Positions 1 to 64,000 of a stretch of DNA of 64,000 nucleotides are shown here, piece by piece (the first letter of the stretch is position 1; every line of letters starts with the position of its first letter). Both the position numbers and the translations under genes were made by a program. The notes beneath the pieces were generated by a model, which made no database searches, was not told where the DNA came from, and saw only the letters and a list, made by a program, of their open reading frames with translations. This DNA comes from an uncultured Rhodospirillales bacterium (GTDB taxonomy: Bacteria; Pseudomonadota; Alphaproteobacteria; Acetobacterales; Acetobacteraceae): assembly GCA_903844135.1 (NCBI GenBank), contig CAIMSN010000008.1, positions 1 to 64,000 on the forward strand. The letters are read 5' to 3'.

Positions 1-1359
1 AGCAGCCAGCGCGGCCTCGACTGGCTCAATTTCTTCGTCGCCAATCTGCAGACCGCGTTCGGACCGTTCATCGCGGTCTATCTGACCAGCGCGCACTGGA
101 CCCAGGGGCAGATCGGCCTGGTGCTGACGGTCGGCTCGGTGACGGCGATGGCGAGCCAGGTGCCGGCCGGCGCGGCGGTCGATATGCTGCGCAACAAGCA
201 TGCCGCCGCAGGTCTGGCGATCCTGGCGATCGTGCTGTCCTGCCTGCTTCTGGCGGTGGTGCCGGACCGGCTGCCGGTGACCGCGGCGGAGATTCTGCAC
301 GGCTTCGCGAGCTGCATGCTCAATCCGGCGATCGCCGCGATCACCTTGTCGGTGGTCGCGGCGCAGGTGCTCGATCCCTCGCCGGACGGCCGCAACGGCG
401 CGCAGGCGCGCAGTGCCCAAGCGGCAGCAGAAGCGGCGGCAGAAGCGTTGGCGGAGGCGGAGACGGCCGCGCACGTGGCGCTCGGCGAACGGTTCGGCCG
501 CAATGCCAGCTTCGGCTCGATCGGCAATGCCGTCGCCGCCGGACTGATGGGTGGGGTCGGTTATCTGGTTTCGGCGCGCGCCACCTTCTTCCTGGGCGCC
601 GCGCTGGCGCTGCCGGGATTATGGGCGTTGCGCTCCATCGCGCGCCTCCCGGAACCGTCCAGGCACCCGCCGGCGACCAAGGATGCGCCGGACAACGACC
701 TGATCGCCGCCAAGCCGAAGGGAGGCGTACGCACCCTGCTGCACGATCGCCGTCTCGCCGGCTTCGCGGTCTGCGTCGTGCTCTACCATCTCGGCAATGC
801 CGGCATGCTGCCGCTGGCCGCCGGGGAGGTGACGCGCGACGCCGGTCATCTGGCCGAGCTGGTGATCGCCGCCTGCATCCTGCTGCCGCAGATTCTCGGC
901 GCCTATCTGTCGCCGAAGATCGGACGCTGGGCCGGGATCTACGGACGCCGTCCGGTGATGCTGGTGGCCTTCGCCGCCTTGCCGCTGCGTGGCGTGCTGC
1001 TGGCGATCTCGCCGTCGCCGGTACTGATTGTCGCTGTGCAGATGCTCGATGCGATCAGCTCGGCGGCGTTCGGGGTGATGCTGCCGCTGGTGGCGGCCGA
1101 CCTCAGCCGTGGCACCGGTCGCTTCAATCTGTGCATGGGCATGCTCGGCCTGGCGATGGGCATCGGCGCCAGTTTCAGCACCAGCCTGGCCGGCTTCGTG
1201 GCCGACCGCTCGACACGCGCCGGCTTCCTGGTGCTGGCGGCGTCCGGCATCGCCTGCGTGGGCGCGGTCTGGCTGCTGGTCAGCGAGACCGCGCCCGGCC
1301 TCGTCAAGACATCCAGGGCGGGACGGGCAGGTTCCGCTCGCGCAGGAACGCGGGGTTGA
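1..1359 (+). CDS. MFS transporter, 5' end cut by window edge
   Basis: This is an inner-membrane transporter of the major facilitator superfamily; the substrate cannot be told. The frame is open from base 1 (SSQRGLDWLNFFVANLQ...), so the gene begins before the window; the ORF track start at 121 is an internal codon. About 452 residues are visible, with many hydrophobic helices and the usual basic loop between them. An oddity is an Ala/Glu-rich stretch (AAAEAAAEALAEAETAA) in a loop around residues 140-157, just before the conserved GRNASFGSIGNA segment. The 3' end overlaps the convergent cysteine synthase gene by 56 bases. The MFS family call is firm; the substrate and N-terminus are unknown. 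Confidence 0.85.
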   Translation, partial: SSQRGLDWLNFFVANLQTAFGPFIAVYLTSAHWTQGQIGLVLTVGSVTAMASQVPAGAAVDMLRNKHAAAGLAILAIVLSCLLLAVVPDRLPVTAAEILHGFASCMLNPAIAAITLSVVAAQVLDPSPDGRNGAQARSAQAAAEAAAEALAEAETAAHVALGERFGRNASFGSIGNAVAAGLMGGVGYLVSARATFFLGAALALPGLWALRSIARLPEPSRHPPATKDAPDNDLIAAKPKGGVRTLLHDRRLAGFAVCVVLYHLGNAGMLPLAAGEVTRDAGHLAELVIAACILLPQILGAYLSPKIGRWAGIYGRRPVMLVAFAALPLRGVLLAISPSPVLIVAVQMLDAISSAAFGVMLPLVAADLSRGTGRFNLCMGMLGLAMGIGASFSTSLAGFVADRSTRAGFLVLAASGIACVGAVWLLVSETAPGLVKTSRAGRAGSARAGTRG

Positions 1360-2362
1360 ACAGCTTCGACTGGTAGCGCGCGCCGCCGTCGCACAGGATC
1401 GTCGCGATCGTGTGCCCCGGACCCATCGCGCGGGCGACGCGGATCGCCGCCGCGACATTGATGCCCGCGGACCCGCCGATCGAAATTCCCTCGTGGATCA
1501 GCAGGTCGAACACCTGATCGAGCGCCTCCGCGTCCGGGATCCGCTCGGCATCGTCGATGTCGATCCCCTGTAGGTTGCCCGGCACGCGCGACTGGCCGAT
1601 GCCTTCGGTGATCGAGCTGCCCTCGACGACCAGGGAACCGTCCTTGACCCAGCCGTACAGCGCCGAACCTTCCGGGTCGGCCAGAACGATGCGCGGCGCC
1701 GCACTGCCGTCGCGCTCGGCCAGCGCGCGCAGCCCGAGCGCCACCCCGGCAAGCGTGCCGCCGGTGCCGCAGGCGCAGGTGAAGGCGTCGAGGCGTCCGG
1801 CGGTCTGCTGCCACAATTCCGCCGCGGTGGTGCGGCGATGGCCCTCTCGGTTGGCGAGGTTGTCGAACTGGTTGGCCCAGACCGCATTGGTCTCCTCCGC
1901 CAGCCGGCGCGAGACGTGCACGTAGTTGCCGGGATCCTTGAACGGCTTGGCCGGCACCAGCCGGAGATCGGCACCGATCATGCGCAGGAAGTCGATCTTC
2001 TCCTGGCTCTGCGTCTCCGGCATCACGATCACGCACCGGTAGCCGCGCGCGTTGCCGACCAGCGTGAGCCCAATGCCGGTATTGCCGGCGGTACCTTCGA
2101 CGATGGTGCCGCCGGGCTTCAGCGTGCCGTCGCGTTCCGCCGCATCGATGATCGCCGCAGCGGCGCGATCCTTGACCGATCCGCCCGGGTTCATGAATTC
2201 GGCCTTGCCGTAGATGCGACAGCCGGTCGCCTGGGACGCGCGGCGCAGCAGGATCAGCGGCGTGCCGCCGATCGCCGCGTCGAGATCGGGCGAGGCGCCG
2301 AGCCACCCCTGCCCGGAGGTCGGCGGCGCTTCGCGGCCGGACGGAATTGTGCTTTCGACCAT
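1304..2362 (-). CDS. cysK: Cysteine synthase A-like PLP enzyme
   Basis: This is a fold-type II PLP enzyme that most likely makes cysteine from O-acetylserine and sulfide. Evidence is the lysine motif NPGGSVKDR near residue 64, the substrate/PLP loop TAGNTGIGL near residue 92 (classically TSGNTGIGL), and the phosphate-binding GTGGTLAGV near residue 205. Length (352 residues) is slightly above typical CysK because of a 25-residue N-terminal lead. The ORF begins GTG-ATG; I chose the ATG, 9 bases from an AAGG. It diverges from a rhodanese gene, and the two share a 13-bp inverted repeat over their starts, consistent with a sulfur-metabolism pair. A cystathionine beta-synthase-like role cannot be excluded. 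Confidence 0.88.
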   Translation of the reverse strand: MVESTIPSGREAPPTSGQGWLGASPDLDAAIGGTPLILLRRASQATGCRIYGKAEFMNPGGSVKDRAAAAIIDAAERDGTLKPGGTIVEGTAGNTGIGLTLVGNARGYRCVIVMPETQSQEKIDFLRMIGADLRLVPAKPFKDPGNYVHVSRRLAEETNAVWANQFDNLANREGHRRTTAAELWQQTAGRLDAFTCACGTGGTLAGVALGLRALAERDGSAAPRIVLADPEGSALYGWVKDGSLVVEGSSITEGIGQSRVPGNLQGIDIDDAERIPDAEALDQVFDLLIHEGISIGGSAGINVAAAIRVARAMGPGHTIATILCDGGARYQSKLFNPAFLRERNLPVPPWMS

Positions 2363-2421
2363 CACGGATCACCTTCGGCAGCGAGAACCGACACTAGAAC
2401 AGGAGTAGCCGTGATGGTCGA
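2355..2421. promoter_or_regulatory. Divergent intergenic region with 13-bp inverted repeat
   Basis: The start regions of the two divergent genes are mirror copies: TCGACCATCACGG (2355-2367) and CCGTGATGGTCGA (2409-2421) are perfect reverse complements. Each arm includes the GTGATG start of its gene. About 41 bases lie between the arms and must hold both promoters and both Shine-Dalgarno sites (AGGAG at 2401-2405 for the rhodanese). Whether the repeat is an operator or only similar start contexts is not decided by the sequence. Confidence 0.5.
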
Positions 2422-2824
2422 GGATGTGGCGCCGCAGCGTGTCTGGCAGGCCTTGTCGGAGCAACCGGATGCGCAACTGGTCGATGTGCGGACCGACGCG
2501 GAATGGGCCTATGTCGGCGTGCCGGACCTGTCGCCGATCGGCAAGCGCGTGCTGCTGGTGCAGTGGCAATCGTTCCCGACCGGGGCGCCGAACGGCGCGT
2601 TCGTCGCCGAGCTCGAAGCCGCAGGACTGACCGCCGAGCAGGCGATCTATTTCATCTGCCGCAGCGGTGCACGCAGTCTCTATGCCGCCGAACGGGCCGA
2701 GCAGGCCGGCTTCCGCACGGTCTACAACGTCGCCGACGGCTTCGAGGGCCCGCCGGACGCGCAGGGGCATCGCGGCCGGGTCGCCGGCTGGAAGACCGAC
2801 GGGCTGCCCTGGCGCCAGGGCTGA
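2414..2824 (+). CDS. Rhodanese-like domain protein
   Basis: This is a single-domain rhodanese (about 136 residues) likely to carry sulfane sulfur as a cysteine persulfide. The CDC25-like/rhodanese signature is clear: LVDVRTDAEW near residue 20 and the active-site loop CRSGARS near residue 82 with the catalytic Cys. The ORF track starts far upstream in antisense of cysK; the real start is the ATG at 2414, 8 bases after AGGAG, although GTG at 2411 is possible. It is divergent from cysteine synthase, which fits sulfur transfer. The 3' end faces the DUF2272 lipoprotein gene 18 bases away with no visible terminator. Confidence 0.88.
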   Translation: MVEDVAPQRVWQALSEQPDAQLVDVRTDAEWAYVGVPDLSPIGKRVLLVQWQSFPTGAPNGAFVAELEAAGLTAEQAIYFICRSGARSLYAAERAEQAGFRTVYNVADGFEGPPDAQGHRGRVAGWKTDGLPWRQG

Positions 2825-2842
2825 GCGCGCTTGTCTCGAGGC

Positions 2843-3733
2843 TCAGTCACGCAGGGGCGATTCCGCATCCGCGTCGTATAGAACTTGCAAGACCGTCAAC
2901 CATGAATACCGGCTGTCGAGCGACTGGCCATCCGGGCCGGCGAGAAGGCCGGTCGGACCGACCGGAACATGCGTCAGGGCTACGGCGTCGTCGACGTTGC
3001 CGCCGATGATGCTGATCTGGTTGGGCTGGCGTCCGACCACGATGCCGCAATGCGCCGGGAAGCCGCCCGTCGTCGGCAGGTTCGCGAAACGAAGGCTGCG
3101 CGCATGTCCGCGTCCGGCGCAGACGAGGTCGCCGTTCTGCGGCGCGTACAGCGCCGGATCCTGCGCCCGCAGCCCGGTCGCGGTTCCGGAGACCGCAGCG
3201 TTGATATAGGTCGAGTGGTTCGGCGCGTAGGCGAAGCGATCGCCGGCGCCGGCGATGCGCATGACGTAGGAGATGAAGGCGGCCGACCAGGCGAATCGTC
3301 CGTCATGGACATAGTCGAACGGCGTGCCGTCACTGTCATGCTTGCCAGTCCAGGCGACTTCGGCCTCGTATGGATCCTGGCCGATCCACCAGTATTCGCC
3401 GACCCGCTCCCAGAGCCCGGGAAGCCGTTCGGGTTTCACCGCGGTGCTGGAAGCGTCCGGGCGCTGCTCCGGATCGTCGTCGTCGACCGGCTGGCCGAAC
3501 AGGCGCCATTCGCGCAGGGCGATCGCGATCGCATTCTGGCGTGCGAAAGGTGCGAAATTGCGCGTCGCGAAATCCGGCACGTGCGCGTCCTGCCCGGACG
3601 GGCCTTGCGACGTGCGATATTGCGCGACCGGGGTCTGCAGGCGCGTCGCCAGTGGCGCGTCGGCGCCCTTGTCGGCGCATCCTGCCAGCAGCCCCAGCAT
3701 CAATGCCGCCGCCAAACGCCTCGTATCGATCAT
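2843..3733 (-). CDS. DUF2272-type lipoprotein
   Basis: This predicted lipoprotein has an N-terminal signal MIDTRRLAAALMLGLLAGC ending in a lipobox (LAGC), so the track's 41-residue N-terminal extension is dropped. The mature part contains HDGRFAWSAAFISYVMRIAGAG and HCGIVVGRQPNQISIIGGN blocks, which resemble the DUF2272 family, a papain/NlpC-like fold with candidate Cys and His residues (NGDLVCAGRGHA, FPAHCGIV). A peptidoglycan amidase-like role is an inference from that resemblance. It starts 7 bases after the mtnA stop and is probably co-transcribed with it. Confidence 0.72.
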   Translation of the reverse strand: MIDTRRLAAALMLGLLAGCADKGADAPLATRLQTPVAQYRTSQGPSGQDAHVPDFATRNFAPFARQNAIAIALREWRLFGQPVDDDDPEQRPDASSTAVKPERLPGLWERVGEYWWIGQDPYEAEVAWTGKHDSDGTPFDYVHDGRFAWSAAFISYVMRIAGAGDRFAYAPNHSTYINAAVSGTATGLRAQDPALYAPQNGDLVCAGRGHARSLRFANLPTTGGFPAHCGIVVGRQPNQISIIGGNVDDAVALTHVPVGPTGLLAGPDGQSLDSRYSWLTVLQVLYDADAESPLRD

Positions 3734-3740
3734 CCGGATG

Positions 3741-4913
3741 TTATCCTGCCTGGTTTGTTTCCGCGGATCGGCCGCTCGGCGCGTGGTCGGACCGCGGGCG
3801 CGTCCAGTCCGACCTCTCCGGAAACAGCGAGGCCAATCCTTCCGGCGAGGCCGCACACGCGCCGCGTTCGGTCAGCAATCCGGTCACCAGTCGCGCCGGC
3901 GTGACGTCGAAGGCGGGGTTGGACGCTGCGGTTCCGTCCGGCGTCACCTGGACGCTCCGGACGGTGCCGTTCTCGTCGCGGCCGACGATGTGCGTCACCT
4001 CCTCCGGCGCGCGCTCCTCGATCGGGATCTCCGCCAGCCCGTCGCGCACGGTCCAGTCGATCGTGGTCGAGGGCAGCGCGACCCAGAAGGGAACCCGATT
4101 GTCGTGTGCCGCGAGCGCCTTCAGATACGTGCCGATCTTGTTGGCGACGTCGCCGTCGCGGGTCACGCGGTCCGTGCCGACGATCACCAGATCGACGTCG
4201 CCGCGCTGCATCAAATGCCCTCCTGCATTGTCGGAGACCACCGTGTGCGCAACGCCATGGCTGCCCAGCTCCCAGGCGGTCAGCGCCGCGCCCTGGTTGC
4301 GTGGCCTGGTCTCGTCGACCCAGACCTGCAGGGGAATTCCCTTGTCGTGCGCCATGTAGATCGGCGCCAGCGCGGTGCCCCAATCGACGGTGGCGATCCA
4401 GCCCGCATTGCAATGGGTAAGCAGCCGGACCGGGCCCTCATCCCCGCGCGCGCGTTTCGCGGTCGCGATGTCCTCGATCAGCGTCAGCCCGTGCCGGCCG
4501 ATCGCCTCGTTCTGCGCGACATCCTCGTCGCAGATCAGCGCGGCCTCCTCGTAGGCGATGCGGACGCGGTCGGCCGGGCGCGTGTTGCGAAGCCGCTCGA
4601 GCATGCGCTGGATCGCCCAGCGCAGATTGATCGCGGTCGGCCGGGTGGCCGCCAGCATCGCCGCATCGCGCTCCATGGCGTCGCTGTCGCTGTCGCGGCG
4701 CAATGCCAGCGCCAGGCCATAGGCTGCGACCGCCCCGATCAGCGGAGCGCCGCGCACCTGCATGGTGGCGATCGCCGTCGCCACCTCCTCGTGCGTTTGC
4801 AGCCGGAGAATGTCGAGAGACCAGGGCAGCCTGGTCTGGTCGAAGATGCGCACGGAAAAGCCGTCGTCCCGATCGACCCAGACGCTGCGGTAGGATTCAC
4901 CCTTGATCTTCAT
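3741..4913 (-). CDS. mtnA: S-methyl-5-thioribose-1-phosphate isomerase
   Basis: MtnA isomerises methylthioribose-1-phosphate to methylthioribulose-1-phosphate in methionine salvage, recycling the methylthioadenosine made by the spermidine genes elsewhere in this window. The family blocks are clear: MQVRGAPLIGAVAAYG, LTHCNAGWIATVDWGTALAPIY with the catalytic Cys, WVDETRPRNQGAALTAWEL, and the catalytic Asp region IVGTDRVTRDGDVANKIGTY. The track ORF has a 57-residue extra N-terminus; the family normally begins MKIKGxxYRSVW, so I start at 4913. The C-terminus runs about 25 residues beyond the usual end. No other mtn gene is visible nearby. Confidence 0.93.
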   Translation of the reverse strand: MKIKGESYRSVWVDRDDGFSVRIFDQTRLPWSLDILRLQTHEEVATAIATMQVRGAPLIGAVAAYGLALALRRDSDSDAMERDAAMLAATRPTAINLRWAIQRMLERLRNTRPADRVRIAYEEAALICDEDVAQNEAIGRHGLTLIEDIATAKRARGDEGPVRLLTHCNAGWIATVDWGTALAPIYMAHDKGIPLQVWVDETRPRNQGAALTAWELGSHGVAHTVVSDNAGGHLMQRGDVDLVIVGTDRVTRDGDVANKIGTYLKALAAHDNRVPFWVALPSTTIDWTVRDGLAEIPIEERAPEEVTHIVGRDENGTVRSVQVTPDGTAASNPAFDVTPARLVTGLLTERGACAASPEGLASLFPERSDWTRPRSDHAPSGRSAETNQAG

Positions 4914-5235
4914 GGCAGTCTGTCGCTCCGCACGGGTTGGACCGCAGCTCGTCGAGGGCCGGTCGTTCAGGTGCCGTGTCGTAGCATCGTTCATGTGCGG
5001 CTGGCATCTCCCGAGGTGCTCAGCATCGGTTTTGGCGCCGTTCCGCCACGGAACTTTATCGTAACGGTCGCTTTTGATTGACATGCGGTGGCTGACTGGG
5101 GATGAGCGTGTTAAGGCGTACGCCGAATCGACGCGAATCGGTGGATGTCGGATTGTCGAACAGGCTCCTGGCGTTTTGGAACGAGCGATCTTCCATCTCG
5201 ACTAGCCGTTATCCGCGTAAACCAGAGGGACAACC
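4914..5235. other. Divergent intergenic region mtnA / histone-like gene
   Basis: These 322 bases separate two divergent starts. The minus strand stays open through most of it, which explains the over-long mtnA ORF in the track. A TTGACA at 5078-5083 lies on the plus strand, but the hexamer 17 bases later (GATGAG) is a poor -10, so no promoter is called. The plus-strand gene has GAGGG a few bases before its ATG. I see no RNA gene or repeat here. Confidence 0.5.
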
Positions 5236-6213
5236 ATGAACAGCGAAGAGAAGACCGACGGTCGCCGCACACGCGCGATGGCCGTACGCGCCGGCGGCCG
5301 ACGCACTGCCGGCACGACCGCCCGCACCACGGCGACCCGCACCGCTCGGGCGACCACGGCCGCAAAGAAGCCAGGCCCGAAGGCCGGCAGCAAGGCAGCC
5401 GCAAAGACCACAGCACGGACCGGGGCAAAACCCGGGCCGAAGCCGGCGACTCGCAAGGGTGCCAAGCCGGGTCCGAAGCCCGCTTCGCGGACCGCGACCA
5501 AATCTACCCGAACCACGAAGGCTGCGCCGAAGACGACCCGCGCTGCCGCAACGCGGGGCGGTTCGGTCCGCACCACCAGGGCATCCGCCGCCAAGGCGAC
5601 GACGCGTAAGGCGCCGGCAACCAAGGCCGCGCCGAAGAAGACCGTGCGTGCAAAGGCAGCCCCGGCGGCGAAGCGCGCGACCACGGCCCGGGCGGCAACG
5701 ACCCGCAAGCCGGCAACCCGCGTCGCCGCCACGCGCGCCAAGGCAACGACCGCGAGAAAGACCCCGGCGCGCGCTGCCAAGACCACGAGCGCTGCGCGCA
5801 CGACGCGTGCCACCGCCACCCGCAGCCCGGCGAAGCGCACGACCAAGGCCGCCACCACGGCGCGGACCACGAAGCGGGCCGCTGCCGCGACGCCGCGCAA
5901 GATCGCCGCAAAGCGGGCAACGGCGCGCGTCACCCGCGTCGCGAAGGCGGCCACCACCGCGGCGAAGTCGGTCTCGGTGGCGAAGGTGCGCAAGCCTCGC
6001 GTCACGACCCGCAAGCTTGGCGAGGAGACCGGTTCCGCGCCCAAGCCGCGTCGTCCGTCGGTCCGCAAGGCGTCGACCAAGTCGCTTGGCGCTGCCACGC
6101 CGACGGAGCGTCGTCGTCGCACCAAGTCCGAGCCGTCCGTCGGCGAGACGATGACGTCGGAAACGGCAGCGCTTCCGGTCGGATCGTCGCTCACCGACAC
6201 GCACGAGAGCTGA
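5236..6213 (+). CDS. Histone H1-like Lys/Arg/Ala/Thr-rich DNA-binding protein
   Basis: This 325-residue protein is built almost entirely of Ala, Thr, Arg, Lys and Pro and should be extremely basic and disordered. It has three KPGPK motifs within residues 44-82 (KKPGPKAGSK, AKPGPKPATR, AKPGPKPASR), then a long run of short RAT/KAT/ARTT units, and ends in a more acidic tail (about residues 260-325). The composition resembles bacterial H1-like proteins and the AlgP/HctB class of nucleoid proteins, so DNA or RNA compaction is inferred. Low-complexity coding makes long shadow ORFs on both strands; this frame is chosen because it has a Shine-Dalgarno (GAGGG), a sensible composition and a terminator 18 bases after the stop. 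Confidence 0.8.
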   Translation: MNSEEKTDGRRTRAMAVRAGGRRTAGTTARTTATRTARATTAAKKPGPKAGSKAAAKTTARTGAKPGPKPATRKGAKPGPKPASRTATKSTRTTKAAPKTTRAAATRGGSVRTTRASAAKATTRKAPATKAAPKKTVRAKAAPAAKRATTARAATTRKPATRVAATRAKATTARKTPARAAKTTSAARTTRATATRSPAKRTTKAATTARTTKRAAAATPRKIAAKRATARVTRVAKAATTAAKSVSVAKVRKPRVTTRKLGEETGSAPKPRRPSVRKASTKSLGAATPTERRRRTKSEPSVGETMTSETAALPVGSSLTDTHES

Positions 6214-6230
6214 GCGCTCTCGCGTTCTGC

Positions 6231-6273
6231 AGAAGGGCCGGACCGGTGCGAGCCGGTTCGGCCTTCTTCTTTT
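6231..6273 (+). terminator. Rho-independent terminator after the H1-like gene
   Basis: The stem AGAAGGGCCGGACCGG pairs with CCGGTTCGGCCTTCT across a short loop, with two mismatches, and is followed by a T-rich tract (TTCTTTT). It begins 18 bases after the stop of the H1-like gene and separates it from the convergent flagellar operon. Confidence 0.85.
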
Positions 6274-6382
6274 GGGTCGTCTGATACCGACGATCCGATC
6301 GTGCTCGCGCGGTCGTCATGCACCATCGATGTGGCGCGAACTTTGCCGGTCGCGCCGCCTGACGTTCCATGTGTCAGTATGG

Positions 6383-6763
6383 TCAGGCGCGAACCACCAG
6401 CGCGAAAGCAAGGTTGGCCTTGCAGGCCGGCCGGTGTCCGCGCGATCCGTAGCCGCTCGACTCGTGCATCCGGCGCGCCGCCTCCGCGAGAACCGCCATG
6501 ATCTGGTCCTGGACCTTGAGCGCGCATTCGAGCGCCGTCCGATGCTCGCCGGCCAGGATATCGAGCCGCCTGGCCAACGTCCGGTCATCCTCGGTGTCGG
6601 TCTCGTCGGGCAGGGTGTGGCTCGATTCGAGCTCTGCGATCAGCCGCCGCTTTTCGTCGAGACGATCGCCCATCCGGGCGTAGTCCGTGGCCGCGAGCAA
6701 GGCGTTCTCCTGTTCCAGCAGGATCGTCAGTCGCCGCATCGCCTCCCTGCTCTGCCGGTTCAT
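6383..6763 (-). CDS. FlgN-like flagellar protein
   Basis: This small helical protein (126 residues) sits at the end of the flgI-flgJ operon. It contains long amphipathic helices (RRLTILLEQENALLAATDYARM, LARRLDILAGEHRTALECAL) typical of FlgN-type chaperones for hook-filament junction proteins, which is the usual gene after flgJ in related bacteria. The track ORF is longer; the true start at 6763 has a near-perfect AGGAGG 7 bases upstream and overlaps the flgJ stop as ATGA, implying translational coupling. Sequence similarity to FlgN is weak by eye, so the name rests mainly on context. Confidence 0.62.
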   Translation of the reverse strand: MNRQSREAMRRLTILLEQENALLAATDYARMGDRLDEKRRLIAELESSHTLPDETDTEDDRTLARRLDILAGEHRTALECALKVQDQIMAVLAEAARRMHESSGYGSRGHRPACKANLAFALVVRA

Positions 6764-7056
6764 CGCCGCGCCTCCTGCATCCTGAGCATCTGTTGATAGA
6801 TCTGGTCCGCCAGGCCCAACCCTCCATGGGTCTCCACCTGCTTCGCCATTTCCGTGATCAGCATGGGTTTGAAATTCTCCTCCCCGGCGCCGCCGCCGAA
6901 CAGCCCCTGCGCGGTATCGACGGTCGAGAACATCGGCTCGAGAAGCTGACCGATCGCCATCGCCTCGAAATCCTGAGCCGCCTTCATGGTCGATGACTGA
7001 GCCCTCGCAGGGTCGCTGTTCGGCGCCGACCCGCCGTCCGGGATCGACACGGTCAT
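6760..7056 (-). CDS. flgJ: Rod-binding protein, FlgJ N-terminal domain only
   Basis: This 98-residue protein matches the rod-capping N-terminal domain of FlgJ (FEAMAIGQLLEPMFSTV, FKPMLITEMAKQVETHGGLGLADQIYQQM). It lacks the C-terminal muramidase domain of enterobacterial FlgJ, as is normal in alphaproteobacteria, so peptidoglycan hydrolysis for rod assembly must come from another protein. Its ATG overlaps the flgI stop as ATGA and its stop overlaps the next start as ATGA, giving a tightly coupled flgI-flgJ-flgN unit. Confidence 0.88.
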   Translation of the reverse strand: MTVSIPDGGSAPNSDPARAQSSTMKAAQDFEAMAIGQLLEPMFSTVDTAQGLFGGGAGEENFKPMLITEMAKQVETHGGLGLADQIYQQMLRMQEARR

Positions 7057-8159
7057 CGCACGACCAGACTGGCTTGGAGCGCACCGGCCGCCTTGATCGT
7101 CTGCAGGATGCTGATCATGTCGCGCGGACCGACCCCCAGCGCGTTCAGACCACCGACCAGGTCGCGCAGGCTTGGCCCATCGGACAGGATGCCGAGGCGC
7201 TTGCCGGGCTCGGTATCCACCTTGATCGCAGTGCGCGGCAGGATAGCCGTCTGGCCGCTGGAAAACGGACCGGGTTGGGAGGCGACCGGTGTCTCGCTGA
7301 CCTGGATGGTGAGATTTCCCTGTGCGATCGCGACCGTACTGATTCGAACATTGTTCCCCATGACGATCGTCCCGCTCGCCTCGTCCACCACCACGATCGC
7401 CGGGGTGTCCGGCTGGACCAGCAAATCCTCGATCCGGCCAAGGGTGGACATGATGTCCAGGCCGCCCAGAGCCAGAGCGACCGTACGCGGATCCTCGACC
7501 CGGGCAATATCGCCAATGCTGTTATTGATGACCGACGCCATCCGCTCTGCCGTGGTCAGATCCGGATTGCGCAGCGACAGATGCAGCACTCCGCGACCAC
7601 CGAGCTGTACCGGTACTTCTTTCTCCACGATCGCGCCGTTGGCGATATGCGCGCTGGTCGGAATGTTGCGGGTGATGGTCGCGCCGGCGCCTTTCCCTGA
7701 GAACGCACTGCTGACCATTTGGCCCTGTGCGACCGCATAGACGTCCCCGTCCGCTGCCATCAGAGGCGTGACGAGAAGCGTACCGCCAGAGAGGTCGGTT
7801 GCGTCGCCGGTGGCGGAAACGGTCACATCGATCCGGCTGCCGTCGTGCGAGAAGGCTGGAAGGTCGGCTGTGACCATGACCGCCGCGATATCGAGCGTCT
7901 GCAGCTTGGCCTCCTGATCACGAATGTTCACGCCCAGCCGTTCGAGCATGCTGATCAGGGACTCGCGCGTGAACAGGGAGTTGTTGAGGCGGTCGCCAGT
8001 GCCGTTGAGGCCGACCACCAGGCCGTATCCGACGAGCTGGTTGCTCCTGATACCTTCGACGTCGGCAATATCCTTGATACGCACCGTGGCCGCGATCGCA
8101 TCGCTGGACGCCAAGGCCGCCAAAACCCCGAACAGCAGGATAAAAAACAGCGCGCGCAT
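7053..8159 (-). CDS. flgI: Flagellar P-ring protein FlgI
   Basis: FlgI forms the periplasmic P ring around the flagellar rod. The sequence begins with a signal peptide (MRALFFILLFGVLAALASSDAIA) and continues with the family hallmarks VRIKDIADVEGIRSNQLVGYGLVVGLNGTGD and the C-terminal DLVGGLNALGVGPRDMISILQTIKAAGAL. Length (368) is normal. The track start is a TTG; I use the ATG at 8159, which has GAAGGA 4 bases upstream. It diverges from fliX and is the first gene of a coupled operon with flgJ and the FlgN-like gene. Confidence 0.96.
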   Translation of the reverse strand: MRALFFILLFGVLAALASSDAIAATVRIKDIADVEGIRSNQLVGYGLVVGLNGTGDRLNNSLFTRESLISMLERLGVNIRDQEAKLQTLDIAAVMVTADLPAFSHDGSRIDVTVSATGDATDLSGGTLLVTPLMAADGDVYAVAQGQMVSSAFSGKGAGATITRNIPTSAHIANGAIVEKEVPVQLGGRGVLHLSLRNPDLTTAERMASVINNSIGDIARVEDPRTVALALGGLDIMSTLGRIEDLLVQPDTPAIVVVDEASGTIVMGNNVRISTVAIAQGNLTIQVSETPVASQPGPFSSGQTAILPRTAIKVDTEPGKRLGILSDGPSLRDLVGGLNALGVGPRDMISILQTIKAAGALQASLVVR

Positions 8160-8280
8160 GGTGTCCTTCAAGGGTCGTCAAGGTTTGACGGCTACAGTCT
8201 GCGCGGAAAGGACGAATAATGTCTGAACGCCCTCCCGATTTCGCCTTGCCTGCCGGCGACCCGTCATCCGTTCGACCGGC

Positions 8281-8697
8281 ATGATCATCGGTCCGATGCC
8301 GCGCACGCGGCCTGCGGTCGGCGGTGATGACGTCCGGTCCGCCGCTGCCAGCACCTTCAGCGTTCCCTCGCCGGTCGGACCTGGCGGCGCCGCGTCTTCC
8401 GTCGATCCGGTACGGACCATGCGCGCTGTCGGCGGATCCATGATGCTGGCGCTGCAGGAACAAACCGCCCAGGATTCGGCCGACAGGGAAGCAAGACGGC
8501 ACGGCCAGGCCATGATCGAGCAACTCGCGGCATTGCAGCTCGCGCTGCTCTCCGGCACATCGGCGGACATCATCGAGACCCTTTCCACGATGGTCCGCGG
8601 CGAGCCGCACGGCGTCCATCCGGCTCTCGCCCAGGCCCTCCGCTCGATCCGGCTGCGGGCTCGAATCGCACTGGAGCTTGTATCCAGAGGCCGATGA
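8281..8697 (+). CDS. fliX: Flagellar assembly regulator FliX
   Basis: FliX is an alphaproteobacterial factor that couples early flagellar assembly to later gene expression (with FlbD in Caulobacter). This 138-residue protein has the expected short N-terminal stretch (MIIGPMPRTRPA), a Gly/Ala/Ser-rich linker and the conserved helical C-terminal half (LLSGTSADIIETLSTMVR, HPALAQALRSIRLRARIALEL). Its position opposite flgI and next to dksA is as in Caulobacter relatives. The Shine-Dalgarno is weak, so the start is less certain than the gene. Confidence 0.85.
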   Translation: MIIGPMPRTRPAVGGDDVRSAAASTFSVPSPVGPGGAASSVDPVRTMRAVGGSMMLALQEQTAQDSADREARRHGQAMIEQLAALQLALLSGTSADIIETLSTMVRGEPHGVHPALAQALRSIRLRARIALELVSRGR

Positions 8698-8737
8698 CGC
8701 AGGTCCCGAGGGCGGCATGACAGTCTGGAGTTCATGC

Positions 8738-8766
8738 TTGGCGTGTGGATCGGCGCTCGCTATAAG
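8738..8766 (+). promoter_or_regulatory. Sigma-70-type promoter of dksA
   Basis: TTGGCG at 8738-8743 and TATAAG at 8761-8766 are separated by exactly 17 bases. The start of dksA lies about 52 bases after the -10 element. The match is good for a housekeeping promoter. Confidence 0.65.
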
Positions 8767-8817
8767 CCCCGCAATTCCTCCATGGCGGCCATCCGAACCG
8801 CTCCAGGAAAGGTGCTC

Positions 8818-9231
8818 ATGATCACTCTCCCCCCCGACTATCGTCCGGCCGACGACGAGGAGTTCATGAACCCCCGCCACGTGGAGTATTTCCGGCTCAA
8901 GTTGTTGAAATGGCGTGCGGAACTTCTCAAGGAGGCAGACGGGACGCTGGCGAGCCTCTCTGAAGGCGGCATCCATGAGGCGGACATCACTGATCGGGCG
9001 AGCGTCGAGACCGACCGTGCCCTCGAGCTCAGGACCCGTGATCGCGCGCGAAAACTAATTGCAAAGATCGGTCAGGCGCTCCTGCGGATCGAGAATGGGA
9101 GCTACGGTTTCTGCGAGGAGACCGGGGAGCCGATAGGTCTCAAGCGGCTGGAAGCCCGTCCGATCGCCACTCTGTCGATCGAGGCGCAGGAGCGTCACGA
9201 GCGTATGGAAAAGGTCCACCGCGACGATTGA
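8818..9231 (+). CDS. dksA: RNA polymerase-binding transcription factor DksA
   Basis: DksA binds the RNA polymerase secondary channel and acts with ppGpp. This protein has the coiled-coil region with EADITDRASVETDRALELRTRDRARKLI and the globular end YGFCEETGEPIGLKRLEARPIATLS. Only one of the four zinc-ligand cysteines of the enterobacterial protein remains, a cysteine-poor form usual in alphaproteobacteria. The track ORF starts 84 bases upstream; I chose the ATG at 8818 (GAAAGG 5 bases upstream) because a promoter -10 lies within the longer reading. It is embedded between the flagellar genes flgH and fliX. Confidence 0.93.
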   Translation: MITLPPDYRPADDEEFMNPRHVEYFRLKLLKWRAELLKEADGTLASLSEGGIHEADITDRASVETDRALELRTRDRARKLIAKIGQALLRIENGSYGFCEETGEPIGLKRLEARPIATLSIEAQERHERMEKVHRDD

Positions 9232-9237
9232 TCCGGC

Positions 9238-9972
9238 TCAGAACGGCAGGAGAACGTCCAGGAGCTGCTGTCCGTAGCGTGGCGTCTGAAGATCCGTCAT
9301 CTGGCCGCGTCCACCGTATGAGATCCTCGCCTCCGCCATGCGGTCGTGGGTTACGGTGTTGTCGCCGGCGATGTCCTGGGGGCGGACGACGCCGCTCACG
9401 TTCAAGACGCGAAGTTCGCTATTGACCCTCACTTCCTGGCGCGCGTCGACGACGAAATTGCCGTTCGGCAGGACCTGGGTGATGGTTCCGGCCAACCGCA
9501 ACGTCACGCTCTCGTTTCGCTTGATCTGGCCTGTTGCGACATTCGCGTTGGCGCTGTTGGTCGATAACGAGGCCGCGCCGAGCGCCGATTGGACGATCTG
9601 CTGCTTCAGACCGAACAGACTGGGGATACCCATGGACTCGTTGCCGGTTCGGCTGGTCGTGCTGTTGTTCTCGAAGTCGGCATTGTCGGTGATGTCGACC
9701 AGCACCGTGAGCAGGTCGCCTACCTGCGCCGCTCGCTGATCCTTGAAGAAGGCGCGGCTTCCTGGTCTCCAGAGGCTGGCGACATCGGTCGGCGGTGGCT
9801 GCAGCGGTGGGGTCGGCATGGTGATGGGCCGATAGTCTCTGGCCGATGTCGGATCGGAGACCGGCGTCATGCTGGGCGGGCGTCCGAGATCGGACAGACG
9901 CGTCAGGCTTCCACAGCCGGACAGGCACCAGGGCAACAGCACGAGCATGAGACGCGCGGATCGACGCATCAT
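9238..9972 (-). CDS. flgH: Flagellar L-ring lipoprotein FlgH
   Basis: FlgH forms the outer-membrane L ring. The 244-residue sequence starts MMRRSARLMLVLLPWCLSGCGSL with a lipobox (LSGC). It then shows the family blocks SRAFFKDQRAAQVGDLLTVLVDI, IKRNESVTLRLAGTITQVLPNGN and VRVNSELRVLNVSGVVRPQDI. The track fuses it to an upstream antisense stretch; the start at 9972 overlaps the flgA stop as ATGA. It is the last gene of flgF-flgG-flgA-flgH and converges on dksA with a 6-base gap. Confidence 0.95.
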   Translation of the reverse strand: MMRRSARLMLVLLPWCLSGCGSLTRLSDLGRPPSMTPVSDPTSARDYRPITMPTPPLQPPPTDVASLWRPGSRAFFKDQRAAQVGDLLTVLVDITDNADFENNSTTSRTGNESMGIPSLFGLKQQIVQSALGAASLSTNSANANVATGQIKRNESVTLRLAGTITQVLPNGNFVVDARQEVRVNSELRVLNVSGVVRPQDIAGDNTVTHDRMAEARISYGGRGQMTDLQTPRYGQQLLDVLLPF

Positions 9973-11009
9973 GGATAACGCGCCTCCTGCGCGACGCCAG
10001 AAGCCCCGGGCATACCCGAGACCGGGTCTGACGGGACCCTGGGCAGACTGTCGACGCCGCCGGCCTGGGCGACAAAGACCGGCGATGTCTCGGGATCGAC
10101 GGCGATATCCGCGGCGTCCACGATCCGGCCGACCAGAACCGCGTGCGAGGACGTATTGAGAACGTGGATGTGGTCGCCGGCGCCGCCGCTCTCGAGCGCC
10201 GTACCGGATGCGGTCAGGAGCAGGCCGCCATTGGTCAGTCGGAGAACCACTGGCCGTCCGCGCACGACGAGCATCGGTCTGGAGAGCTGGGCGACGAGAA
10301 TCGGCACACCTGCCGCCAGCGTCTGCCGCGCGACCAAGCCCTGAAGCTGGGCGATGTCGGTCAGAACCGGTCCATGAATGCTTGCCTTCTGGACGTGGAT
10401 CATGGCGACGTCGTCTGCCGTGAGTTGGTGCCCGGCATCGATCGTATGCGTCGTGGCGAGGGTCGTGACCGATTGATCGACGCGCCCGCTGATCCGCAGC
10501 GGCTGCAGATTTCCGTCCTCGTCCGAGATCTGCATGACCGACGAGAACCGCCCGGTCTGCGGGTCGTAATCCAGGGACTGGATCTCCGGTGCGGCGGTGT
10601 CGTCCGCCGGCAAAGCGGGGCTTGCGAATACACCCAGCCCGACCTGGCTGCCAGTCGGCATGCCGTCGACGACGAGGGCGGGGGTAAGAACGGCTAGAAT
10701 TTCGTCCCGCTTCAGGAGCCTGAGCGGGCGTTCCAGCGAAGCCGTCGCATAGGTATTCAGCGGGTGCCAGTCGACATCGTATTGCGCCGCGATCGCGGCC
10801 AGTTGGGATGCCGGAACGAGAAGCGGCTTCCCGGGTGCAGGCGCCGGCCCGATCTCGCAATCCTGGCCTGGCTTCAGGTCGGCGAACAGGTCGGACAGCA
10901 TCACGGCGCGGCCGCGAAGGACCGCATGCGTCCGCAGCGTGGCAGCACTCGCGCCCAGCGTCTCGATGAGGACTGCGAATCCCAATGCAAGGACAGCCGC
11001 GCGGATCAT
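9969..11009 (-). CDS. flgA: Flagellar P-ring chaperone FlgA
   Basis: FlgA is the periplasmic chaperone needed for P-ring assembly. There is a signal peptide (MIRAAVLALGFAVLIETLGASA) and a C-terminal SAF/BAF-type domain (HTIDAGHQLTADDVAMI, LAAGVPILVAQLSRPMLVVRGRPVVL, GGAGDHIHVLN). At 346 residues it is longer than the enterobacterial protein (about 220), with a 50-residue tail after the SAF domain ending in EARYP. It overlaps both neighbours (flgG upstream, flgH downstream) by ATGA. Confidence 0.92.
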   Translation of the reverse strand: MIRAAVLALGFAVLIETLGASAATLRTHAVLRGRAVMLSDLFADLKPGQDCEIGPAPAPGKPLLVPASQLAAIAAQYDVDWHPLNTYATASLERPLRLLKRDEILAVLTPALVVDGMPTGSQVGLGVFASPALPADDTAAPEIQSLDYDPQTGRFSSVMQISDEDGNLQPLRISGRVDQSVTTLATTHTIDAGHQLTADDVAMIHVQKASIHGPVLTDIAQLQGLVARQTLAAGVPILVAQLSRPMLVVRGRPVVLRLTNGGLLLTASGTALESGGAGDHIHVLNTSSHAVLVGRIVDAADIAVDPETSPVFVAQAGGVDSLPRVPSDPVSGMPGASGVAQEARYP

Positions 11010-11791
11010 TTCAGGTTGGTCAGCGTCTGCATCATGTCGTCCGATGCGGTGATGACCTTGCTGTTCATCTCGTAGGCGCGCTGGGCGGTGATCAGGTTCG
11101 TGATCTCGGTGACGACATTGACGTTCGAGCTCTCGACGAACCCCTGCATGACGCTGCCAAAGCCGGCCGCCCCCGGATTTCCCGTCGTGGGATTCCCCGA
11201 CGCGGTCGTCTGCATGAGCAAATTGTCGCCCGTCGCATCGAGCCCGGTCTCGTTGGGAAACACCGCGAGCTGGATCTGGCCTACGGTCTGTGCCGCATTC
11301 TGGCCGGCAAGCGTGACCTGGACCTGGCCGGAGGCATTGATCGAGACATTCTGCGCGTTGATCGGGACGGTGATCCCGGGTGCGACCGCATACCCGTCGG
11401 ATGTGACGATGGTGCCATCGGCCGCCAAGGCGAATGTGCCGTCCCTCGTATACGCGGTCTCGCCAGACGGAAGCGTAACCTGGAAATAGCCGTTGCCCTG
11501 AATGGCGAGATCGAGGCTGTTGCTGGTCTGGCTCAGGTTTCCTTGCTCGTTGATGCGATAGATCGCCGCCGTCTTGACACCCAGGCCGATCTGGGCACCC
11601 GAGGGGACAATCGTACCGTTATCCGAGCTGTTTGAGCCGACCCGGCGAAGATCCTGATACATCAGGTCCTGGAACTCGGCCCTCCTGCGCTTGAAACCCG
11701 TGGTGGTCATGTTGGCGATATTGTTCGAAATGACTTCGACGTTGGTCTGCTGGGCTTGCATTCCGGTGCCGGCAATATCAAGCGAGCGCAT
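11006..11791 (-). CDS. flgG: Flagellar distal rod protein FlgG
   Basis: FlgG makes the distal rod. The 261 residues show the N-terminal rod motif NNIANMTTTGFKRRRAEFQDLMYQ, the core LDLAIQGNGYFQV and the C-terminal EITNLITAQRAYEMNSKVI heptad region. Length and motif order are canonical. It lies 31 bases after flgF and overlaps flgA by ATGA. Confidence 0.97.
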   Translation of the reverse strand: MRSLDIAGTGMQAQQTNVEVISNNIANMTTTGFKRRRAEFQDLMYQDLRRVGSNSSDNGTIVPSGAQIGLGVKTAAIYRINEQGNLSQTSNSLDLAIQGNGYFQVTLPSGETAYTRDGTFALAADGTIVTSDGYAVAPGITVPINAQNVSINASGQVQVTLAGQNAAQTVGQIQLAVFPNETGLDATGDNLLMQTTASGNPTTGNPGAAGFGSVMQGFVESSNVNVVTEITNLITAQRAYEMNSKVITASDDMMQTLTNLK

Positions 11792-11822
11792 CGCGCCTAC
11801 CTCATCAGGCTGGTGTTAAGGA

Positions 11823-12563
11823 TCAGCTCTGCAACTGGTCGATCTTGTCGATCGCGCTTTGCTGCCGCTGCGACTCGCTCTCCACGAATTGCGAAACGAA
11901 CTGGAACTCGCGCTGCGTCCGCATCATCTGCGTGAGCTCGGTCATCGGCTGGACATTGCTCGTCTCGGTGGCGCCCTGGGTGATTTTCGGCTGGGCGACA
12001 GCGGTCGTAGCGCCATCCGTCCGATAGAGGGTGCCACCGGCCGGACGGACCAGCGAAGGATCGTCCGCGGTGACGACACCGATCTGGCCCACCCTGCCAT
12101 TCTCCGTGTTGATCGTGCCGTCGGCGGAGATCCTGATCCTCGTGTCCGAGGCGGAGAGCTGGATGGGGTTGCCGAGCGGATCGAGCACCGGGTTGCCAGC
12201 ACTATCGGCCAGGGTGCCGTCCTGTTTGACGGCAAATCGGCCGGACCGGGTAAGACGAGGACCGTCCGTTGTCGAAACCGTGAAATAGCCATGGCCGGAG
12301 AGCGCCACGTCCAGCGGGTTGCCGGTCGAGACCAGGCCGCCGTCCCTCTGGTCCAGATAGGTCGCGCGGTCCTGCGCATAGGCTTGCGGCGAGCCGCCCG
12401 GGGCAACGCTCATGCGGCTCTGCTGCGATAGGTAGTCGCTGAACATGACGCGCTCGGCTTTGAACCCATCGGTATTCGCGTTGGCGATGTTGTTGGCGAC
12501 GACGTCCATGGAGCGTTGCTGGGCGTCGAGCCGGGATAGCGCGATGTAGGTGGAGTTTTCCAT
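11823..12563 (-). CDS. flgF: Flagellar proximal rod protein FlgF
   Basis: FlgF is a proximal rod protein. It carries the rod/hook N-terminal motif VVANNIANANTDGFKAERVMF, the central LDVALSGHGYFTV and the C-terminal MTELTQMMRTQREFQFVSQFVESE. It is the first gene of the minus-strand flgF-flgG-flgA-flgH run, has AGGA 6 bases before its ATG, and faces the divergent fliL operon across a 146-base region carrying two CtrA-like sites. Confidence 0.95.
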   Translation of the reverse strand: MENSTYIALSRLDAQQRSMDVVANNIANANTDGFKAERVMFSDYLSQQSRMSVAPGGSPQAYAQDRATYLDQRDGGLVSTGNPLDVALSGHGYFTVSTTDGPRLTRSGRFAVKQDGTLADSAGNPVLDPLGNPIQLSASDTRIRISADGTINTENGRVGQIGVVTADDPSLVRPAGGTLYRTDGATTAVAQPKITQGATETSNVQPMTELTQMMRTQREFQFVSQFVESESQRQQSAIDKIDQLQS

Positions 12564-12603
12564 GACGAATCCTCGATGGCGTCCTGATTATCGGGGCTCG
12601 AGG

Positions 12604-12653
12604 TTAAGATCGGCTTAACGGCGAATCTCTCCGCCCGTTTAAGCGGCCATTAA
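12604..12653. promoter_or_regulatory. Two CtrA-like boxes between flgF and fliL
   Basis: TTAAgatcggcTTAAC (12604-12619) and TTAAgcggccaTTAA (12639-12653) both match the CtrA consensus TTAA-N7-TTAA exactly in the half sites and the 7-base spacing. They lie in the only sizeable divergent gap of the flagellar cluster, so they could control both the flgF and the fliL operons. CtrA is the known alphaproteobacterial master regulator of motility; binding here is an inference. Confidence 0.65.
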
Positions 12654-12709
12654 TAAAGGACGTGCATCCTCTCTCCGGGGCCAGGAAGGCCCGAGCCGGA
12701 GAACGACGG

Positions 12710-13171
12710 ATGAGCGACACGAAAGCGAAGGGTGGCGGGAAAAAGCGGATCATCCTGATCGTCGCGCTGATGCTGATGCTTGTCGGCGCCGGTGTCGGCG
12801 CATCGTTCGGCGGCTTTATCGGGCACGGACAGAAGCACAGCACTGCAGCCGGATCCGATAGTGAAAAGCCGGTCCTGGTCGACCTCCCCGACATGGTGTC
12901 GAACCTCGATACCGGGGGCCGCCGCGTGAGCTTTGTCAAAATCCACGTCAAACTGCAGGTCATGCATGCAGCCGACGTTCCTGCGATCAAGGAGGCTGAA
13001 CCCGAACTTCTCGATATCGTCCAGACATATCTGCGGGAGATGCGACCCGAGGAGCTTCACGGCGGCGAAGCGACCTACAGGCTGCGCGAAGCGCTGATGA
13101 ACCGGATCGATGCCCGGCTCGCCCCAGTTGAGGTGACCGATCTCCTCTTCACGCAGTTGCTCGTCCAATGA
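12710..13171 (+). CDS. fliL: Flagellar basal-body protein FliL
   Basis: FliL is a single-pass inner-membrane protein that supports the flagellar stator. It has a basic N-terminus (MSDTKAKGGGKKR), one transmembrane helix (IILIVALMLMLVGAGVGASFGGF) and the FliL C-terminal domain (FVKIHVKLQV, LREALMNRIDARLAPVEVTDLLFTQLLVQ). The track start is 16 codons too early; the chosen ATG has GGAG 8 bases upstream. The stop overlaps the fliM start as ATGA. Confidence 0.92.
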   Translation: MSDTKAKGGGKKRIILIVALMLMLVGAGVGASFGGFIGHGQKHSTAAGSDSEKPVLVDLPDMVSNLDTGGRRVSFVKIHVKLQVMHAADVPAIKEAEPELLDIVQTYLREMRPEELHGGEATYRLREALMNRIDARLAPVEVTDLLFTQLLVQ

Positions 13172-14259
13172 GCACCGAGGTGCAGCCCTCCGACGAGGAT
13201 CTCGCGTCCGCCTGGGCCATTGCCGTCGATACCGAAACCGCGCCCGAGGAAGCGCCGCAACCCGACTCGACGCGTATCCTAAACCAGGCCGAGATCGACA
13301 GTCTCCTCGGCTTCGAGGATGGCCGTGCCGATGACGTCGACAGCGACGGCATGCAGAGGATCATCAGCTCCGGGCTGATATCCTACGAACGCCTCCCGAT
13401 GCTGGAGATCGTGTTCGACCGTCTTGTCCGGATCATGTCCACGAGCCTGAGAAACTTCACCAACGACAATGTCGAGGTGTCAATAGACAATGTCGTCTCG
13501 CTACGTTTCGGCGATTACCTGGATTCCGTTCCGCTTCCGGCGATGTTCGCAGTGTTCAAGGCTGAAGAGTGGGAAAACTACGGGCTCATGGTCATCGATT
13601 CAGCGATGATCTACTCGATCGTCGACGTCTTGCTGGGTGGTCGTCGCGGTACGGCGGCGATGCGGATCGAGGGACGGCCGTATACGACTATCGAGCGCAC
13701 CCTGGTCGAGCGTCTGATCAGGGTGGTGCTGGCCGACCTGTCGGCGAGCTTCGACCCTCTCTGCGCCATAACGTTCCGTTTCGAGAGACTGGAGGTCAAT
13801 CCACGCTTCGCCGCGATCTCCCGTCTGTCCAATGCCGCCGTGCTAGCACGCATGCATGTCGACATGGAAGATCGTGGCGGCCGTATGGATCTGGTGCTCC
13901 CCTACGCCACCCTGGAGCCGGTTCGCGAGCTGCTTCTGCAGCAATTCATGGGCGAGAAGTTCGGTCGGGATGCGATCTGGGAGACCCATCTTGCCGAGGA
14001 GTTGTGGAACACGGAAATCGACATCGATGCCGTACTCGACGAGCAGCCGATGCGACTGTCAGAGATCATCGCGCTGAAGCCAGGCAGTCAGTTCATTCTC
14101 CGCCAGGGACCGGAGGCTCCTGTGCAGCTTAGATGCGGTCAGGTCATCCTGTTCGAGGGGCGGGTCGGTCGGCGCAAGAACCGGGTCGCCGTCCGGATCG
14201 ACCAGGTCGTCGGTTGCCTTCCCGGCAATCACGATCCGCTCAGTTCGAGAAAGGGCTGA
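13168..14259 (+). CDS. fliM: Flagellar motor switch protein FliM
   Basis: FliM is the C-ring switch protein that binds CheY-P. The N-terminal region includes ILNQAEIDSLLGFEDG (the conserved LSQxEIDxLL element), followed by the middle domain (YERLPMLEIVFDRLVRIMSTSLRNFTNDNVEV) and the C-terminal SpoA-like domain (DIDAVLDEQPMRLSEIIALKPGSQF). At 363 residues it has a longer acidic N-terminus than enterobacterial FliM. It overlaps fliL by ATGA. Confidence 0.96.
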   Translation: MSTEVQPSDEDLASAWAIAVDTETAPEEAPQPDSTRILNQAEIDSLLGFEDGRADDVDSDGMQRIISSGLISYERLPMLEIVFDRLVRIMSTSLRNFTNDNVEVSIDNVVSLRFGDYLDSVPLPAMFAVFKAEEWENYGLMVIDSAMIYSIVDVLLGGRRGTAAMRIEGRPYTTIERTLVERLIRVVLADLSASFDPLCAITFRFERLEVNPRFAAISRLSNAAVLARMHVDMEDRGGRMDLVLPYATLEPVRELLLQQFMGEKFGRDAIWETHLAEELWNTEIDIDAVLDEQPMRLSEIIALKPGSQFILRQGPEAPVQLRCGQVILFEGRVGRRKNRVAVRIDQVVGCLPGNHDPLSSRKG

Positions 14260-14261
14260 TC

Positions 14262-14753
14262 ATGCTTGGATCGCTCGTCCACGAGGGCCTGTGGCCCGAA
14301 ATCGTTCTGATGGTGCTGCTCGCCGCGACGACGTTTCATGCGTTCCGGCTCGAGCGAGCCCTCGGGGTCCTGCGCCGCGATCGCGCGGCGCTCGAGACGC
14401 TCGTCGCGAGCTTCAGCGAAAGCATGCGGCTTGCGGAGGATGGCATTGAACGCTTGCGCGGTTCCGCAGATGATGCCGGACGCCAGATCGCTCGCCATAT
14501 CGAGCAAGCGAGAACCCTGAAAAGCGACCTGGAGTTCCTGACTTCCAGGGGTGAGAAGGTTGCCGACCGTATCGAGGTGCGGCTCCAGCAGTCGAAGGCA
14601 GGCGACACCGGTCTGAACGCCAGTGCGGCAAGGGCGCTCGCACCGGCGCCCGGTTTCGGTCTGACCAGCAAGGCGGTCTCGGCCGATCCGGATACGAGGC
14701 CGCGGAGCCAGGCCGAGCGCGACTTGCTGATGGCGCTCAGGGCGGCGCGTTGA
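14262..14753 (+). CDS. DUF6468-like flagellar-cluster membrane protein
   Basis: This 163-residue protein has one N-terminal transmembrane helix (WPEIVLMVLLAATTFHAFRLER) followed by a long coiled-coil (residues 30-115) and a conserved basic C-terminus (SQAERDLLMALRAAR). Proteins of this layout, classed as DUF6468, sit between fliM and the motE-like gene in many alphaproteobacteria; the function is not established. It starts 2 bases after fliM and ends 2 bases before the next ATG, so it belongs to the fliL-fliM operon. Confidence 0.72.
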   Translation: MLGSLVHEGLWPEIVLMVLLAATTFHAFRLERALGVLRRDRAALETLVASFSESMRLAEDGIERLRGSADDAGRQIARHIEQARTLKSDLEFLTSRGEKVADRIEVRLQQSKAGDTGLNASAARALAPAPGFGLTSKAVSADPDTRPRSQAERDLLMALRAAR

Positions 14754-14755
14754 TC

Positions 14756-15412
14756 ATGAACCTTTTTTCCTGGCACCGGTTGCTGCTGCCTCTGACCATC
14801 GTGGCCATGCTGGTGGTGTTCACCCAGAAGGCCGCCAACGTCGCGCTTGCCGCGAGCGGAACGGCCCAGCTCCAGGCGCCCGCGTCCGCCGCGAAGTCGG
14901 CGACGCCGGAGCCTTCGACCGGCGTCGCGGGTCCGTGCGGCCCTGTCCAGGGGATGCCGGCGGCAGAACTCGCGCTCCTGGCCGATCTCCGCAAGCGGCG
15001 CGAGGCCCTCGATGCCAGGACGGCAACGCTTGATCGGAGGGGCGAGCTGCTGTCCGCCGCGGAAGTGAAGCTGCGGAGCAGGCTTGATGAACTGACGACG
15101 CTGCAAACCCGGCTGGAGCAGCTCGAAGCTGAGCGCCGCAAGCGCGAATCGGCCAATTGGGGCGGGCTGGTGAAGACATACGAGGACATGAAGCCGCGCG
15201 ATGCCGCGGCGATCTTCAATGTTCTCGATATCGACGTTCTCCTGGAGGTTCTCGACAGGATGGACGAGCGCAAGGCTGCGCCGATCCTGGCGGGAATGCT
15301 TCCGGAACGGGCACGGCAGGCGACGCAGATGCTGGCCAGGAAGAGGCTGGACGAGAGCGCCGTCACATCACCGCCCGGCCAGGGATCCACACCATCCGAA
15401 AATCACAGTTGA
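14756..15412 (+). CDS. MotE-like flagellar protein with MgtE-N-type domain
   Basis: This membrane-anchored periplasmic protein has an N-terminal anchor (LLLPLTIVAMLVVFTQKAANVAL), a coiled coil (about residues 75-140) and a C-terminal MgtE-N-like helical domain (YEDMKPRDAAAIFNVLDIDVLLEVLDRMDERKAAPILAGM). That architecture matches MotE, the chaperone of MotC in rhizobia, and related FlbB-like proteins, so a stator role is inferred. The track begins at a TTG; I use the ATG two codons later. An MgtE magnesium-channel identity is rejected because there is no CBS or channel domain. Confidence 0.78.
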   Translation: MNLFSWHRLLLPLTIVAMLVVFTQKAANVALAASGTAQLQAPASAAKSATPEPSTGVAGPCGPVQGMPAAELALLADLRKRREALDARTATLDRRGELLSAAEVKLRSRLDELTTLQTRLEQLEAERRKRESANWGGLVKTYEDMKPRDAAAIFNVLDIDVLLEVLDRMDERKAAPILAGMLPERARQATQMLARKRLDESAVTSPPGQGSTPSENHS

Positions 15413-15427
15413 GAAAGGCGATAAGGC

Positions 15428-15814
15428 ATGTCCGTCAACCACGCTATGAACGTACTGATTGTCGATGACTACAAGACCATGCTCCGGATCATCCGGAACC
15501 TCCTGAAGCAGATCGATTTTGACAATGTCGACGAAGCCACGGACGGTACGGAAGCGCTCTCAAAGCTTCGTTCGGGGAATTACGGTCTCGTCATCAGCGA
15601 CTGGAACATGCAGCCGATGACGGGACTGGAACTGCTCCAGGAGGTAAGGAAGGATTCGAGGCTCAAGACGATCCCTTTCATCATGATAACGGCCGAAAGC
15701 AAGGTCGAGAACGTCGTCGCCGCCAAGCAGGCCGGCGTCTCGAACTACATCGTCAAGCCGTTCAATGCAGAGACGTTGAAAGACAAGATCGAGAAGGTTC
15801 TCTGCCATGCGTGA
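15428..15814 (+). CDS. cheY: CheY-type chemotaxis response regulator
   Basis: This is a stand-alone receiver domain (128 residues) that should bind FliM when phosphorylated. The acidic pocket is IVDD (12-14), the phospho-acceptor Asp is in ISDWNM (D58), the switch Thr is in MITAE, and the lysine is in IVKPF (K110). The sequence VISDWNMxPMTGLELL is close to enterobacterial CheY. It lies between the MotE-like gene and cheZ in the fliM operon; AAGG precedes the ATG. Confidence 0.93.
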   Translation: MSVNHAMNVLIVDDYKTMLRIIRNLLKQIDFDNVDEATDGTEALSKLRSGNYGLVISDWNMQPMTGLELLQEVRKDSRLKTIPFIMITAESKVENVVAAKQAGVSNYIVKPFNAETLKDKIEKVLCHA

Positions 15815-16430
15815 TTCCCCCGATCTGCTTCCGCAACTGCAAGCGTTGAAGGCACGTTATCCCGATCCTGGAAGTGCGGTCATCGGTGAGATCGTTCTTG
15901 CCATGTTGTCGACGATGAGCGGCGATGTGGGCGTACGCGAAGCTGCCCTGCTTTATGAGATCGGAACGCTCGGCGCTGCGGTCGCTAATGCAAGGCAGGA
16001 GATCGCCGCGCTCAGGGTCGACGACATTCGGCTCAGCCACATACCGAGCGCGACCGACGAGCTCGATGCGATCGTTGCCCATACCGCGGCGGCAACTGAG
16101 TCGATCCTGGAAGTCTGCGAGACGCTCGACACGCTCGGTGAGGTGCTCGAGGGCGAAGCTGGCCAGAAGCTGCAGACTGCGACCAGTAAGATCTACGAGG
16201 CCTGCAGCTTTCAGGATATTACCGGACAGCGCATCACGAAAGTGGTCGGAGCGCTCAAGGCGATCGAGACGACAATCGCAAGAATCGCCGATACGTTTGG
16301 GGGCAAAGTCCCCGCTTCTGCCGAAGAAAGTGTCGAGCACCAGGACGTCGCCCTCCTGAACGGTCCGCAGCTTCCAGCGCTGGCGATGGACCAGTCGGAT
16401 ATCGACAAGTTGCTGGCGAGCTTCGATTGA
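15807..16430 (+). CDS. cheZ: CheZ-type phosphatase
   Basis: CheZ dephosphorylates CheY-P. This 207-residue protein is helical, carries the catalytic signature FQDITGQ (residues 135-141, equivalent to QDLTGQ) and ends in a CheY-tethering peptide, QSDIDKLLASFD. Its start overlaps the cheY stop by 8 bases, implying coupled synthesis of a regulator and its phosphatase. A full che operon with cheA and receptors is not in the window. Confidence 0.85.
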   Translation: MRDSPDLLPQLQALKARYPDPGSAVIGEIVLAMLSTMSGDVGVREAALLYEIGTLGAAVANARQEIAALRVDDIRLSHIPSATDELDAIVAHTAAATESILEVCETLDTLGEVLEGEAGQKLQTATSKIYEACSFQDITGQRITKVVGALKAIETTIARIADTFGGKVPASAEESVEHQDVALLNGPQLPALAMDQSDIDKLLASFD

Positions 16431-19339
16431 TGATGCGGCCGGGCCGGCTCTCCGTCGTCTCAGCGATGATCGGCCTGGTCTGGCCTATCTTTGGTCGTGC
16501 CGCGGACATTCGCCCGATCGACGTGCGGCTCGACGACCATCACGGCGTCGGCCGGCTGGTCGTGTCGGGGCCGGATGCCGCCTCCGTCACCTGGCTGCAC
16601 GAGGGCGACCGGGTGATCCTCATGACCGACAAGGGCTTTGCCGGACCGTCGCTGCGCGGTGAGCACGCACCTGGTATCGAAGCTGTGACGCCTCAGAAGG
16701 GCCGTCTGGTCGTTCGATTGCTGGCCGGCTCGTCGCTCCGGTCTTTGCGATCGACCGAGCGGCTGGTGCTCGATGTGACCCCCGGTGTGGCGCCGCCCGC
16801 CGACCGGCCAGCGCCGGCCCCGCCGGATCGGCACGATCCGGCGGCTGTTAAAGTGTCGGCAGACACGGTTCTGCCCGGCCTGCCGGCGACGATGATCGCG
16901 GTGGTCGATACGCCGAACGCGCCTGCTCCAGTCCGGGACCTCGCGCCGGTACCCTCCTCGGCCGGAGCGCAGCCGCCGGTGCCGCCGCTCTCAGCCGGAG
17001 CAGGGGCGCCGTCGATCGTGGCGTCGCCGGTGGCTGGTCTTCCCGTCGCGGAGCCGATGTCGATAGCCGCTAGCCTTCAAACGTCCCCGGGGCAGCCGCC
17101 CGGCCTGCTCCTGCCGTTCGACCGAGGCGTGGGGGCTGCGTCGTTCCAACGCGGCCATCGGCTCGAAATCGTCTTCGACAGTCAGAAGCCGATCGACCTG
17201 TCGAGCGTGGCCGCCGATCCGCGTTTCGGTCAGGCGCGTTTCATCCTGTTGGCATCCGGATCGATGCTCGACATTCCCTGTGAAACCGCCTGTCCCATGC
17301 GTTTGAGGCGGGTCGCGGATGGCTGGCTGTTGACGCCAGACGACACGGCTCCCGATCGCCTCGATCCCGCAACGGTCGTCGACGGCCTCGTCTTTCCTTT
17401 CGGCCAGCCCGGACGCGTGGTTGTGGTCGCGGATACCGAGAGCGGGGCGGACATCCTGGTCGGAACGGTTCGCGATTCGTCGCAACGTGCGGCTACGTCG
17501 TTGCGTACGCCGAGTTTCAGGATCCTCCCAGCCCTGCTTGGTCTTGCGGTGGAACGGATCGCCGATCGGATCGAGCTTCGGCCGGCGCCGACCGGTTTCC
17601 TGCTGATCGATCCCTATCGCGCGGGATCGCCGCGCGACGCGATGATTCCAGCGAATTTCTCCCATGTGGTGCAGCTCTGGCCGGTCCAGCCGGCCGAACA
17701 ATGGCGACGCTACAAACGGGCTCTTGCGGACGCGGCATCGCGCGCGCCGGGCGCCAGACGACATGCGCGGCTTGATGCGGCCCGATCGGCTTTGTCGCTC
17801 GGCTTCGGGCGGGAAGCGAGACGATTGGCTGTGATCGCCGATGAGGATGCGCCGGGCGGCGGCGAGCAGCCCCAGTCGGCCTTTCTGACCGCATCGGGGG
17901 CGTTCCTGGCGCACGATCCGGACGCAGAGACGCTCCTGAACGATTCCAGGATCGGCAATAGCGACGAGGCGATGCTGTGGAGGAGTCTGTCGATCGCGCG
18001 TGCGACGCCGGAGGATCGACCGGCCGCACGCATCATCGCCGACAGGCTGGATTTGCTGCTGGCCTACCCGGACGGGTTGCGACGGGCGATCGCCGGGGAT
18101 GCGGCCTTGTCCCTGGCCCAGGGCGGCGACGATGCCGGCCGGGCGCTCCTGTCGCGCTTCCACGACATCGTCGGTCCGGTGGCGCTGGCGCGGGCGCTGG
18201 CCGCTGGCAATGGTCGCCGCAGCGTCGACGCGCTCCCGTCGCTCGACCGTCTGGTTCATGACGCGGACCCGGCGACCGCCCTGGCGGCCTCGCGTGAGGC
18301 CATCGAGACGCGGCTGCAGGCCGGGACGATCACGGCAGCCCAAGCAGCCAGACTGCTGGAACAGCACGTCTATGACGGGCGGATCGTGGGGCAGGAGCTG
18401 CCCGTCATGATGCGGGTCGCGGCCTTGAAGGCGAAGGCGCATGACTGGGCCGGCGCGCTGGCGGATCTGCGGCAGGCGAGCAACTTGTTTCCCGGGGGAA
18501 TGGCCGATATCCGCCGCGCGGCCGGCGCGGTCATGGTCGCCATTTCGGGCCTGGATGCCGCTCGTGCCGGGGAAGGACCGTCAGACACGGCGCTCGACCC
18601 GGTCTCCGCGGTCGGCCTGATCGAAAATTATCGCGATCTGCTGCCGCCGGACTTCGACCGGGCGGGCTTGTCGGTCGGACTGGCCACCCGGCTCGCTTCC
18701 CTCGATCTGCCGGATCGCGCCGCCGACTATCTCCGACAGGCCATGGCCGAAGCCCCGCCTGGCGTGGAGCGGGCCCGTGACGGGCTGGCATTGGCCGGGC
18801 TGCTCCTGGACGGCGGCGACCCCAAGGCCGCCCGGGCGGCTCTCGACGATGTCGACCGGTCCGGCGTGCCGCCCGCGATGGCGACCCAGCGAACCGTCCT
18901 GGACGCCAGGCTCCTGTCCATAAGCGGCAACGACGAGGGCGCTCTGACGGAGCTGGCACCCCTGAATGACCGGGCTGCACTCGATCTGAAGGCGACGATC
19001 CTGGCCACAGCGAAGAACTGGCAGGCCGAGATCCCGGTGCTGTCGGCGTTGCTTGCCGACCGGGTGCCGGCAGGCCCGCACGGCAAAACGACGCTCGACG
19101 CTGACGGGCAGGACCTCGTCCTGCGCCTTGCCGGGGCCCTGGAACAGGCAGGGCAGTCAGATGCGCTTGCCCAGCTCAAACGGGATTGGGCGGCGGATTT
19201 TCCCGACGGCGCCAGACGCGACATGCTGGAACTCCTCGCGGCTCCGACCGTGACATCGGTGGGCGATCTGACGCGATCCGGCGCCGATCTGGCGACGACG
19301 CGCACCGCGCTGAAGCTCCTCGACGGCCAGCCCTTGTGA
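16430..19339 (+). CDS. Large exported repeat protein of the flagellar operon, unnamed
   Basis: I do not recognise a named family. The 969-residue product has a signal peptide (ending about FGRAADI), an N-terminal beta-rich domain (about 25-120), a Pro/Ala-rich linker (about 120-225), a second beta-rich domain (about 230-350: LEIVFDSQKPIDL) and a helical, TPR-like C-terminal half (about 400-969). The two beta-rich parts look AMIN-like, which hints at periplasmic cell-wall or secretin-type partners. Its ATG overlaps the cheZ stop (TGATG), so it is the last gene of the fliL-to-cheZ operon and probably acts at the flagellar base or motor. Confidence 0.75.
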   Translation: MMRPGRLSVVSAMIGLVWPIFGRAADIRPIDVRLDDHHGVGRLVVSGPDAASVTWLHEGDRVILMTDKGFAGPSLRGEHAPGIEAVTPQKGRLVVRLLAGSSLRSLRSTERLVLDVTPGVAPPADRPAPAPPDRHDPAAVKVSADTVLPGLPATMIAVVDTPNAPAPVRDLAPVPSSAGAQPPVPPLSAGAGAPSIVASPVAGLPVAEPMSIAASLQTSPGQPPGLLLPFDRGVGAASFQRGHRLEIVFDSQKPIDLSSVAADPRFGQARFILLASGSMLDIPCETACPMRLRRVADGWLLTPDDTAPDRLDPATVVDGLVFPFGQPGRVVVVADTESGADILVGTVRDSSQRAATSLRTPSFRILPALLGLAVERIADRIELRPAPTGFLLIDPYRAGSPRDAMIPANFSHVVQLWPVQPAEQWRRYKRALADAASRAPGARRHARLDAARSALSLGFGREARRLAVIADEDAPGGGEQPQSAFLTASGAFLAHDPDAETLLNDSRIGNSDEAMLWRSLSIARATPEDRPAARIIADRLDLLLAYPDGLRRAIAGDAALSLAQGGDDAGRALLSRFHDIVGPVALARALAAGNGRRSVDALPSLDRLVHDADPATALAASREAIETRLQAGTITAAQAARLLEQHVYDGRIVGQELPVMMRVAALKAKAHDWAGALADLRQASNLFPGGMADIRRAAGAVMVAISGLDAARAGEGPSDTALDPVSAVGLIENYRDLLPPDFDRAGLSVGLATRLASLDLPDRAADYLRQAMAEAPPGVERARDGLALAGLLLDGGDPKAARAALDDVDRSGVPPAMATQRTVLDARLLSISGNDEGALTELAPLNDRAALDLKATILATAKNWQAEIPVLSALLADRVPAGPHGKTTLDADGQDLVLRLAGALEQAGQSDALAQLKRDWAADFPDGARRDMLELLAAPTVTSVGDLTRSGADLATTRTALKLLDGQPL

Positions 19340-19375
19340 AGATTTCCTGCGCAAGTCCCAGTTAATGCTTGCGTC

Positions 19376-19461
19376 GGGGGGGCGTAGGACCTATCACCCA
19401 CCCCCTTGGCCAAAGGGGGCGATCCCGCCCAACAGGCTATCTACTGGTTTGGGGGTACGTG
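19376..19461 (+). promoter_or_regulatory. G/C-run leader of speD with alternative hairpins
   Basis: The leader holds GGGGGGG (19376-19382), a perfect 7-bp hairpin CCCCCTT-ggcca-AAGGGGG (19401-19419), a further CCCGCCC, and a G-run GGGGGT that serves as the Shine-Dalgarno just before the ATG. The ACCCCC strand can pair with the upstream G-run, the hairpin partner or the Shine-Dalgarno, so mutually exclusive folds are possible. Control of speD translation is an inference. Confidence 0.4.
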
Positions 19462-19926
19462 ATGAACGCACTTGCTCAACTGGGGATGGTCTCGGATCTT
19501 CCGAGCAATATCCAGATGTCTTCCACTTCTTCGGCTGTTGGGCTGGAGGAATCCAAGGATTATTTCGTCGAAAAGGACGGAATGAAGTTTGCGGGAACGC
19601 ATCTTCTGATCGATCTTTGGGATGCGACCAATCTTGGCGATCCCGACTTGATCGACCGTACGCTGTGCGAGGCGGCGGTGACCGCCGGTGCCACCATTCT
19701 GCACAGCCATTTCCACCATTTCTCGCCGAATGGCGGCGTGTCCGGCGTCGTGGTGCTGGCGGAGAGCCATATCTCGATCCACACCTGGCCGGAGCGCAAT
19801 TTCGCCGCCATCGACATTTTCATGTGCGGTGTCTGCGATCCGCATCTGGCGATTCCGGTGATGCAGCGGACGTTCCAGGCTGCGCGGGTCGAAGTCGACG
19901 AGCAGCGCCGCGGCCGCGTCTTCTGA
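19462..19926 (+). CDS. speD: S-adenosylmethionine decarboxylase proenzyme
   Basis: SpeD makes decarboxylated SAM, the aminopropyl donor for spermidine. This is the short bacterial class (154 residues): residues around GLEESKDYF, GTHLLIDLWDAT, HSHFHHFSPNGGVSGVVVLAESHISIHTWPE. The Ser in AESHISIHTWPE is the cleavage site that becomes the pyruvoyl group, and the catalytic Cys is in MCGVCDP. The track adds 31 codons upstream; the ATG at 19462 follows a GGGGG Shine-Dalgarno. A strong terminator follows, so speE has its own or read-through transcription. Confidence 0.95.
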   Translation: MNALAQLGMVSDLPSNIQMSSTSSAVGLEESKDYFVEKDGMKFAGTHLLIDLWDATNLGDPDLIDRTLCEAAVTAGATILHSHFHHFSPNGGVSGVVVLAESHISIHTWPERNFAAIDIFMCGVCDPHLAIPVMQRTFQAARVEVDEQRRGRVF

Positions 19927-19952
19927 TTGTCGACCGTTCGGCATTCTGAACG

Positions 19953-19980
19953 AGGCCGGGCATGTCCCGGCCTTTTTCTT
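19953..19980 (+). terminator. Rho-independent terminator after speD
   Basis: A perfect stem AGGCCGGG / CCCGGCCT with a 5-base loop (CATGT) is followed by a T-rich tract, TTTTCTT. It stands 26 bases after the speD stop and before speE. Confidence 0.9.
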
Positions 19981-20063
19981 GAGGTCGACGATAGGCCTCG
20001 GACGATAGGCCTCGACGGCCGAACTCCTTCTCACCCGCACAGCACGGAATGGGCAGACGAGCG

Positions 20064-20942
20064 ATGAGCGATGCCACCTGGATCAACGAGACCCTCTATC
20101 CCGGCTGGGGACAGCGCTTCCGCGTGGTCGAGGAGCTGGCCAGGGTGACGACCGACTTTCAAGAGATCGTCGTGTTCCAGAGCGAGACGCATGGTCGCGT
20201 CCTGGTGCTCGACGGTGCGATCCAGATCACCGAAAGCGACGAGTTCGTCTATCAGGAAATGTTGGCCCATGTGCCCGTGCTGGAACATGGCGCGGCCAGG
20301 AGCGTGCTGATCATTGGCGCGGGCGATGGCGGCGTGCTGAGGCGCGTCCTCGAGCATGGTGGCGTTTCACGCGCGGTGATGGTCGAGATCGACGGCGAGG
20401 TCATCCGTCTTGCGAAGCAATTCCTGCCGTCGATCGCTGGCGATGCCTGGAACGACCCTCGGGCCGATGTGATCGTCGGCGATGGCATCGACTATGTCCG
20501 CAAGGCCGCCGACGCCTCGTTTGACGTGATCATCGTCGACAGCACCGACCCGATCGGCGTCGGCGAAGCTTTGTTCACCGACGAGTTCTACCTGAATTGC
20601 GCCCGTATCCTGACCGACGACGGGCTGATCGTGAACCAGTGCGGGGTTCCGTTCATGCAAGCGGACGAACTTCGCGAGACCAGCCGACGCCGGGCAAAGG
20701 TCTTCCCACTGGTGTCCGCCTATGTCGCCGCGGTGCCGACCTACGTGGGCGGATTCATGACGCTCGGGATTGCGGGCAAGGGGAAGGCTCTGCTGGCGCG
20801 TTCCGCGGTGCCGCTGATCGCCGCGCGTGCAGCCGCTTCCGGTATCGTCGGCAAGACGCGTTACTGGACCCCGGAGATCCATTGCGGCGCCTTCGACCTG
20901 CCGCCCTACATCGCCGAGCATCTGCCAAGGCCGCGCGACTGA
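20064..20942 (+). CDS. speE: Polyamine aminopropyltransferase (spermidine synthase)
   Basis: SpeE transfers the aminopropyl group from decarboxylated SAM to putrescine. The enzyme shows the SAM-fold GAGDGGVLRRVLEH, the acidic VEIDGEVIRLAK, GDGIDYV, and the catalytic region IIVDSTDPIGVGEALFT. I start at the second ATG (MSDATWINETLYPGWGQRF), the usual family N-terminus. It functions with speD just upstream, and the methylthioadenosine it releases would feed mtnA. A short GC hairpin (GGGAGGGcatcCCCTCCC) follows the gene without a T-tract. Confidence 0.95.
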   Translation: MSDATWINETLYPGWGQRFRVVEELARVTTDFQEIVVFQSETHGRVLVLDGAIQITESDEFVYQEMLAHVPVLEHGAARSVLIIGAGDGGVLRRVLEHGGVSRAVMVEIDGEVIRLAKQFLPSIAGDAWNDPRADVIVGDGIDYVRKAADASFDVIIVDSTDPIGVGEALFTDEFYLNCARILTDDGLIVNQCGVPFMQADELRETSRRRAKVFPLVSAYVAAVPTYVGGFMTLGIAGKGKALLARSAVPLIAARAAASGIVGKTRYWTPEIHCGAFDLPPYIAEHLPRPRD

Positions 20943-21054
20943 GTGGCGCTCGCGCATGGACAAGGTTTTACCCTCGTCCAGGCTGTGGTTTCGGAACGCC
21001 TGTCGGTCCGGGGCGTCAAGGGAGGGCATCCCCTCCCGCGTGAAAGGCGTCGCC

Positions 21055-21495
21055 ATGCTTGCTCAGAGTGTCCGCATTCCGGTCCTGGCGATCGCGGTCG
21101 GGCTGGCGCCGCTCTTGCTGTCGGCGTGTGCCACGCCCCAGGAACTGGTGCAGGCCAAGGAGGACCGTCTCCTCGCCGCCGGCTTCGTGGCGCGTCCCGC
21201 GAACACGCCCGACCGGCAGGCGATGATGCAGCGCCTGCCCGCGCACACCTTCGAGATGCGGCAGATGAACGGCCATTATGTGTATCTGTATGCCGATCCG
21301 CTGGTCTGCGGTTGCCTGTATGTCGGCTCAGAGACGGCGTACGGCCGATACAAGCAGATGATGTTCCAGCAGCATCTGGCAGATCAGCAGCAGATGACGG
21401 CGCAGCTCTATTCCGATCCCGGCTGGAATTTCGGCGGCTGGGGTGGACCGTTCGGTCCCGGCTTCGGACCGGGATTCGGCCCCGGATTCTACTGA
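21055..21495 (+). CDS. Small lipoprotein with Gly-Pro-Phe tail
   Basis: The product has a signal peptide and lipobox (APLLLSACATP), a short globular part (MMQRLPAHTFEMRQMNGHYVYLYADPLVCGCLYVG) and a tail of GPGF repeats ending GFGPGFY. The YxYADP...CxCxYVG block looks like a small conserved family of proteobacterial lipoproteins, but I cannot name it. The ATG has GAAAGG upstream. It sits between speE and a glutathione peroxidase without an obvious functional link. Confidence 0.75.
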   Translation: MLAQSVRIPVLAIAVGLAPLLLSACATPQELVQAKEDRLLAAGFVARPANTPDRQAMMQRLPAHTFEMRQMNGHYVYLYADPLVCGCLYVGSETAYGRYKQMMFQQHLADQQQMTAQLYSDPGWNFGGWGGPFGPGFGPGFGPGFY

Positions 21496-21556
21496 CGCTA
21501 TGCTCGCGCGGCCCGGCGCGGAACCGCCGCCGGCGCCCGACCATGGAGCCCCCAGC

Positions 21557-22102
21557 ATGACCGTCCCGAACACCATCGCCCTGAAGCGGATCGACGGCAC
21601 CGAAACGCGCCTGGCGGACTATTCCGGCAAGGTGCTTCTGGTGGTGAACGTCGCCTCCAAATGCGGCCTGACCCCGCAGTACGAGGCGCTGGAGCGCGAC
21701 TACGACAGCCTCAAGGACCGCGGCTTCGTCGTACTGGGATTTCCCTGCAACCAGTTTCGCGGCCAGGAGCCTGGCGACGAGAGCGAGATCCAGGCGTTCT
21801 GCGCCTCGACCTATGGCGTCTCCTTCCCGATGTTCGCCAAGATCGACGTGAACGGGCCGGGGCGTCATCCGCTCTATCGCGCACTCGTCGAGGCCGCGCC
21901 GATTCCGGTCGAGAATCCTGACGGTGGCATGCGGGCCAGGCTCGCCCAGCACGGCGTCGAGGTTCCGAAGGGGGACGTGATGTGGAATTTCGAGAAATTC
22001 CTGATCGGCCGCGACGGCACGGTGGTCGCGCGGTTCGCGCCGGACATCACCGTCGACGACCCCCGCGTCCGCGATGCGATCGACGCGGCGCTGGCCGCCT
22101 GA
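21557..22102 (+). CDS. Glutathione peroxidase-family enzyme
   Basis: This thiol peroxidase of the GPx family reduces hydroperoxides, probably with thioredoxin or glutathione. The peroxidatic cysteine is in NVASKCGLTPQY (C36), and the family blocks GFPCNQFRGQEPG and MWNFEKFLIG supply the Gln and Trp of the catalytic triad. It is 181 residues, a normal length for the bacterial form. A nitroreductase gene starts 5 bases downstream, so they are probably co-transcribed. Confidence 0.93.
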   Translation: MTVPNTIALKRIDGTETRLADYSGKVLLVVNVASKCGLTPQYEALERDYDSLKDRGFVVLGFPCNQFRGQEPGDESEIQAFCASTYGVSFPMFAKIDVNGPGRHPLYRALVEAAPIPVENPDGGMRARLAQHGVEVPKGDVMWNFEKFLIGRDGTVVARFAPDITVDDPRVRDAIDAALAA

Positions 22103-22107
22103 CCGGC

Positions 22108-22695
22108 ATGCGGGCGATCGACATGCTGCTGGACCGGGTCTCGGTTTCGGCGTTGCAAGACCCGGCGCCGGACGGGGCGACGCTCGACCGTATCCTGGAG
22201 GCCGGCCTGCGCGCGCCTGACCACGGCAAGCTCAGGCCCTGGCGCTTCGTGCTGGTGCGGGGCGACGCCCGCTTCGTCCTGGCCGACATCGTGGTCCGGG
22301 CACTTCAGGCGCGCGAACCGGACTGCACCGCGCCGATGGCCGACAAGCAGCGCTCCAAGTTCACGCGGGCGCCGCTGGTGATCGCGCTCGGCGTGCAGGT
22401 GCTGGAGAACCACAAGATCCCGGAGCTCGAGCAGATCATGTCCGGAGCGGCCGCGACCATGAACCTGCTCAACGCGATCCATGCCGAGGGGTTCGGCGCG
22501 ATCTGGGTGACCGGCGCCAACGCCTACGATCCGAGCGTCGGCGCCGCGCTCGGTTTCACCCGCCCCGACCGGCTGATCGGTTTCCTGTTCGTCGGCACCC
22601 GATCGGACACACAGGATGGCCCGCCACGAGTGGCGAACCGCCCGGCCCTGTCGGACCACGTCATCGACTGGAGCGGACCCGCGTCCGCTCCTTAG
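22108..22695 (+). CDS. Nitroreductase-family FMN protein (YdjA-like)
   Basis: This is a single-domain nitroreductase-fold flavoprotein of 195 residues. It carries the FMN-contact start RxSVSALQDPAP, RAPDHGKLRPWRFVLV, and the C-terminal GFGAIWVTGANAYDP and RLIGFLFVGT blocks of the short YdjA type. The physiological substrate is unknown. It follows the glutathione peroxidase by 5 bases, so a role in redox or xenobiotic defence is a reasonable inference. The 3' end nearly touches the convergent lipoprotein gene. Confidence 0.88.
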   Translation: MRAIDMLLDRVSVSALQDPAPDGATLDRILEAGLRAPDHGKLRPWRFVLVRGDARFVLADIVVRALQAREPDCTAPMADKQRSKFTRAPLVIALGVQVLENHKIPELEQIMSGAAATMNLLNAIHAEGFGAIWVTGANAYDPSVGAALGFTRPDRLIGFLFVGTRSDTQDGPPRVANRPALSDHVIDWSGPASAP

Positions 22696-22702
22696 GGCCG
22701 GG

Positions 22703-23050
22703 TCAGTTCGAGACCAGCGTCCAGGCGCCGTTGGTCTTCTTGAAGCTCAGCGTCGCGGTGTTGAGACCGGCCTTGCTCTGCGCTGTCACGGCGCAACTGT
22801 AGATGCCGTTCTCCTTGGCGGTGCAGTCCGCGCCGGTGACGCTGAAATCGTTCACGTCGTAAGGACCCTTGAGCAGTCCGAGCGAGTTGTCGGAGGCGGT
22901 ATTGTTCGCCTGCTGCATCTTCGCCGTCACCACTTGCTGGATCTCGGCCTTGGTCGGAGCGCCTGCCTCGCCGCAGGCGGCCGCCAGGAGCGGCAGCGTC
23001 AGAAGCAGGCGGCCCGGCCGGGCCAGCATCGAAACGATCATGGAACGCAC
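22703..23050 (-). CDS. Small putative lipoprotein
   Basis: The product (about 115 residues) has a signal sequence with a lipobox-like LLAAACGEAG and a compact domain with one Cys pair (GADCTAKENGIYSCAVTAQ). No named family is recognised. The start is taken as GTG at 23050 because AGGAG lies 7 bases upstream; an ATG three codons later is the alternative. The huge track ORF (22703-24685) is antisense to the next two genes and is a shadow apart from this 3' part. Confidence 0.68.
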   Translation of the reverse strand: MRSMIVSMLARPGRLLLTLPLLAAACGEAGAPTKAEIQQVVTAKMQQANNTASDNSLGLLKGPYDVNDFSVTGADCTAKENGIYSCAVTAQSKAGLNTATLSFKKTNGAWTLVSN

Positions 23051-23269
23051 GCTCTTTCTCCTGGCAGCGAGGGCCGCACGGGCCCGTCTGCCAGTGCAAC
23101 GAGCCAGCGGGGCTCCGGTTCGGGCGGTCGCACCGACCCCGCCGGCGTTCTGCGGATCGCCGATCCAACCGGCGATTCGCCGACCGGGCGGCGCGATCGC
23201 CTCCGATCCGCCTCTGGTCATCGTCCGCAGCCGCGTCACTCTCGCCGCATCGGCAAGGGAGGGCATCGC

Positions 23270-24346
23270 ATGCAACGGATCGCTATCGTCGGCGCTGGCA
23301 AGATCGGCAGCATGATCGCGGCGCTGCTGTCCGGCAGCGGCAGCTACGATGTCACCGTGCTGGATCGCGACCAGAGCCAGCTCGACCGGCTGCGCATCGC
23401 CCATCCGGTGACCCGCCTGCGGGTCGACATCGACGACGCGCCGGCATTGTCCGCCGCCCTCGCCGGGATGAAGGCGGTGCTGAACGCCGGGCCGTTCCAG
23501 CTCACCACCCGCATCGCCGGCGCCGCCCGGTCGGTCGGCGTGCATTATCTCGACCTGACCGAGGATGTCGCCAGCACCAGGATCGTGCGCGGCCTGGCAG
23601 AGGGGGCGGAGGCCGCGTTCATCCCGCAATGCGGCCTGGCGCCCGGCTTCATCACCATCGTCGCGCACGATCTCGCGCAGCGCTTCGACACGCTGCACGA
23701 CGTCCGGATGCGGGTCGGCGCCCTGCCGCAATTCCCAACCAACGCGCTCGGCTACAACCTGACCTGGAGCACCGACGGGGTCATCAACGAATATTGCGAG
23801 CCGTGCGAGGCGATCGTCGACGGACGGAGGCAGCAGACCATGCCGATGGAGGAGCTCGAGACCTTCGCCCTCGACGGCATCGCCTACGAAGCCTTCAACA
23901 CTTCGGGCGGCCTCGGATCGCTGTGCGAGACCCTTCTCGGCCGGGTGCGCAACCTCAACTACCGCACCATCCGCTATCCGGGACATGCGGCGATCATGAA
24001 GACGCTGCTGAACGATCTCGGGCTGCGCGACCGCCGGCCGCTGCTCAAGGAGATCTTCGAGACCGCGATCCCGGTGACGATGCAGGACGTGGTGATCGTG
24101 TTCGTCACCGTGACCGGACTGCGCGACGGCAGGCTGATGCAGGAGAGCTACGCCAACCAGGTGAGGGCGGCCAGCATCGACGGGGTGCCGTGCAGCGCGA
24201 TTCAGATCACCACCGCGTCGGGAATCTGCGCCGTGCTCGATCTGCTGATCCAGGGTCAGTTGCCGGATCGCGGTTTCGTCCGCCAGGAGGAGATCGCCCT
24301 GCCGGCGTTCCTCGCCAACCGCTTCGGCCGCCATTATGCCGTCTGA
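23270..24346 (+). CDS. Saccharopine dehydrogenase-fold enzyme, probable lysine 6-dehydrogenase
   Basis: The 358-residue protein begins with a Rossmann motif (IAIVGAGKIGSMIAALL) and matches the saccharopine-dehydrogenase NADP-binding fold (VLNAGPFQLTTRIAGAA, HYLDLTED, FIPQCGLAPGFITIVAHDLA). Because the next gene encodes an AmaB-type semialdehyde dehydrogenase 22 bases away, a lysine 6-dehydrogenase role (lysine to aminoadipate semialdehyde/piperideine-6-carboxylate) is the best inference. A saccharopine dehydrogenase proper is the alternative. GGGAGG lies 7 bases before the ATG. Confidence 0.82.
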   Translation: MQRIAIVGAGKIGSMIAALLSGSGSYDVTVLDRDQSQLDRLRIAHPVTRLRVDIDDAPALSAALAGMKAVLNAGPFQLTTRIAGAARSVGVHYLDLTEDVASTRIVRGLAEGAEAAFIPQCGLAPGFITIVAHDLAQRFDTLHDVRMRVGALPQFPTNALGYNLTWSTDGVINEYCEPCEAIVDGRRQQTMPMEELETFALDGIAYEAFNTSGGLGSLCETLLGRVRNLNYRTIRYPGHAAIMKTLLNDLGLRDRRPLLKEIFETAIPVTMQDVVIVFVTVTGLRDGRLMQESYANQVRAASIDGVPCSAIQITTASGICAVLDLLIQGQLPDRGFVRQEEIALPAFLANRFGRHYAV

Positions 24347-24368
24347 TCGCGACACAGGAGCCCGCACC

Positions 24369-25916
24369 ATGAGCCAGACCGACACCGTCGCCGCGGAGAC
24401 CAGCGCGATCCTGACCCGGCTCGGTGTCGACCCGTCGGTGCTCCAGGCCGATGGCGCGTCGACCGGCCTGATCGCCCGCTCGCCGCTCACCGGCGAGGCG
24501 ACCGCCAGCCTCGCCGCCCACGATCCCGATTCGGTCGCCGCATGCATCGAGCGGGCGCATGACGCCTTCCTGGCCTGGCGCCTGGTGCCCGGCCCGCGCC
24601 GCGGCGAACTGGTCAGGCTGCTCGGCGAGGAGCTGCGCGCCGCCAAGACCGATCTCGGCCGGCTGGTCACGCTCGAGGCCGGCAAGATCGGTTCCGAGGG
24701 GCTCGGCGAGGTGCAGGAGATGATCGATATCTGCGAGTTCGCCGTCGGCCTCTCGCGGCAGCTCTACGGCCTGACCATCGCCACCGAGCGCCCGTCGCAT
24801 CGGATGATGGAGAGCTGGCACCCGCTCGGCGTGGTCGGGATCATTTCCGCGTTCAACTTCCCGGTCGCGGTCTGGTGCTGGAACGCCGCCCTGGCGCTGG
24901 TCTGCGGCGACGCGGTGGTGTGGAAGCCGTCCGAGAAGACCCCGCTGACCGCGCTCGGCGTCCAGGCGCTGATGCTGCGCGCGATCGACCGCTTCGGCGG
25001 CGACGCGCCCGCGGGCCTGTCGCAGTTGCTGATCGGCGGCCGCGCCGTCGGCGAGGCGCTGGTCGAGCATCCGAAGGTGGCGCTGCTGTCCGCCACCGGC
25101 TCGACCGCGATGGGACGCGCCGTGGCGCCGAAGCTCGCCGCCCGCTTCGCCCGCCAGATCCTCGAACTCGGCGGCAACAACGCCGCCATCGTCACCGGCA
25201 GCGCCGATCTCGACCTGGCGCTGCGTGGCGTCGCCTTCGCCGCGATGGGCACCGCCGGCCAGCGCTGCACCACCCTGCGCCGCCTGTTCGTGCATTCCAG
25301 CGTCTACGATCAGCTCGTCCCGCGTCTGAAATCCGCCTACGCCTCGGTCAAGATCGGCGATCCGCGCGAGTCCGACACGCTGGTCGGACCGCTGATCGAC
25401 CAGGCCGCGTTCGCGCTGATGCGCGCCGCCCTCGACGAGGCGAGCGCCGCCGGCGGTATCGTCAGCGGCGGCGAGCGGGTGATGGTGTCGGGGGCGGACT
25501 CCTTCTACGTCCGGCCCGCTCTGGTCGAGATCGCCGCCGCCGACGGCGTGCAGCCGCCGGTGGTGCGGCGCGAGACCTTCGCACCGATCCTCTACGTGAT
25601 GCGCTACGACACGCTCGCCGAGGCGATCGCGATGCAGAACGATGTCGGCGCCGGCCTGTCCTCGTCGATCTTCACGCTGGATCTGCGCGAGGCCGAGTTG
25701 TTCGTCTCCGCGCAGGGCTCCGATTGCGGCATCGCCAACGTCAATATCGGCCCGTCCGGCGCCGAGATCGGCGGCGCGTTCGGCGGCGAGAAGGAGACCG
25801 GCGGCGGCCGCGAATCGGGTTCCGATAGCTGGCGCGCCTACATGCGGCGCGCCACCAACACGGTGAATTACGGAACCTCGCTGCCACTGGCGCAGGGTGT
25901 GGTGTTCGAGGTCTGA
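24369..25916 (+). CDS. amaB: Aminoadipate semialdehyde/piperideine-6-carboxylate dehydrogenase (ALDH7)
   Basis: This aldehyde dehydrogenase (515 residues) matches the ALDH7/antiquitin group, which oxidises aminoadipate semialdehyde in lysine breakdown. Visible are GVVGIISAFNFPVAVWCWNAA, the cofactor loop ATGSTAMGR, the general base LELGGNNA, the nucleophile in AGQRCTTLRR and the substrate-pocket end GPSGAEIGGAFGGEKETGGGRESG, which is characteristic of ALDH7. AGGAG lies 8 bases before the chosen ATG. It pairs with the upstream saccharopine-dehydrogenase-fold gene. Confidence 0.92.
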   Translation: MSQTDTVAAETSAILTRLGVDPSVLQADGASTGLIARSPLTGEATASLAAHDPDSVAACIERAHDAFLAWRLVPGPRRGELVRLLGEELRAAKTDLGRLVTLEAGKIGSEGLGEVQEMIDICEFAVGLSRQLYGLTIATERPSHRMMESWHPLGVVGIISAFNFPVAVWCWNAALALVCGDAVVWKPSEKTPLTALGVQALMLRAIDRFGGDAPAGLSQLLIGGRAVGEALVEHPKVALLSATGSTAMGRAVAPKLAARFARQILELGGNNAAIVTGSADLDLALRGVAFAAMGTAGQRCTTLRRLFVHSSVYDQLVPRLKSAYASVKIGDPRESDTLVGPLIDQAAFALMRAALDEASAAGGIVSGGERVMVSGADSFYVRPALVEIAAADGVQPPVVRRETFAPILYVMRYDTLAEAIAMQNDVGAGLSSSIFTLDLREAELFVSAQGSDCGIANVNIGPSGAEIGGAFGGEKETGGGRESGSDSWRAYMRRATNTVNYGTSLPLAQGVVFEV

Positions 25917-25918
25917 AA

Positions 25919-26365
25919 TTGGGCGGTCCGGGCGCGCCGGCGCACAGGAGCGACGCCTACGATCTCGCCCGTTTCGTGAGCGCCCAGGCGCCGGTGATCG
26001 ACCAGGTGCGGCGCGAACTCGCCGCCGGCGTCAAGCGCTCGCACTGGATGTGGTTCGTGTTCCCGCAGCTTCGCGGCCTCGGCCGCAGCGCCACCGCGCA
26101 GCGCTACGGACTGGCCGACCTGCACGAGGCCCGCGCCTATCTGCGCCATCCGGTGCTGGGACCGCGCCTGGTCGACTGCACCGGCCTGGTCAACGCCATC
26201 GATTGCTCATCCGCCGCGCAGATCTTCGGCGCGCCGGACGACCTGAAGTTCCACTCCAGCATGACCCTGTTCGCCGCGACCGACGACGCGCCGCCCTGCT
26301 TCTCGCAGGCGTTGGGGCGGTTCTTCGGCAACGCGGCCGATGCGGAGACCATGCGCCGCCTGTGA
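25919..26365 (+). CDS. DUF1810 family protein
   Basis: The 148-residue protein has the DUF1810 core: SHWMWFVFPQLRGLGRSATAQRYGL, HPVLGPRLVDCTGLV and DLKFHSSMTLFA. The biochemical function is not known. The start is a TTG directly after the amaB stop, so it is probably read from the same message; a GTG about 60 bases further is an alternative start but would remove a conserved N-terminal helix. Confidence 0.82.
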   Translation: MGGPGAPAHRSDAYDLARFVSAQAPVIDQVRRELAAGVKRSHWMWFVFPQLRGLGRSATAQRYGLADLHEARAYLRHPVLGPRLVDCTGLVNAIDCSSAAQIFGAPDDLKFHSSMTLFAATDDAPPCFSQALGRFFGNAADAETMRRL

Positions 26366-26418
26366 TCGGCGCGTCGGTCTGATAGGGTGACGGCCTCGTC
26401 GTCGTAGGGGACTCATGC

Positions 26419-27318
26419 ATGCGCTGGATCGACAGGCTCGCGTCAGCCGCAATCGTTTCGCTCGGTCTCGGCACGTCATCCTGGGCGTCGTCCGGCGCGT
26501 CGGCGCAGACTCTGCCGGACCTGCGATCGATCCAGGTGCATGGCCAGACCATCCGCTATATCGAAGCCGGACAGGGTCCGGACCTGGTGCTGTTGCACGG
26601 GCTCGGCAGCAGCGCGGCGTTCGACTGGGGCGCGGTCATCCCGACGCTGGCGCAACGCTACCACGTCCTGGCGATGGACCAGCTCGGCTTCGGACAGTCT
26701 GCGAAGCCTCTGATCGCCTATGGCGTGCAGACCTGGGTGGACATGCTGGACGGGTTCCTCAAGGCCCGCCACGTGACCCGTTTCGCGCTCGCCGGCGAAT
26801 CCCTCGGCGGCTGGATCGCCGGGCTCTACACGGTGGAAGCGGAATCCGATCCGGGCATGGCGCTCCCGGAACGCCTCATCCTCACCGACTCCGCCGGCCA
26901 CAGGAGCATCGTCGCCGCCGGCGTGCACGCTTTTTCCGGTGCGGCCTCGCTCTCCGCCGCGCGCGCCGGCCTGCTGACGTTGTTCCATGATCCGAGCCTG
27001 GTGACGCCGGCGCGGGTGCAGCAGGCGTTCGAGGCGCGGCTGTCCGAAGGCAACCAGTTCACCCAGGACAGCTTTTGGAAACATATCGACGATCCAAGCA
27101 CCTTTCTCGACGACAGGGTGGCGTCGATCACCATCCCGACCCTGATCGTGTGGGGCGACGACGACCGCCTGGTGCCGCTGGCACAGGGGCGCGACTTTGC
27201 CGCACGGATCAAGGGCGCGCGGCTGGTCGTCGTTCCGCAAAGCGGGCATGGCCCGGCGATCGAACGCCCGAGCGCCTATCTCGCCGCCATCGCGCCGTTC
27301 CTGAGCGGCCTGAACTGA
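26419..27318 (+). CDS. Exported alpha/beta hydrolase
   Basis: This is an alpha/beta-hydrolase with an N-terminal signal peptide (about 30 residues, cleavage near SGASAQ). The fold markers are LLHGLGSSAAFDWG (oxyanion HG), the nucleophile elbow AGESLGGWIAG, the acid WGDDDRLVP and the His in SGHGPAIERP. All three triad residues are present, so it should be an active periplasmic or secreted esterase-like enzyme; the substrate is unknown. Confidence 0.88.
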   Translation: MRWIDRLASAAIVSLGLGTSSWASSGASAQTLPDLRSIQVHGQTIRYIEAGQGPDLVLLHGLGSSAAFDWGAVIPTLAQRYHVLAMDQLGFGQSAKPLIAYGVQTWVDMLDGFLKARHVTRFALAGESLGGWIAGLYTVEAESDPGMALPERLILTDSAGHRSIVAAGVHAFSGAASLSAARAGLLTLFHDPSLVTPARVQQAFEARLSEGNQFTQDSFWKHIDDPSTFLDDRVASITIPTLIVWGDDDRLVPLAQGRDFAARIKGARLVVVPQSGHGPAIERPSAYLAAIAPFLSGLN

Positions 27319-27355
27319 CCTCTGCGCATCGAACGCCGACATTCCAAGGCCGGGC

Positions 27356-28153
27356 CTAAAGCCAGCCGATCTCCAGCGCATTGCGATACAGCATATAGAG
27401 CGCGGTCAGGCACACCAGCACGCCGAGGAGCTTGCCGAGCACCGCCTTGCCGTCGCCGATCCGGCAGGCGAGCCTGGTGCCGAGCCAGCCGCCGATCACC
27501 GAACCTTCCAGGAACGTCGCCGCCACCTTCCAGTCCACCAGTCCGGACACGGCGTAGGTGCTCGCGGTGGTGAGCCCGAACGCGCCGACCGCCAGCAGCG
27601 ACGAACCGACCGCATACAGCATCGGCATTCCGGTGCTGAGGAGCAGGGCAGGGACGATCAGGAACCCGCCGCCGATACCGAAGAACCCCGAAAGCAGGCC
27701 GACCCCCAGTGCGGCGCCGGCGATTCCCGGCAGGGTGCGGCGCGTGCAGTAGCGCGTCCCGGCCGCGACGTCGCACGCCGCCAGCCCAGGCTTGCGCCGC
27801 AGCATGCGTGCGCCGACCACCAGCATCAGCGCGGCGAAGAGCACGAGCAGCTTGTTGCCGTCGACCATCTTGCCGACGAGCGAGCCGGCAAACGCGCCGG
27901 CCATGCCGACCGAGGCGAACAGGCAGGCCGATCGCCAGCGTACGTTGCCGGCGCGGAGATGACGGAGGAAGGTGAAGAAAGCGCTGCCGGAGACCGCCAC
28001 GGCGCCGGTGCCGATCGCCTGGTGCGGCGCCAGCCCGATGACATACAGCAGCAGCGGCGTCGCCATGATCGAACCGCCGCCGCCGACCAGCCCGAGCGTC
28101 AGCCCGACGAAACCGCCGCTCAGCACGGAGAGCGTGACCAGGCCGGGCGTCAC
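27356..28153 (-). CDS. TauE/SafE family anion permease
   Basis: This 265-residue membrane protein has about eight helices and the duplicated glycine motif of TauE/SafE exporters (FVGLTLGLVGGGGSIMATPLLLY and GLLSGFFGIGGGFLIVPALLL). Such proteins move sulfite, sulfonates or other organic anions. The track ORF includes an upstream out-of-family part; translation likely begins at the GTG at 28153, which has only a weak Shine-Dalgarno. The preceding DUF442 gene supports a sulfur-related role. Confidence 0.85.
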   Translation of the reverse strand: MTPGLVTLSVLSGGFVGLTLGLVGGGGSIMATPLLLYVIGLAPHQAIGTGAVAVSGSAFFTFLRHLRAGNVRWRSACLFASVGMAGAFAGSLVGKMVDGNKLLVLFAALMLVVGARMLRRKPGLAACDVAAGTRYCTRRTLPGIAGAALGVGLLSGFFGIGGGFLIVPALLLSTGMPMLYAVGSSLLAVGAFGLTTASTYAVSGLVDWKVAATFLEGSVIGGWLGTRLACRIGDGKAVLGKLLGVLVCLTALYMLYRNALEIGWL

Positions 28154-28181
28154 GCGCGTTCGTGTCCCGCGCCGCGGTGTT

Positions 28182-28610
28182 TCAATGCGGAAGCCGGGCG
28201 AGCCAGGCCAGCCCGAAGGACGGATCGAACCCCTGGGAGGCGATCCATGCCGCGGCTTCCTCGCGGGTCGCCGCGCCACGCAGGACGCGGGACAGCGCCC
28301 ACAGCGTCGCCGAGCGCAGTCCGGATGCGCAATGCGCATGAACCAGACCGGGCTCCGCCTCGACGGCCGCCGCGAACGCGTCGATCTCCGCGCGAGAGAG
28401 GGTCGGCAGCCGCACCGGGATGTGCCGGTAGGCGATCCCCGCCTGCGCCGCCAGCGCTGCGCCTTGCGACGCCGCCATCTGCCCCGGCGCCTCGCCATCC
28501 GGCCGGTCGTTGATCACCAGCCTGACGCCGCGTCCGGCCAGCGCCGCGAAATCCGCCGCCGCGAGCTGCCCCGAGATGGTGAGCCGGTCCGGAAAGGCAC
28601 TCGAATCCAT
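28182..28610 (-). CDS. DUF442/TIGR01244-type phosphatase-fold sulfurtransferase
   Basis: The 142-residue product begins with a typical DUF442 start (DRLTISGQLAAADFAALAGRGVRLVINDRPDGE) and contains the phosphatase-like loop HCASGLRSATLWA with the nucleophilic Cys. This family is found fused to, or next to, persulfide dioxygenase-like enzymes and TauE/SafE permeases, so it is probably part of sulfide or persulfide handling. The track start is a GTG three codons earlier; I chose the ATG. It is followed after 28 bases by the TauE/SafE gene. Confidence 0.83.
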   Translation of the reverse strand: MDSSAFPDRLTISGQLAAADFAALAGRGVRLVINDRPDGEAPGQMAASQGAALAAQAGIAYRHIPVRLPTLSRAEIDAFAAAVEAEPGLVHAHCASGLRSATLWALSRVLRGAATREEAAAWIASQGFDPSFGLAWLARLPH

Positions 28611-28681
28611 CGCACGCACCCCGATCCGCGGTTGAGCTCGCTTCCACCGTTATCCTCGAACCGGGCGCGCGGTGCCAGCGC

Positions 28682-28903
28682 CTAGCGGCGTCCGCCGGGC
28701 CTGGCGCGTCGGGCGCGATCGAACAGGATGCCCGCGGTCAGCAGATACACCGCGGCGCCTGCCAGGGTGATCGCCGACCAGATCGGGAACCCGACCGCCG
28801 CGCCCGGCGGCGCGTTGCGATAGGCGATCAGCTCCTGGCCGAGGATCAGCGCGTTGATCGCCACCACCACCAGCCCGATCCACAATCCTGTCGATGGTTT
28901 CAT
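28682..28903 (-). CDS. Small two-helix membrane protein
   Basis: The 73-residue product has two transmembrane helices (TGLWIGLVVVAINALILGQEL and WSAITLAGAAVYLLTAGILF) and a basic C-terminus (RARRARPGGRR). It is not in a family I can name. The ATG has GGGGAG 5 bases upstream and lies 21 bases after bciA, so it is likely co-transcribed with that gene and may be linked to it functionally. Confidence 0.72.
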   Translation of the reverse strand: MKPSTGLWIGLVVVAINALILGQELIAYRNAPPGAAVGFPIWSAITLAGAAVYLLTAGILFDRARRARPGGRR

Positions 28904-28924
28904 GGTCTCTCCCCAGTCGAAGCG

Positions 28925-29896
28925 TCAGAACACGGCATGGTCGCGACGGTCGATCGCCGCCTCGCCGGCGACCAGCCGTGCATAGAACGCGAACAGCGTC
29001 TCGCTGCCGGTCGACGGCGTCGCGTCGGCGTCGTAGCGCCCGCGCGCGCCGTCCCAGACCAGCATCGACTCGGTGGCATAGTAGCGGCCGATCCGCGCCA
29101 GTTCCGCCTTGTCGGCCAGGCGCTGCGAGACCCGGCCGAGCCCGGCCAGCACCGCCACGATCGCATCGAGCATGCCGACCGGGACGCTGCGGAATCGCGC
29201 CGGCCGGCCCAGCAGTTCGAACAGACGCTCGCCCTGCTGACGCGGCGTGATCGCCGGGCCCGGACCGCCGATCGGCAGGATTCGGTTCCGCCGGTCCGGA
29301 TCGTCCAGACACGCGGCGAGATAGCGCCCGAGATCGTCGTCGCTGATCGGCTTGCAGGCGGTGAGGCTGCCGTCGCCGAACAGCAGGAACGGCTTGCCTC
29401 GCCGCAGCCGGTCGAGCTGCCCGGACAAGGATTTGAAATACGCGGTCGGCCTGACGATCGAATAGGTCAGGCCGGACTCGATCAGCGCCCGCTCGAACGC
29501 CAGCTTGGCGTGCTGGAACCCGAGCTTCGGTTTCTGCACGCAGATCGCCGACAGCAGCACCATCTGCGGCACGCCGACCGCCCGGGCCGCCTCGAGCACG
29601 GTGAGCGTGGCCTGATAATCGACCGCCCAGGCATCCTTCGGCGTGCCGCTGCGCGAGGCCAGGCACGACACCACCGCATCGAACCGCTCGCCGCGGAACC
29701 CGTCCTGCGCCACCGACCGCGGATCGGTCAGAACGCCGCGCCGCGACTCCGCGCCGGCCTCGTCCTGCGCCCCCGCGCGCCCGAAGCACACCACCGCGTG
29801 CCCGGCCAGGAGCAGCGCCCGCACCGTCGCGCGCCCGATCGTGCCGGTGCCGCCGAGGACCAGAATGCGTCGTGGTCGAGGGGAGGGGTGGTTCAT
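28925..29896 (-). CDS. bciA: Divinyl chlorophyllide a 8-vinyl-reductase, BciA type
   Basis: BciA reduces the C8 vinyl group of divinyl (proto)chlorophyllide with NADPH during (bacterio)chlorophyll synthesis. After a Rossmann start (LVLGGTGTIGRATVRALL), the sequence follows the BciA/plant DVR pattern block by block: KDAWAVDYQATL, LLSAICVQKPKLGFQ, YSIVRPTAYFKSLSGQ, GKPFLLFGDGSLTACKPIS, RILPIGGPGPAITPRQQGE and RIGRYYATESMLVW. These blocks set it apart from general NAD(P)H-binding SDRs. No other bch, puf or crt gene is in the window. The Shine-Dalgarno is poor, so the exact start is uncertain. Confidence 0.88.
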   Translation of the reverse strand: MNHPSPRPRRILVLGGTGTIGRATVRALLLAGHAVVCFGRAGAQDEAGAESRRGVLTDPRSVAQDGFRGERFDAVVSCLASRSGTPKDAWAVDYQATLTVLEAARAVGVPQMVLLSAICVQKPKLGFQHAKLAFERALIESGLTYSIVRPTAYFKSLSGQLDRLRRGKPFLLFGDGSLTACKPISDDDLGRYLAACLDDPDRRNRILPIGGPGPAITPRQQGERLFELLGRPARFRSVPVGMLDAIVAVLAGLGRVSQRLADKAELARIGRYYATESMLVWDGARGRYDADATPSTGSETLFAFYARLVAGEAAIDRRDHAVF

Positions 29897-29995
29897 TGGG
29901 GAAAGATGGGGATCATCCAGGTGAATCCGAGCCCGTTTCGCATCCGAAAATCGACCGGGAGACCGTGTGCACAGCGTCTCGGCGCCGCTCGCTGC

Positions 29996-30412
29996 CTAGT
30001 TCGGCTTCAGCGCTTCCCGGGCGATATCGATGAGGTCATGGCCGCCGAGTTTCGCATTCACGGCGATCAAGATGAGGAAAATGCTGTAGAGAAACGCGGA
30101 GAGGAACCCGATGACGAGGGGAATTCCCCATACCGCCCGCCAGCCTGGGCTCTCCGGTTCCGGAACCGCGAAATTGACCGCGAATTGGGTGAGGATCTGA
30201 GCCGATTCAGATGTGAAGTCTTCGAGTTCATTTTGGGTGAAGTTGGCACACGTCGCGCGTTGCGCGGGCGTTGCTGACGAGCCGTATTGTCCGTCGGCGC
30301 GATCGTATTTTCGGAGGACGAGAAGGCCGAGGGCGATGGTCTGTTCGAGGTTCTTGTATGGATCGGCAGCATAATAGAGGACGGAATCAACTTGGTTGCG
30401 CTCTCCAGCCAC
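29996..30412 (-). CDS. Unknown protein with C-terminal membrane helix
   Basis: I do not recognise a family. The 138-residue product starts at a GTG with GGAG 7 bases upstream, has a soluble N-terminal part (SVLYYAADPYKNLEQTIALGLLVLRKYDR) and one strong hydrophobic segment (WGIPLVIGFLSAFLYSIFLILIAVNA) near residue 105. It overlaps the preceding small gene by 26 bases, so the two look coupled, or could be one gene split by a frameshift. Codon use and GC content are lower than in the neighbours, which suggests acquisition. It lies between bciA and tRNA-Arg. Confidence 0.6.
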   Translation of the reverse strand: MAGERNQVDSVLYYAADPYKNLEQTIALGLLVLRKYDRADGQYGSSATPAQRATCANFTQNELEDFTSESAQILTQFAVNFAVPEPESPGWRAVWGIPLVIGFLSAFLYSIFLILIAVNAKLGGHDLIDIAREALKPN

Positions 30413-30617
30413 CCGCCGTCTCCGTCACCGGTTGCGTGCCCGTCTCGTATTCGACCGCGCCCTCGTGCAGGGTTCGGCGCATGCGGTCCGATTTCAACGT
30501 GCGCTCCAGGTAGGCATAGAGCACGGTGTCGGAACGCCCCGGAGCCGTCCTGGGGGACAATTTCGCCACTGCTGCGGGCGCTGGTTTGCCAACTCCGTTA
30601 AATGTCGTTTTCGTCAT
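30387..30617 (-). CDS. Unknown small protein upstream of the membrane-helix gene
   Basis: The 76-residue product (MTKTTFNGVGKPAPAAVAKL... to GGWRAQPS) has no recognised domain; the middle (SDTVLYAYLERTLKSDRMRRTLHEGAVEYE) should be helical and basic. The ATG at 30617 has AAGGG 5 bases upstream, which decides against the GTG used by the track. Its 3' end overlaps the next gene by 26 bases. Together they form a two-gene unit in a lower-GC stretch beside tRNA-Arg. Confidence 0.5.
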   Translation of the reverse strand: MTKTTFNGVGKPAPAAVAKLSPRTAPGRSDTVLYAYLERTLKSDRMRRTLHEGAVEYETGTQPVTETAGGWRAQPS

Positions 30618-30779
30618 TCTGACCCTTCCGTCGGGCACGGTACGGCGCCTTGTCTTAGCGCCACACGTGGCCTCAATACGGGCCGCAACGAGGTAAGTGT
30701 CATCTCAAGAGACAGTTGGTCAGGTGTTTTTGGCCGTTCGTCTCAGGTTATCCGGCCGCACTGATCCAGTCGAGAGGAG

Positions 30780-30856
30780 TGGCGCGCCCTGGTGGATTCG
30801 AACCACCGACCCACAGCTTAGAAGGCTGTTGCTCTATCCGACTGAGCTAAGGGCGC
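30780..30856 (-). tRNA. tRNA-Arg (anticodon TCT)
   Basis: The reverse strand folds as a full cloverleaf: acceptor GCGCCCT/AGGGCGC, D-arm AGCTCAGTCGGATAGAGC, anticodon loop CTTCTAA (TCT), T-loop GTTCGAATC and encoded CCA. Length is 77 bases. The lower-GC unknown pair lies on its 3' side. Confidence 0.97.
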
Positions 30857-30880
30857 GCAGGAAACCGATCGGCACCAGCC

Positions 30881-31186
30881 TCAATGGGTCCAGTTCTGGC
30901 GGCGGTCCGCCCGGAAATTGTCCGCATAGGCCTTGGGATGACGCACGCGCGGCGTCGGCAGCTCGAGATCGTAGGCGATGCCCTCGCGCGTCGCGTAGGC
31001 CACCGCCTCCTCCCGGGTCGGAAACCGCAGCGTGACCTGGCTTTTCATGTCGCCGCTGCCGAACCAGCCCATCAGCGGGTCCTGGATGCGCTGCTCGGAC
31101 TGGCCGTATTCCAGGATCCAGTCATGCGTGTTGGCCTGACCGGACTGCATCGCCGTCTTCGGCTGCTGGTAGATCCGCGCACGCAT
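30881..31186 (-). CDS. ETC complex I subunit (NDUFS4-like)
   Basis: This 101-residue protein is the alphaproteobacterial counterpart of the mitochondrial 18-kDa complex I subunit. It shows MRARIYQQPKTAMQSGQANTHDWILEYG, DPLMGWFGSGDMKSQVTLRFPTREEAVAYA and the C-terminal YADNFRADRRQNWTH. The track ORF runs back into tRNA-Pro; the real start is the ATG at 31186. It stands between two tRNA genes, far from any visible nuo operon, as is common for this subunit. Confidence 0.93.
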   Translation of the reverse strand: MRARIYQQPKTAMQSGQANTHDWILEYGQSEQRIQDPLMGWFGSGDMKSQVTLRFPTREEAVAYATREGIAYDLELPTPRVRHPKAYADNFRADRRQNWTH

Positions 31187-31214
31187 CGACGACACCCCTC
31201 CTCTGGACCCCGGC

Positions 31215-31291
31215 TGGTCGGGGCGCCCGGACTCGAACCGGGGGCCTCCTGTACCCAAAACAGGCGCGCTACCAGGCTGCGCCACGCCCCG
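31215..31291 (-). tRNA. tRNA-Pro (anticodon TGG)
   Basis: The reverse strand gives acceptor CGGGGCG/CGCCCCG, D-arm GCGCAGCCTGGTAGCGC, anticodon stem-loop CCTGTTTTGGGTACAGG (TGG), T-arm CCCGGTTCGAGTCCGGG, discriminator A and encoded CCA; 77 bases. Confidence 0.97.
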
Positions 31292-31375
31292 AACCGGGCC
31301 AGAAACTATGGAGTTGCCTGATCCCTGGCAAGCGCGCCCTCGAGAAGGCGGGCCAGCGGCAGGGGCAAGCCCGTC

Positions 31376-31864
31376 TCAGACGGACTTGCGCGCCAGCGGT
31401 GGAACGAACAAAGGCGCGGTGTCCCAGGGAAACAGGATCCAGGTCTCCTGCGGCACCTCGACGACGAACCGGTCGGTGTACGGGCGGCCGGACGGCTTGG
31501 CGTACAGGCAGGCGAAATAGGCCTTCGGCAGCAGCCGTCGCACCAGTTGCGCCGTCACCCCGGAATCGACCAGGTCGTCGACGATCAGGAAGCCGTCGCC
31601 GTCGCCGGCCGCCGCCGGCGCCTTGATCACCTTCGGCTCGCCCTGGCGCTGCTCGCCCTCGCCCTGCTGGTCGTACGACACCACCGAGATGCTCTCGATC
31701 AGCCGGCAATCGAGCTCGCGGCCGATGATCGCCGCCGGGATCAGCCCGCCCCTGGTGATGGCGACGATGCCCTGGAACGGGCCCTCGGCGATCAGTTGCT
31801 CCGCCAGCAGGCGCGCGTCGCGATGGAGCTGGTCCCAGGTGACGGTGGCGTAGCTGATGGCCAT
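31376..31864 (-). CDS. gpt: Xanthine-guanine phosphoribosyltransferase
   Basis: Gpt salvages xanthine and guanine with PRPP. This 162-residue type I PRTase has an N-terminal block VTWDQLHRDARLLAEQL, the ITRGGLIPAAIIGRELDCR region and the PRPP-binding motif FLIVDDLVDSGVT. A disordered insert (QQGEGEQRQGEPK, AAAGDGDG) is normal in this subfamily. Its ATG overlaps the stop of the csaA-like gene by one base (TGATG), so the pair is coupled. Confidence 0.93.
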   Translation of the reverse strand: MAISYATVTWDQLHRDARLLAEQLIAEGPFQGIVAITRGGLIPAAIIGRELDCRLIESISVVSYDQQGEGEQRQGEPKVIKAPAAAGDGDGFLIVDDLVDSGVTAQLVRRLLPKAYFACLYAKPSGRPYTDRFVVEVPQETWILFPWDTAPLFVPPLARKSV

Positions 31865-32214
31865 CAGAACAATTTCCCCCCATCCGGCACCTGATGGTCC
31901 GGTCGGACCAGCACCACCTCTCCGCTGCGATCCGGCAGGCCCAGCGTGAGCACCTCGCTCAGGAACGGCCCGATCTGCCGCGGTGCGACGTTCACCAGCG
32001 CGCACACCTGGCGTCCGATCAACTGGTCGGGCTTGTAGTGCCGGGTGATCTGCGCCGAGGACCGCTTCACGCCGATGCCGGGCCCGAAATCGATCCACAG
32101 CCTGATCGCCGGCTTGCGCGCCTCCGGAAATGGCTGCGCGTCGGTGACGGTGCCGACACGAATGTCGAGGGCAGCGAAATTCTCGTAGCCGACGGTCGGG
32201 ACTGGTTCGGTCAT
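31864..32214 (-). CDS. csaA: CsaA-type tRNA-binding-domain protein
   Basis: This 116-residue single OB-fold protein matches the CsaA/tRNA-binding domain: FAALDIRVGTVTDAQPFPEARKPAIRLWIDFG, SSAQITRHYKPDQLIGRQVCALVNVAPRQIGPFLSEVLTLG and the C-terminal VLVRPDHQVPDGGKLF. CsaA is proposed to be a protein-export chaperone; binding of tRNA is a family property. The track start is 33 codons too early. It is coupled to gpt. Confidence 0.92.
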   Translation of the reverse strand: MTEPVPTVGYENFAALDIRVGTVTDAQPFPEARKPAIRLWIDFGPGIGVKRSSAQITRHYKPDQLIGRQVCALVNVAPRQIGPFLSEVLTLGLPDRSGEVVLVRPDHQVPDGGKLF

Positions 32215-32374
32215 GGTCGATCTTGTGCCGCCTGCGCGGACGCTTGCCAACTGCGCAAAACATGCTTGGCGCCCGGTCCGCCCGATCTTCCTTGTGGCGG
32301 ACCTCACCCTCAACTACTTCGTGTTCTGGACCATCCGATGGTCGGGTCGATGGGCGCCTGTCCGGGAGACCGCC

Positions 32375-32632
32375 ATGCAGATTTCCGTGACCGACGCCAA
32401 AGCGCAATTGACCGAGCTGGTGCAATGCGCCGAGTCGGGCGACGAGATCGTGCTGACCCGTCACGGCCACGCCGCCGTCCGGCTGGTTCCGGTCAGGCCC
32501 ATGCCGGGGCGCGCGTCGCGTCATGCTTTGCTGGACTCGGTTCGCGCGTCCGCCAGGGTGCGATGCGCCTCCGGTCCGGCCGCGGAACGCAGCCAGGACT
32601 TTCTCTATGACAGGGACGGCCTGCCCGGTTGA
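32375..32632 (+). CDS. Phd/YefM-family antitoxin
   Basis: The 85-residue product begins MQISVTDAKAQLTELVQCAESGDEIVLTRHGHAAVRLVP, the standard Phd antitoxin fold that binds DNA and the partner toxin. The C-terminal half should be the toxin-binding tail. GGGAG lies 6 bases before the ATG; the longer track ORF has no family support upstream. The PIN-domain toxin gene follows after 48 bases. Confidence 0.9.
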   Translation: MQISVTDAKAQLTELVQCAESGDEIVLTRHGHAAVRLVPVRPMPGRASRHALLDSVRASARVRCASGPAAERSQDFLYDRDGLPG

Positions 32633-32680
32633 AGGCCGTCGTGAGCGTCGCCGCGGGCGCGATGTCGTGACAGGCATCCT

Positions 32681-33067
32681 GTGATCGTCGTCGACACATC
32701 CGCCCTGATGGCGATCCTGCTCGATGAACCGCACGCCGATTTCTGCGCCGCCACGCTCGAAGCCGAGGACGAGGTGCTGATCTCCGCCGGCACCGTCGTC
32801 GAATCGCTAATCGTCGCCGCGCGTCGCAATGTCGGCGACGAAATGCACCGGCTGATCGACGGGCTGGGCTTCGAGATCGTCACCGTGACGCCGGCCTCCG
32901 CGCGACGGATCGCCGCCGCCTCTGCGGCCTGGGGCAAGGGCGTGCATCCGGCCGGGCTGAACCTCGGAGATTGCTTCGCCTATGCGCTGGCCAGGGAACG
33001 CGGCTGCGCGCTGCTGTTCGTCGGCGACGATTTCGCCCGCACCGACATCCAGGCCGTGCTCGGCTGA
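32681..33067 (+). CDS. PIN-domain (VapC-type) ribonuclease toxin
   Basis: The 128-residue PIN protein carries the four acidic residues of the family: D5 in VVDTSAL, E41 in TVVESLI, D97 in NLGDCFAYA and D116/D117 in FVGDDF. VapC toxins cleave tRNA or rRNA. The start is a GTG with little Shine-Dalgarno. It pairs with the Phd-type antitoxin upstream and lies just before tRNA-Asn. All catalytic residues are intact. Confidence 0.92.
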   Translation: MIVVDTSALMAILLDEPHADFCAATLEAEDEVLISAGTVVESLIVAARRNVGDEMHRLIDGLGFEIVTVTPASARRIAAASAAWGKGVHPAGLNLGDCFAYALARERGCALLFVGDDFARTDIQAVLG

Positions 33068-33094
33068 AACCCGCATCGTTCGAACAAGAGAGCC

Positions 33095-33169
33095 TGGCTC
33101 CCGGAGTAGGGATCGAACCTACGACCGAGCGATTAACAGTCGCTTGCTCTACCGCTGAGCTATCCGGGA
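33095..33169 (-). tRNA. tRNA-Asn (anticodon GTT)
   Basis: The reverse strand gives acceptor TCCCGGA/TCCGGGA, D-arm AGCTCAGCGGTAGAGC, anticodon loop CTGTTAA (GTT), T-loop GTTCGATCC, discriminator G and encoded CCA; 75 bases. Confidence 0.97.
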
Positions 33170-33301
33170 CCGGCGGCGCACCCTATAGCGGAGGCTGCGT
33201 CGGAACGTAAAGCCCTCCGGGACGGGGTTTTTCCTCCGGCCTTCCCCGGCTGACCCCGCCCGAGGCAGCCTGACAGCCCGTCCGCCCGGAAACGTCCGCC
33301 C

Positions 33302-34354
33302 ATGACACAGCGCGCCCCTCTATCGTTAGGCCGACGCGGTCTTCTGGGCGGACTCGCCGGCGCCGCCGCGCTGGGCGGCGGCCTGGTGGTGCGCAACCAG
33401 CTCCGCCATGCGCATTCCGACGAGACGGTCCGGCCCGACGGGCAATTCCGCAAGCTGACCCTGGCCTGTCCGCATCCCGCGCACGACCCGGTGCTCGCGC
33501 TTGCGCTGCACGAGGGGTTTCTCGCCCGCTACAACCTCGACATCACCGTGCTGAGCGGCTTCGCATCCGGGCAGGAGGCCCTGGCCCAGCTCCGTCCAGG
33601 CGGTGCCGACGTCGCCATCGCCGCCGCCCTGTCCTGGCTGCCGCGTCTGCTGGGCGGGCTGGACGCGAAGATGGTTGCTGGCCTGCAGAGCGGCAGCGCG
33701 CGCCTGCTGGTCGACCGCAAGTCGGCGTTCAAGCGGATCGAGGATCTGCATCGCCACAGCATCGGGCTCGCCAATGCCGCCGGCGGCGCTGATGCCGGCG
33801 CCGACCGGCTGTTCTTCTCGATCATGATGCGGCGCAAGGGGATGAACCCCAATGTCGACGTCAACTGGGTGTCGGTGGCGCCCGAGCATTTCGGCGATGC
33901 GCTGGCCAGCGGCCAGGTGCAGGCGGTGGCCGGGCACGATCCGGTGATCTGGCAGGTCCGCGAGCGGCTTCGCCTGGTCGAGCTCGCCAGCTCCATGACC
34001 GGAAGCTACGCGCAGCGGGTCAGCCGGGTACTGGGCGTGCGCGGCGACCTGCTGACCGCAGACCCGCAGGCGGCGGTGTCGCTGGTGCTGGCGTTCCAGG
34101 ATGCCGCCAGGACCGTCGCGCGTCATCTGGAGGAGACCGCCAGCATCCTGGCGGACCAGTTGCCTGATATGACCCTGCCGACGATCCAGAAGATGCTCGA
34201 GGCGGAGGGGCATGCGGTGCATCCGGTCGGGCCAGAACTACGCGAGCAGATCGCACAATATATCGACGAGCTGAAACTGCTCGGGCTGGTGCCGGAGGAG
34301 CAGGATTCCGGCGGTCTCTCGAAGCAATTCTGCCAGACCGTGCTGCACGGATAG
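33302..34354 (+). CDS. NrtA/SsuA-type ABC substrate-binding protein
   Basis: This exported binding protein (350 residues) begins with a twin-arginine-like signal (SLGRRGLLGGLAGAAALGGG). The mature fold is of the nitrate/sulfonate/taurine/NMT1 class: ALHEGFLARYNLDITVLSGFASGQEALAQL, ADVAIAAALSWLPRLLGG and QVQAVAGHDPVIWQV. No ABC ATPase or permease is adjacent, so it is an orphan. Its nearness to cysH makes a sulfonate or sulfate-ester ligand plausible but unproven. Confidence 0.82.
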   Translation: MTQRAPLSLGRRGLLGGLAGAAALGGGLVVRNQLRHAHSDETVRPDGQFRKLTLACPHPAHDPVLALALHEGFLARYNLDITVLSGFASGQEALAQLRPGGADVAIAAALSWLPRLLGGLDAKMVAGLQSGSARLLVDRKSAFKRIEDLHRHSIGLANAAGGADAGADRLFFSIMMRRKGMNPNVDVNWVSVAPEHFGDALASGQVQAVAGHDPVIWQVRERLRLVELASSMTGSYAQRVSRVLGVRGDLLTADPQAAVSLVLAFQDAARTVARHLEETASILADQLPDMTLPTIQKMLEAEGHAVHPVGPELREQIAQYIDELKLLGLVPEEQDSGGLSKQFCQTVLHG

Positions 34355-34515
34355 GCGCCGGATCCCGGCCGGGCGCGGCTTCTGGTCCGGCAAACGCGCC
34401 TGTGGCACGGAGATCATCCTAAAACACAATTCTGCCCTGTGAGTCCCCAGAGCACCTATCTTTGTGCAGTGCGATGTTTATATCTGACCGCAGCACGCGA
34501 GGGTTCTCCTGTCCC

Positions 34516-35280
34516 ATGGGCCTGTCTTCCAATTTCCACGCCGCGCACGCGGATAATCTGGCTCCGTCGAGGGAGGCCTCCAGCATCGGCGAGGCGTTCC
34601 ACCGGCTGAGCGCGCTCGCCGCGGCCGGCGCCGACGGGCGCGAGATCCTGCGCCATGCGTTGCTCACCGTCATGCCGGGACGCCTCGCCATCGTGTCGTC
34701 GTTCGGCGCCGAATCCGCGGTGCTGCTGTCGGTCATCGCCGGGATCGATCGCACCGCGCCGGTGGTGTTCCTGGAAACCCGCAAGCATTTCGCGGAGACC
34801 CTGGCCTATCGCGACACGCTCGCCGCGCATCTCGGCCTGCTCGACGTCCGCAGCGTCTCGCCCGACCGGGCGGCGCTGGCCGACCGCGATCCGGCCGGGG
34901 CACTCTGGCAGTTCGACACCGACGCCTGCTGCGCGCTGCGCAAGGTCGAGCCGCTCGACGAGGCGCTGTCCGGTTTCGACGGCTGGATCAGCGGCCGCAA
35001 GCGCCATCAGGCCTCGACCCGCACCACCCTCCCGTTCGTCGAGCTGGAGCAGGGCCGCCTCAAGCTGAACCCGATCGCCGACTGGGACGGCCCGCGCATC
35101 CAGGCCGAGTTCGCCCGCCGCGCCCTGCCGGCGCACCCGCTGGTCGCGCGCGGCTACCCCTCGATCGGCTGCGCCGTCTGCACCCGCGCGGTCGGCGAGG
35201 GCGAGGAGAGCCGCGCCGGGCGCTGGTCCGGCTCCGACAAGGTCGAATGCGGCATTCACCGCGCGAGTGTCGACGCCTGA
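34516..35280 (+). CDS. cysH: Assimilatory APS/PAPS reductase
   Basis: CysH reduces adenylyl sulfate (APS or PAPS) to sulfite. The protein has the PP-loop-like VSSFGAESAVLL, two cysteine pairs that ligate a [4Fe-4S] cluster (DACCALRKVEPL and IGCAVCTRAVGEGEESRAGRW) and the catalytic Cys in ECGIHR near the C-terminus. The Fe-S pairs point to the APS-type enzyme common in alphaproteobacteria. The track starts at a TTG; I prefer ATG 34516, but ATG 34474 is possible. No other cys sulfate-activation gene is adjacent. Confidence 0.92.
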   Translation: MGLSSNFHAAHADNLAPSREASSIGEAFHRLSALAAAGADGREILRHALLTVMPGRLAIVSSFGAESAVLLSVIAGIDRTAPVVFLETRKHFAETLAYRDTLAAHLGLLDVRSVSPDRAALADRDPAGALWQFDTDACCALRKVEPLDEALSGFDGWISGRKRHQASTRTTLPFVELEQGRLKLNPIADWDGPRIQAEFARRALPAHPLVARGYPSIGCAVCTRAVGEGEESRAGRWSGSDKVECGIHRASVDA

Positions 35281-35345
35281 CACCATTTCCGGACGCGCGG
35301 CCCGGGTTTACCGACACGCCGGGGTCCTGCTACGCAGACCGTCGC

Positions 35346-35429
35346 GCGAGAGTGACGGAACGGTAGACGTAGTCGACTCAAAATCGACCGCCGCAAGGCT
35401 TGGGGGTTCGAGTCCCCCCTCTCGTACCA
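35346..35429 (+). tRNA. tRNA-Leu (anticodon CAA)
   Basis: The plus strand reads GCGAGAG in the acceptor (pairing with CTCTCGT, G-U at the end), a class II variable arm around CGCCGCAAGGCTT, anticodon stem-loop GTCGACTCAAAATCGAC (CAA), T-arm GGGGGTTCGAGTCCCCC and encoded CCA; 84 bases. serC begins 19 bases later. Confidence 0.95.
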
Positions 35430-35448
35430 GTTCCTGCGGCAGGCCAGC

Positions 35449-36618
35449 ATGATGATCGACGTCGAACGGCCCACCCGCCTGCCAGGCAACCCGCGTTTCT
35501 CCTCCGGCCCCTGCGCCAAGCGTCCCGGCTGGAGGCTGGACGCGCTCTCCGCCGCCCCGCTCGGCCGCTCGCATCGCGCTCCGGACACCGCCGCCAGGCT
35601 CGCCGAGGTGATCGACCGCAGCCGCGCCATCCTCGGCATGCCGGCCGACTGGCGCCTCGGCATCGTGCCCGCGTCCGACACCGGCGCCGTCGAGATGGCG
35701 CTCTGGTCGCTGCTCGGCACCCGTCCGGTCGACGTGCTGGCGTTCGAGAGCTTCTCCGCCGCCTGGGCGCACGACATCACCGCCGAGCTCGGCCTCGCCG
35801 ACGCCCGCGTGCTCTCCGCCGACTACGGCGCGCTGCCCGACCTCGCCGCCATCGACTGGTCGCGCGACGTGGTGTTCGCCTGGAACGGCACCACGTCGGG
35901 CGTCTGCCTGCCCGGTGCGCATGCGATTCCCGCCTGCCATGACGGGCTCGCCATCTGCGACGCCACCTCGGCCGCCTTCGCGATGGAGCTGCCCTGGGAC
36001 CGGCTCGATGTCGTCACCTGGTCCTGGCAGAAGGTGCTGGGCGGCGAGGCGGCGCACGGCATGCTCGCCCTCTCGCCACGCGCCGTGGAGCGCCTCGAAT
36101 CCACCCCGCATCTCCGCCCGCTGCCCAAGATATTCCGCCTCACCCAGAAGGGCCGCCTGATCGAGGGCATCTTTCGCGGCGACACCATCAACACCCCCTC
36201 GATGCTCTGCGTCGAGGACGCGCTGGACGGGCTGCGCTGGGCCGAACGCATCGGCGGCCTGCCGGCGCTGATCGCCCGCAGCCAGGCCAACCTCGCCGCC
36301 ATCGCCGCCTGGGAGGCCACCGCCGACTGGGTGCGCTTTCTCGCCCCCGACCCCGCCACCCGCTCCAGCACCTCGATCTGCCTGCGCCTCTGCGGCGACT
36401 GGTTCGAGACCCTCGCCCCCGACCAGCGCGCCGGCTTCGGCAAGTCACTCGCCAGGACCCTGCACGACGAGGCGGCCGCCCTCGATGCCGGCAGCTACCG
36501 CGACGCGCCGCCGGGCCTGCGGCTGTGGGGTGGCGCGACCGTGGAGACCGCCGATCTGCAGGCGGCACTTCCCTGGCTCGATTGGGCGTTCGCAGAGACG
36601 CGACGGGCGTTCGGCTGA
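35449..36618 (+). CDS. serC: Phosphoserine transaminase, alphaproteobacterial type
   Basis: SerC makes phosphoserine from phosphohydroxypyruvate. The 389-residue sequence matches the distinct alphaproteobacterial group: NPRFSSGPCAKRPGW at the start, ASDTGAVEMALWSLLG, VFAWNGTTSGVC, and the PLP lysine in WSWQKVLGGEAAHGM. TINTPSMLCVEDALDGLRWAE near residue 250 is also typical. It starts close behind tRNA-Leu; serA or serB is not in the window. Confidence 0.94.
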   Translation: MMIDVERPTRLPGNPRFSSGPCAKRPGWRLDALSAAPLGRSHRAPDTAARLAEVIDRSRAILGMPADWRLGIVPASDTGAVEMALWSLLGTRPVDVLAFESFSAAWAHDITAELGLADARVLSADYGALPDLAAIDWSRDVVFAWNGTTSGVCLPGAHAIPACHDGLAICDATSAAFAMELPWDRLDVVTWSWQKVLGGEAAHGMLALSPRAVERLESTPHLRPLPKIFRLTQKGRLIEGIFRGDTINTPSMLCVEDALDGLRWAERIGGLPALIARSQANLAAIAAWEATADWVRFLAPDPATRSSTSICLRLCGDWFETLAPDQRAGFGKSLARTLHDEAAALDAGSYRDAPPGLRLWGGATVETADLQAALPWLDWAFAETRRAFG

Positions 36619-36749
36619 GGCAAGGTCGGGCTCTGCCCGAACCCGGCAGGGGCCGGCGGCCCCTGCACTCCGTTTGGGGTGGACGTCGCAGCGGGGCAAA
36701 TGCGGCGCCTTCGCCAGGGTTGACAGGAGAATTGTCAGCGCAACTGGGA

Positions 36750-37330
36750 GAGGGTGGTGCAACTGGCAGCCGGTGTCTGGCGTCGGGTCGATCCCGCGGC
36801 CCGTGCGCCTCCCATCCTCGTCGCCGCGATCCATCTGGCCCTCGGCGGACGTTACGACCTGTTCCGCGACGAACTGTACGATGCCGCTTATGGCGGCAGC
36901 GCTCCATACGCTGGGACTTGGTGCGTGGGGATTGCGATTGCCGGTCGCGGCGACGGCTGGCGCGCTGGTATGGTCGGCGGAAGCGGGCTCGCCGTCGGTC
37001 TGGCCGCACTCGCCTGCCGTCGCGTTTTTGATGGCCGACGCAATCCGTGGCGGAAACGTTCGATCGCTGATGTTCGCGGGGCTGATAGCGGGCCTGGAGC
37101 TGCAGGCGAACTATGCGATGCTGTTCTGGATGGTGGGGTTGGCCGTCGGACTGGTGCTGACGCCCGAGCGCCGGTTGCTGTTGCGCCCCGACTTCCTGAT
37201 CGGCGCAGCGCTGGAAGGGGCGATCGCCCTGCCGTCACTCGTCTGGCAATAGATCCATGTTTTCCGTTCCTCGTGGTCGCGCTCTGCGATGAATTTCGGA
37301 AACGGCAAGGTGAGCGCGCTGTGCCGCGGC
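36750..37330 (+). pseudogene. Decayed GT39/ArnT-like glycosyltransferase
   Basis: Fragments of one membrane glycosyltransferase are spread over different frames. ILVAAIHLALGGRYDLFRDELY (from about 36810) is the family's N-terminal block with the catalytic Asp. Then the frame changes to AALHTLGLGAWGLRLPVAATAGAL and FAGLIAGLELQANYAMLFWMVGLAVGLVLTPERR, which runs to ALPSLVWQ followed by a stop at 37249-37251. FPFLVVALCDEF continues in another frame. Large internal parts are missing, so it has both frameshifts and deletions and cannot make an enzyme. Confidence 0.65.
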
Positions 37331-37420
37331 CTGAAGCCGCCGCTCGCCGAACCATGGCGCCAGCTCGAGATGTTCTTCTAGCCTGAGCATCGCGTTCGCC
37401 CGCACCCAGCGCGCGGGCCA

Positions 37421-37579
37421 TCACGTCGCCCGTCTGGCAGCCAGATCCCATCCAGCCAGCCACGCGTCACGCTCGTCGGCGCCGGGCGGGTAGGGGCAGT
37501 CCTCCCGGGGCAAGCCCCATGAAAACGAATCCCTGCCTTCGTCCGATACGCTCTGCGGCAGTCCGATTTCGTCGGTCAT
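37421..37579 (-). CDS. Small Rmf-like protein (52 residues), absent from ORF track
   Basis: The reverse strand encodes MTDEIGLPQSVSDEGRDSFS...CPYPPGADERDAWLAGWDLAARRAT. The C-terminal CPYPPGADERDAWLAGW matches the pattern of ribosome-modulation-factor (Rmf)-like small proteins (xPYxxGxxxRxAWxxGW), so ribosome binding is inferred. GGAGGAG lies 8 bases before the ATG, an excellent site. The ATG overlaps the stop of the upstream ClC remnant as ATGA, meaning it was once the coupled last gene of that unit. It is intact while its surroundings are decayed. Confidence 0.7.
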   Translation of the reverse strand: MTDEIGLPQSVSDEGRDSFSWGLPREDCPYPPGADERDAWLAGWDLAARRAT

Positions 37580-38068
37580 GCGGGCGACTCCTCCATGGCG
37601 CGATCGCGCGCGCGTTGCCGGTCGCGAAACTGTGTGTCGCTCAGAGGCGCGTCGTAGATCGATCGCGGCTCGATGACGCGTGCGATCAGCGTCGCTGTCG
37701 TCACCGCCAGATGCAGCGGCAGGATCGCGGCACGGGCAAACCGGAGAGCTCGATCATCAGGACGAGGGCCGCCGCATGCCCACGATGACGACCGAGAGGA
37801 CTGCGCTGCCGAGCGTCAGGATCGGCGGCAGCGTCGCTCCGCCAGGCATCGACTTCCTCGATCCTGCGTTGCCCTCCGTGCCGGGATCGGTTGTCACGGA
37901 CAGTAGGTGCGGTTCGCTTGCATGCGGATCCAAGACGCCCGGAGTCCGACCACCCGACCCTATCTAGCACCAAGGCGACCCCGTAGGCCACCACCGCGCC
38001 GCTGCCGAGCCCATCCATGGCGAGGATCGGGGCCGCAGCGGGACCACGGTTCGTGGCGGACATATCCA
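37576..38068 (-). pseudogene. Decayed ClC-type chloride channel
   Basis: The reverse strand carries pieces that line up with a ClC channel. AAPILAMDGLGSGAVVAYGVAL resembles the block around the third part of the selectivity filter (GGxFAPxLALG). AALVLMIELSG resembles the late helix (TGIILVLEMT). Then, in another frame, FARAAILPLHLAVTTATLIARVIEPRSIYDAPLSDTQFRDRQRARD leads to a stop at the Rmf-like start. A one-base loss near ELSG breaks the frame, and most of the protein is missing. The N-terminal limit is not clear. Confidence 0.55.
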
Positions 38069-38216
38069 TGGTTCAGGCTAGCCATGCCTGGTGTGGGCTG
38101 AAACCTTCGGAAACTACCCACATGGCTGCCCTCCGGCCGGGTTTCCGGACCGCCGTCTCGTCGCCGCGATCCATCGGCCCGCGCGCCGGAAGCATCGCGC
38201 CTTCTCGAGCCGTCTC
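38069..38216. other. Remainder of the decay zone, no gene seen
   Basis: Between the ClC remnant and the end of the MBL-fold gene I see no supported gene, RNA or repeat. The track ORFs here mix frames and have no family features. Confidence 0.4.
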
Positions 38217-38915
38217 TCAGCGCGACTGTTCCAGCACGTAGACATGCGGCGCGTCCGACGCCGCCGGCAGCGTCTCCGGCGTCAGCTCCAGCGTCGTGCC
38301 GCCGACCCGCGTGATCCGCTCGGCCGGCACCCGCTCCAGGAATCGCTCGACCGGCTCGATGTTCAGCACCCCGCGCGCCGCACGGTAGTGCATCGGAATC
38401 ACCACGCGCGGCGCGATCGCCGCGATCGCCACGTCGAGATCGTCGAGCGCGATGGTGGCGTGCGCCCCGGTCAGCGCGAACAGAATGTCCACCTGGCCGC
38501 GCAACGCCGCCAGATGGTCGGCCGACATCGGATTGCCGAGATCGCCCATATGCAGCACCCGCAGGCCGCCCAGGGTGAACAGATACAGCGCATTGGCGTC
38601 CGCATCCCGGCCGGACTCGGCCTGGTAGTCGAAGGTGAGGCTCTCGTACGCCTCGAAGCCGCGGATCGCGATCCCGCAGGCGGTGACGCCCTCGGGCGGC
38701 AGTGCCAGCGCATTCACCACCACCGGATCGCCCAGCACGTGGCTCGGATCGGAATGGAAGCTGTCGGTCGCCGAGCTCATGATCACCAGGTCGGCCGGCT
38801 CGTCGATCCGCCCGAAGCCGCTGGCGCGCGGCCCCGGCGTATAGGGGTCGGTGACGACGACGATGCCGTCCGCCTCCAGCCGGAAGCTGGCATGCGCATA
38901 GAAGGTGATCTTCAT
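38217..38915 (-). CDS. MBL-fold (UlaG-like) protein with unusual metal site
   Basis: The 232-residue product has a metallo-beta-lactamase fold of the UlaG-like type: ITFYAHASFRLEADGIVVVTDPYTPGP, LYLFTLGGLRVLHMGDLGNPMSADHLAAL and VVIPMHYRAARG. The canonical HxHxDH is replaced by SSATDSFHSD, so the first metal site is altered, while the later HMGD and MHY histidine positions remain. Activity is therefore uncertain. AGGAGA precedes the ATG, and a 16-bp tandem repeat lies just upstream. Confidence 0.82.
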   Translation of the reverse strand: MKITFYAHASFRLEADGIVVVTDPYTPGPRASGFGRIDEPADLVIMSSATDSFHSDPSHVLGDPVVVNALALPPEGVTACGIAIRGFEAYESLTFDYQAESGRDADANALYLFTLGGLRVLHMGDLGNPMSADHLAALRGQVDILFALTGAHATIALDDLDVAIAAIAPRVVIPMHYRAARGVLNIEPVERFLERVPAERITRVGGTTLELTPETLPAASDAPHVYVLEQSR

Positions 38916-38923
38916 CGGTCTCT

Positions 38924-38987
38924 CCTGCTTGGCCGCCCGCCTGCTTGGCTACCCGCCTGCTTGGCTGCCCGCCTGCTTGCCTACCCG
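38924..38987. repeat. Four 16-bp tandem repeats upstream of the MBL-fold gene
   Basis: Four head-to-tail copies of CCTGCTTGGCTACCCG (variants: CCGCCCG, TGCCCG, GCCTACCCG) run without gaps. They lie 9-72 bases upstream of the MBL-fold start on the other strand, so they are in its leader or promoter. The first copy overlaps that gene's Shine-Dalgarno. Confidence 0.9.
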
Positions 38988-39058
38988 GGCCATGGTGCAC
39001 CGGATTCTCCGCCCGCTCCACGCTTCTAGCCGGGCGGCGCGGATGATATGACCGCGCC

Positions 39059-40204
39059 ATGAACGACGAGACGCCCTCCTTCAGCCCGGCGCTGCTGCCG
39101 GCCGGCCTGCGCGACCTGCTGCCGCCGGACGCCGAGACCGAGGCGCTCGGCGTCGAGGCGCTGATGACGGTGTTCTCCTCGCACGGCTACGAGCGGGTGA
39201 AGCCGCCGCTGCTCGAATTCGAGGACAGCCTGCTGTCCGGCTCCGGCGCCGCGATCGCCGAGCAGACCTTCCGCCTGATGGACCCCGACACCCATCGCAT
39301 GATGGGCCTGCGTCCCGACATGACCCCCCAGGTCGCCCGCATCGCCGCCACCAGGCTGATCAACGCGCCGCGTCCGCTGCGCCTGTCCTATGCCGGGGCG
39401 TGCGTGCAGGTGAGGGGCGGCTCGCTCAATTCCGACCGCCAGGTCAGCCAGGCAGGGATCGAGCTGATCGGCGAGGATTCGCCGCAGGCCGATGCCGAGA
39501 TCGTCGCCATCGCCGCCGAGGCGCTGGCGGCACTCGGCCTCGAGCGGGTCAGCATCGACCTGACCATGCCGCCCCTGGCACCCGCGCTGATCGCCGATTC
39601 CACCGTCCCCGAGCCGGACCGCGCGCCGCTGATGCGCGCGCTGGACCGCAAGGACGCCGCCGCCGTCTCCCGCCATGGCGGCGCGCTGGCCCCGGTGCTG
39701 ACCGAGCTGCTGCTGTCCGCCGGTCCGGCCGCCCGCGCCCTCGAGGTGCTGCGCGCCCAGCCGCTTCCCGCCGCCGCCCGCGCGCTGAGCGACCGCCTCG
39801 CCGAGACCGTCGCCGCCATCGCGCTGGCCGCGCCCGGCCTGCGCCTGACCATCGATCCGATCGAGTTCCGCGGCTGGCGCTACCACACCGGCGTCTGCGT
39901 CACCGTCTACGCCGCCGGCCGGCACGAGGAGCTCGGACGCGGCGGCCGCTATCTCGGCGGCGGCAACGAGCCGGCCTGCGGCCTGACCCTGCGCACCGAG
40001 GCGCTGCTGCGCGCCGCGCCCGTGCGCAAGACCCGTCCGCGCCTGCTGCTCCCGCACGGCACCGATGCAGCTCTGGCCGTCAGGCTGCGCGCGGACGGCT
40101 ACGCCACCGTGGCGGCACTCGGCCCGATCGCCGATCTCGCCGCGGAGGCGCGGCGTCTCGGCTGCACCCACACCCTGCGCGACGACATCCCGGTCGCTCT
40201 CTGA
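39059..40204 (+). CDS. hisZ: ATP phosphoribosyltransferase regulatory subunit HisZ
   Basis: HisZ is the HisRS-like regulatory subunit of the short-form ATP phosphoribosyltransferase in histidine synthesis. The sequence has the class II synthetase blocks LLPAGLRDLLPPDAE, RPDMTPQVARIAATRL, SDRQVSQAGIELIGEDSPQADAEIVAIAAEAL and the RGWRYHTGVCVTVY and GRGGRYLGG motifs, without a tRNA-binding domain. At 381 residues it fits. The neighbouring purA is a common alphaproteobacterial pairing that joins histidine and purine synthesis. Confidence 0.93.
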   Translation: MNDETPSFSPALLPAGLRDLLPPDAETEALGVEALMTVFSSHGYERVKPPLLEFEDSLLSGSGAAIAEQTFRLMDPDTHRMMGLRPDMTPQVARIAATRLINAPRPLRLSYAGACVQVRGGSLNSDRQVSQAGIELIGEDSPQADAEIVAIAAEALAALGLERVSIDLTMPPLAPALIADSTVPEPDRAPLMRALDRKDAAAVSRHGGALAPVLTELLLSAGPAARALEVLRAQPLPAAARALSDRLAETVAAIALAAPGLRLTIDPIEFRGWRYHTGVCVTVYAAGRHEELGRGGRYLGGGNEPACGLTLRTEALLRAAPVRKTRPRLLLPHGTDAALAVRLRADGYATVAALGPIADLAAEARRLGCTHTLRDDIPVAL

Positions 40205-40231
40205 CCCCTCTCTCTTTTCACGGAGCCTTCC

Positions 40232-41521
<1,290 letters not shown>

Positions 41522-41532
41522 GGGCGCTCCCG

Positions 41533-41551
41533 GCGCCGGCTCGACCGGCGC
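41533..41551. terminator. GC hairpin after purA, possible terminator
   Basis: GCGCCGG and CCGGCGC pair perfectly around a 5-base loop (CTCGA), 12 bases after the purA stop. There is no T-tract, so it is at best a weak terminator or a message-stabilising hairpin. Confidence 0.35.
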
Positions 41552-41620
41552 GACAGGCCGCTTAACCGTCCGGTAAGGCTTCCGGTCCATTCTGACGTCG
41601 CTTTGGAACGGCGGTCGGAT

Positions 41621-43696
41621 ATGACGGGGCAGGAGGCTGAGAACGGCGAGATCCTGATTGCTGGCCGCTATCGCGTGCAGCCGGCTCTCCCGTGCGACGG
41701 CTATGCCGGCCTGTTCTCCTGCGTGGTCGACCATTCCGAGGAGGCGGCGGCCGAGCGCCGCAGCCCTGGCGGTGCTGACCGGTCGACCGCGCCGCTGATT
41801 GCGGTCCGTCTGCGCCGCAACGCTCCGCCACCGGCGACGCTGAACCAGTTCCTGAAAGCTCACAACACCACCCTGCTGATGCCGGTCGCGCACGGCGCCG
41901 GCCGGGGCGATTACTGGGTGGTCTGCGACGCGCCGCCCGGGCCGTCCTTGCTCGACATGCAATCCGCCGGAACGCCGACCGCTCCGCTGTCCGAGACCGA
42001 ACTCACCAACCTCTATCTGCGTCCGCTGGCCCAGGCGGTCGGCAGGCTGCATGCGGTCGGCCTGACCCATCGCGGCATCCGACTGGGCAATCTCTTCCGG
42101 GCGGAGAGCGGGCGGGTGCTGCTCGGACCAGGCTGCCTGGGTCCGCTCGCCTACGATCAGCCGGCGCTCTACGAACCGGCCGGCAGCGGTCTGTGCGCAC
42201 CCTGGTGCCGCGGTCCCGGCCAGCCTGCCGACGACGTCTATGCGCTGGGCGTCGTCTTGTTGGCGCTGCTGCTCGGTCGTCCGCTGCTGCCCACGATGAC
42301 CGACGCCCAGATCGTCCAGCGCAAGCTCGAATACGGCAGCTATCATCTCTTCGCCGCCAGCGAGCGTCTGCCGTCGGCGCTGATCTCGCTGCTGCGCTCG
42401 ATGCTCTCCGACGATCCGCAGGCGCGGCCCGCCCTGCAGGCCCTGGCCGAACATGGCATCGGCGCGGAGCGTCCCAAGGCGGCGCGTCCGGAGCCGCGTG
42501 CGTCGCGGCCGCTCATGCTCGGGCGGAGCCCGGTCTATACCGCCCGCATGCTGGCACAGGCCTTTTCGCGGCAGCCGGTCGAGGCCCTGGCACTGCTGCG
42601 TTCCGGCGCGATCGATCAATGGCTTCGTCGGTCCCTCGAACAGTCGCTGACCGCGGTCAAGATCGACGAGGCGCTGCGGACCGGCCGGGACAGGACCTTC
42701 GAAGGCACCGATGCGATGCTGCTGATGCAGGTCATCGCCATGCTCGACCCTCTGGCGCCGCTGTTCTGGAACGGGATCTGGCTCTGGCCGGATGCGCTAC
42801 CGGGTGTGCTGGCCCATCTGCTGACCGAGGGCCAGGATGCGGCCGTGCTGGCGGACATGCTGCACCAACGCGCGCTGCGGCGCTGGTCGTTCCTGTCCAA
42901 CCGGCTGGTCTCGGTGACGATCGAAGAGGTCGAGCGGCGTCATGCCAGGGCGTCCAGGTTGCCGGTGCTCGCACTCCGCCTGCCGACGCTGGCCTACAGC
43001 CTGAATCCATTTCTCGCCTGCGGGTCGCCAGGCCTCGGCGGGAGCTTCGTCCTGAGCGCCGAACAGCTTCTCGACGCGCTGGAGCGCCGGGTCTCCGGCG
43101 GCGGCACGTTGCCGGCACGCCTGCTCGACACGGACATGCTCGCCTTGCTCGCGGCGCGGGCCGAGCAACAGAACGATTCCGCATCCGTCATCGTGGAATC
43201 CGATGCGCGCCTGCTCGATCTTCAGCTTCTGGCAGCGGCGCAGGTGGCGATCAGGCGCAAGCTCGCCGACGATCTTGCGTTGGGCGCCTCTGGCAGCCCG
43301 GGATTGGGTCGACCCAATGGTGCCCCTCCGCGCACGGCGCCTCCCGCTTTCCCCAGCCTGGCCGCTCATCTCCTGCCGGCAGCGCGGGAGCAACTGAAGA
43401 ACTGGCCCGGCAAGGGTCGCCGGACCAAACGGATGGACCTGCTGGAGCGCGCCGCGTCGGATGGCGATCTGGCCTCGATGCTGGCTTTGATCGACCACGC
43501 GGAAGCGCGGGCGACCGACGAGCGCGCCTTGCGTGAGGCGCGACATCAGGTCGAGGCCTTGCGGGTCGCGCATCAGGCCAGCATCGAGGCCGGTCCTGAC
43601 CGGGCCCGCGCCGCCCGTGACGGCGGTCGCGATGTCGCGGTCGCGACAGGCGTGCTCGGCATGCTGGGCTCGATGCTGGCGAGCATCGTGCTGTGA
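41621..43696 (+). CDS. Protein kinase-like protein, catalytically dead, membrane-tethered
   Basis: The first 270 residues follow a Ser/Thr protein kinase fold, with HRGIRLGNLF (about 150-159) in place of HRDxKxxN, LLGPGCLG in place of the DFG segment and AVRLR in place of the VAIK lysine. DDVYALGVVLLALLLGRPL is still typical of subdomain IX. The catalytic Lys and both Asps are gone, so this is a pseudokinase. The remaining 420 residues are mostly helical with no known domain and end in a hydrophobic helix (VAVATGVLGMLGSMLASIVL). It overlaps the next gene by GTGA. Confidence 0.78.
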   Translation: MTGQEAENGEILIAGRYRVQPALPCDGYAGLFSCVVDHSEEAAAERRSPGGADRSTAPLIAVRLRRNAPPPATLNQFLKAHNTTLLMPVAHGAGRGDYWVVCDAPPGPSLLDMQSAGTPTAPLSETELTNLYLRPLAQAVGRLHAVGLTHRGIRLGNLFRAESGRVLLGPGCLGPLAYDQPALYEPAGSGLCAPWCRGPGQPADDVYALGVVLLALLLGRPLLPTMTDAQIVQRKLEYGSYHLFAASERLPSALISLLRSMLSDDPQARPALQALAEHGIGAERPKAARPEPRASRPLMLGRSPVYTARMLAQAFSRQPVEALALLRSGAIDQWLRRSLEQSLTAVKIDEALRTGRDRTFEGTDAMLLMQVIAMLDPLAPLFWNGIWLWPDALPGVLAHLLTEGQDAAVLADMLHQRALRRWSFLSNRLVSVTIEEVERRHARASRLPVLALRLPTLAYSLNPFLACGSPGLGGSFVLSAEQLLDALERRVSGGGTLPARLLDTDMLALLAARAEQQNDSASVIVESDARLLDLQLLAAAQVAIRRKLADDLALGASGSPGLGRPNGAPPRTAPPAFPSLAAHLLPAAREQLKNWPGKGRRTKRMDLLERAASDGDLASMLALIDHAEARATDERALREARHQVEALRVAHQASIEAGPDRARAARDGGRDVAVATGVLGMLGSMLASIVL

Positions 43697-44220
43697 GCCG
43701 GAAAGCCGTCACCGAGACCGCGGTGGCCGGGAAGACCGGGCTGCATGTCTCGTCCGAGCCGGGCGCGCGGCACCGCCTCGGCGGCGGCCTGTGGTGGGGC
43801 GGGCTCTGCTGCGGCGGGCTGATCGTGTTGGCGCCCGGTAGCGCGATCCTCCTGCTCGGCATGCTTCTGCCGCTGGTCCTGGTGGCGGCGATCCCGGACC
43901 GTCACGCCGGTCCGAAAGTGGTGCAGGCCTCCCTGCTGTTCGGCCTGGCCGCCAGCGTGCACGGGCTTCGCGCGCTCTGGCAGGACGAGGCGACACCCGC
44001 GCTGGCGCTGGCCATGCTGCGCCAGCCGCAGACACTCTTCACCGCATGGATCGCGATCGCCGGCGGATGGCTGATGTCGGAATGCGCCGGCCTGGTGCTG
44101 CGGCTCTCTGTCGATTTCGCCGCCGCGAGCCAGCGCCGATCGCTGATGCAGGAGATCCGTGCGATCGAGGAGGAGTGGGGGCCGATGCCGGCCTCGGCTC
44201 CGCTGCCGCCATTGCGCTGA
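43693..44220 (+). CDS. Membrane protein coupled to the pseudokinase
   Basis: The 175-residue product has about four transmembrane helices (GGGLWWGGLCCGGLIVL, SAILLLGMLLPLVLVAAIP, VQASLLFGLAASVHGLRAL, TLFTAWIAIAGGWLMSECAGLV) and a charged C-terminal tail (SLMQEIRAIEEEWGPMP). No family is recognised. It starts at a GTG overlapping the pseudokinase stop, so the two are made together and may form a membrane complex. A GC hairpin follows before rpoH. Confidence 0.75.
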   Translation: MSRKAVTETAVAGKTGLHVSSEPGARHRLGGGLWWGGLCCGGLIVLAPGSAILLLGMLLPLVLVAAIPDRHAGPKVVQASLLFGLAASVHGLRALWQDEATPALALAMLRQPQTLFTAWIAIAGGWLMSECAGLVLRLSVDFAAASQRRSLMQEIRAIEEEWGPMPASAPLPPLR

Positions 44221-44230
44221 CCATGCGAAA

Positions 44231-44258
44231 GCGCCGGGCATCTTTCGATACCCGGCGC
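44231..44258 (-). terminator. Hairpin between the membrane-protein gene and rpoH
   Basis: GCGCCGGGCATC and GATACCCGGCGC form a 12-bp stem with one mismatch around TTTC. Read on the minus strand it lies 64 bases after the rpoH stop and is followed by TTTCG, so it may terminate rpoH; on the plus strand it follows the membrane-protein gene. Confidence 0.55.
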
Positions 44259-44279
44259 TGTCCACGTCGTCCAAATGAA

Positions 44280-44337
44280 GCCGCCTGGTCGGACTGCTTC
44301 AAGCCGCCTGGTCGAAGTCTTTCAAGCCGCCTGGTCG
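44280..44337. repeat. Three-copy 23-bp tandem repeat at the rpoH 3' end
   Basis: GCCGCCTGGTCG occurs at 44280, 44303 and 44326, giving a 23-base period; the flanks TTCAA and CTTCAA are also shared by copies two and three. The copy at 44326 encodes the C-terminal DQAA of RpoH, and the other two lie beyond the stop, so the repeat arose by duplication of the gene's last bases. Confidence 0.85.
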
Positions 44338-45209
44338 GCGAGGCGACGCGACGTCACCTGTGCCTTCATCGCCTTCTGGACCTTCTCGAAGGCGCGCACC
44401 TCGATCTGGCGCACCCGCTCGCGCGAGATGTGGTAGTGCTGCGAGAGGTCCTCGAGGGTCGAGGGCTCCTCGTTCAGCCGCCGCTCGGTGAAGATGTGCC
44501 GCTCGCGATCGTTCAACGTCCGCAGCGCGTCGCTGAGCAGTGCCTTGCGTCCGGAGAACTCCTCGCTCTCGGCCAGGGTCTGTTCCTGGCTTTCGGCGTC
44601 ATCCACCAGCCAGTCCTGCCACTCGCCTTCGCTGTCGGCACGCACCGGCGCGTTGAGGCTGTGATCCGGTGCCGCGAGACGCCGGTTCATGTTGATCACA
44701 TCGACGTTCGACACGCCGAGCGTGGTGGCGATGTGATCGACCTGCTCCGGCTGCATGTCGCCGTCCTCGATCGCCTGCATCTGGCCCTTGAGCCGGCGCA
44801 GGTTGAAGAACAGCTTCTTCTGGGCTGCCGTGGTGCCCATCTTCACCAGCGACCAGGAGTGCAGGATGTATTCCTGGATCGCGGCGCGGATCCACCACAT
44901 CGCATAGGTGGCGAGACGGAAGCCGCGGTCCGGGTCGAAGCGCTTGACCGCCTGCATCATGCCGACATTGCCTTCGCTGATCAGCTCGGCGATCGGCAAC
45001 CCGTAGCCGCGATAGCCCATCGCGATCTTGGCGACCAGACGCAGGTGAGACGTGACCAGCTTGTGGGCGGCGGCGGTGTCCTCGTGGTCGCGCCAGGCCT
45101 TGGACAGAGCCAGCTCCTCTTCGGGCGCCAGCATGGGAAATTTGCGGATATCCTGGAGGTAACGCGAAAGGTTGCCTTCCGGACTGACATTGATGACGGC
45201 AGAGACCAT
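44322..45209 (-). CDS. rpoH: RNA polymerase sigma-32 factor RpoH
   Basis: RpoH directs heat-shock transcription. The 295-residue protein has the sigma-70 region 2 (HKLVTSHLRLVAKIAMGYRGYGLPIAELISEGNVGMMQAVKRFDPDRGFRLATYAMWWIRAAIQEYIL), the RpoH box (QKKLFFNLRRLK) and region 4 (LNDRERHIFTERRL...LSQHYHISRERVRQIEVRAFEKVQ). The track start is 57 codons too early; AAAGGAG lies 7 bases before the chosen ATG. Upstream is a promoter with a palindrome in its spacer. Confidence 0.97.
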   Translation of the reverse strand: MVSAVINVSPEGNLSRYLQDIRKFPMLAPEEELALSKAWRDHEDTAAAHKLVTSHLRLVAKIAMGYRGYGLPIAELISEGNVGMMQAVKRFDPDRGFRLATYAMWWIRAAIQEYILHSWSLVKMGTTAAQKKLFFNLRRLKGQMQAIEDGDMQPEQVDHIATTLGVSNVDVINMNRRLAAPDHSLNAPVRADSEGEWQDWLVDDAESQEQTLAESEEFSGRKALLSDALRTLNDRERHIFTERRLNEEPSTLEDLSQHYHISRERVRQIEVRAFEKVQKAMKAQVTSRRLADQAA

Positions 45210-45402
45210 CGAACGGCTCCTTTCGCCTGAGAGGCTGCAGGCTTGCGACTGTCCATACGGCACAGGTCGAAGCGGGTTGCGCGCCAGGCCGGCACGGGCG
45301 CGAATGAGGACTTCACGTCCCTGAGACCCCTCCCTGCCAACAGGCGAAGCCGTCCCAGGACGTCCCGATCCGACGGGCACGCCCGCCCTCCGGATCGACC
45401 GT

Positions 45403-45432
45403 TTGGTAACAGGACCTGTGTGGTCCTGTCAA
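45403..45432 (-). promoter_or_regulatory. Promoter-like site with palindrome upstream of rpoH
   Basis: On the minus strand TTGACA (45427-45432) is followed by a 17-base spacer and TTACCA. The palindrome ACAGGACC-tgtgt-GGTCCTGT (45409-45429) covers most of the spacer and part of the -35, the position of a repressor operator. The rpoH start is about 190 bases downstream. No regulator is visible nearby. Confidence 0.5.
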
Positions 45433-45454
45433 GAAATTCGACCTGAATATCCGT

Positions 45455-46438
45455 TCATCCGAACAGGATACGCCGCAGATCGGTGAAATCCTGCGGCGGC
45501 GCGGTCTCGAACCTGAGCGGCGCGCCGGTCGCCGGATGCAGGAAGGCCAGCGTCGCCGCGTGCAGCGCCTGGCGTGGGAAATCCAGCGCGGCGCGGCGCT
45601 GCGGCTCGTCCAGAAGCCTGGCTGCCGCCGGCACGCGCCTGAGATAGACCGGGTCGCCGAGCAGGGCATGACCGGCTTGTGAGAAATGCACCCTGATCTG
45701 GTGCGTCCGCCCGGTCGCCAGACGGCATTCGACCAGGCTGACCGCGCCGGCCGCCACGCCAAGGGTGCGATAATGCGACAGCGCCGGCTTGCCGCCCTTT
45801 GCCACCACCGTCATCCGCTTGCGATCGCGCGGATCGCGACCGATCGCACCTTCGAAATCGCCCACCGCCGGGCTGAGTATCCCCCAGCACAGCGCCAGAT
45901 AGCTGCGCTCGATCGCCCGGGTGGCGAACGCCTCCGACAAGGCGGCCAGCGCCTGCTCGGTCTTGGCCACCACCATCGTACCGGACGTGTCCTTGTCGAG
46001 ACGGTGCACGATGCCGGGCCTGCGCTCGCCGCCGATACCGGGCAGGGTGTCGCCGCAATGCGCCAGCAGCGCGTTGACCAGCGTGCCGTCCTCGTTGCCT
46101 GGTGCCGGATGCACCACCAGGCCGGCCGGCTTGTCGAGCACGATCAGGCTGTCATCCTCGAACAGGATGTCGAACGGGATGGTCTGCGCGTCCGGCCGGG
46201 CCTGGACCGGCGCCGGCGGCGCCAGGGCGAAGCGCATCCCGGCCCGGACCGGCTCCGACGGCGTGCGCAGCGTCGTGCCGTCGCGCAGCAGGTGCCCGTC
46301 CTCGATCAGTCCCTTGACGCGCGTGCGCGACAGGCTAGGGGTGATTTCCGCCAGAAAACGGTCGGTCCGCATCCCGTCATGCTCTGGACCGGCGACGGCC
46401 AGGATGGTCTCGGGTGAGTCGGTCATGGGCTCGGGCAT
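45455..46438 (-). CDS. rluD: RluD-family 23S rRNA pseudouridine synthase
   Basis: This RluA/RluD-type pseudouridine synthase has an N-terminal S4 RNA-binding domain (MRTDRFLAEITPSLSRTRVKGLIEDGHLL), the catalytic loop PGIVHRLDKDTSGTMVVAK with the Asp nucleophile and the C-terminal GRTHQIRVHFSQAGHALLGDPVY. The RluD name is the best guess for an S4-containing member upstream of rpoH. The start could be at the second ATG (46426). Confidence 0.9.
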   Translation of the reverse strand: MPEPMTDSPETILAVAGPEHDGMRTDRFLAEITPSLSRTRVKGLIEDGHLLRDGTTLRTPSEPVRAGMRFALAPPAPVQARPDAQTIPFDILFEDDSLIVLDKPAGLVVHPAPGNEDGTLVNALLAHCGDTLPGIGGERRPGIVHRLDKDTSGTMVVAKTEQALAALSEAFATRAIERSYLALCWGILSPAVGDFEGAIGRDPRDRKRMTVVAKGGKPALSHYRTLGVAAGAVSLVECRLATGRTHQIRVHFSQAGHALLGDPVYLRRVPAAARLLDEPQRRAALDFPRQALHAATLAFLHPATGAPLRFETAPPQDFTDLRRILFG

Positions 46439-46472
46439 CGGCCCGGTTTAGCGGTCGCGAAGGAAGCTTGGA

Positions 46473-46805
46473 ATGCAGGGACACAAGGCGATGCTCGGCC
46501 TGGTGATCGTCATGGGGCTGCTGATCCTGGCCGGGACCGCCACCCTGATCGGCGTGGTGGTGCACCGTCTGTCGCAGCACCGCCCGGCATTCGCCACGTC
46601 TCGGCAGCTTCCGGTGTCGGTTCCCGGCGGCGCGCCGAGCCAGGAGGCGATCCAGTCCGAGCCGTCCGGCACCCGCATCACCGCGATCGCCCGCCAGTCC
46701 GACACGCTGCTCTCGATCGCGCTGACAGGCGGAGGACCGGACCGGGTGCTGGTCTGGGATCTCGCCGCCGGCCGCCGCCTGACCGAGATCACGCTGCCGC
46801 CGTGA
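46473..46805 (+). CDS. Single-pass membrane protein, DUF6476-like
   Basis: The 110-residue product has one N-terminal transmembrane helix (MLGLVIVMGLLILAGTATLIGVVVHRL) and a periplasmic tail with ITAIARQSDTLLSIALTGGGPDRVLVWDLAAGRRLTEITLP, which looks like one beta-propeller-type repeat. It resembles the DUF6476 proteins found next to rluD in alphaproteobacteria. AAGGA precedes the ATG. Function unknown. Confidence 0.68.
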   Translation: MQGHKAMLGLVIVMGLLILAGTATLIGVVVHRLSQHRPAFATSRQLPVSVPGGAPSQEAIQSEPSGTRITAIARQSDTLLSIALTGGGPDRVLVWDLAAGRRLTEITLPP

Positions 46806-46808
46806 CCC

Positions 46809-47582
46809 TCAACTGCCGCTGAACCAGTTGTAGCCCTGATCCTCCCAGTAGCCGCCGGGGTAGTCGTTGGTGACGAACAAAGCAGTGATGAATTTCGGGT
46901 TCTTGAAGCCGAGCTTGGTCGGGATCCGCAGCCGCAGCGGATAGCCGAACCCGGACGGCAGCGGTTTTTTCTCGAAATCGAGCGCCAGGATGGTCTGCGG
47001 CTGCAGCGCCGACGCCATGTCGATCGAACCGTAATAGCGGTCGGCGCATTTGAACCCGACATAGCGCGCACGCGTGTCCGCGCCGACCCGCTCGAGGAAG
47101 GTGCGCAGCGGCACGCCGCCCCATTGGCCGATCGCGCTCCATCCCTCGACGCAGATCAGCCGGGTGATCTGGCTTTCCTGCGGCAGTGCGCGCAGCCGCT
47201 CGACCGTCCAGGGCGTTCTGTCGGCGACCAGTCCGGAGACCTCCAGCTTCCAGTCGGCCGCATCGAGGTCCGGCGCGTTGTCGATCGGATAGAAGGCGTT
47301 GTACGGGAACGGTCGCGTGATCCGGTCCTCGGCATAGGTCGGCGCCAGCGCGTGGCCGCTGAACAGCAGCGCCTGCACCCGGTCGTTGAACCGCGACATC
47401 GCCAGCAGGATCCGGTCCACCGTATCGCCGTCGGCCAGGTTGCACCCCGACAGCATGGTGAGCGCGCCGAGCGAGAAGCCGCCGCGCAGCAGGCCGCGCC
47501 GGCCGATCCTCTCCAGCTTCGGACGCATGGCGTCCGCCAGCGCCCGACGCTGCGGCGAACGCTTGTCGTCCTCGGTGCTCAT
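46809..47582 (-). CDS. Sulfite-oxidase-fold molybdoprotein
   Basis: The 257-residue protein begins with a twin-arginine-type leader (RIGRRGLLRGGFSLGALTMLSGC; a lipobox is also possible) and has the sulfite oxidase/YedY molybdopterin fold: VSGLVADRTPWTVERLRALP, the Mo-ligand Cys in RLICVEGWSAIGQWGGVPL, YVGFKCADRYYGSIDM and GFGYPLRLRIPTKLGFKNPKFI. With the cytochrome b gene directly upstream it resembles an MsrP/MsrQ-type or sulfite-type redox pair; the substrate is not evident. The start overlaps the cytochrome gene stop by ATGA. Confidence 0.9.
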   Translation of the reverse strand: MSTEDDKRSPQRRALADAMRPKLERIGRRGLLRGGFSLGALTMLSGCNLADGDTVDRILLAMSRFNDRVQALLFSGHALAPTYAEDRITRPFPYNAFYPIDNAPDLDAADWKLEVSGLVADRTPWTVERLRALPQESQITRLICVEGWSAIGQWGGVPLRTFLERVGADTRARYVGFKCADRYYGSIDMASALQPQTILALDFEKKPLPSGFGYPLRLRIPTKLGFKNPKFITALFVTNDYPGGYWEDQGYNWFSGS

Positions 47583-48214
47583 GCGCCGGTCTCCGTCGCC
47601 GGGATCCGGGCCCGGCCGGTGATCATCGCCGGCAGGGTGCGCGGCACCAGCGCCACCAGCAGCAGATGGATCGCCACGAACCCGACGATCCCGGTCATGG
47701 CGAAGAAATGCACCCAGCGCAGCGTCGGATAGCCGCCGATCGGCGCGCCGATCCAGGAGAGCTGCACCGGCTTCCAGAGCCCGAGCCCGGACAGCACGGC
47801 GGCGATGCCCAGCAGTAGCACCACGACATAGAGCAGCCTCTGCACCGCATTGTAGCGTCCGGCCTTGTGCGGGAGCTGGAAGGTCAGCGCCCGGCGCAGA
47901 TCGCGCCAGACGCCGCGCGGCGTCAGCGGCAGGAACGCGTGCGCGAAATGCCGCGAGGCCACGCCATAGACCACATAGAGCAGGCCGTTGCCGACCAGCA
48001 GCCACATCGCCGCCAGATGCCAGGCGATGCCGCCGCCGAGCCAGCCTCCCAGCACCGCCCAGCCCGGGAAGGTGAAGGGCAGCAGGGGCGACGCGTCGTA
48101 GATCTGCCAGCCGCTCATCACCATCATCACGATGGCGGCCGCGTTGATCCAGTGGGTGAGCCTGACGATCGCCGGGTGCACCACGACCCGTTCCCGTCCC
48201 CGCGCATCGTCCAT
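47579..48214 (-). CDS. Cytochrome b561/b6-type membrane subunit
   Basis: The 211-residue protein has four transmembrane helices and candidate haem-ligand histidines: HPAIVRLTHWINAAAIVMMVMSGW, GIAWHLAAMWLLVGNGLLYVVYG and LRWVHFFAMTGIVGFVAIHLLLV. It matches the Ni,Fe-hydrogenase/formate dehydrogenase cytochrome b family and is expected to feed electrons to or from the molybdoprotein encoded by the overlapping downstream gene. Confidence 0.9.
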   Translation of the reverse strand: MDDARGRERVVVHPAIVRLTHWINAAAIVMMVMSGWQIYDASPLLPFTFPGWAVLGGWLGGGIAWHLAAMWLLVGNGLLYVVYGVASRHFAHAFLPLTPRGVWRDLRRALTFQLPHKAGRYNAVQRLLYVVVLLLGIAAVLSGLGLWKPVQLSWIGAPIGGYPTLRWVHFFAMTGIVGFVAIHLLLVALVPRTLPAMITGRARIPATETGA

Positions 48215-48246
48215 CGCCTCGTTCTCCCGGACAGTCCTGCCTGCTT

Positions 48247-48861
48247 CTACATCGGCGGGACCGTCCCGTCCTCGCCGATGATGATCCGCTTGGCATCGAC
48301 GCTGCCGTCGGACCCGACCGGACCGAATGCCACGACGTGCGCACCCGGCTTGAGCAGCGCCTTGCTGCCCGGCTCCAGATCGACCACCGGGACGTCGTCC
48401 GGCACCGTCAGCGTCTTCTGTCCGCCCTTATAGTCGACCGTCATGGTCCGGCCGCTGGTGCCCACCACCGAGCCGATCGTGCCATTGGTCATCGACGACC
48501 CCTTGCCGAGATCCCAGCCGTAATTGCCCTCGCCGGCGCCGCGCATGCTCTCCGGGAACACGGTGACCTCGAGCGCCTTCAGCGTGCCGTCCGGTTGCGG
48601 TACCGCGGCGGTGCCGATGAAGCGGCCAGATTTCACGGCGTCCAGCGAGGCCTTGGTCGCGCCGACATAGCCGGTCTCGCCGGTGATCTTCAGGGTCTTG
48701 GTTCCGGCATGGCTGCGCAGCGTGACGCTGTCGTCGGTCATCGCGGTGATCACGCCGCGGGTGCGCGGCGGCACCTGTGCCTGTGCGGCGGTCGCCCCGA
48801 GCAGGGCGCCGAGGCAGAGCGGGGCGCCGAGGCGGAGCGGGGCGAGGAGACGGATCTTCAT
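48247..48861 (-). CDS. Exported DUF5666-like protein
   Basis: The 204-residue product has a signal peptide (MKIRLLAPLRLGAPLCLGALLGATAAQA) and short beta-rich repeats (TRGVITAMTDDSVTLRSHAGTKTLKI; GTIGSVVGTSGRTMTVDYKGGQKTLTV) of the DUF5666 type. It is first in line with the cytochrome b and molybdoprotein genes and probably belongs to the same periplasmic redox unit. The track start is nine codons earlier. Confidence 0.75.
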   Translation of the reverse strand: MKIRLLAPLRLGAPLCLGALLGATAAQAQVPPRTRGVITAMTDDSVTLRSHAGTKTLKITGETGYVGATKASLDAVKSGRFIGTAAVPQPDGTLKALEVTVFPESMRGAGEGNYGWDLGKGSSMTNGTIGSVVGTSGRTMTVDYKGGQKTLTVPDDVPVVDLEPGSKALLKPGAHVVAFGPVGSDGSVDAKRIIIGEDGTVPPM

Positions 48862-49067
48862 GGGGGCGATCTTTCGACGTTGCCCCATGCATACGATGCG
48901 AAAGCCCGATCGGTTGCGGATCCTTCCGGTTTGTCATCCGCGACGCGTCAGACGAAGTTGCTATTTCTTTAATCAACGGCTGCACACGAGATATGCATTT
49001 GCACATGTCGACCTGGAGCAGGGTCGCGCCTAGTTACCCGGCCCGGCGTCGGACCTGTCGTCCCGCC

Positions 49068-49208
49068 ATGAACCGGACCCTTTTCGTCATGACCAAGTCT
49101 TCGCTCCCAACCCTGCGCGCCCACGATGCCGGCTCGATCGTCTCCAGTTGTGCCGCGGTGGCGGTCTCCCTGTTCGTCTCCGGCGGCCTGTTCATGATCA
49201 TGCGCTGA
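49068..49208 (+). CDS. Possible 46-residue membrane peptide
   Basis: An ATG at 49068 opens MNRTLFVMTKSSLPTLRAHDAGSIVSSCAAVAVSLFVSGGLFMIMR, with one predicted membrane helix at the end. The longer track ORF in this frame has no support upstream. No clear Shine-Dalgarno is seen and no homologue is recognised, so this may not be expressed. Confidence 0.4.
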   Translation: MNRTLFVMTKSSLPTLRAHDAGSIVSSCAAVAVSLFVSGGLFMIMR

Positions 49209-49302
49209 CGCCGCCGGATTCCGCAGCCGGAGCGCCGTTGCCCGGCCGGCGATAAACCCGCACCATGAGCCCCGGTGATCCAGGCCGGAGGCTCTCTCGA
49301 CC

Positions 49303-51489
49303 ATGCGCCTGCGCCGCTCCTTTCTCGCTGTCCTGCTGCTGACCGGAAGCGGTCGGGTTTCGGCCGCCGACCGGGCGAGCGTTGCCGCGCGGGTGGAGGT
49401 CGTGCGCGACGACTGGGGCATCGCGCATGTCCACGGCCACACCGACGCGGACGCCGTGTTTGGCGCCGCCTATGCGCAGGCCGAGGACGATTTCGGCCGG
49501 ATCGAGACCAACTACCTGACCGCGCTCGGGCGTCTCGCGGAGGCGGACGGGCCGGGTGCGCTGGCGCAGGATCTGCGGGCCCGGCTCTATGTCGATCCGG
49601 CCGATCTGCGCGCCCGATACCACGCCAGTCCGGCCTGGCTGCAGGCGCTGATGACCGGCTGGGCCGACGGGCTAAACCTGTTCCTCGCCACCCATCCCGG
49701 CGTGAAGCCCAGGGTGCTGCGCCATTTCGAACCCTGGATGGCGCTGTCCTTCACCGAGGGCAGCATCGGCGGCGATATCGAGCAGATCGCCCTGCCGGCG
49801 CTGTCCGCCTTCTATGCCATCCCGTCCGCGTCCCAGCTCGACCCGCCCGGGCCCGGACCGGCCGCACCGGACGGGCCGCGCGGCTCGAACGGCATCGCCA
49901 TCGCGCCGTCCAACACCACCGGCCATCACGCGCTGCTGCTGATCAATCCGCACACCTCGTTCTATTTCCGCTCCGAGCTGCAGATGACCAGCGACGAGGG
50001 GCTCGACGCCTACGGCGCCGCGACCTGGGGCCAGTTCTTCATCTATCAGGGCTTCAACGCCCGGGTCGGCTGGATGCACACCTCCAGCCATTCCGATGCG
50101 GTCGACCAGTATCTGGAGCGGGTGGTCACCAGGAACGGGGCGCTGTTCACCCGCGACGGCGCGGCGCTGGCGCCGGTGATCCGCAGCGTCGTCACCCTGG
50201 CCTACAGGACGCGCGACGGCGGCCACGCCACCCGGGACGTCACCATCTACAAGACCGCGCACGGCCCGGTGGTCGGCAGGGCGGCCGACGGGCGCTGGAT
50301 CAGCGAGGCGATGATGTTCGCGCCGGTGCCGGCCCTGGAGCAATCGTTCGGCCTGACCAAGGCGCGCGACTATGCCGGCTTCATGCGGGTCATGGCGCTC
50401 CGGGCCAACACCTCGAACAACACCATCTATGCCGACGCCGACGGGCACATCGCCTATCTGCATCCGCAATTCATCCCGCGTCGCGACGACCGGTTCGACT
50501 ACACGAAACCGGTGGACGGCGCCGATCCGCGCACCGCCTGGCATGGGCTGCATGCGCTCGACGAGGCGCCGCACGTGCTCGATCCGGCGACCGGCTGGGT
50601 GCAGAACACCAACGACTGGCCCTATTCCGCCGCCGGGTCCGCCAGTCCGCGGCAGACGGATTTCCCGCGCTACATGGACACGTACGGCGAGAACGTGCGC
50701 GGCCTGCATGCCGTCGCCCTGCTGCGGGACCGGCACGATTTCACCCTCGAGCGCCTGGTCGCCGCCGCCTACGACCCGGCTCAGCCGGGTTTCGATCTGC
50801 TGATTCCCGCCTTGCTCGAGGCCTACGACCGGGCGGCGCCGGACGATCCGGCAAGGACCCGGGTCGCCGACCAGATCGCCCTGCTGCGCGGCTGGGACCG
50901 GCGCTGGTCGGTGCAGTCGGTGCCGACCACGCTCGCGGTCACCTGGGGCGAGGCGCTGTGGCGGAGCGCCGGCCTGTCGCCGCACGTCAACGCCCTCGCC
51001 GACTACGCCGCGGTCCTGGCCCGCACCACACCGTCGCAGCGCCTGGCCGCGCTCGCCGCCGCCTCGGATCGGCTGGTACGCGATTTCGGCACCTGGCGGC
51101 TGCCCTGGGGAGAGATCAACCGCGTCCAGCGGCTGGACGATTCCCTGACGCCGCATTTCTCCGACGCGGCCCCCAGCGTGGCGGTCGGCTTCACCTCGGC
51201 GCAGTGGGGCTCGCTCGCCTCGATCAGCGGCCCGGCGGGCCCGGGCTACAGGAAGCGTTACGGCGACACCGGCAACAGCTTCGTCGCCGCGGTCGAGTTC
51301 GGCCCCAGGGTCCGCGCCGTCGCGGTCACCGCCGGCGGGGAGAGCGGCGATCCCGGCAGCCCGCATTTCGACGACCAGGCCGCCCGCTACGCCAGCGGCG
51401 CGCTGCGCCCGGTCTATTTCCATCCGGACGATGTCGCGGCGCACGCCAGCCGCAGAATGTTCTTGATTCGTTCTCATCCGCCGGGCTAG
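49303..51489 (+). CDS. Penicillin acylase-family N-terminal nucleophile hydrolase
   Basis: The 728-residue exported protein (signal MRLRRSFLAVLLLTGSGRVSAA) belongs to the Ntn-hydrolase family that includes penicillin, cephalosporin and homoserine-lactone acylases. It has the alpha-chain start VRDDWGIAHVHGHTDADAVFGAAYAQAEDD, the autocleavage/nucleophile site RGSNGIAIAPSNT (Ser after Gly), INPHTSFYFR and the late GQNTNDWPYS-like region. Cleavage would leave a beta chain of about 530 residues. An acyl-homoserine-lactone acylase is one candidate, but the substrate is not shown. Confidence 0.88.
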   Translation: MRLRRSFLAVLLLTGSGRVSAADRASVAARVEVVRDDWGIAHVHGHTDADAVFGAAYAQAEDDFGRIETNYLTALGRLAEADGPGALAQDLRARLYVDPADLRARYHASPAWLQALMTGWADGLNLFLATHPGVKPRVLRHFEPWMALSFTEGSIGGDIEQIALPALSAFYAIPSASQLDPPGPGPAAPDGPRGSNGIAIAPSNTTGHHALLLINPHTSFYFRSELQMTSDEGLDAYGAATWGQFFIYQGFNARVGWMHTSSHSDAVDQYLERVVTRNGALFTRDGAALAPVIRSVVTLAYRTRDGGHATRDVTIYKTAHGPVVGRAADGRWISEAMMFAPVPALEQSFGLTKARDYAGFMRVMALRANTSNNTIYADADGHIAYLHPQFIPRRDDRFDYTKPVDGADPRTAWHGLHALDEAPHVLDPATGWVQNTNDWPYSAAGSASPRQTDFPRYMDTYGENVRGLHAVALLRDRHDFTLERLVAAAYDPAQPGFDLLIPALLEAYDRAAPDDPARTRVADQIALLRGWDRRWSVQSVPTTLAVTWGEALWRSAGLSPHVNALADYAAVLARTTPSQRLAALAAASDRLVRDFGTWRLPWGEINRVQRLDDSLTPHFSDAAPSVAVGFTSAQWGSLASISGPAGPGYRKRYGDTGNSFVAAVEFGPRVRAVAVTAGGESGDPGSPHFDDQAARYASGALRPVYFHPDDVAAHASRRMFLIRSHPPG

Positions 51490-51519
51490 GTTCGTTCATC
51501 GAAGAGAAGGAACCGAACC

Positions 51520-51756
51520 ATGTTCGCCTCCGCCCCCAATCGCCGTCCGCTCTTGCCGCTGGATAAGCGCGATGCCGCCTTCGCGGTGCGTCAGGCGCTC
51601 GGCATGCGCCACCATGGCACCGCCCAGGGCATGGTGGATGCCACCATGCAGGGCGAGATCGCCGAGCTGATCGCCGATGCGCTGGCCGACGCCGGCTACG
51701 TGGTGGCGATCCAGCAGCGCCGGCGGGCCGCGATCGACCGGCCTTCGGTTTCCTGA
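51520..51756 (+). CDS. Small conserved-looking protein, unknown
   Basis: The 78-residue product (MFASAPNRRPLLPLDKRDAAFAVRQALGMRHHGTAQGMVDATMQGEIAELIADALADAGYVVAIQQ...) is helical and charged. GAAGGAA precedes the ATG and the gene starts 30 bases after the acylase, so it may be read with it. I cannot name the family. Confidence 0.6.
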   Translation: MFASAPNRRPLLPLDKRDAAFAVRQALGMRHHGTAQGMVDATMQGEIAELIADALADAGYVVAIQQRRRAAIDRPSVS

Positions 51757-51762
51757 CCGGAA

Positions 51763-52350
51763 TCAGGCCAGGATCGACACGCCGATCAGATAGGGGTGCA
51801 GGAACAGCATCGCCGTGTAGGCGACCGAGCCGGCGGCGACGGCGATCGCATCGGCCCTGGTGAAGCCGGTCTCGCGCGGGATGCCGGCATCGCCGCGGCG
51901 CTTGACGCTGATGCGATCGTACACCGCCCAGGCCAGGAACGAGGCGAACAGGATCAGCCCGCCGAGATCGCCGTTGGCCAGCAGGTGCGCCAGCGCCCAG
52001 AGCTTGACGCCGACCAGCATCGGATGGCGCAGCCAGCCGCCGATCCGGCTCGGGCGCCTCTTGTCCGGCGGCCCGCCGCTGACCGCCAGGGCGACGAACG
52101 CGAACCACATCAGGACGATGGCCGCCGGCCTTCCCCAGGCCGGGGGTGCCCAGAGCTGCACCCAGCCCTCGGCGCGATAGAGATGGAAACCCCAGCAGAT
52201 CAGGCCGAACCCGACCACCGCGACCAGGGAATAGACGCCCTTGAAGCCGCCTGGCCCGAGCCGGCCGATCGCCGCCGCCCGCGTGCCGCGCAGCGTCGTG
52301 AACAGGTGCGCTCCGAGAAACAGGACGATTCCGGCGATCAGGACCAGCAT
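51763..52350 (-). CDS. NnrU family membrane protein
   Basis: The 195-residue membrane protein has about six helices and the NnrU pattern: LVLIAGIVLFLGAHLFTTLRGTRAAAIGRLGPGGFKGVYSLVAVVGFGLICWGF and RHPMLVGVKLWALAHLLANGDLGGLILFASFLAWAVYDR. NnrU-like proteins are linked to nitric oxide or nitrite metabolism in some species and to carotenoid isomerisation (Z-ISO) in others. GGAGGTG lies 3 bases before the chosen ATG. Confidence 0.88.
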   Translation of the reverse strand: MLVLIAGIVLFLGAHLFTTLRGTRAAAIGRLGPGGFKGVYSLVAVVGFGLICWGFHLYRAEGWVQLWAPPAWGRPAAIVLMWFAFVALAVSGGPPDKRRPSRIGGWLRHPMLVGVKLWALAHLLANGDLGGLILFASFLAWAVYDRISVKRRGDAGIPRETGFTRADAIAVAAGSVAYTAMLFLHPYLIGVSILA

Positions 52351-52390
52351 GGACACCTCCGTCGCGACGCATCCCGCGCGTGGTGCAGAA

Positions 52391-52696
52391 TTACTCTTCC
52401 GGTTCCGTGGTGAACAGCAGCGGATAGCCGCGCTTGCGGCCGGCATCGGTGGCGCTGGTCGCCTTCTCCTCGGCGATCTCCTGGGTGTAGACCGCCACCA
52501 CGCAGACGCCGCGCTGATGCGCCGTCATCATCACCCCCTTGGCGCGCTCCTCGCCCATGCGGAACTCGGTTTTCAGCACCAGGGTGACGAAGTCACGCGG
52601 GGTGAAGTCGTCGTTGACCAGCATCACCTTGTATAGACGCGGCCGCTCGACCTCGACCTCGGGCAGCAGGCGCGGCGTCGTGATGGTGTCCTGCAT
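52391..52696 (-). CDS. clpS: ATP-dependent protease adaptor ClpS
   Basis: ClpS hands N-degron substrates to ClpAP. The 101 residues contain PRLYKVMLVNDDFTPRDFVTLVLKTEF, the ClpA-binding HQRGVCVVAVYTQEIAEEKA and the binding-pocket residues typical of the family. The track start is 35 codons too early. The usual downstream clpA is not here: NnrU follows instead. Confidence 0.95.
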   Translation of the reverse strand: MQDTITTPRLLPEVEVERPRLYKVMLVNDDFTPRDFVTLVLKTEFRMGEERAKGVMMTAHQRGVCVVAVYTQEIAEEKATSATDAGRKRGYPLLFTTEPEE

Positions 52697-52809
52697 CGGG
52701 CCTTCCGAACCAAGGCCGTCGCACGACGGCGAAGATCGCGCGCGGGGCGAAGCGGCCAGGATTACGCCATCCGGCGCATCGCGTTGCTGTTCGACGTTCA
52801 ATATGTGAC

Positions 52810-52885
52810 TGGCGTCCCGTAGGGGATTCGAACCCCTGTTACCGCCGTGAGAGGGCGGTGTCCTAGGCCTCTAGACGAACAGGAC
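52810..52885 (-). tRNA. tRNA-Glu (anticodon CTC)
   Basis: The reverse strand gives acceptor GTCCTGT/ACGGGAC (one G-U), D-arm TCGTCTAGAGGCCTAGGA, anticodon stem-loop CCGCCCTCTCACGGCGG (CTC), T-arm GGGGTTCGAATCCCC and encoded CCA; 76 bases. Confidence 0.97.
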
Positions 52886-53065
52886 GTGGCCAGTGGTGGT
52901 GCATTTACGGGAACGATGCCGGCGATGCAACCCCTTCATCAGGCTGTCGATCGCGTCCGGTTCACGGCCTCCGGAGGGTCTGCCGGGGCCTGTCGGGGAG
53001 GGCCGATCTCGACATCGGGGCGGCGCGCTCTATGGTCCGGTCCGAGTGGACGGGCCGGAGCGGGA

Positions 53066-53806
53066 ATGGCGTTGCTGAGTGCTGAGACGGTCGATCTCGC
53101 GAACCTGTCCGCGGCGTTCCTGCTCGCCTTTCCGGCCCTGTTCTCGATCGTCAACCCGCTCGGCGCGTCGCTGATCTTCGCCGAGGTCACCGACGGGCGC
53201 AGCCAGCCCGAGCGCGCCATGCTGGCGCGCAAGGTGGCGCTCTACGGCTTTCTGATCCTGCTGGTCTCGCTGTGGATCGGCAGCACGCTGCTGGCCTTCT
53301 TCGGCATCAGCATCGCCGCGCTGCGCATCGCCGGCGGGCTGGTGGTCGCGGTGCGTGCCTGGAGCCTGCTGCAGGCGCCGGAGATCAACGAGGCCAAGAA
53401 GACCGACCAGGCCTCGCAGAGCGGCCGGACCGCGATCGCCGACGTCTCCTCGACCGCGTTCTTCCCGCTGACCATGCCGTTCACCGTCGGGCCTGGCAGC
53501 ATTTCCGTGGCGATCGCGATCGGCGCCGAACGGCCCGAGCCTGGCGGGCTGCTCGGCCGGATCGAATTCACCGTCGGGGCCTGCGCCGCCGCCGGCCTGG
53601 TCTGCCTGATCGTGTGGATCGCCTATGCCGGTGCGCCCAGGCTGGTGAACATGCTGGGCCGCTCCGGGGCGCGGATCGTGACCCGTCTGGTGGCGTTGAT
53701 CCTGCTGTGCATCGGAGTACAGATCGTGGTCTCCGGCGTGCAGGACGTGTTCGCCGGGTTGCTGCAGCAGGCCCTCGCCCTGCATCCAGCCGGAAAGAGC
53801 GCATGA
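53066..53806 (+). CDS. MarC family integral membrane protein
   Basis: The 246-residue protein has six membrane helices with the MarC pattern FLLAFPALFSIVNPLGASLIFAEVT, LLAFFGISIAALRIAGGLVVAVRAWSLL and AFFPLTMPFTVGPGSISVAIAIG. The function of MarC proteins is unsettled; an antibiotic-resistance role was withdrawn. The ATG is 73 codons inside the track ORF, which runs back into tRNA-Glu. Its stop overlaps the UPF0262 start by ATGA. Confidence 0.88.
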   Translation: MALLSAETVDLANLSAAFLLAFPALFSIVNPLGASLIFAEVTDGRSQPERAMLARKVALYGFLILLVSLWIGSTLLAFFGISIAALRIAGGLVVAVRAWSLLQAPEINEAKKTDQASQSGRTAIADVSSTAFFPLTMPFTVGPGSISVAIAIGAERPEPGGLLGRIEFTVGACAAAGLVCLIVWIAYAGAPRLVNMLGRSGARIVTRLVALILLCIGVQIVVSGVQDVFAGLLQQALALHPAGKSA

Positions 53807-54291
53807 CCGAGACCGACCGGGCCAGAACCGACTCCGTCGCCAGCGTGGTGCTGACCGGGGAGAGCCAGGGCAGCGAATGGGTCGCCAACCAGCAGCGCGA
53901 GCGCGAGCAGGCGATCGCCGACCTGCGCGTCTCGGCCTCGTTCAAGCCGGTCGGGCTGGACGGCCCGTTCAACCTGCATCTCTCGGTGCAGAGCGGACGC
54001 CTGGTGCTCGACGTGCGCGACGCGGCCGACCGGGAGCTGCGCGTGTTCGTGTTCTCGCTGAGCCCGTTCCGCCGGCTGATCAAGGACTACCAGCTTCTGG
54101 TCGAGAGCTACGAGCATGCGATCCAGGACGGCCGCACCCAGGCGATCCAGGCGATCGACATGGGACGCCGCGGCCTGCACGACGAGGGTGCCACGCTGAT
54201 GATCCAGCGCCTGGAGGGCAAGATCGTGATCGACTTCGAGACCGCGCGACGGCTGTTCACGCTGGTGTGCGTGCTGCATCAGCGGATCTAG
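53803..54291 (+). CDS. UPF0262 family protein
   Basis: The 162-residue protein matches the alphaproteobacterial UPF0262 family: NQQREREQAIADLRVSASFKP, GPFNLHLSVQSGRLVLDV, FSLSPFRRLIKDYQLLVESYEHAI, AIDMGRRGLHDEGA and DFETARRLFTLVCVLHQRI. The function is unknown. It overlaps marC by ATGA. Confidence 0.93.
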   Translation: MTETDRARTDSVASVVLTGESQGSEWVANQQREREQAIADLRVSASFKPVGLDGPFNLHLSVQSGRLVLDVRDAADRELRVFVFSLSPFRRLIKDYQLLVESYEHAIQDGRTQAIQAIDMGRRGLHDEGATLMIQRLEGKIVIDFETARRLFTLVCVLHQRI

Positions 54292-54336
54292 CCCGGTCGC
54301 GGTGGCGGTCCCGTCGACAGCCAGACGCGACGACGC

Positions 54337-54903
54337 CTACGCCTCCAGGCTGGCATCCCAGTACAGGAAATCCAGCCAGGTCTTGTGCAGGTTGTCGCGC
54401 GGGGCGAAGCGCTTGGCGGCCTCGTCGACCTGGCGGGGGCTGGGTTCCGCGGGCTTGCGCAGCAACTGCATGCCGCTCGCCTTCAGCGACTGGCTGCCCT
54501 TGCGCAGATTGTCCCGCTGGCAGCAGGTCACGACGTTGGTCCAGGACGTCACGCCGCCACGGCAGCGCGGCACCACATGGTCGAAGGTGAGCTCCCGCGC
54601 CGACAGGGTCTCGGCGCAATACTGGCAGCGGAAGCCGTCGCGCAGGAACACGTGATAGCGGGTGAAGGCCACGCGCTTGCGGCGGTGGTACTGCTTGAGC
54701 GCCACCACCGAGGGGATCGGGAACGACCGGCTGGCGGAGCGCACCTCGGTCTCGTAGTTGATCACCGGGGTCACCCGGTCCTGCAGCACCGCGACCAGCG
54801 CATCCTGCCAGGACCAGACCGAGAGCGGCCCCCAGCTCATCGGCTGCATATCGGCATTCAGAACCAGGGTCTGCAGCGAGGCGAGATGTCCGATGTGGCT
54901 CAC
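54337..54903 (-). CDS. HNH endonuclease family protein
   Basis: The 188-residue protein has a conserved N-terminal part (LVLNADMQPMSWGPLSVWSWQDALVAVLQDRV), a zinc pair CQYC and the HNH core LTFDHVVPRCRGGVTSWTNVVTCCQRDN. This is the common chromosomal HNH family whose physiological role is not fixed; it is not obviously part of a restriction or phage system here. The start is a GTG with a weak Shine-Dalgarno. Confidence 0.88.
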   Translation of the reverse strand: MSHIGHLASLQTLVLNADMQPMSWGPLSVWSWQDALVAVLQDRVTPVINYETEVRSASRSFPIPSVVALKQYHRRKRVAFTRYHVFLRDGFRCQYCAETLSARELTFDHVVPRCRGGVTSWTNVVTCCQRDNLRKGSQSLKASGMQLLRKPAEPSPRQVDEAAKRFAPRDNLHKTWLDFLYWDASLEA

Positions 54904-55129
54904 GGGTTCAGGCCCCTGGACTGTGGGGTCTGGAAGCCGGGACGTAGACGCTGCCGTCAGTCAAAAGCGCACCCTTCTCGAAGGACGCGGCACGATCGGA
55001 CCGGGGCGCTCAGTCAAACAAACGCCAGCCGATGTGCGTCGTCGAGAACCGTCCGCTTTCTATTGCAGAGCGACCATCGATCCGCAAGTCGGGTGCGGAT
55101 TCGCGCCGTTCGTGTCACGATCTTGTCGC

Positions 55130-55969
55130 ATGGATACCCGGCTCTGCACCCGTTTCGCCCCGAGCCCGACCGGTCTGTTGCATCTCGGTCATGTCGCCTC
55201 GGCCTCGTATGGCTGGCGGCGGGCGCGCGATGCCGGCGGCCGCTTCCTGCTGCGCCTCGAGGATATCGACCCGTCGCGCTGCCGGCCCGGCTTCGCCGAC
55301 GCGATCCTGCGCGACCTCGCATGGCTCGGCCTGGCCTGGGACGGCCCGGTCCGGGTGCAATCCGCCCACCTGGCCGACTATCGCGCCGTCCTGGGCACGC
55401 TCGCCGCCCGCGACCTGCTCTACCCGTGCTTCTGCACCCGGGCCGACATCGCCGCCTCCGTCTCCGCGCCGCACAGCGCGCCGGACGGAACCGCGCTCTA
55501 TCCCGGCACCTGCCGCAGCCTCGATCCCGGGCGGCGCGCCGATCTGCTGGCCGGCGGCGTGCCGCATGCGCTGCGCCTGGACATGGCGCGCGCCTGCCGC
55601 ATCGCCGGGCGGCTCGACCGGCTCGAGGAAGGGCAGGGACGCCTCGCCTGCGATCCGGCGTCGTTCGGCGACGTCGTGCTCGCCCGCAAGGAGGTCGCCG
55701 CCAGCTACCATCTGTGCGTCACCCACGACGACGCGCTGCAGCAGGTGACGCTGGTCACCCGTGGCGAGGATCTCGCCGCCAGCGCCGACCTGCACCGGCT
55801 GCTGCAGACCCTGCTCGGCTGGCCCGAGCCGGCCTACGCGCATCACCGTCTGCTGCGCGATGCGCACGGCGTCCGTCTGGCCAAGCGCGATCGGGCGCTC
55901 ACCGTGCAGGCGCTGCGGGAGCAGGGCGTCGGCCCCGACGCGGTCAGGGCCATGGCCGAACGCGCCTGA
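55130..55969 (+). CDS. gluQ: Glutamyl-Q tRNA(Asp) synthetase
   Basis: GluQRS attaches glutamate to queuosine in tRNA-Asp. The 279-residue protein has only the catalytic core of a GluRS: RFAPSPTGLLHLGHVASA, LLRLEDIDPSRC, the zinc-binding CFCTRADI...YPGTCR cluster, LVTRGEDLAASADLHRLLQTLL and the KMSKS-like LAKRDRALTV. The lack of an anticodon-binding domain separates it from GltX. The track starts 124 codons too early. Confidence 0.93.
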   Translation: MDTRLCTRFAPSPTGLLHLGHVASASYGWRRARDAGGRFLLRLEDIDPSRCRPGFADAILRDLAWLGLAWDGPVRVQSAHLADYRAVLGTLAARDLLYPCFCTRADIAASVSAPHSAPDGTALYPGTCRSLDPGRRADLLAGGVPHALRLDMARACRIAGRLDRLEEGQGRLACDPASFGDVVLARKEVAASYHLCVTHDDALQQVTLVTRGEDLAASADLHRLLQTLLGWPEPAYAHHRLLRDAHGVRLAKRDRALTVQALREQGVGPDAVRAMAERA

Positions 55970-56001
55970 CTCCCTCTATCGTCCGGGCAGGGGAGACTTG
56001 C

Positions 56002-57471
56002 ATGCACGCACTGCCGTCCAATCCGCTGCTCTACCAGATCAACACCCGGGTCCTGCTGCGGGCCATGTCGACCAGGCTGGGCCGGCGGGCGACGTTCGAC
56101 GACGTGCCGGACGCGGCGCTGGCGGCGCTGCGCGCGCTCGGGGTCGACTGGGTCTGGTTCCTGGGCGTCTGGCGCACCGATGCCGCCGGCCGCGCCATCT
56201 CGCGCAGCAACCCGGCCTGGCAGCCGCAATTCCATGCCGCCCTGCCGGACCTGACCGAGGACGACATCACCGGCTCGCCGTTCGCCATCGCCGGCTACCA
56301 GGCCGAGTCCGGCCTGATCGGCGATGCGGCGCTGGCCAGGCTGCGCGCCCGCGCCAATCAGGCCGGGCTGCGGCTGATGCTCGATTTCGTGCCCAACCAC
56401 ATGGCGCCGGACCATCCCTGGGTGAGCGAGCGTCCGGAGCTGTTCGTGCGCGGCACCGAGGCCGACCTGGCGGCGGCGCCGGAGAACTGGATCAAGGTCG
56501 GCGACCAGGTCTTCGCGCATGGCCGCGACCCCTACTTCCCCGGCTGGGTCGACACGGTGCAGCTCGACTACGCCAATCCCGACACTCAAACGGCGATGTC
56601 GGACATGCTGCTCTCGGTCGCCGGACGCTGCGACGGCGTGCGCTGCGACGTGGCGATGCTGCTGCTGCCGGACGTGTTCGAACGCACCTGGTCGGCCGAG
56701 CTCGCCGGCCGCACGGTGCCGGATTTCTGGCCCGGCGCGATCGCCCGGACCAGGCAGGCGCATCCGGAGTTCAAGCTGCTGGCGGAGGTCTATTGGGGCC
56801 TCGACCGTCGCCTGATCGCGGACGGGTTCGACTGGGCCTACGACAAGGCGCTCTACGACGCGCTGCTGGCGGGCGAGGCCGGCCAGGTCCGCGCCCTGTT
56901 GTCGGCGGACCAGGCGATGCAGCGTACCATGGCGCGTTTCCTGGAGAATCACGACGAAGCCCGCGCCGCCGCCGCGTTCGACTGGAAGACGCACCAGGCC
57001 GCCGCGCTGCTGGCGTTCGCAGCGCCGGGACTCAGGTTCCTGCATCAGGGCCAGCTCGAGGGGATGCGGGTGCATATCCCGATCCATCTCGATCGCGGAC
57101 CCGACGAGCCGGTCGACGAGGCGGTGCTGGCCTTCTACCGCACCCTGCTCGCGGTCTTGGCCGAACCGGCGCTGCGCGACGGGCGCTACCAGCCGATCGC
57201 GCCCGGCCCGGCCTGGGACGGCAATGCCAGCCACCGGCAGTTCGTCGCAGCCCTCTGGTCCGGCGAGTCCGGGCCGGCCTACCTGCTGGTGGTCAATTAC
57301 GGCCCGGACCGGGGGCAGTGCCGGCTGCACGTGCCGCTCGGCGAGGGCACGGTGTCGCTGACCGACCGTCTCGGTTCGGAGACCTACGAGCGCGACCGGC
57401 GCGAGATCGAGACCGACGGGCTGTATGTCGATCAGCTCGGCTGGGGGCACAATCTGTTCGCGCTCGGCTGA
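56002..57471 (+). CDS. GH13 alpha-amylase-family glycosidase
   Basis: The 489-residue enzyme has a GH13 TIM barrel with LLYQINTRVLL, LRLMLDFVPNHMAPDHPW, the nucleophile in GVRCDVAM (D216), the acid/base in LAEVYWG (E262) and the transition-state stabiliser in FLENHDEAR (D318). All catalytic residues are intact, and no signal peptide is seen, so it is probably cytoplasmic. The exact substrate (maltooligosaccharides, trehalose or sucrose phosphorylase-like) is not settled. It is not in a visible glycogen or trehalose operon. GGGGAG lies 6 bases before the chosen ATG. Confidence 0.88.
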   Translation: MHALPSNPLLYQINTRVLLRAMSTRLGRRATFDDVPDAALAALRALGVDWVWFLGVWRTDAAGRAISRSNPAWQPQFHAALPDLTEDDITGSPFAIAGYQAESGLIGDAALARLRARANQAGLRLMLDFVPNHMAPDHPWVSERPELFVRGTEADLAAAPENWIKVGDQVFAHGRDPYFPGWVDTVQLDYANPDTQTAMSDMLLSVAGRCDGVRCDVAMLLLPDVFERTWSAELAGRTVPDFWPGAIARTRQAHPEFKLLAEVYWGLDRRLIADGFDWAYDKALYDALLAGEAGQVRALLSADQAMQRTMARFLENHDEARAAAAFDWKTHQAAALLAFAAPGLRFLHQGQLEGMRVHIPIHLDRGPDEPVDEAVLAFYRTLLAVLAEPALRDGRYQPIAPGPAWDGNASHRQFVAALWSGESGPAYLLVVNYGPDRGQCRLHVPLGEGTVSLTDRLGSETYERDRREIETDGLYVDQLGWGHNLFALG

Positions 57472-57530
57472 TGGCGGCGCGACGCTGCGATGAGCGGCGC
57501 GGCGTTTCCCTCCCGCGCCGTTCGCACTAG

Positions 57531-58778
<1,248 letters not shown>

Positions 58779-58786
58779 GCCGACCG

Positions 58787-59989
58787 ATGCCGGCGCTCGC
58801 CTCCCGTCTTTCGGCCCTCGCTGCGCCGGCCACCATCGTCATGTCGGTGCGCGCCCGCGCGCTGCGCGCCGACGGGCACGACGTGATTTCGCTGGCGCTG
58901 GGCGAGCCGGATTTCGCCACCCCGGCGCACGCCATCGAAGCGGCCCACCAGGCCGCGCTGGACGGCCAGACAAAGTATCCGCCGATCGACGGCACGCCGG
59001 CGATGAAGCAGGCGGTGAGAGCCAAGTTCGCGCGCGAGAACCGGCTCGACTATGCCGACGACGAGGTGATCGTCGGCAACGGCGCCAAGCAGCTTCTGTT
59101 CAATGCCCTGATGGCCACGCTCGATCCCGGTGCCGAGGTGGTGATCCCGTCGCCGTACTGGGTCAGCTATCCGCTGATCGCCGAACTGCTCGGCGGCAGG
59201 CCGGTGTTCGCGGAATGCCGGGAGCAGGATTCGTTCCGCCTGCGTCCGGAGGCGCTGGAGGAAGCGATCACCGGCCGGACGCGCTGGGTGATCTTGAACT
59301 TCCCGAACAATCCCACCGGGGCGATCGCCACCGAAGCCGACCTGGCCGGCCTGGCTTCGGTCCTGGAGCGACATCCGGATCTCTGGATCCTGTCCGACGA
59401 GATCTACGAACATCTCGTGTTCGGCGACCAGGGGCATGTCTCGCTGGCCGCCGTCGCGCCGCACCTGCGCGACCGGATCCTGACGCTGTCGGGGGTCTCC
59501 AAGAGCTACGCCATGACCGGCTGGCGGATCGGCTATGCCGGCGGCCCGGCGTCGCTGATCCGCGCCATGTCGTCGATCCAGGGCAACTCCACCTCCGGCG
59601 CATCCTCCATCACCCAGGCTGCCGCGGTCGCGGCGCTGTCCGGGCCGCAGGACATCGTCGCCGCGATGCGCGACACCTATCGCCGCCGGCGCGACCTGGT
59701 GGTCTCCGCCCTGCGCGCCATGCCCGGCCTGACCTGCGCCATGCCCGACGGCGCCTTCTACGTGTTTCCCGGCGTCGAGGGCCTGATCGGCCGCACCACC
59801 GCGGGCGGCCGCCGGCTCGCGACCGACGCCGACGTGGCGCTCGCCTTGCTGGAGGAACAGCACGTCGCCACCATCGCCGGCAGCGCCTTCGGCCGCAGCC
59901 CCTATCTCCGGCTCAGCATCGCCGCCAGCGACGACGCTCTGCGGGAAGCCTGCGTCAGGATCGGGCAATTCTGCGAACGGCTCGGCTGA
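58787..59989 (+). CDS. Aspartate aminotransferase-like PLP enzyme, copy 2
   Basis: The 400-residue product follows the same motif set as the preceding gene ([92 protein letters not shown]), but many other positions differ, so it is an old tandem duplicate. All PLP-binding residues are intact. It may have a different amino acid preference. The track ORF begins far upstream in copy 1; the ATG at 58787 lies 8 bases after copy 1 stops. Confidence 0.9.
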   Translation: MPALASRLSALAAPATIVMSVRARALRADGHDVISLALGEPDFATPAHAIEAAHQAALDGQTKYPPIDGTPAMKQAVRAKFARENRLDYADDEVIVGNGAKQLLFNALMATLDPGAEVVIPSPYWVSYPLIAELLGGRPVFAECREQDSFRLRPEALEEAITGRTRWVILNFPNNPTGAIATEADLAGLASVLERHPDLWILSDEIYEHLVFGDQGHVSLAAVAPHLRDRILTLSGVSKSYAMTGWRIGYAGGPASLIRAMSSIQGNSTSGASSITQAAAVAALSGPQDIVAAMRDTYRRRRDLVVSALRAMPGLTCAMPDGAFYVFPGVEGLIGRTTAGGRRLATDADVALALLEEQHVATIAGSAFGRSPYLRLSIAASDDALREACVRIGQFCERLG

Positions 59990-60037
59990 CCCGGCCGCGC
60001 CGGACCAGGATGGCGCTCCCGATCGGCGGCATGCCGC

Positions 60038-61870
60038 CTATTCCTGGTCGGACGCCATCACCGCGCGCGGCAGTTCCGGGACCGGCCGTCCGAGCAGGTA
60101 GCCCTGGATTTCCTCGCAGCCATGCGCGTCGAGAAACGCAAGCTGCGCCTCCGTCTCCACGCCCTCGGCGCAACTGGTCATGCCCAGCGCCTGCACCATC
60201 TGCAGCACGCTCCTGGTGATGGTCTCGGCGCGACGATCCTTGCCCAGCGCCCGCACGAACTGCCGGTCCAGCTTGACCTTGTCGAACGGATAGCGGGTCA
60301 GCGCGCCGAGCGAGGAGTGGAAGCTGCCGAAATCATCCAGCGCCAGCCTGACCCCCATCGCCCTGACCTGCGACAGTTCGCGCCCGAGCTGGCCGTCGCT
60401 GTCCAGCGCGCTTCGTTCGGAGAATTCCAGTTGCAGCCTGCCGGGTTCGAGTCCGGTCTCGTCCAGGACCCGCCGCAGCACGCGCGACAGGCGGCCATGC
60501 GACAGCCAGACCGGCGACACGTTCACGGCGACGGTGAGCGGGGTGTCCCAGCTCTGCGCCTCGATGCAGGCGGCACGCAGCACCCAGCCATCGAGCGTCT
60601 CGATCAGGCCGCCGGCCTCCGCCACCGGCAGGAACAGCGACGGTGGCACCGCGCCGAAGCCCGGCCGGTTCCAGCGGACCAGCGCCTCGAACCCGGTCAC
60701 GTGCTCGGTCGCGGTATCGATCACCGGCATCCAGTTGAGGTGGAACGCGCCCTGCGCCGCCGCCTGCTGCAGATCCGATTCCAGCCCGGTCGAGACCGCA
60801 TAATCCTCGATCATTGCCGACGTCGCCCGGCAATGCCGCCCGTCGCCCTGGGTCTTGGCATGCGCCAGCGCCGCATCCGCCGCCTGCAGCACGCTGGCGA
60901 CGGTCGCAGCCGCCGCGACGGGCGCCGTGGCCGCCTTGCCGAGATCCGCCGGATACAGCGCGATGCCAATCGACAGCCGCACCGGCAGATCCAGGGTATC
61001 GAGCTGGATCGGCTCGCGCAGCCGCTCCATCATCCGCAGCGCGATCGCCTCGGTGTCGCTCGGTCCGATCCTGCCCGGCGCCACCATGGCGAAGCCGCTG
61101 CCGCCCAGATGCGCCAGGTATCCGGGAACCGGCGCGATCGCCTGCAGGCGGTCGGCCAGCAGGCGCAGGAAACGGTCGGCGACGTCGCGTCCGTACATCT
61201 CGTTCAGCGCCGAGAGCCGCCCGAAATCGATCCTGAACAGCGCGAAGCTCGGCATCGAAGCGTCGGCGCCGAACAGATCGCCGAGATGCCGCTCCAGCGC
61301 CTGCCGTCCGGGCAGGCCGGTGACCGCGTCGATCAGGCCCGGCTCGCTGCGCGCGCCCTCGCCGCGCGCCGCCTGCAGCGAGGCGATGCCGCGCGCCAGA
61401 TCCGCCAGGACCAGGATGATCTCGCGCCCATGCCGGCGCGGCTCGCGATCCAGCAGCCCGATCATGCCGATCGCCGTGCCGGTGGCGGTGCGGATGATCG
61501 CGCCGGCGAACGAGGCGAAGCCGGACTCGCGCTCGTGCGCGGGTGCCGCCGCATGCGCCGGTTCGGCCGCCAGGTCGGGGATCTCCACCGACACGCGGCG
61601 GGGGCGTTGCATCTGTGCTCGGATCATCGCCAGCGGCAACGCCTCGCCGTTGGTTTGTCCCGCGACCGCATAGAGCTGCAACCCCGAGCTGCCCTCGATC
61701 ACCAGGATCGCCACCGCGTCCGCGGCATGGGGCCCGTGCGCCCGGAGCGCCAGCCTGGTGTAGGGCGCCAGCGGTGTTTCCGACGCCGGATCGTCCGGTT
61801 CGGACCGCGCCAGCGGCAGCGTCAGTCGTGCCGGCATGAGGGAACCGGCGCTCGTTTCAGCCTCGCTCAC
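60038..61870 (-). CDS. GGDEF/EAL protein with degenerate GGDEF
   Basis: The 610-residue protein has an N-terminal GAF-like region (about 50-160), a GGDEF domain whose active-site loop is LGGSGFAMV in place of GGDEF, and a full EAL domain. EAL residues are intact: FEALVRW, the Asn of AVNVSPVW, Glu of LEFSERSAL, DDFGSFHSSL, KLDRQFV and EGVETEAQ. It should be a c-di-GMP phosphodiesterase with a regulatory GGDEF. The start is GTG 61870, with GGAAGGA upstream; the track uses a TTG 12 codons earlier. It may link c-di-GMP to the motility genes. Confidence 0.9.
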   Translation of the reverse strand: MSEAETSAGSLMPARLTLPLARSEPDDPASETPLAPYTRLALRAHGPHAADAVAILVIEGSSGLQLYAVAGQTNGEALPLAMIRAQMQRPRRVSVEIPDLAAEPAHAAAPAHERESGFASFAGAIIRTATGTAIGMIGLLDREPRRHGREIILVLADLARGIASLQAARGEGARSEPGLIDAVTGLPGRQALERHLGDLFGADASMPSFALFRIDFGRLSALNEMYGRDVADRFLRLLADRLQAIAPVPGYLAHLGGSGFAMVAPGRIGPSDTEAIALRMMERLREPIQLDTLDLPVRLSIGIALYPADLGKAATAPVAAAATVASVLQAADAALAHAKTQGDGRHCRATSAMIEDYAVSTGLESDLQQAAAQGAFHLNWMPVIDTATEHVTGFEALVRWNRPGFGAVPPSLFLPVAEAGGLIETLDGWVLRAACIEAQSWDTPLTVAVNVSPVWLSHGRLSRVLRRVLDETGLEPGRLQLEFSERSALDSDGQLGRELSQVRAMGVRLALDDFGSFHSSLGALTRYPFDKVKLDRQFVRALGKDRRAETITRSVLQMVQALGMTSCAEGVETEAQLAFLDAHGCEEIQGYLLGRPVPELPRAVMASDQE

Positions 61871-61991
61871 CAAGCTTTCCTTCCGCTCCCCGAGATGGGC
61901 CGGCAACGACCCGTCGCGTCACGTCGAACGCCGCGTAACGACAAACTCCGACGGACCGGGCCGCGGCGCAAGCACCGCGCGTTTCGACGAC

Positions 61992-64000
61992 TCAGCCGGA
62001 GGACAGGGTCCGCACCGCGTCCGCGCGTCCGAACAGCGCGAGCAGCAGCCGCAGGGCCTGTCCGCGCGGGTGCTCCAGCAGAGGATCGCGCTGCAGCACC
62101 CGCTCCGCGTCCTGCCATGCCAGACGAAGCAGCCGGTCGAAATCGGTGCCGCTCGTCAGCCGGTATCCGGCCTGCCCGGACTGCCTGCGTCCCATCAGCT
62201 CGCCGCCGCCACGCAGACGGTAATCCTCGTCGGCGATCAGGAACCCGTCCTCGGTATCGCGCAGCAGCGCCAGCCGCCGGCGCGCCGACTCGCCGAGCCG
62301 GTCGTCGTGCAGCAGCAGGCAGTAGCTGGCGGCGGCGCCGCGCCCGACCCGTCCGCGCAACTGGTGGAGCTGCGCCAGCCCGAACCGCTCGGCATGCTCG
62401 ATCACCATGATCGTCGCCGACGGGATGTCCACGCCGACCTCGATCACCGTGGTGGCGACCAGGATCCGCGTCCGTCCGGCGGCGAACGCCTCCAGCGCCT
62501 GCTGGCGCAGCGCGGTCTCCTGACGCCCGTGCGCCAGCCCGACCTGGCCCGGGAACAGCCGGTCCAGCGCCTCGAACCTGGCCTGCGCCGCCGCCAGATC
62601 CAGCGTTTCGCTCTCCTCCACCAGCGGGCAGACCCAGAAGAGCTGCGCGCCGCCGCTCAGCGCCCGCCGCACCGCGTCGATCACGCCGGCTTCCGCGCCG
62701 GTGCCGTGCAGGGTGGTGCGGATCGGCTTGCGTCCGGCCGGCTTCTGGTCGAGCCGGCTGACCTGCATCTCGCCGTATTGCGTCAGCAGCACGGTGCGCG
62801 GGATCGGCGTCGCGGTCATCACCAGCACGTCGGTGGCCGCGCCCTTGTCGCCCAGCGACAGACGCTGCTCGACCCCGAACCGGTGCTGCTCGTCGATCAC
62901 CGCCAGCCCGAGATCGTGGAACGCCACCCCGTCCTGGAACAGCGCATGCGTGCCCACCGCCAGCGGCGCGGCGCCGGACCCGATCGCCGCCAGCGCGCGG
63001 CGCCTGGCGGCTCCCTTCACGCTCCCGGTCAGCAGCACCACCGGAACCGGGGACAGGCGCTCCAGCGTCAGCAGGTGCTGCCGTGCCAGGATCTCGGTCG
63101 GCGCCATCAGGCAGGCCTGTGCGCCGGCCTCCGCCGCGCGCAGCATCGCCAGCAGCGCCACCAGGGTCTTACCCGCGCCGACATCGCCCTGCAGCAGCCG
63201 CAGCATCCGCGTCGGACGCGCCAGGTCGGCATCGATCTCCGCCAGCGCCCGGCTCTGGGCGTCGGTCGGGGCGAAACCGAACCGCGACAGCGCCTCGCGG
63301 CGCAGGCTGCCATCGCCTTGCAGCGCCCGTCCGGGCCGCTTGCGGGCCACCAGACGCGCCTGGCCGATCGCGATCTGGTCGCCGAGCAGCTCGTCGCAGG
63401 CCAGCCGCGCCCGGGCGCGGGCCTCCGCGTCCGGATCGCCCCGCGGCAGATGCAGGCAGCGCAGCGCGGCGCCGAAATCCGGCCAGCGCTCGCGCGCCAC
63501 CAGCGGCGGGTCGAGCCATTCGGGCAGGTCCGGCAGCGTCGCCAGCGCCAGACGCATGGCGCGTCCGAGCATGCGTCCGGACAGTCCGGCGGTCAGCGGC
63601 CACACCGCCTCGATCTCCGGCACGAAGCCCGGCCTGCCGTCCGGCCCGGCGGCGACCAGGTGATCCGGGTGCGCCATGGTCAGCCGGCTGCCGTAGGATT
63701 CGAGGCTGCCGGACACGGTCAGGACCTGGCCCGGCGAGAGCTGTCGCGCCTGGTGCGGGCTGAAGAACACCAGCTCCAGCGTGCCGCTGCCGTCCCCGGC
63801 CAGCACCCGCCAGGGCTGGCGCGGCCGCTCCGGCCGGTCGACGCGCTGCACCGTGACCGACAGGGTGGCGATCCGCCCCGGCTCCGCCGCGTCCAGACGC
63901 GGCCGGTAGCGCCGGTCGATGGTGGAGTCCGGCAGATGCAGCAGCAGGTCGATCACCCTGGACCCGCCAACGGCGCGGGCGATCAGCCCGGCAATGCCGG
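61992..64000 (-). CDS. recG: ATP-dependent DNA helicase RecG, 5' end beyond window
   Basis: RecG remodels stalled forks and Holliday junctions. The visible 669 residues contain the wedge/OB start DLLLHLPDSTIDRRYRPRL, Walker A GDVGAGKTLVALLAMLRA, CLMAPTEILARQHL, the DEQH box VIDEQHRFGVEQR, VLVMTATPIPRTV and the late QLHQLRGRVGRGAAASYCLLL. The reading frame continues past base 64000 without a stop, so the GTG used by the track (63956) is internal. Confidence 0.96.
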   Translation of the reverse strand, partial: GIAGLIARAVGGSRVIDLLLHLPDSTIDRRYRPRLDAAEPGRIATLSVTVQRVDRPERPRQPWRVLAGDGSGTLELVFFSPHQARQLSPGQVLTVSGSLESYGSRLTMAHPDHLVAAGPDGRPGFVPEIEAVWPLTAGLSGRMLGRAMRLALATLPDLPEWLDPPLVARERWPDFGAALRCLHLPRGDPDAEARARARLACDELLGDQIAIGQARLVARKRPGRALQGDGSLRREALSRFGFAPTDAQSRALAEIDADLARPTRMLRLLQGDVGAGKTLVALLAMLRAAEAGAQACLMAPTEILARQHLLTLERLSPVPVVLLTGSVKGAARRRALAAIGSGAAPLAVGTHALFQDGVAFHDLGLAVIDEQHRFGVEQRLSLGDKGAATDVLVMTATPIPRTVLLTQYGEMQVSRLDQKPAGRKPIRTTLHGTGAEAGVIDAVRRALSGGAQLFWVCPLVEESETLDLAAAQARFEALDRLFPGQVGLAHGRQETALRQQALEAFAAGRTRILVATTVIEVGVDIPSATIMVIEHAERFGLAQLHQLRGRVGRGAAASYCLLLHDDRLGESARRRLALLRDTEDGFLIADEDYRLRGGGELMGRRQSGQAGYRLTSGTDFDRLLRLAWQDAERVLQRDPLLEHPRGQALRLLLALFGRADAVRTLSSG

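What the first reader, a model, noticed from the sequence alone, without database searches (positions are those of the whole stretch)
28925..29896. BciA-type vinyl reductase: a hidden sign of phototrophy
The protein matches BciA/DVR blocks (KDAWAVDYQATL, LLSAICVQKP, IVRPTAYFKSLSGQ, GKPFLLFGDG, KPIS, ILPIGGPG, TPRQQGE) rather than a general SDR. This step is specific to (bacterio)chlorophyll synthesis. No other photosynthesis gene is in the window, so bciA stands outside any cluster and next to a two-helix protein that could be a partner. Either the organism is a phototroph or the gene is a relic or has a new role.
Basis: partly seen in the sequence, partly recalled or inferred. Interest (0 to 1): 0.68.

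Follow-up and report, generated by a model that had tools for sequence, protein, structure and literature searches.

The report
Ordinary BciA in a purple phototroph
The gene is a standard bacteriochlorophyll-making enzyme (the NADPH-type 8-vinyl reductase BciA) in a bacterium whose genome also holds a full-looking set of photosynthesis genes on another contig, so nothing is hidden or out of place, although its close phototrophic relatives lack this enzyme.

Summary
In detail: window 28925-29896 (-) encodes a 323-aa intact BciA ortholog, 63-74% identical over its full length to BciA from Methylobacterium, Cereibacter, Rhodovulum, Gemmatimonadota and others. The seven cited blocks are mostly BciA-specific. 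(1) The same genome has pufL, pufM, bchH/L/M/C/X/Y, acsF, puhA, puhE and crt genes on contig C70, so the organism is an ordinary purple-type phototroph; the gene needs no relic or new-role explanation. (2) A tree places it within BciA, apart from generic SDRs. No BciB is found, so BciA is the only dedicated 8-vinyl reductase. Lying outside the photosynthesis cluster is normal: 77 of 88 BciA loci show no cluster gene in their flanks. The neighbouring 73-aa two-helix protein is not a partner: homologs occur in congeners lacking bciA, and none accompanies bciA elsewhere. One mildly interesting point: of 150 same-family genomes, 49 have reaction-centre genes; 25 of these have a BciB-type protein, 6 have BciA, none both, and 18 neither, including two phototrophic congeners. 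Those 18 presumably rely on chlorophyllide oxidoreductase (BchXYZ). New member of a known kind; low interest.

The parts
28925..29896 (-). bciA: NADPH-type 8-vinyl reductase, 323 aa, intact
   Evidence: 63-74% identity over full length to 80 loci; nested in BciA tree; 127 of 323 positions at least 95% conserved in 89 BciA sequences
28682..28903 (-). 73-aa protein with two hydrophobic helices, 21 bp downstream of bciA; restricted to the genus as far as seen; possibly co-transcribed but not a BciA partner
   Evidence: no homolog beside other bciA genes
29996..30412 (-). 138-aa ORF upstream of bciA, no Pfam or NCBIfam match; lower GC (0.57)
   Evidence: no homolog in flanks of 80 bciA loci

Best explanation
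The gene encodes a normal, functional BciA. It uses NADPH to reduce the C8 vinyl group of divinyl (proto)chlorophyllide to ethyl during bacteriochlorophyll synthesis in an ordinary anoxygenic phototroph whose photosynthesis gene cluster lies elsewhere in the genome (contig C70). It is the only dedicated 8-vinyl reductase found in this genome; BchXYZ (COR) probably provides a second, back-up activity, as in Rhodobacter. Shown here: orthology, an intact ORF, the presence of the rest of the pathway's marker genes, and the absence of BciB. Inferred: enzymatic activity, substrate, and the back-up role of COR.
For: Full-length 63-74% identity to BciA of named phototrophs, including Cereibacter ovatus, Phaeovulum veldkampii and Rhodovulum marinum, and 72% to Rhodobacter sp. 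CZR27. Tree nested among these, away from generic SDRs. The genome has pufL and pufM, bchY at 621 bits over a cut-off of 425, bchL and a second BchL-like ATPase (bchX), acsF, bchH, bchM, puhA, puhE, bchC and crtD. No FrhB_FdhB_C (BciB) protein, and no second BciA. In the family, 6 of 7 BciA carriers also have reaction-centre genes. BciA function and the COR back-up are experimentally established in Rhodobacter (PMC4214422, PMC4331041, PMC4432870).
Against: The closest phototrophic congeners lack it, so it is not essential to the way of life in this genus. One same-family genome (G004, 90% complete) has BciA without a detected reaction centre. No activity was measured. No PpsR-type TGT-N12-ACA site lies near the gene.
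Confidence: 0.96

Rival explanations
1. A relic or repurposed BciA: the gene no longer serves bacteriochlorophyll synthesis, and COR does all C8-vinyl reduction, as it probably does in congeners that lack bciA.
For: Two phototrophic congeners (G051, G115) have pufLM but neither BciA nor BciB. Deleting bciA in R. sphaeroides leaves BChl a synthesis intact because COR reduces the vinyl group (PMC4214422).
Against: The ORF is intact, the positions conserved in at least 95% of BciA are kept, and GC3 is 0.90. The rest of the pathway is present.
Confidence: 0.03
2. A general SDR (NmrA or epimerase-like) that only resembles BciA.
For: Pfam finds only generic domains (NAD_binding_10, Epimerase, NmrA), NCBIfam has no model that passes, and solved-structure hits are generic SDRs.
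Against: 63-74% identity to proteins of named phototrophs, compared with about 30% to generic SDRs; the tree separates the two.
Confidence: 0.01
3. BciA works together with the adjacent 73-aa two-helix protein as a membrane-anchored unit.
For: Same strand, 21 bp apart.
Against: Homologs of the 73-aa protein occur in congeners G115 and G151, which have no BciA. None was found in the flanks of 80 other bciA loci or in the six other same-family BciA genomes. Known BciA needs no such partner: heterologous R. sphaeroides BciA alone complements a Synechocystis bciB mutant (PMC4214422).
Confidence: 0.02

Closest known systems
BciA (plant-type divinyl/8-vinyl reductase; Rhodobacter sphaeroides, Chlorobaculum tepidum, plant DVR)
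   Same: Full-length orthology, N-terminal nucleotide-binding GGTGTIG motif, BciA-specific blocks, phototrophic genome
   Different: Nothing of note; it is the only BciA among five genomes of its genus
BciB (ferredoxin-dependent 8-vinyl reductase)
   Same: Same reaction
   Different: Unrelated protein; absent from this genome, though a BciB-type protein is found in 25 of 49 phototrophs of the family
COR (BchXYZ) acting as third 8-vinyl reductase
   Same: bchY and a bchX-like gene are present on C70
   Different: Nitrogenase-like complex; probable sole route in relatives with neither BciA nor BciB

Membership tests
BciA 8-vinyl reductase | Full-length sequence orthology to BciA of known phototrophs | tested here: met
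   63-74% over about 312-323 residues to 80 loci
BciA 8-vinyl reductase | Groups with BciA, not with other SDRs, in a tree | tested here: met
   SH-aLRT 93 separates the 3 SDR outgroups; their branches are very long. Experimentally verified sequences themselves were not in the tree; Cereibacter ovatus and Rhodobacter sp. CZR27 stand in for R. sphaeroides
BciA 8-vinyl reductase | Nucleotide-binding motif and BciA blocks | tested here: met
   GGTGTIG at the N-terminus; block conservation
BciA 8-vinyl reductase | Occurs with (bacterio)chlorophyll synthesis genes | tested here: met
BciA 8-vinyl reductase | NADPH-dependent C8-vinyl reduction | not testable with these tools
   Needs an enzyme assay
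BciB | FrhB/FdhB C-terminal domain | tested here: not met
   The BciA protein has only SDR-type domains, and no FrhB_FdhB_C protein exists in the genome

The most novel reading that the evidence does not exclude
Within this genus, dedicated 8-vinyl reduction is dispensable: this species alone of the five genomes held has bciA, while phototrophic sister species have neither BciA nor BciB and live on COR alone. That would be a natural experiment on why three alternative 8-vinyl reductases coexist, whether bciA was gained here or lost elsewhere.
Probability: 0.6. Interest if true: 0.35.

Novelty: new member of a known kind. Interest (0 to 1): 0.16.

Why it matters
The gene itself only confirms that the organism makes bacteriochlorophyll. 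The family survey (25 BciB-type, 6 BciA, none with both, 18 with neither among 49 phototrophs) suggests that the three routes of 8-vinyl reduction replace one another within one family. That could be tested by pigment analysis.

Tried and rejected
Relic or new role: set aside because the genome has the pathway. General SDR: rejected by tree and identity. Two-helix partner: rejected by co-occurrence. PpsR-type sites (TGT-N12-ACA): six in the window, 3.8 expected, none near bciA. Horizontal gain of bciA in this species: suggested by the best identity (74% to Methylobacterium, 65-69% within the family), but the AU test does not reject grouping it with five same-family BciA (p 0.58), and the GC is native-like, so gain against loss is left open. 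Empty-site comparison in congeners: only the 73-aa gene aligned at the DNA level in the two regions compared, so no flank-to-flank empty site could be shown.

Full report
Observation. The ORF 28925..29896 (-) is real, intact and 323 aa long. Pfam and NCBIfam give only generic SDR domains because neither library returned a BciA model, and solved structures give only distant SDRs. A scan of 84,980 species genomes, however, returned 80 full-length relatives at 63-74% identity from Methylobacterium, Cereibacter, Rhodovulum, Phaeovulum, Rubrivivax-like MAGs, Gemmatimonadota, Bradyrhizobium and others. These groups include well-known phototrophs (established knowledge). Generic SDRs match them poorly. 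In a tree the protein lies among BciA and apart from three generic SDRs. The outgroup branches are very long, so only the separation should be read from it.

Phototrophy. The window is contig C8 of a 3.78-Mb assembly of an unnamed organism. Contig C70 (42.8 kb) carries pufL and pufM, bchY, bchL plus a second, BchX-like ATPase, acsF, and bchH, bchM, puhA, puhE, crtD and bchC. The organism is therefore a purple-type anoxygenic phototroph and BciA has an ordinary job. No FrhB_FdhB_C (BciB) protein is present and there is no second BciA. The window itself holds no other photosynthesis gene that the genome's own cluster proteins detect. The distance between bciA and the cluster is unknown because they lie on different contigs.

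Being outside the cluster. Only 11 of 88 BciA loci have a recognisable photosynthesis gene in the flanks held (up to 6 kb for most loci); where they do, it is mostly bchC or bchH in Burkholderiales. A lone bciA is the rule. Flanks vary in length and the queries were this genome's own cluster proteins, so 11 is a lower bound.

Mechanism. Work in Rhodobacter shows that BciA reduces the 8-vinyl group, preferentially of chlorophyllide, that BciB is an unrelated enzyme for the same step, and that COR (BchXYZ) of BChl a producers is a third 8-vinyl reductase that masks a bciA deletion (PMC4214422, PMC4331041, PMC4432870). By orthology the same is expected here. Activity was not tested.

Two-helix neighbour. 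The 73-aa gene lies 21 bp downstream of bciA on the same strand and has two hydrophobic stretches. Homologs occur in congeners G115 and G151, which have no BciA, and none lies beside the 80 other bciA genes or in the six other BciA-bearing genomes of the family. It may share a transcript but is not a conserved partner.

Distribution. In 150 genomes of the family, 49 have reaction-centre proteins over the cut-off. Of these, 25 have an FrhB_FdhB_C (BciB-type) protein and 6 have BciA; none has both, and 18 have neither. All 25 BciB-type proteins are in phototrophs. The lack of overlap has a chance probability of about 0.01, not corrected for relatedness. The BciB-type label rests on one domain and on this co-occurrence, not on a BciB tree. 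In the genus, only this genome of five has BciA, although G051 and G115 have pufLM. Best identity is to Methylobacterium (74%) rather than the family (65-69%), but the tree cannot reject grouping with five same-family proteins (p 0.58), so gain and loss remain open.

Verdict. The gene is an ordinary member of a known family; only the patchy use of BciA, BciB or neither among relatives is of some interest.

Noticed in passing
G000 contig C70 10168-11970 (L003:10168-11970, +); also L167:10311-12026 in congener G051: PuhE (photosynthetic complex assembly protein) is fused in one ORF to a CobW/COG0523 metal-chaperone GTPase with a histidine-rich loop. The same fusion is intact in a congener. One full-text search found no paper on it.
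   Followed up: partly
L150:7971-10043 (Agrobacterium plasmid) and L156:257-2231 (G004): A BciA ortholog next to an alpha/beta hydrolase is found on Agrobacterium plasmids and in G004 (74% and 70% identity between the two). The Agrobacterium plasmids carry no pufM or bchY and G004 no detected reaction centre; chromosomes of the Agrobacterium strains were not available. Relatives of the hydrolase lie near bciA in L019, L025, L036, L046, L063 and L079.
   Followed up: partly
same-family genomes G002, G006, G017, G022, G033, G037, G048, G051, G057, G073, G082, G086, G088, G093, G100, G106, G115, G147: Eighteen genomes with reaction-centre genes have neither BciA nor an FrhB_FdhB_C (BciB-type) protein.
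   Followed up: partly
27356-28619 (-): TauE/SafE exporter (27356-28498) and TIGR01244-type sulfur transferase (28182-28619) ORFs as listed overlap by about 300 bases in different frames; the TauE start is probably taken too far upstream (its domain match begins at residue 126).
   Followed up: no
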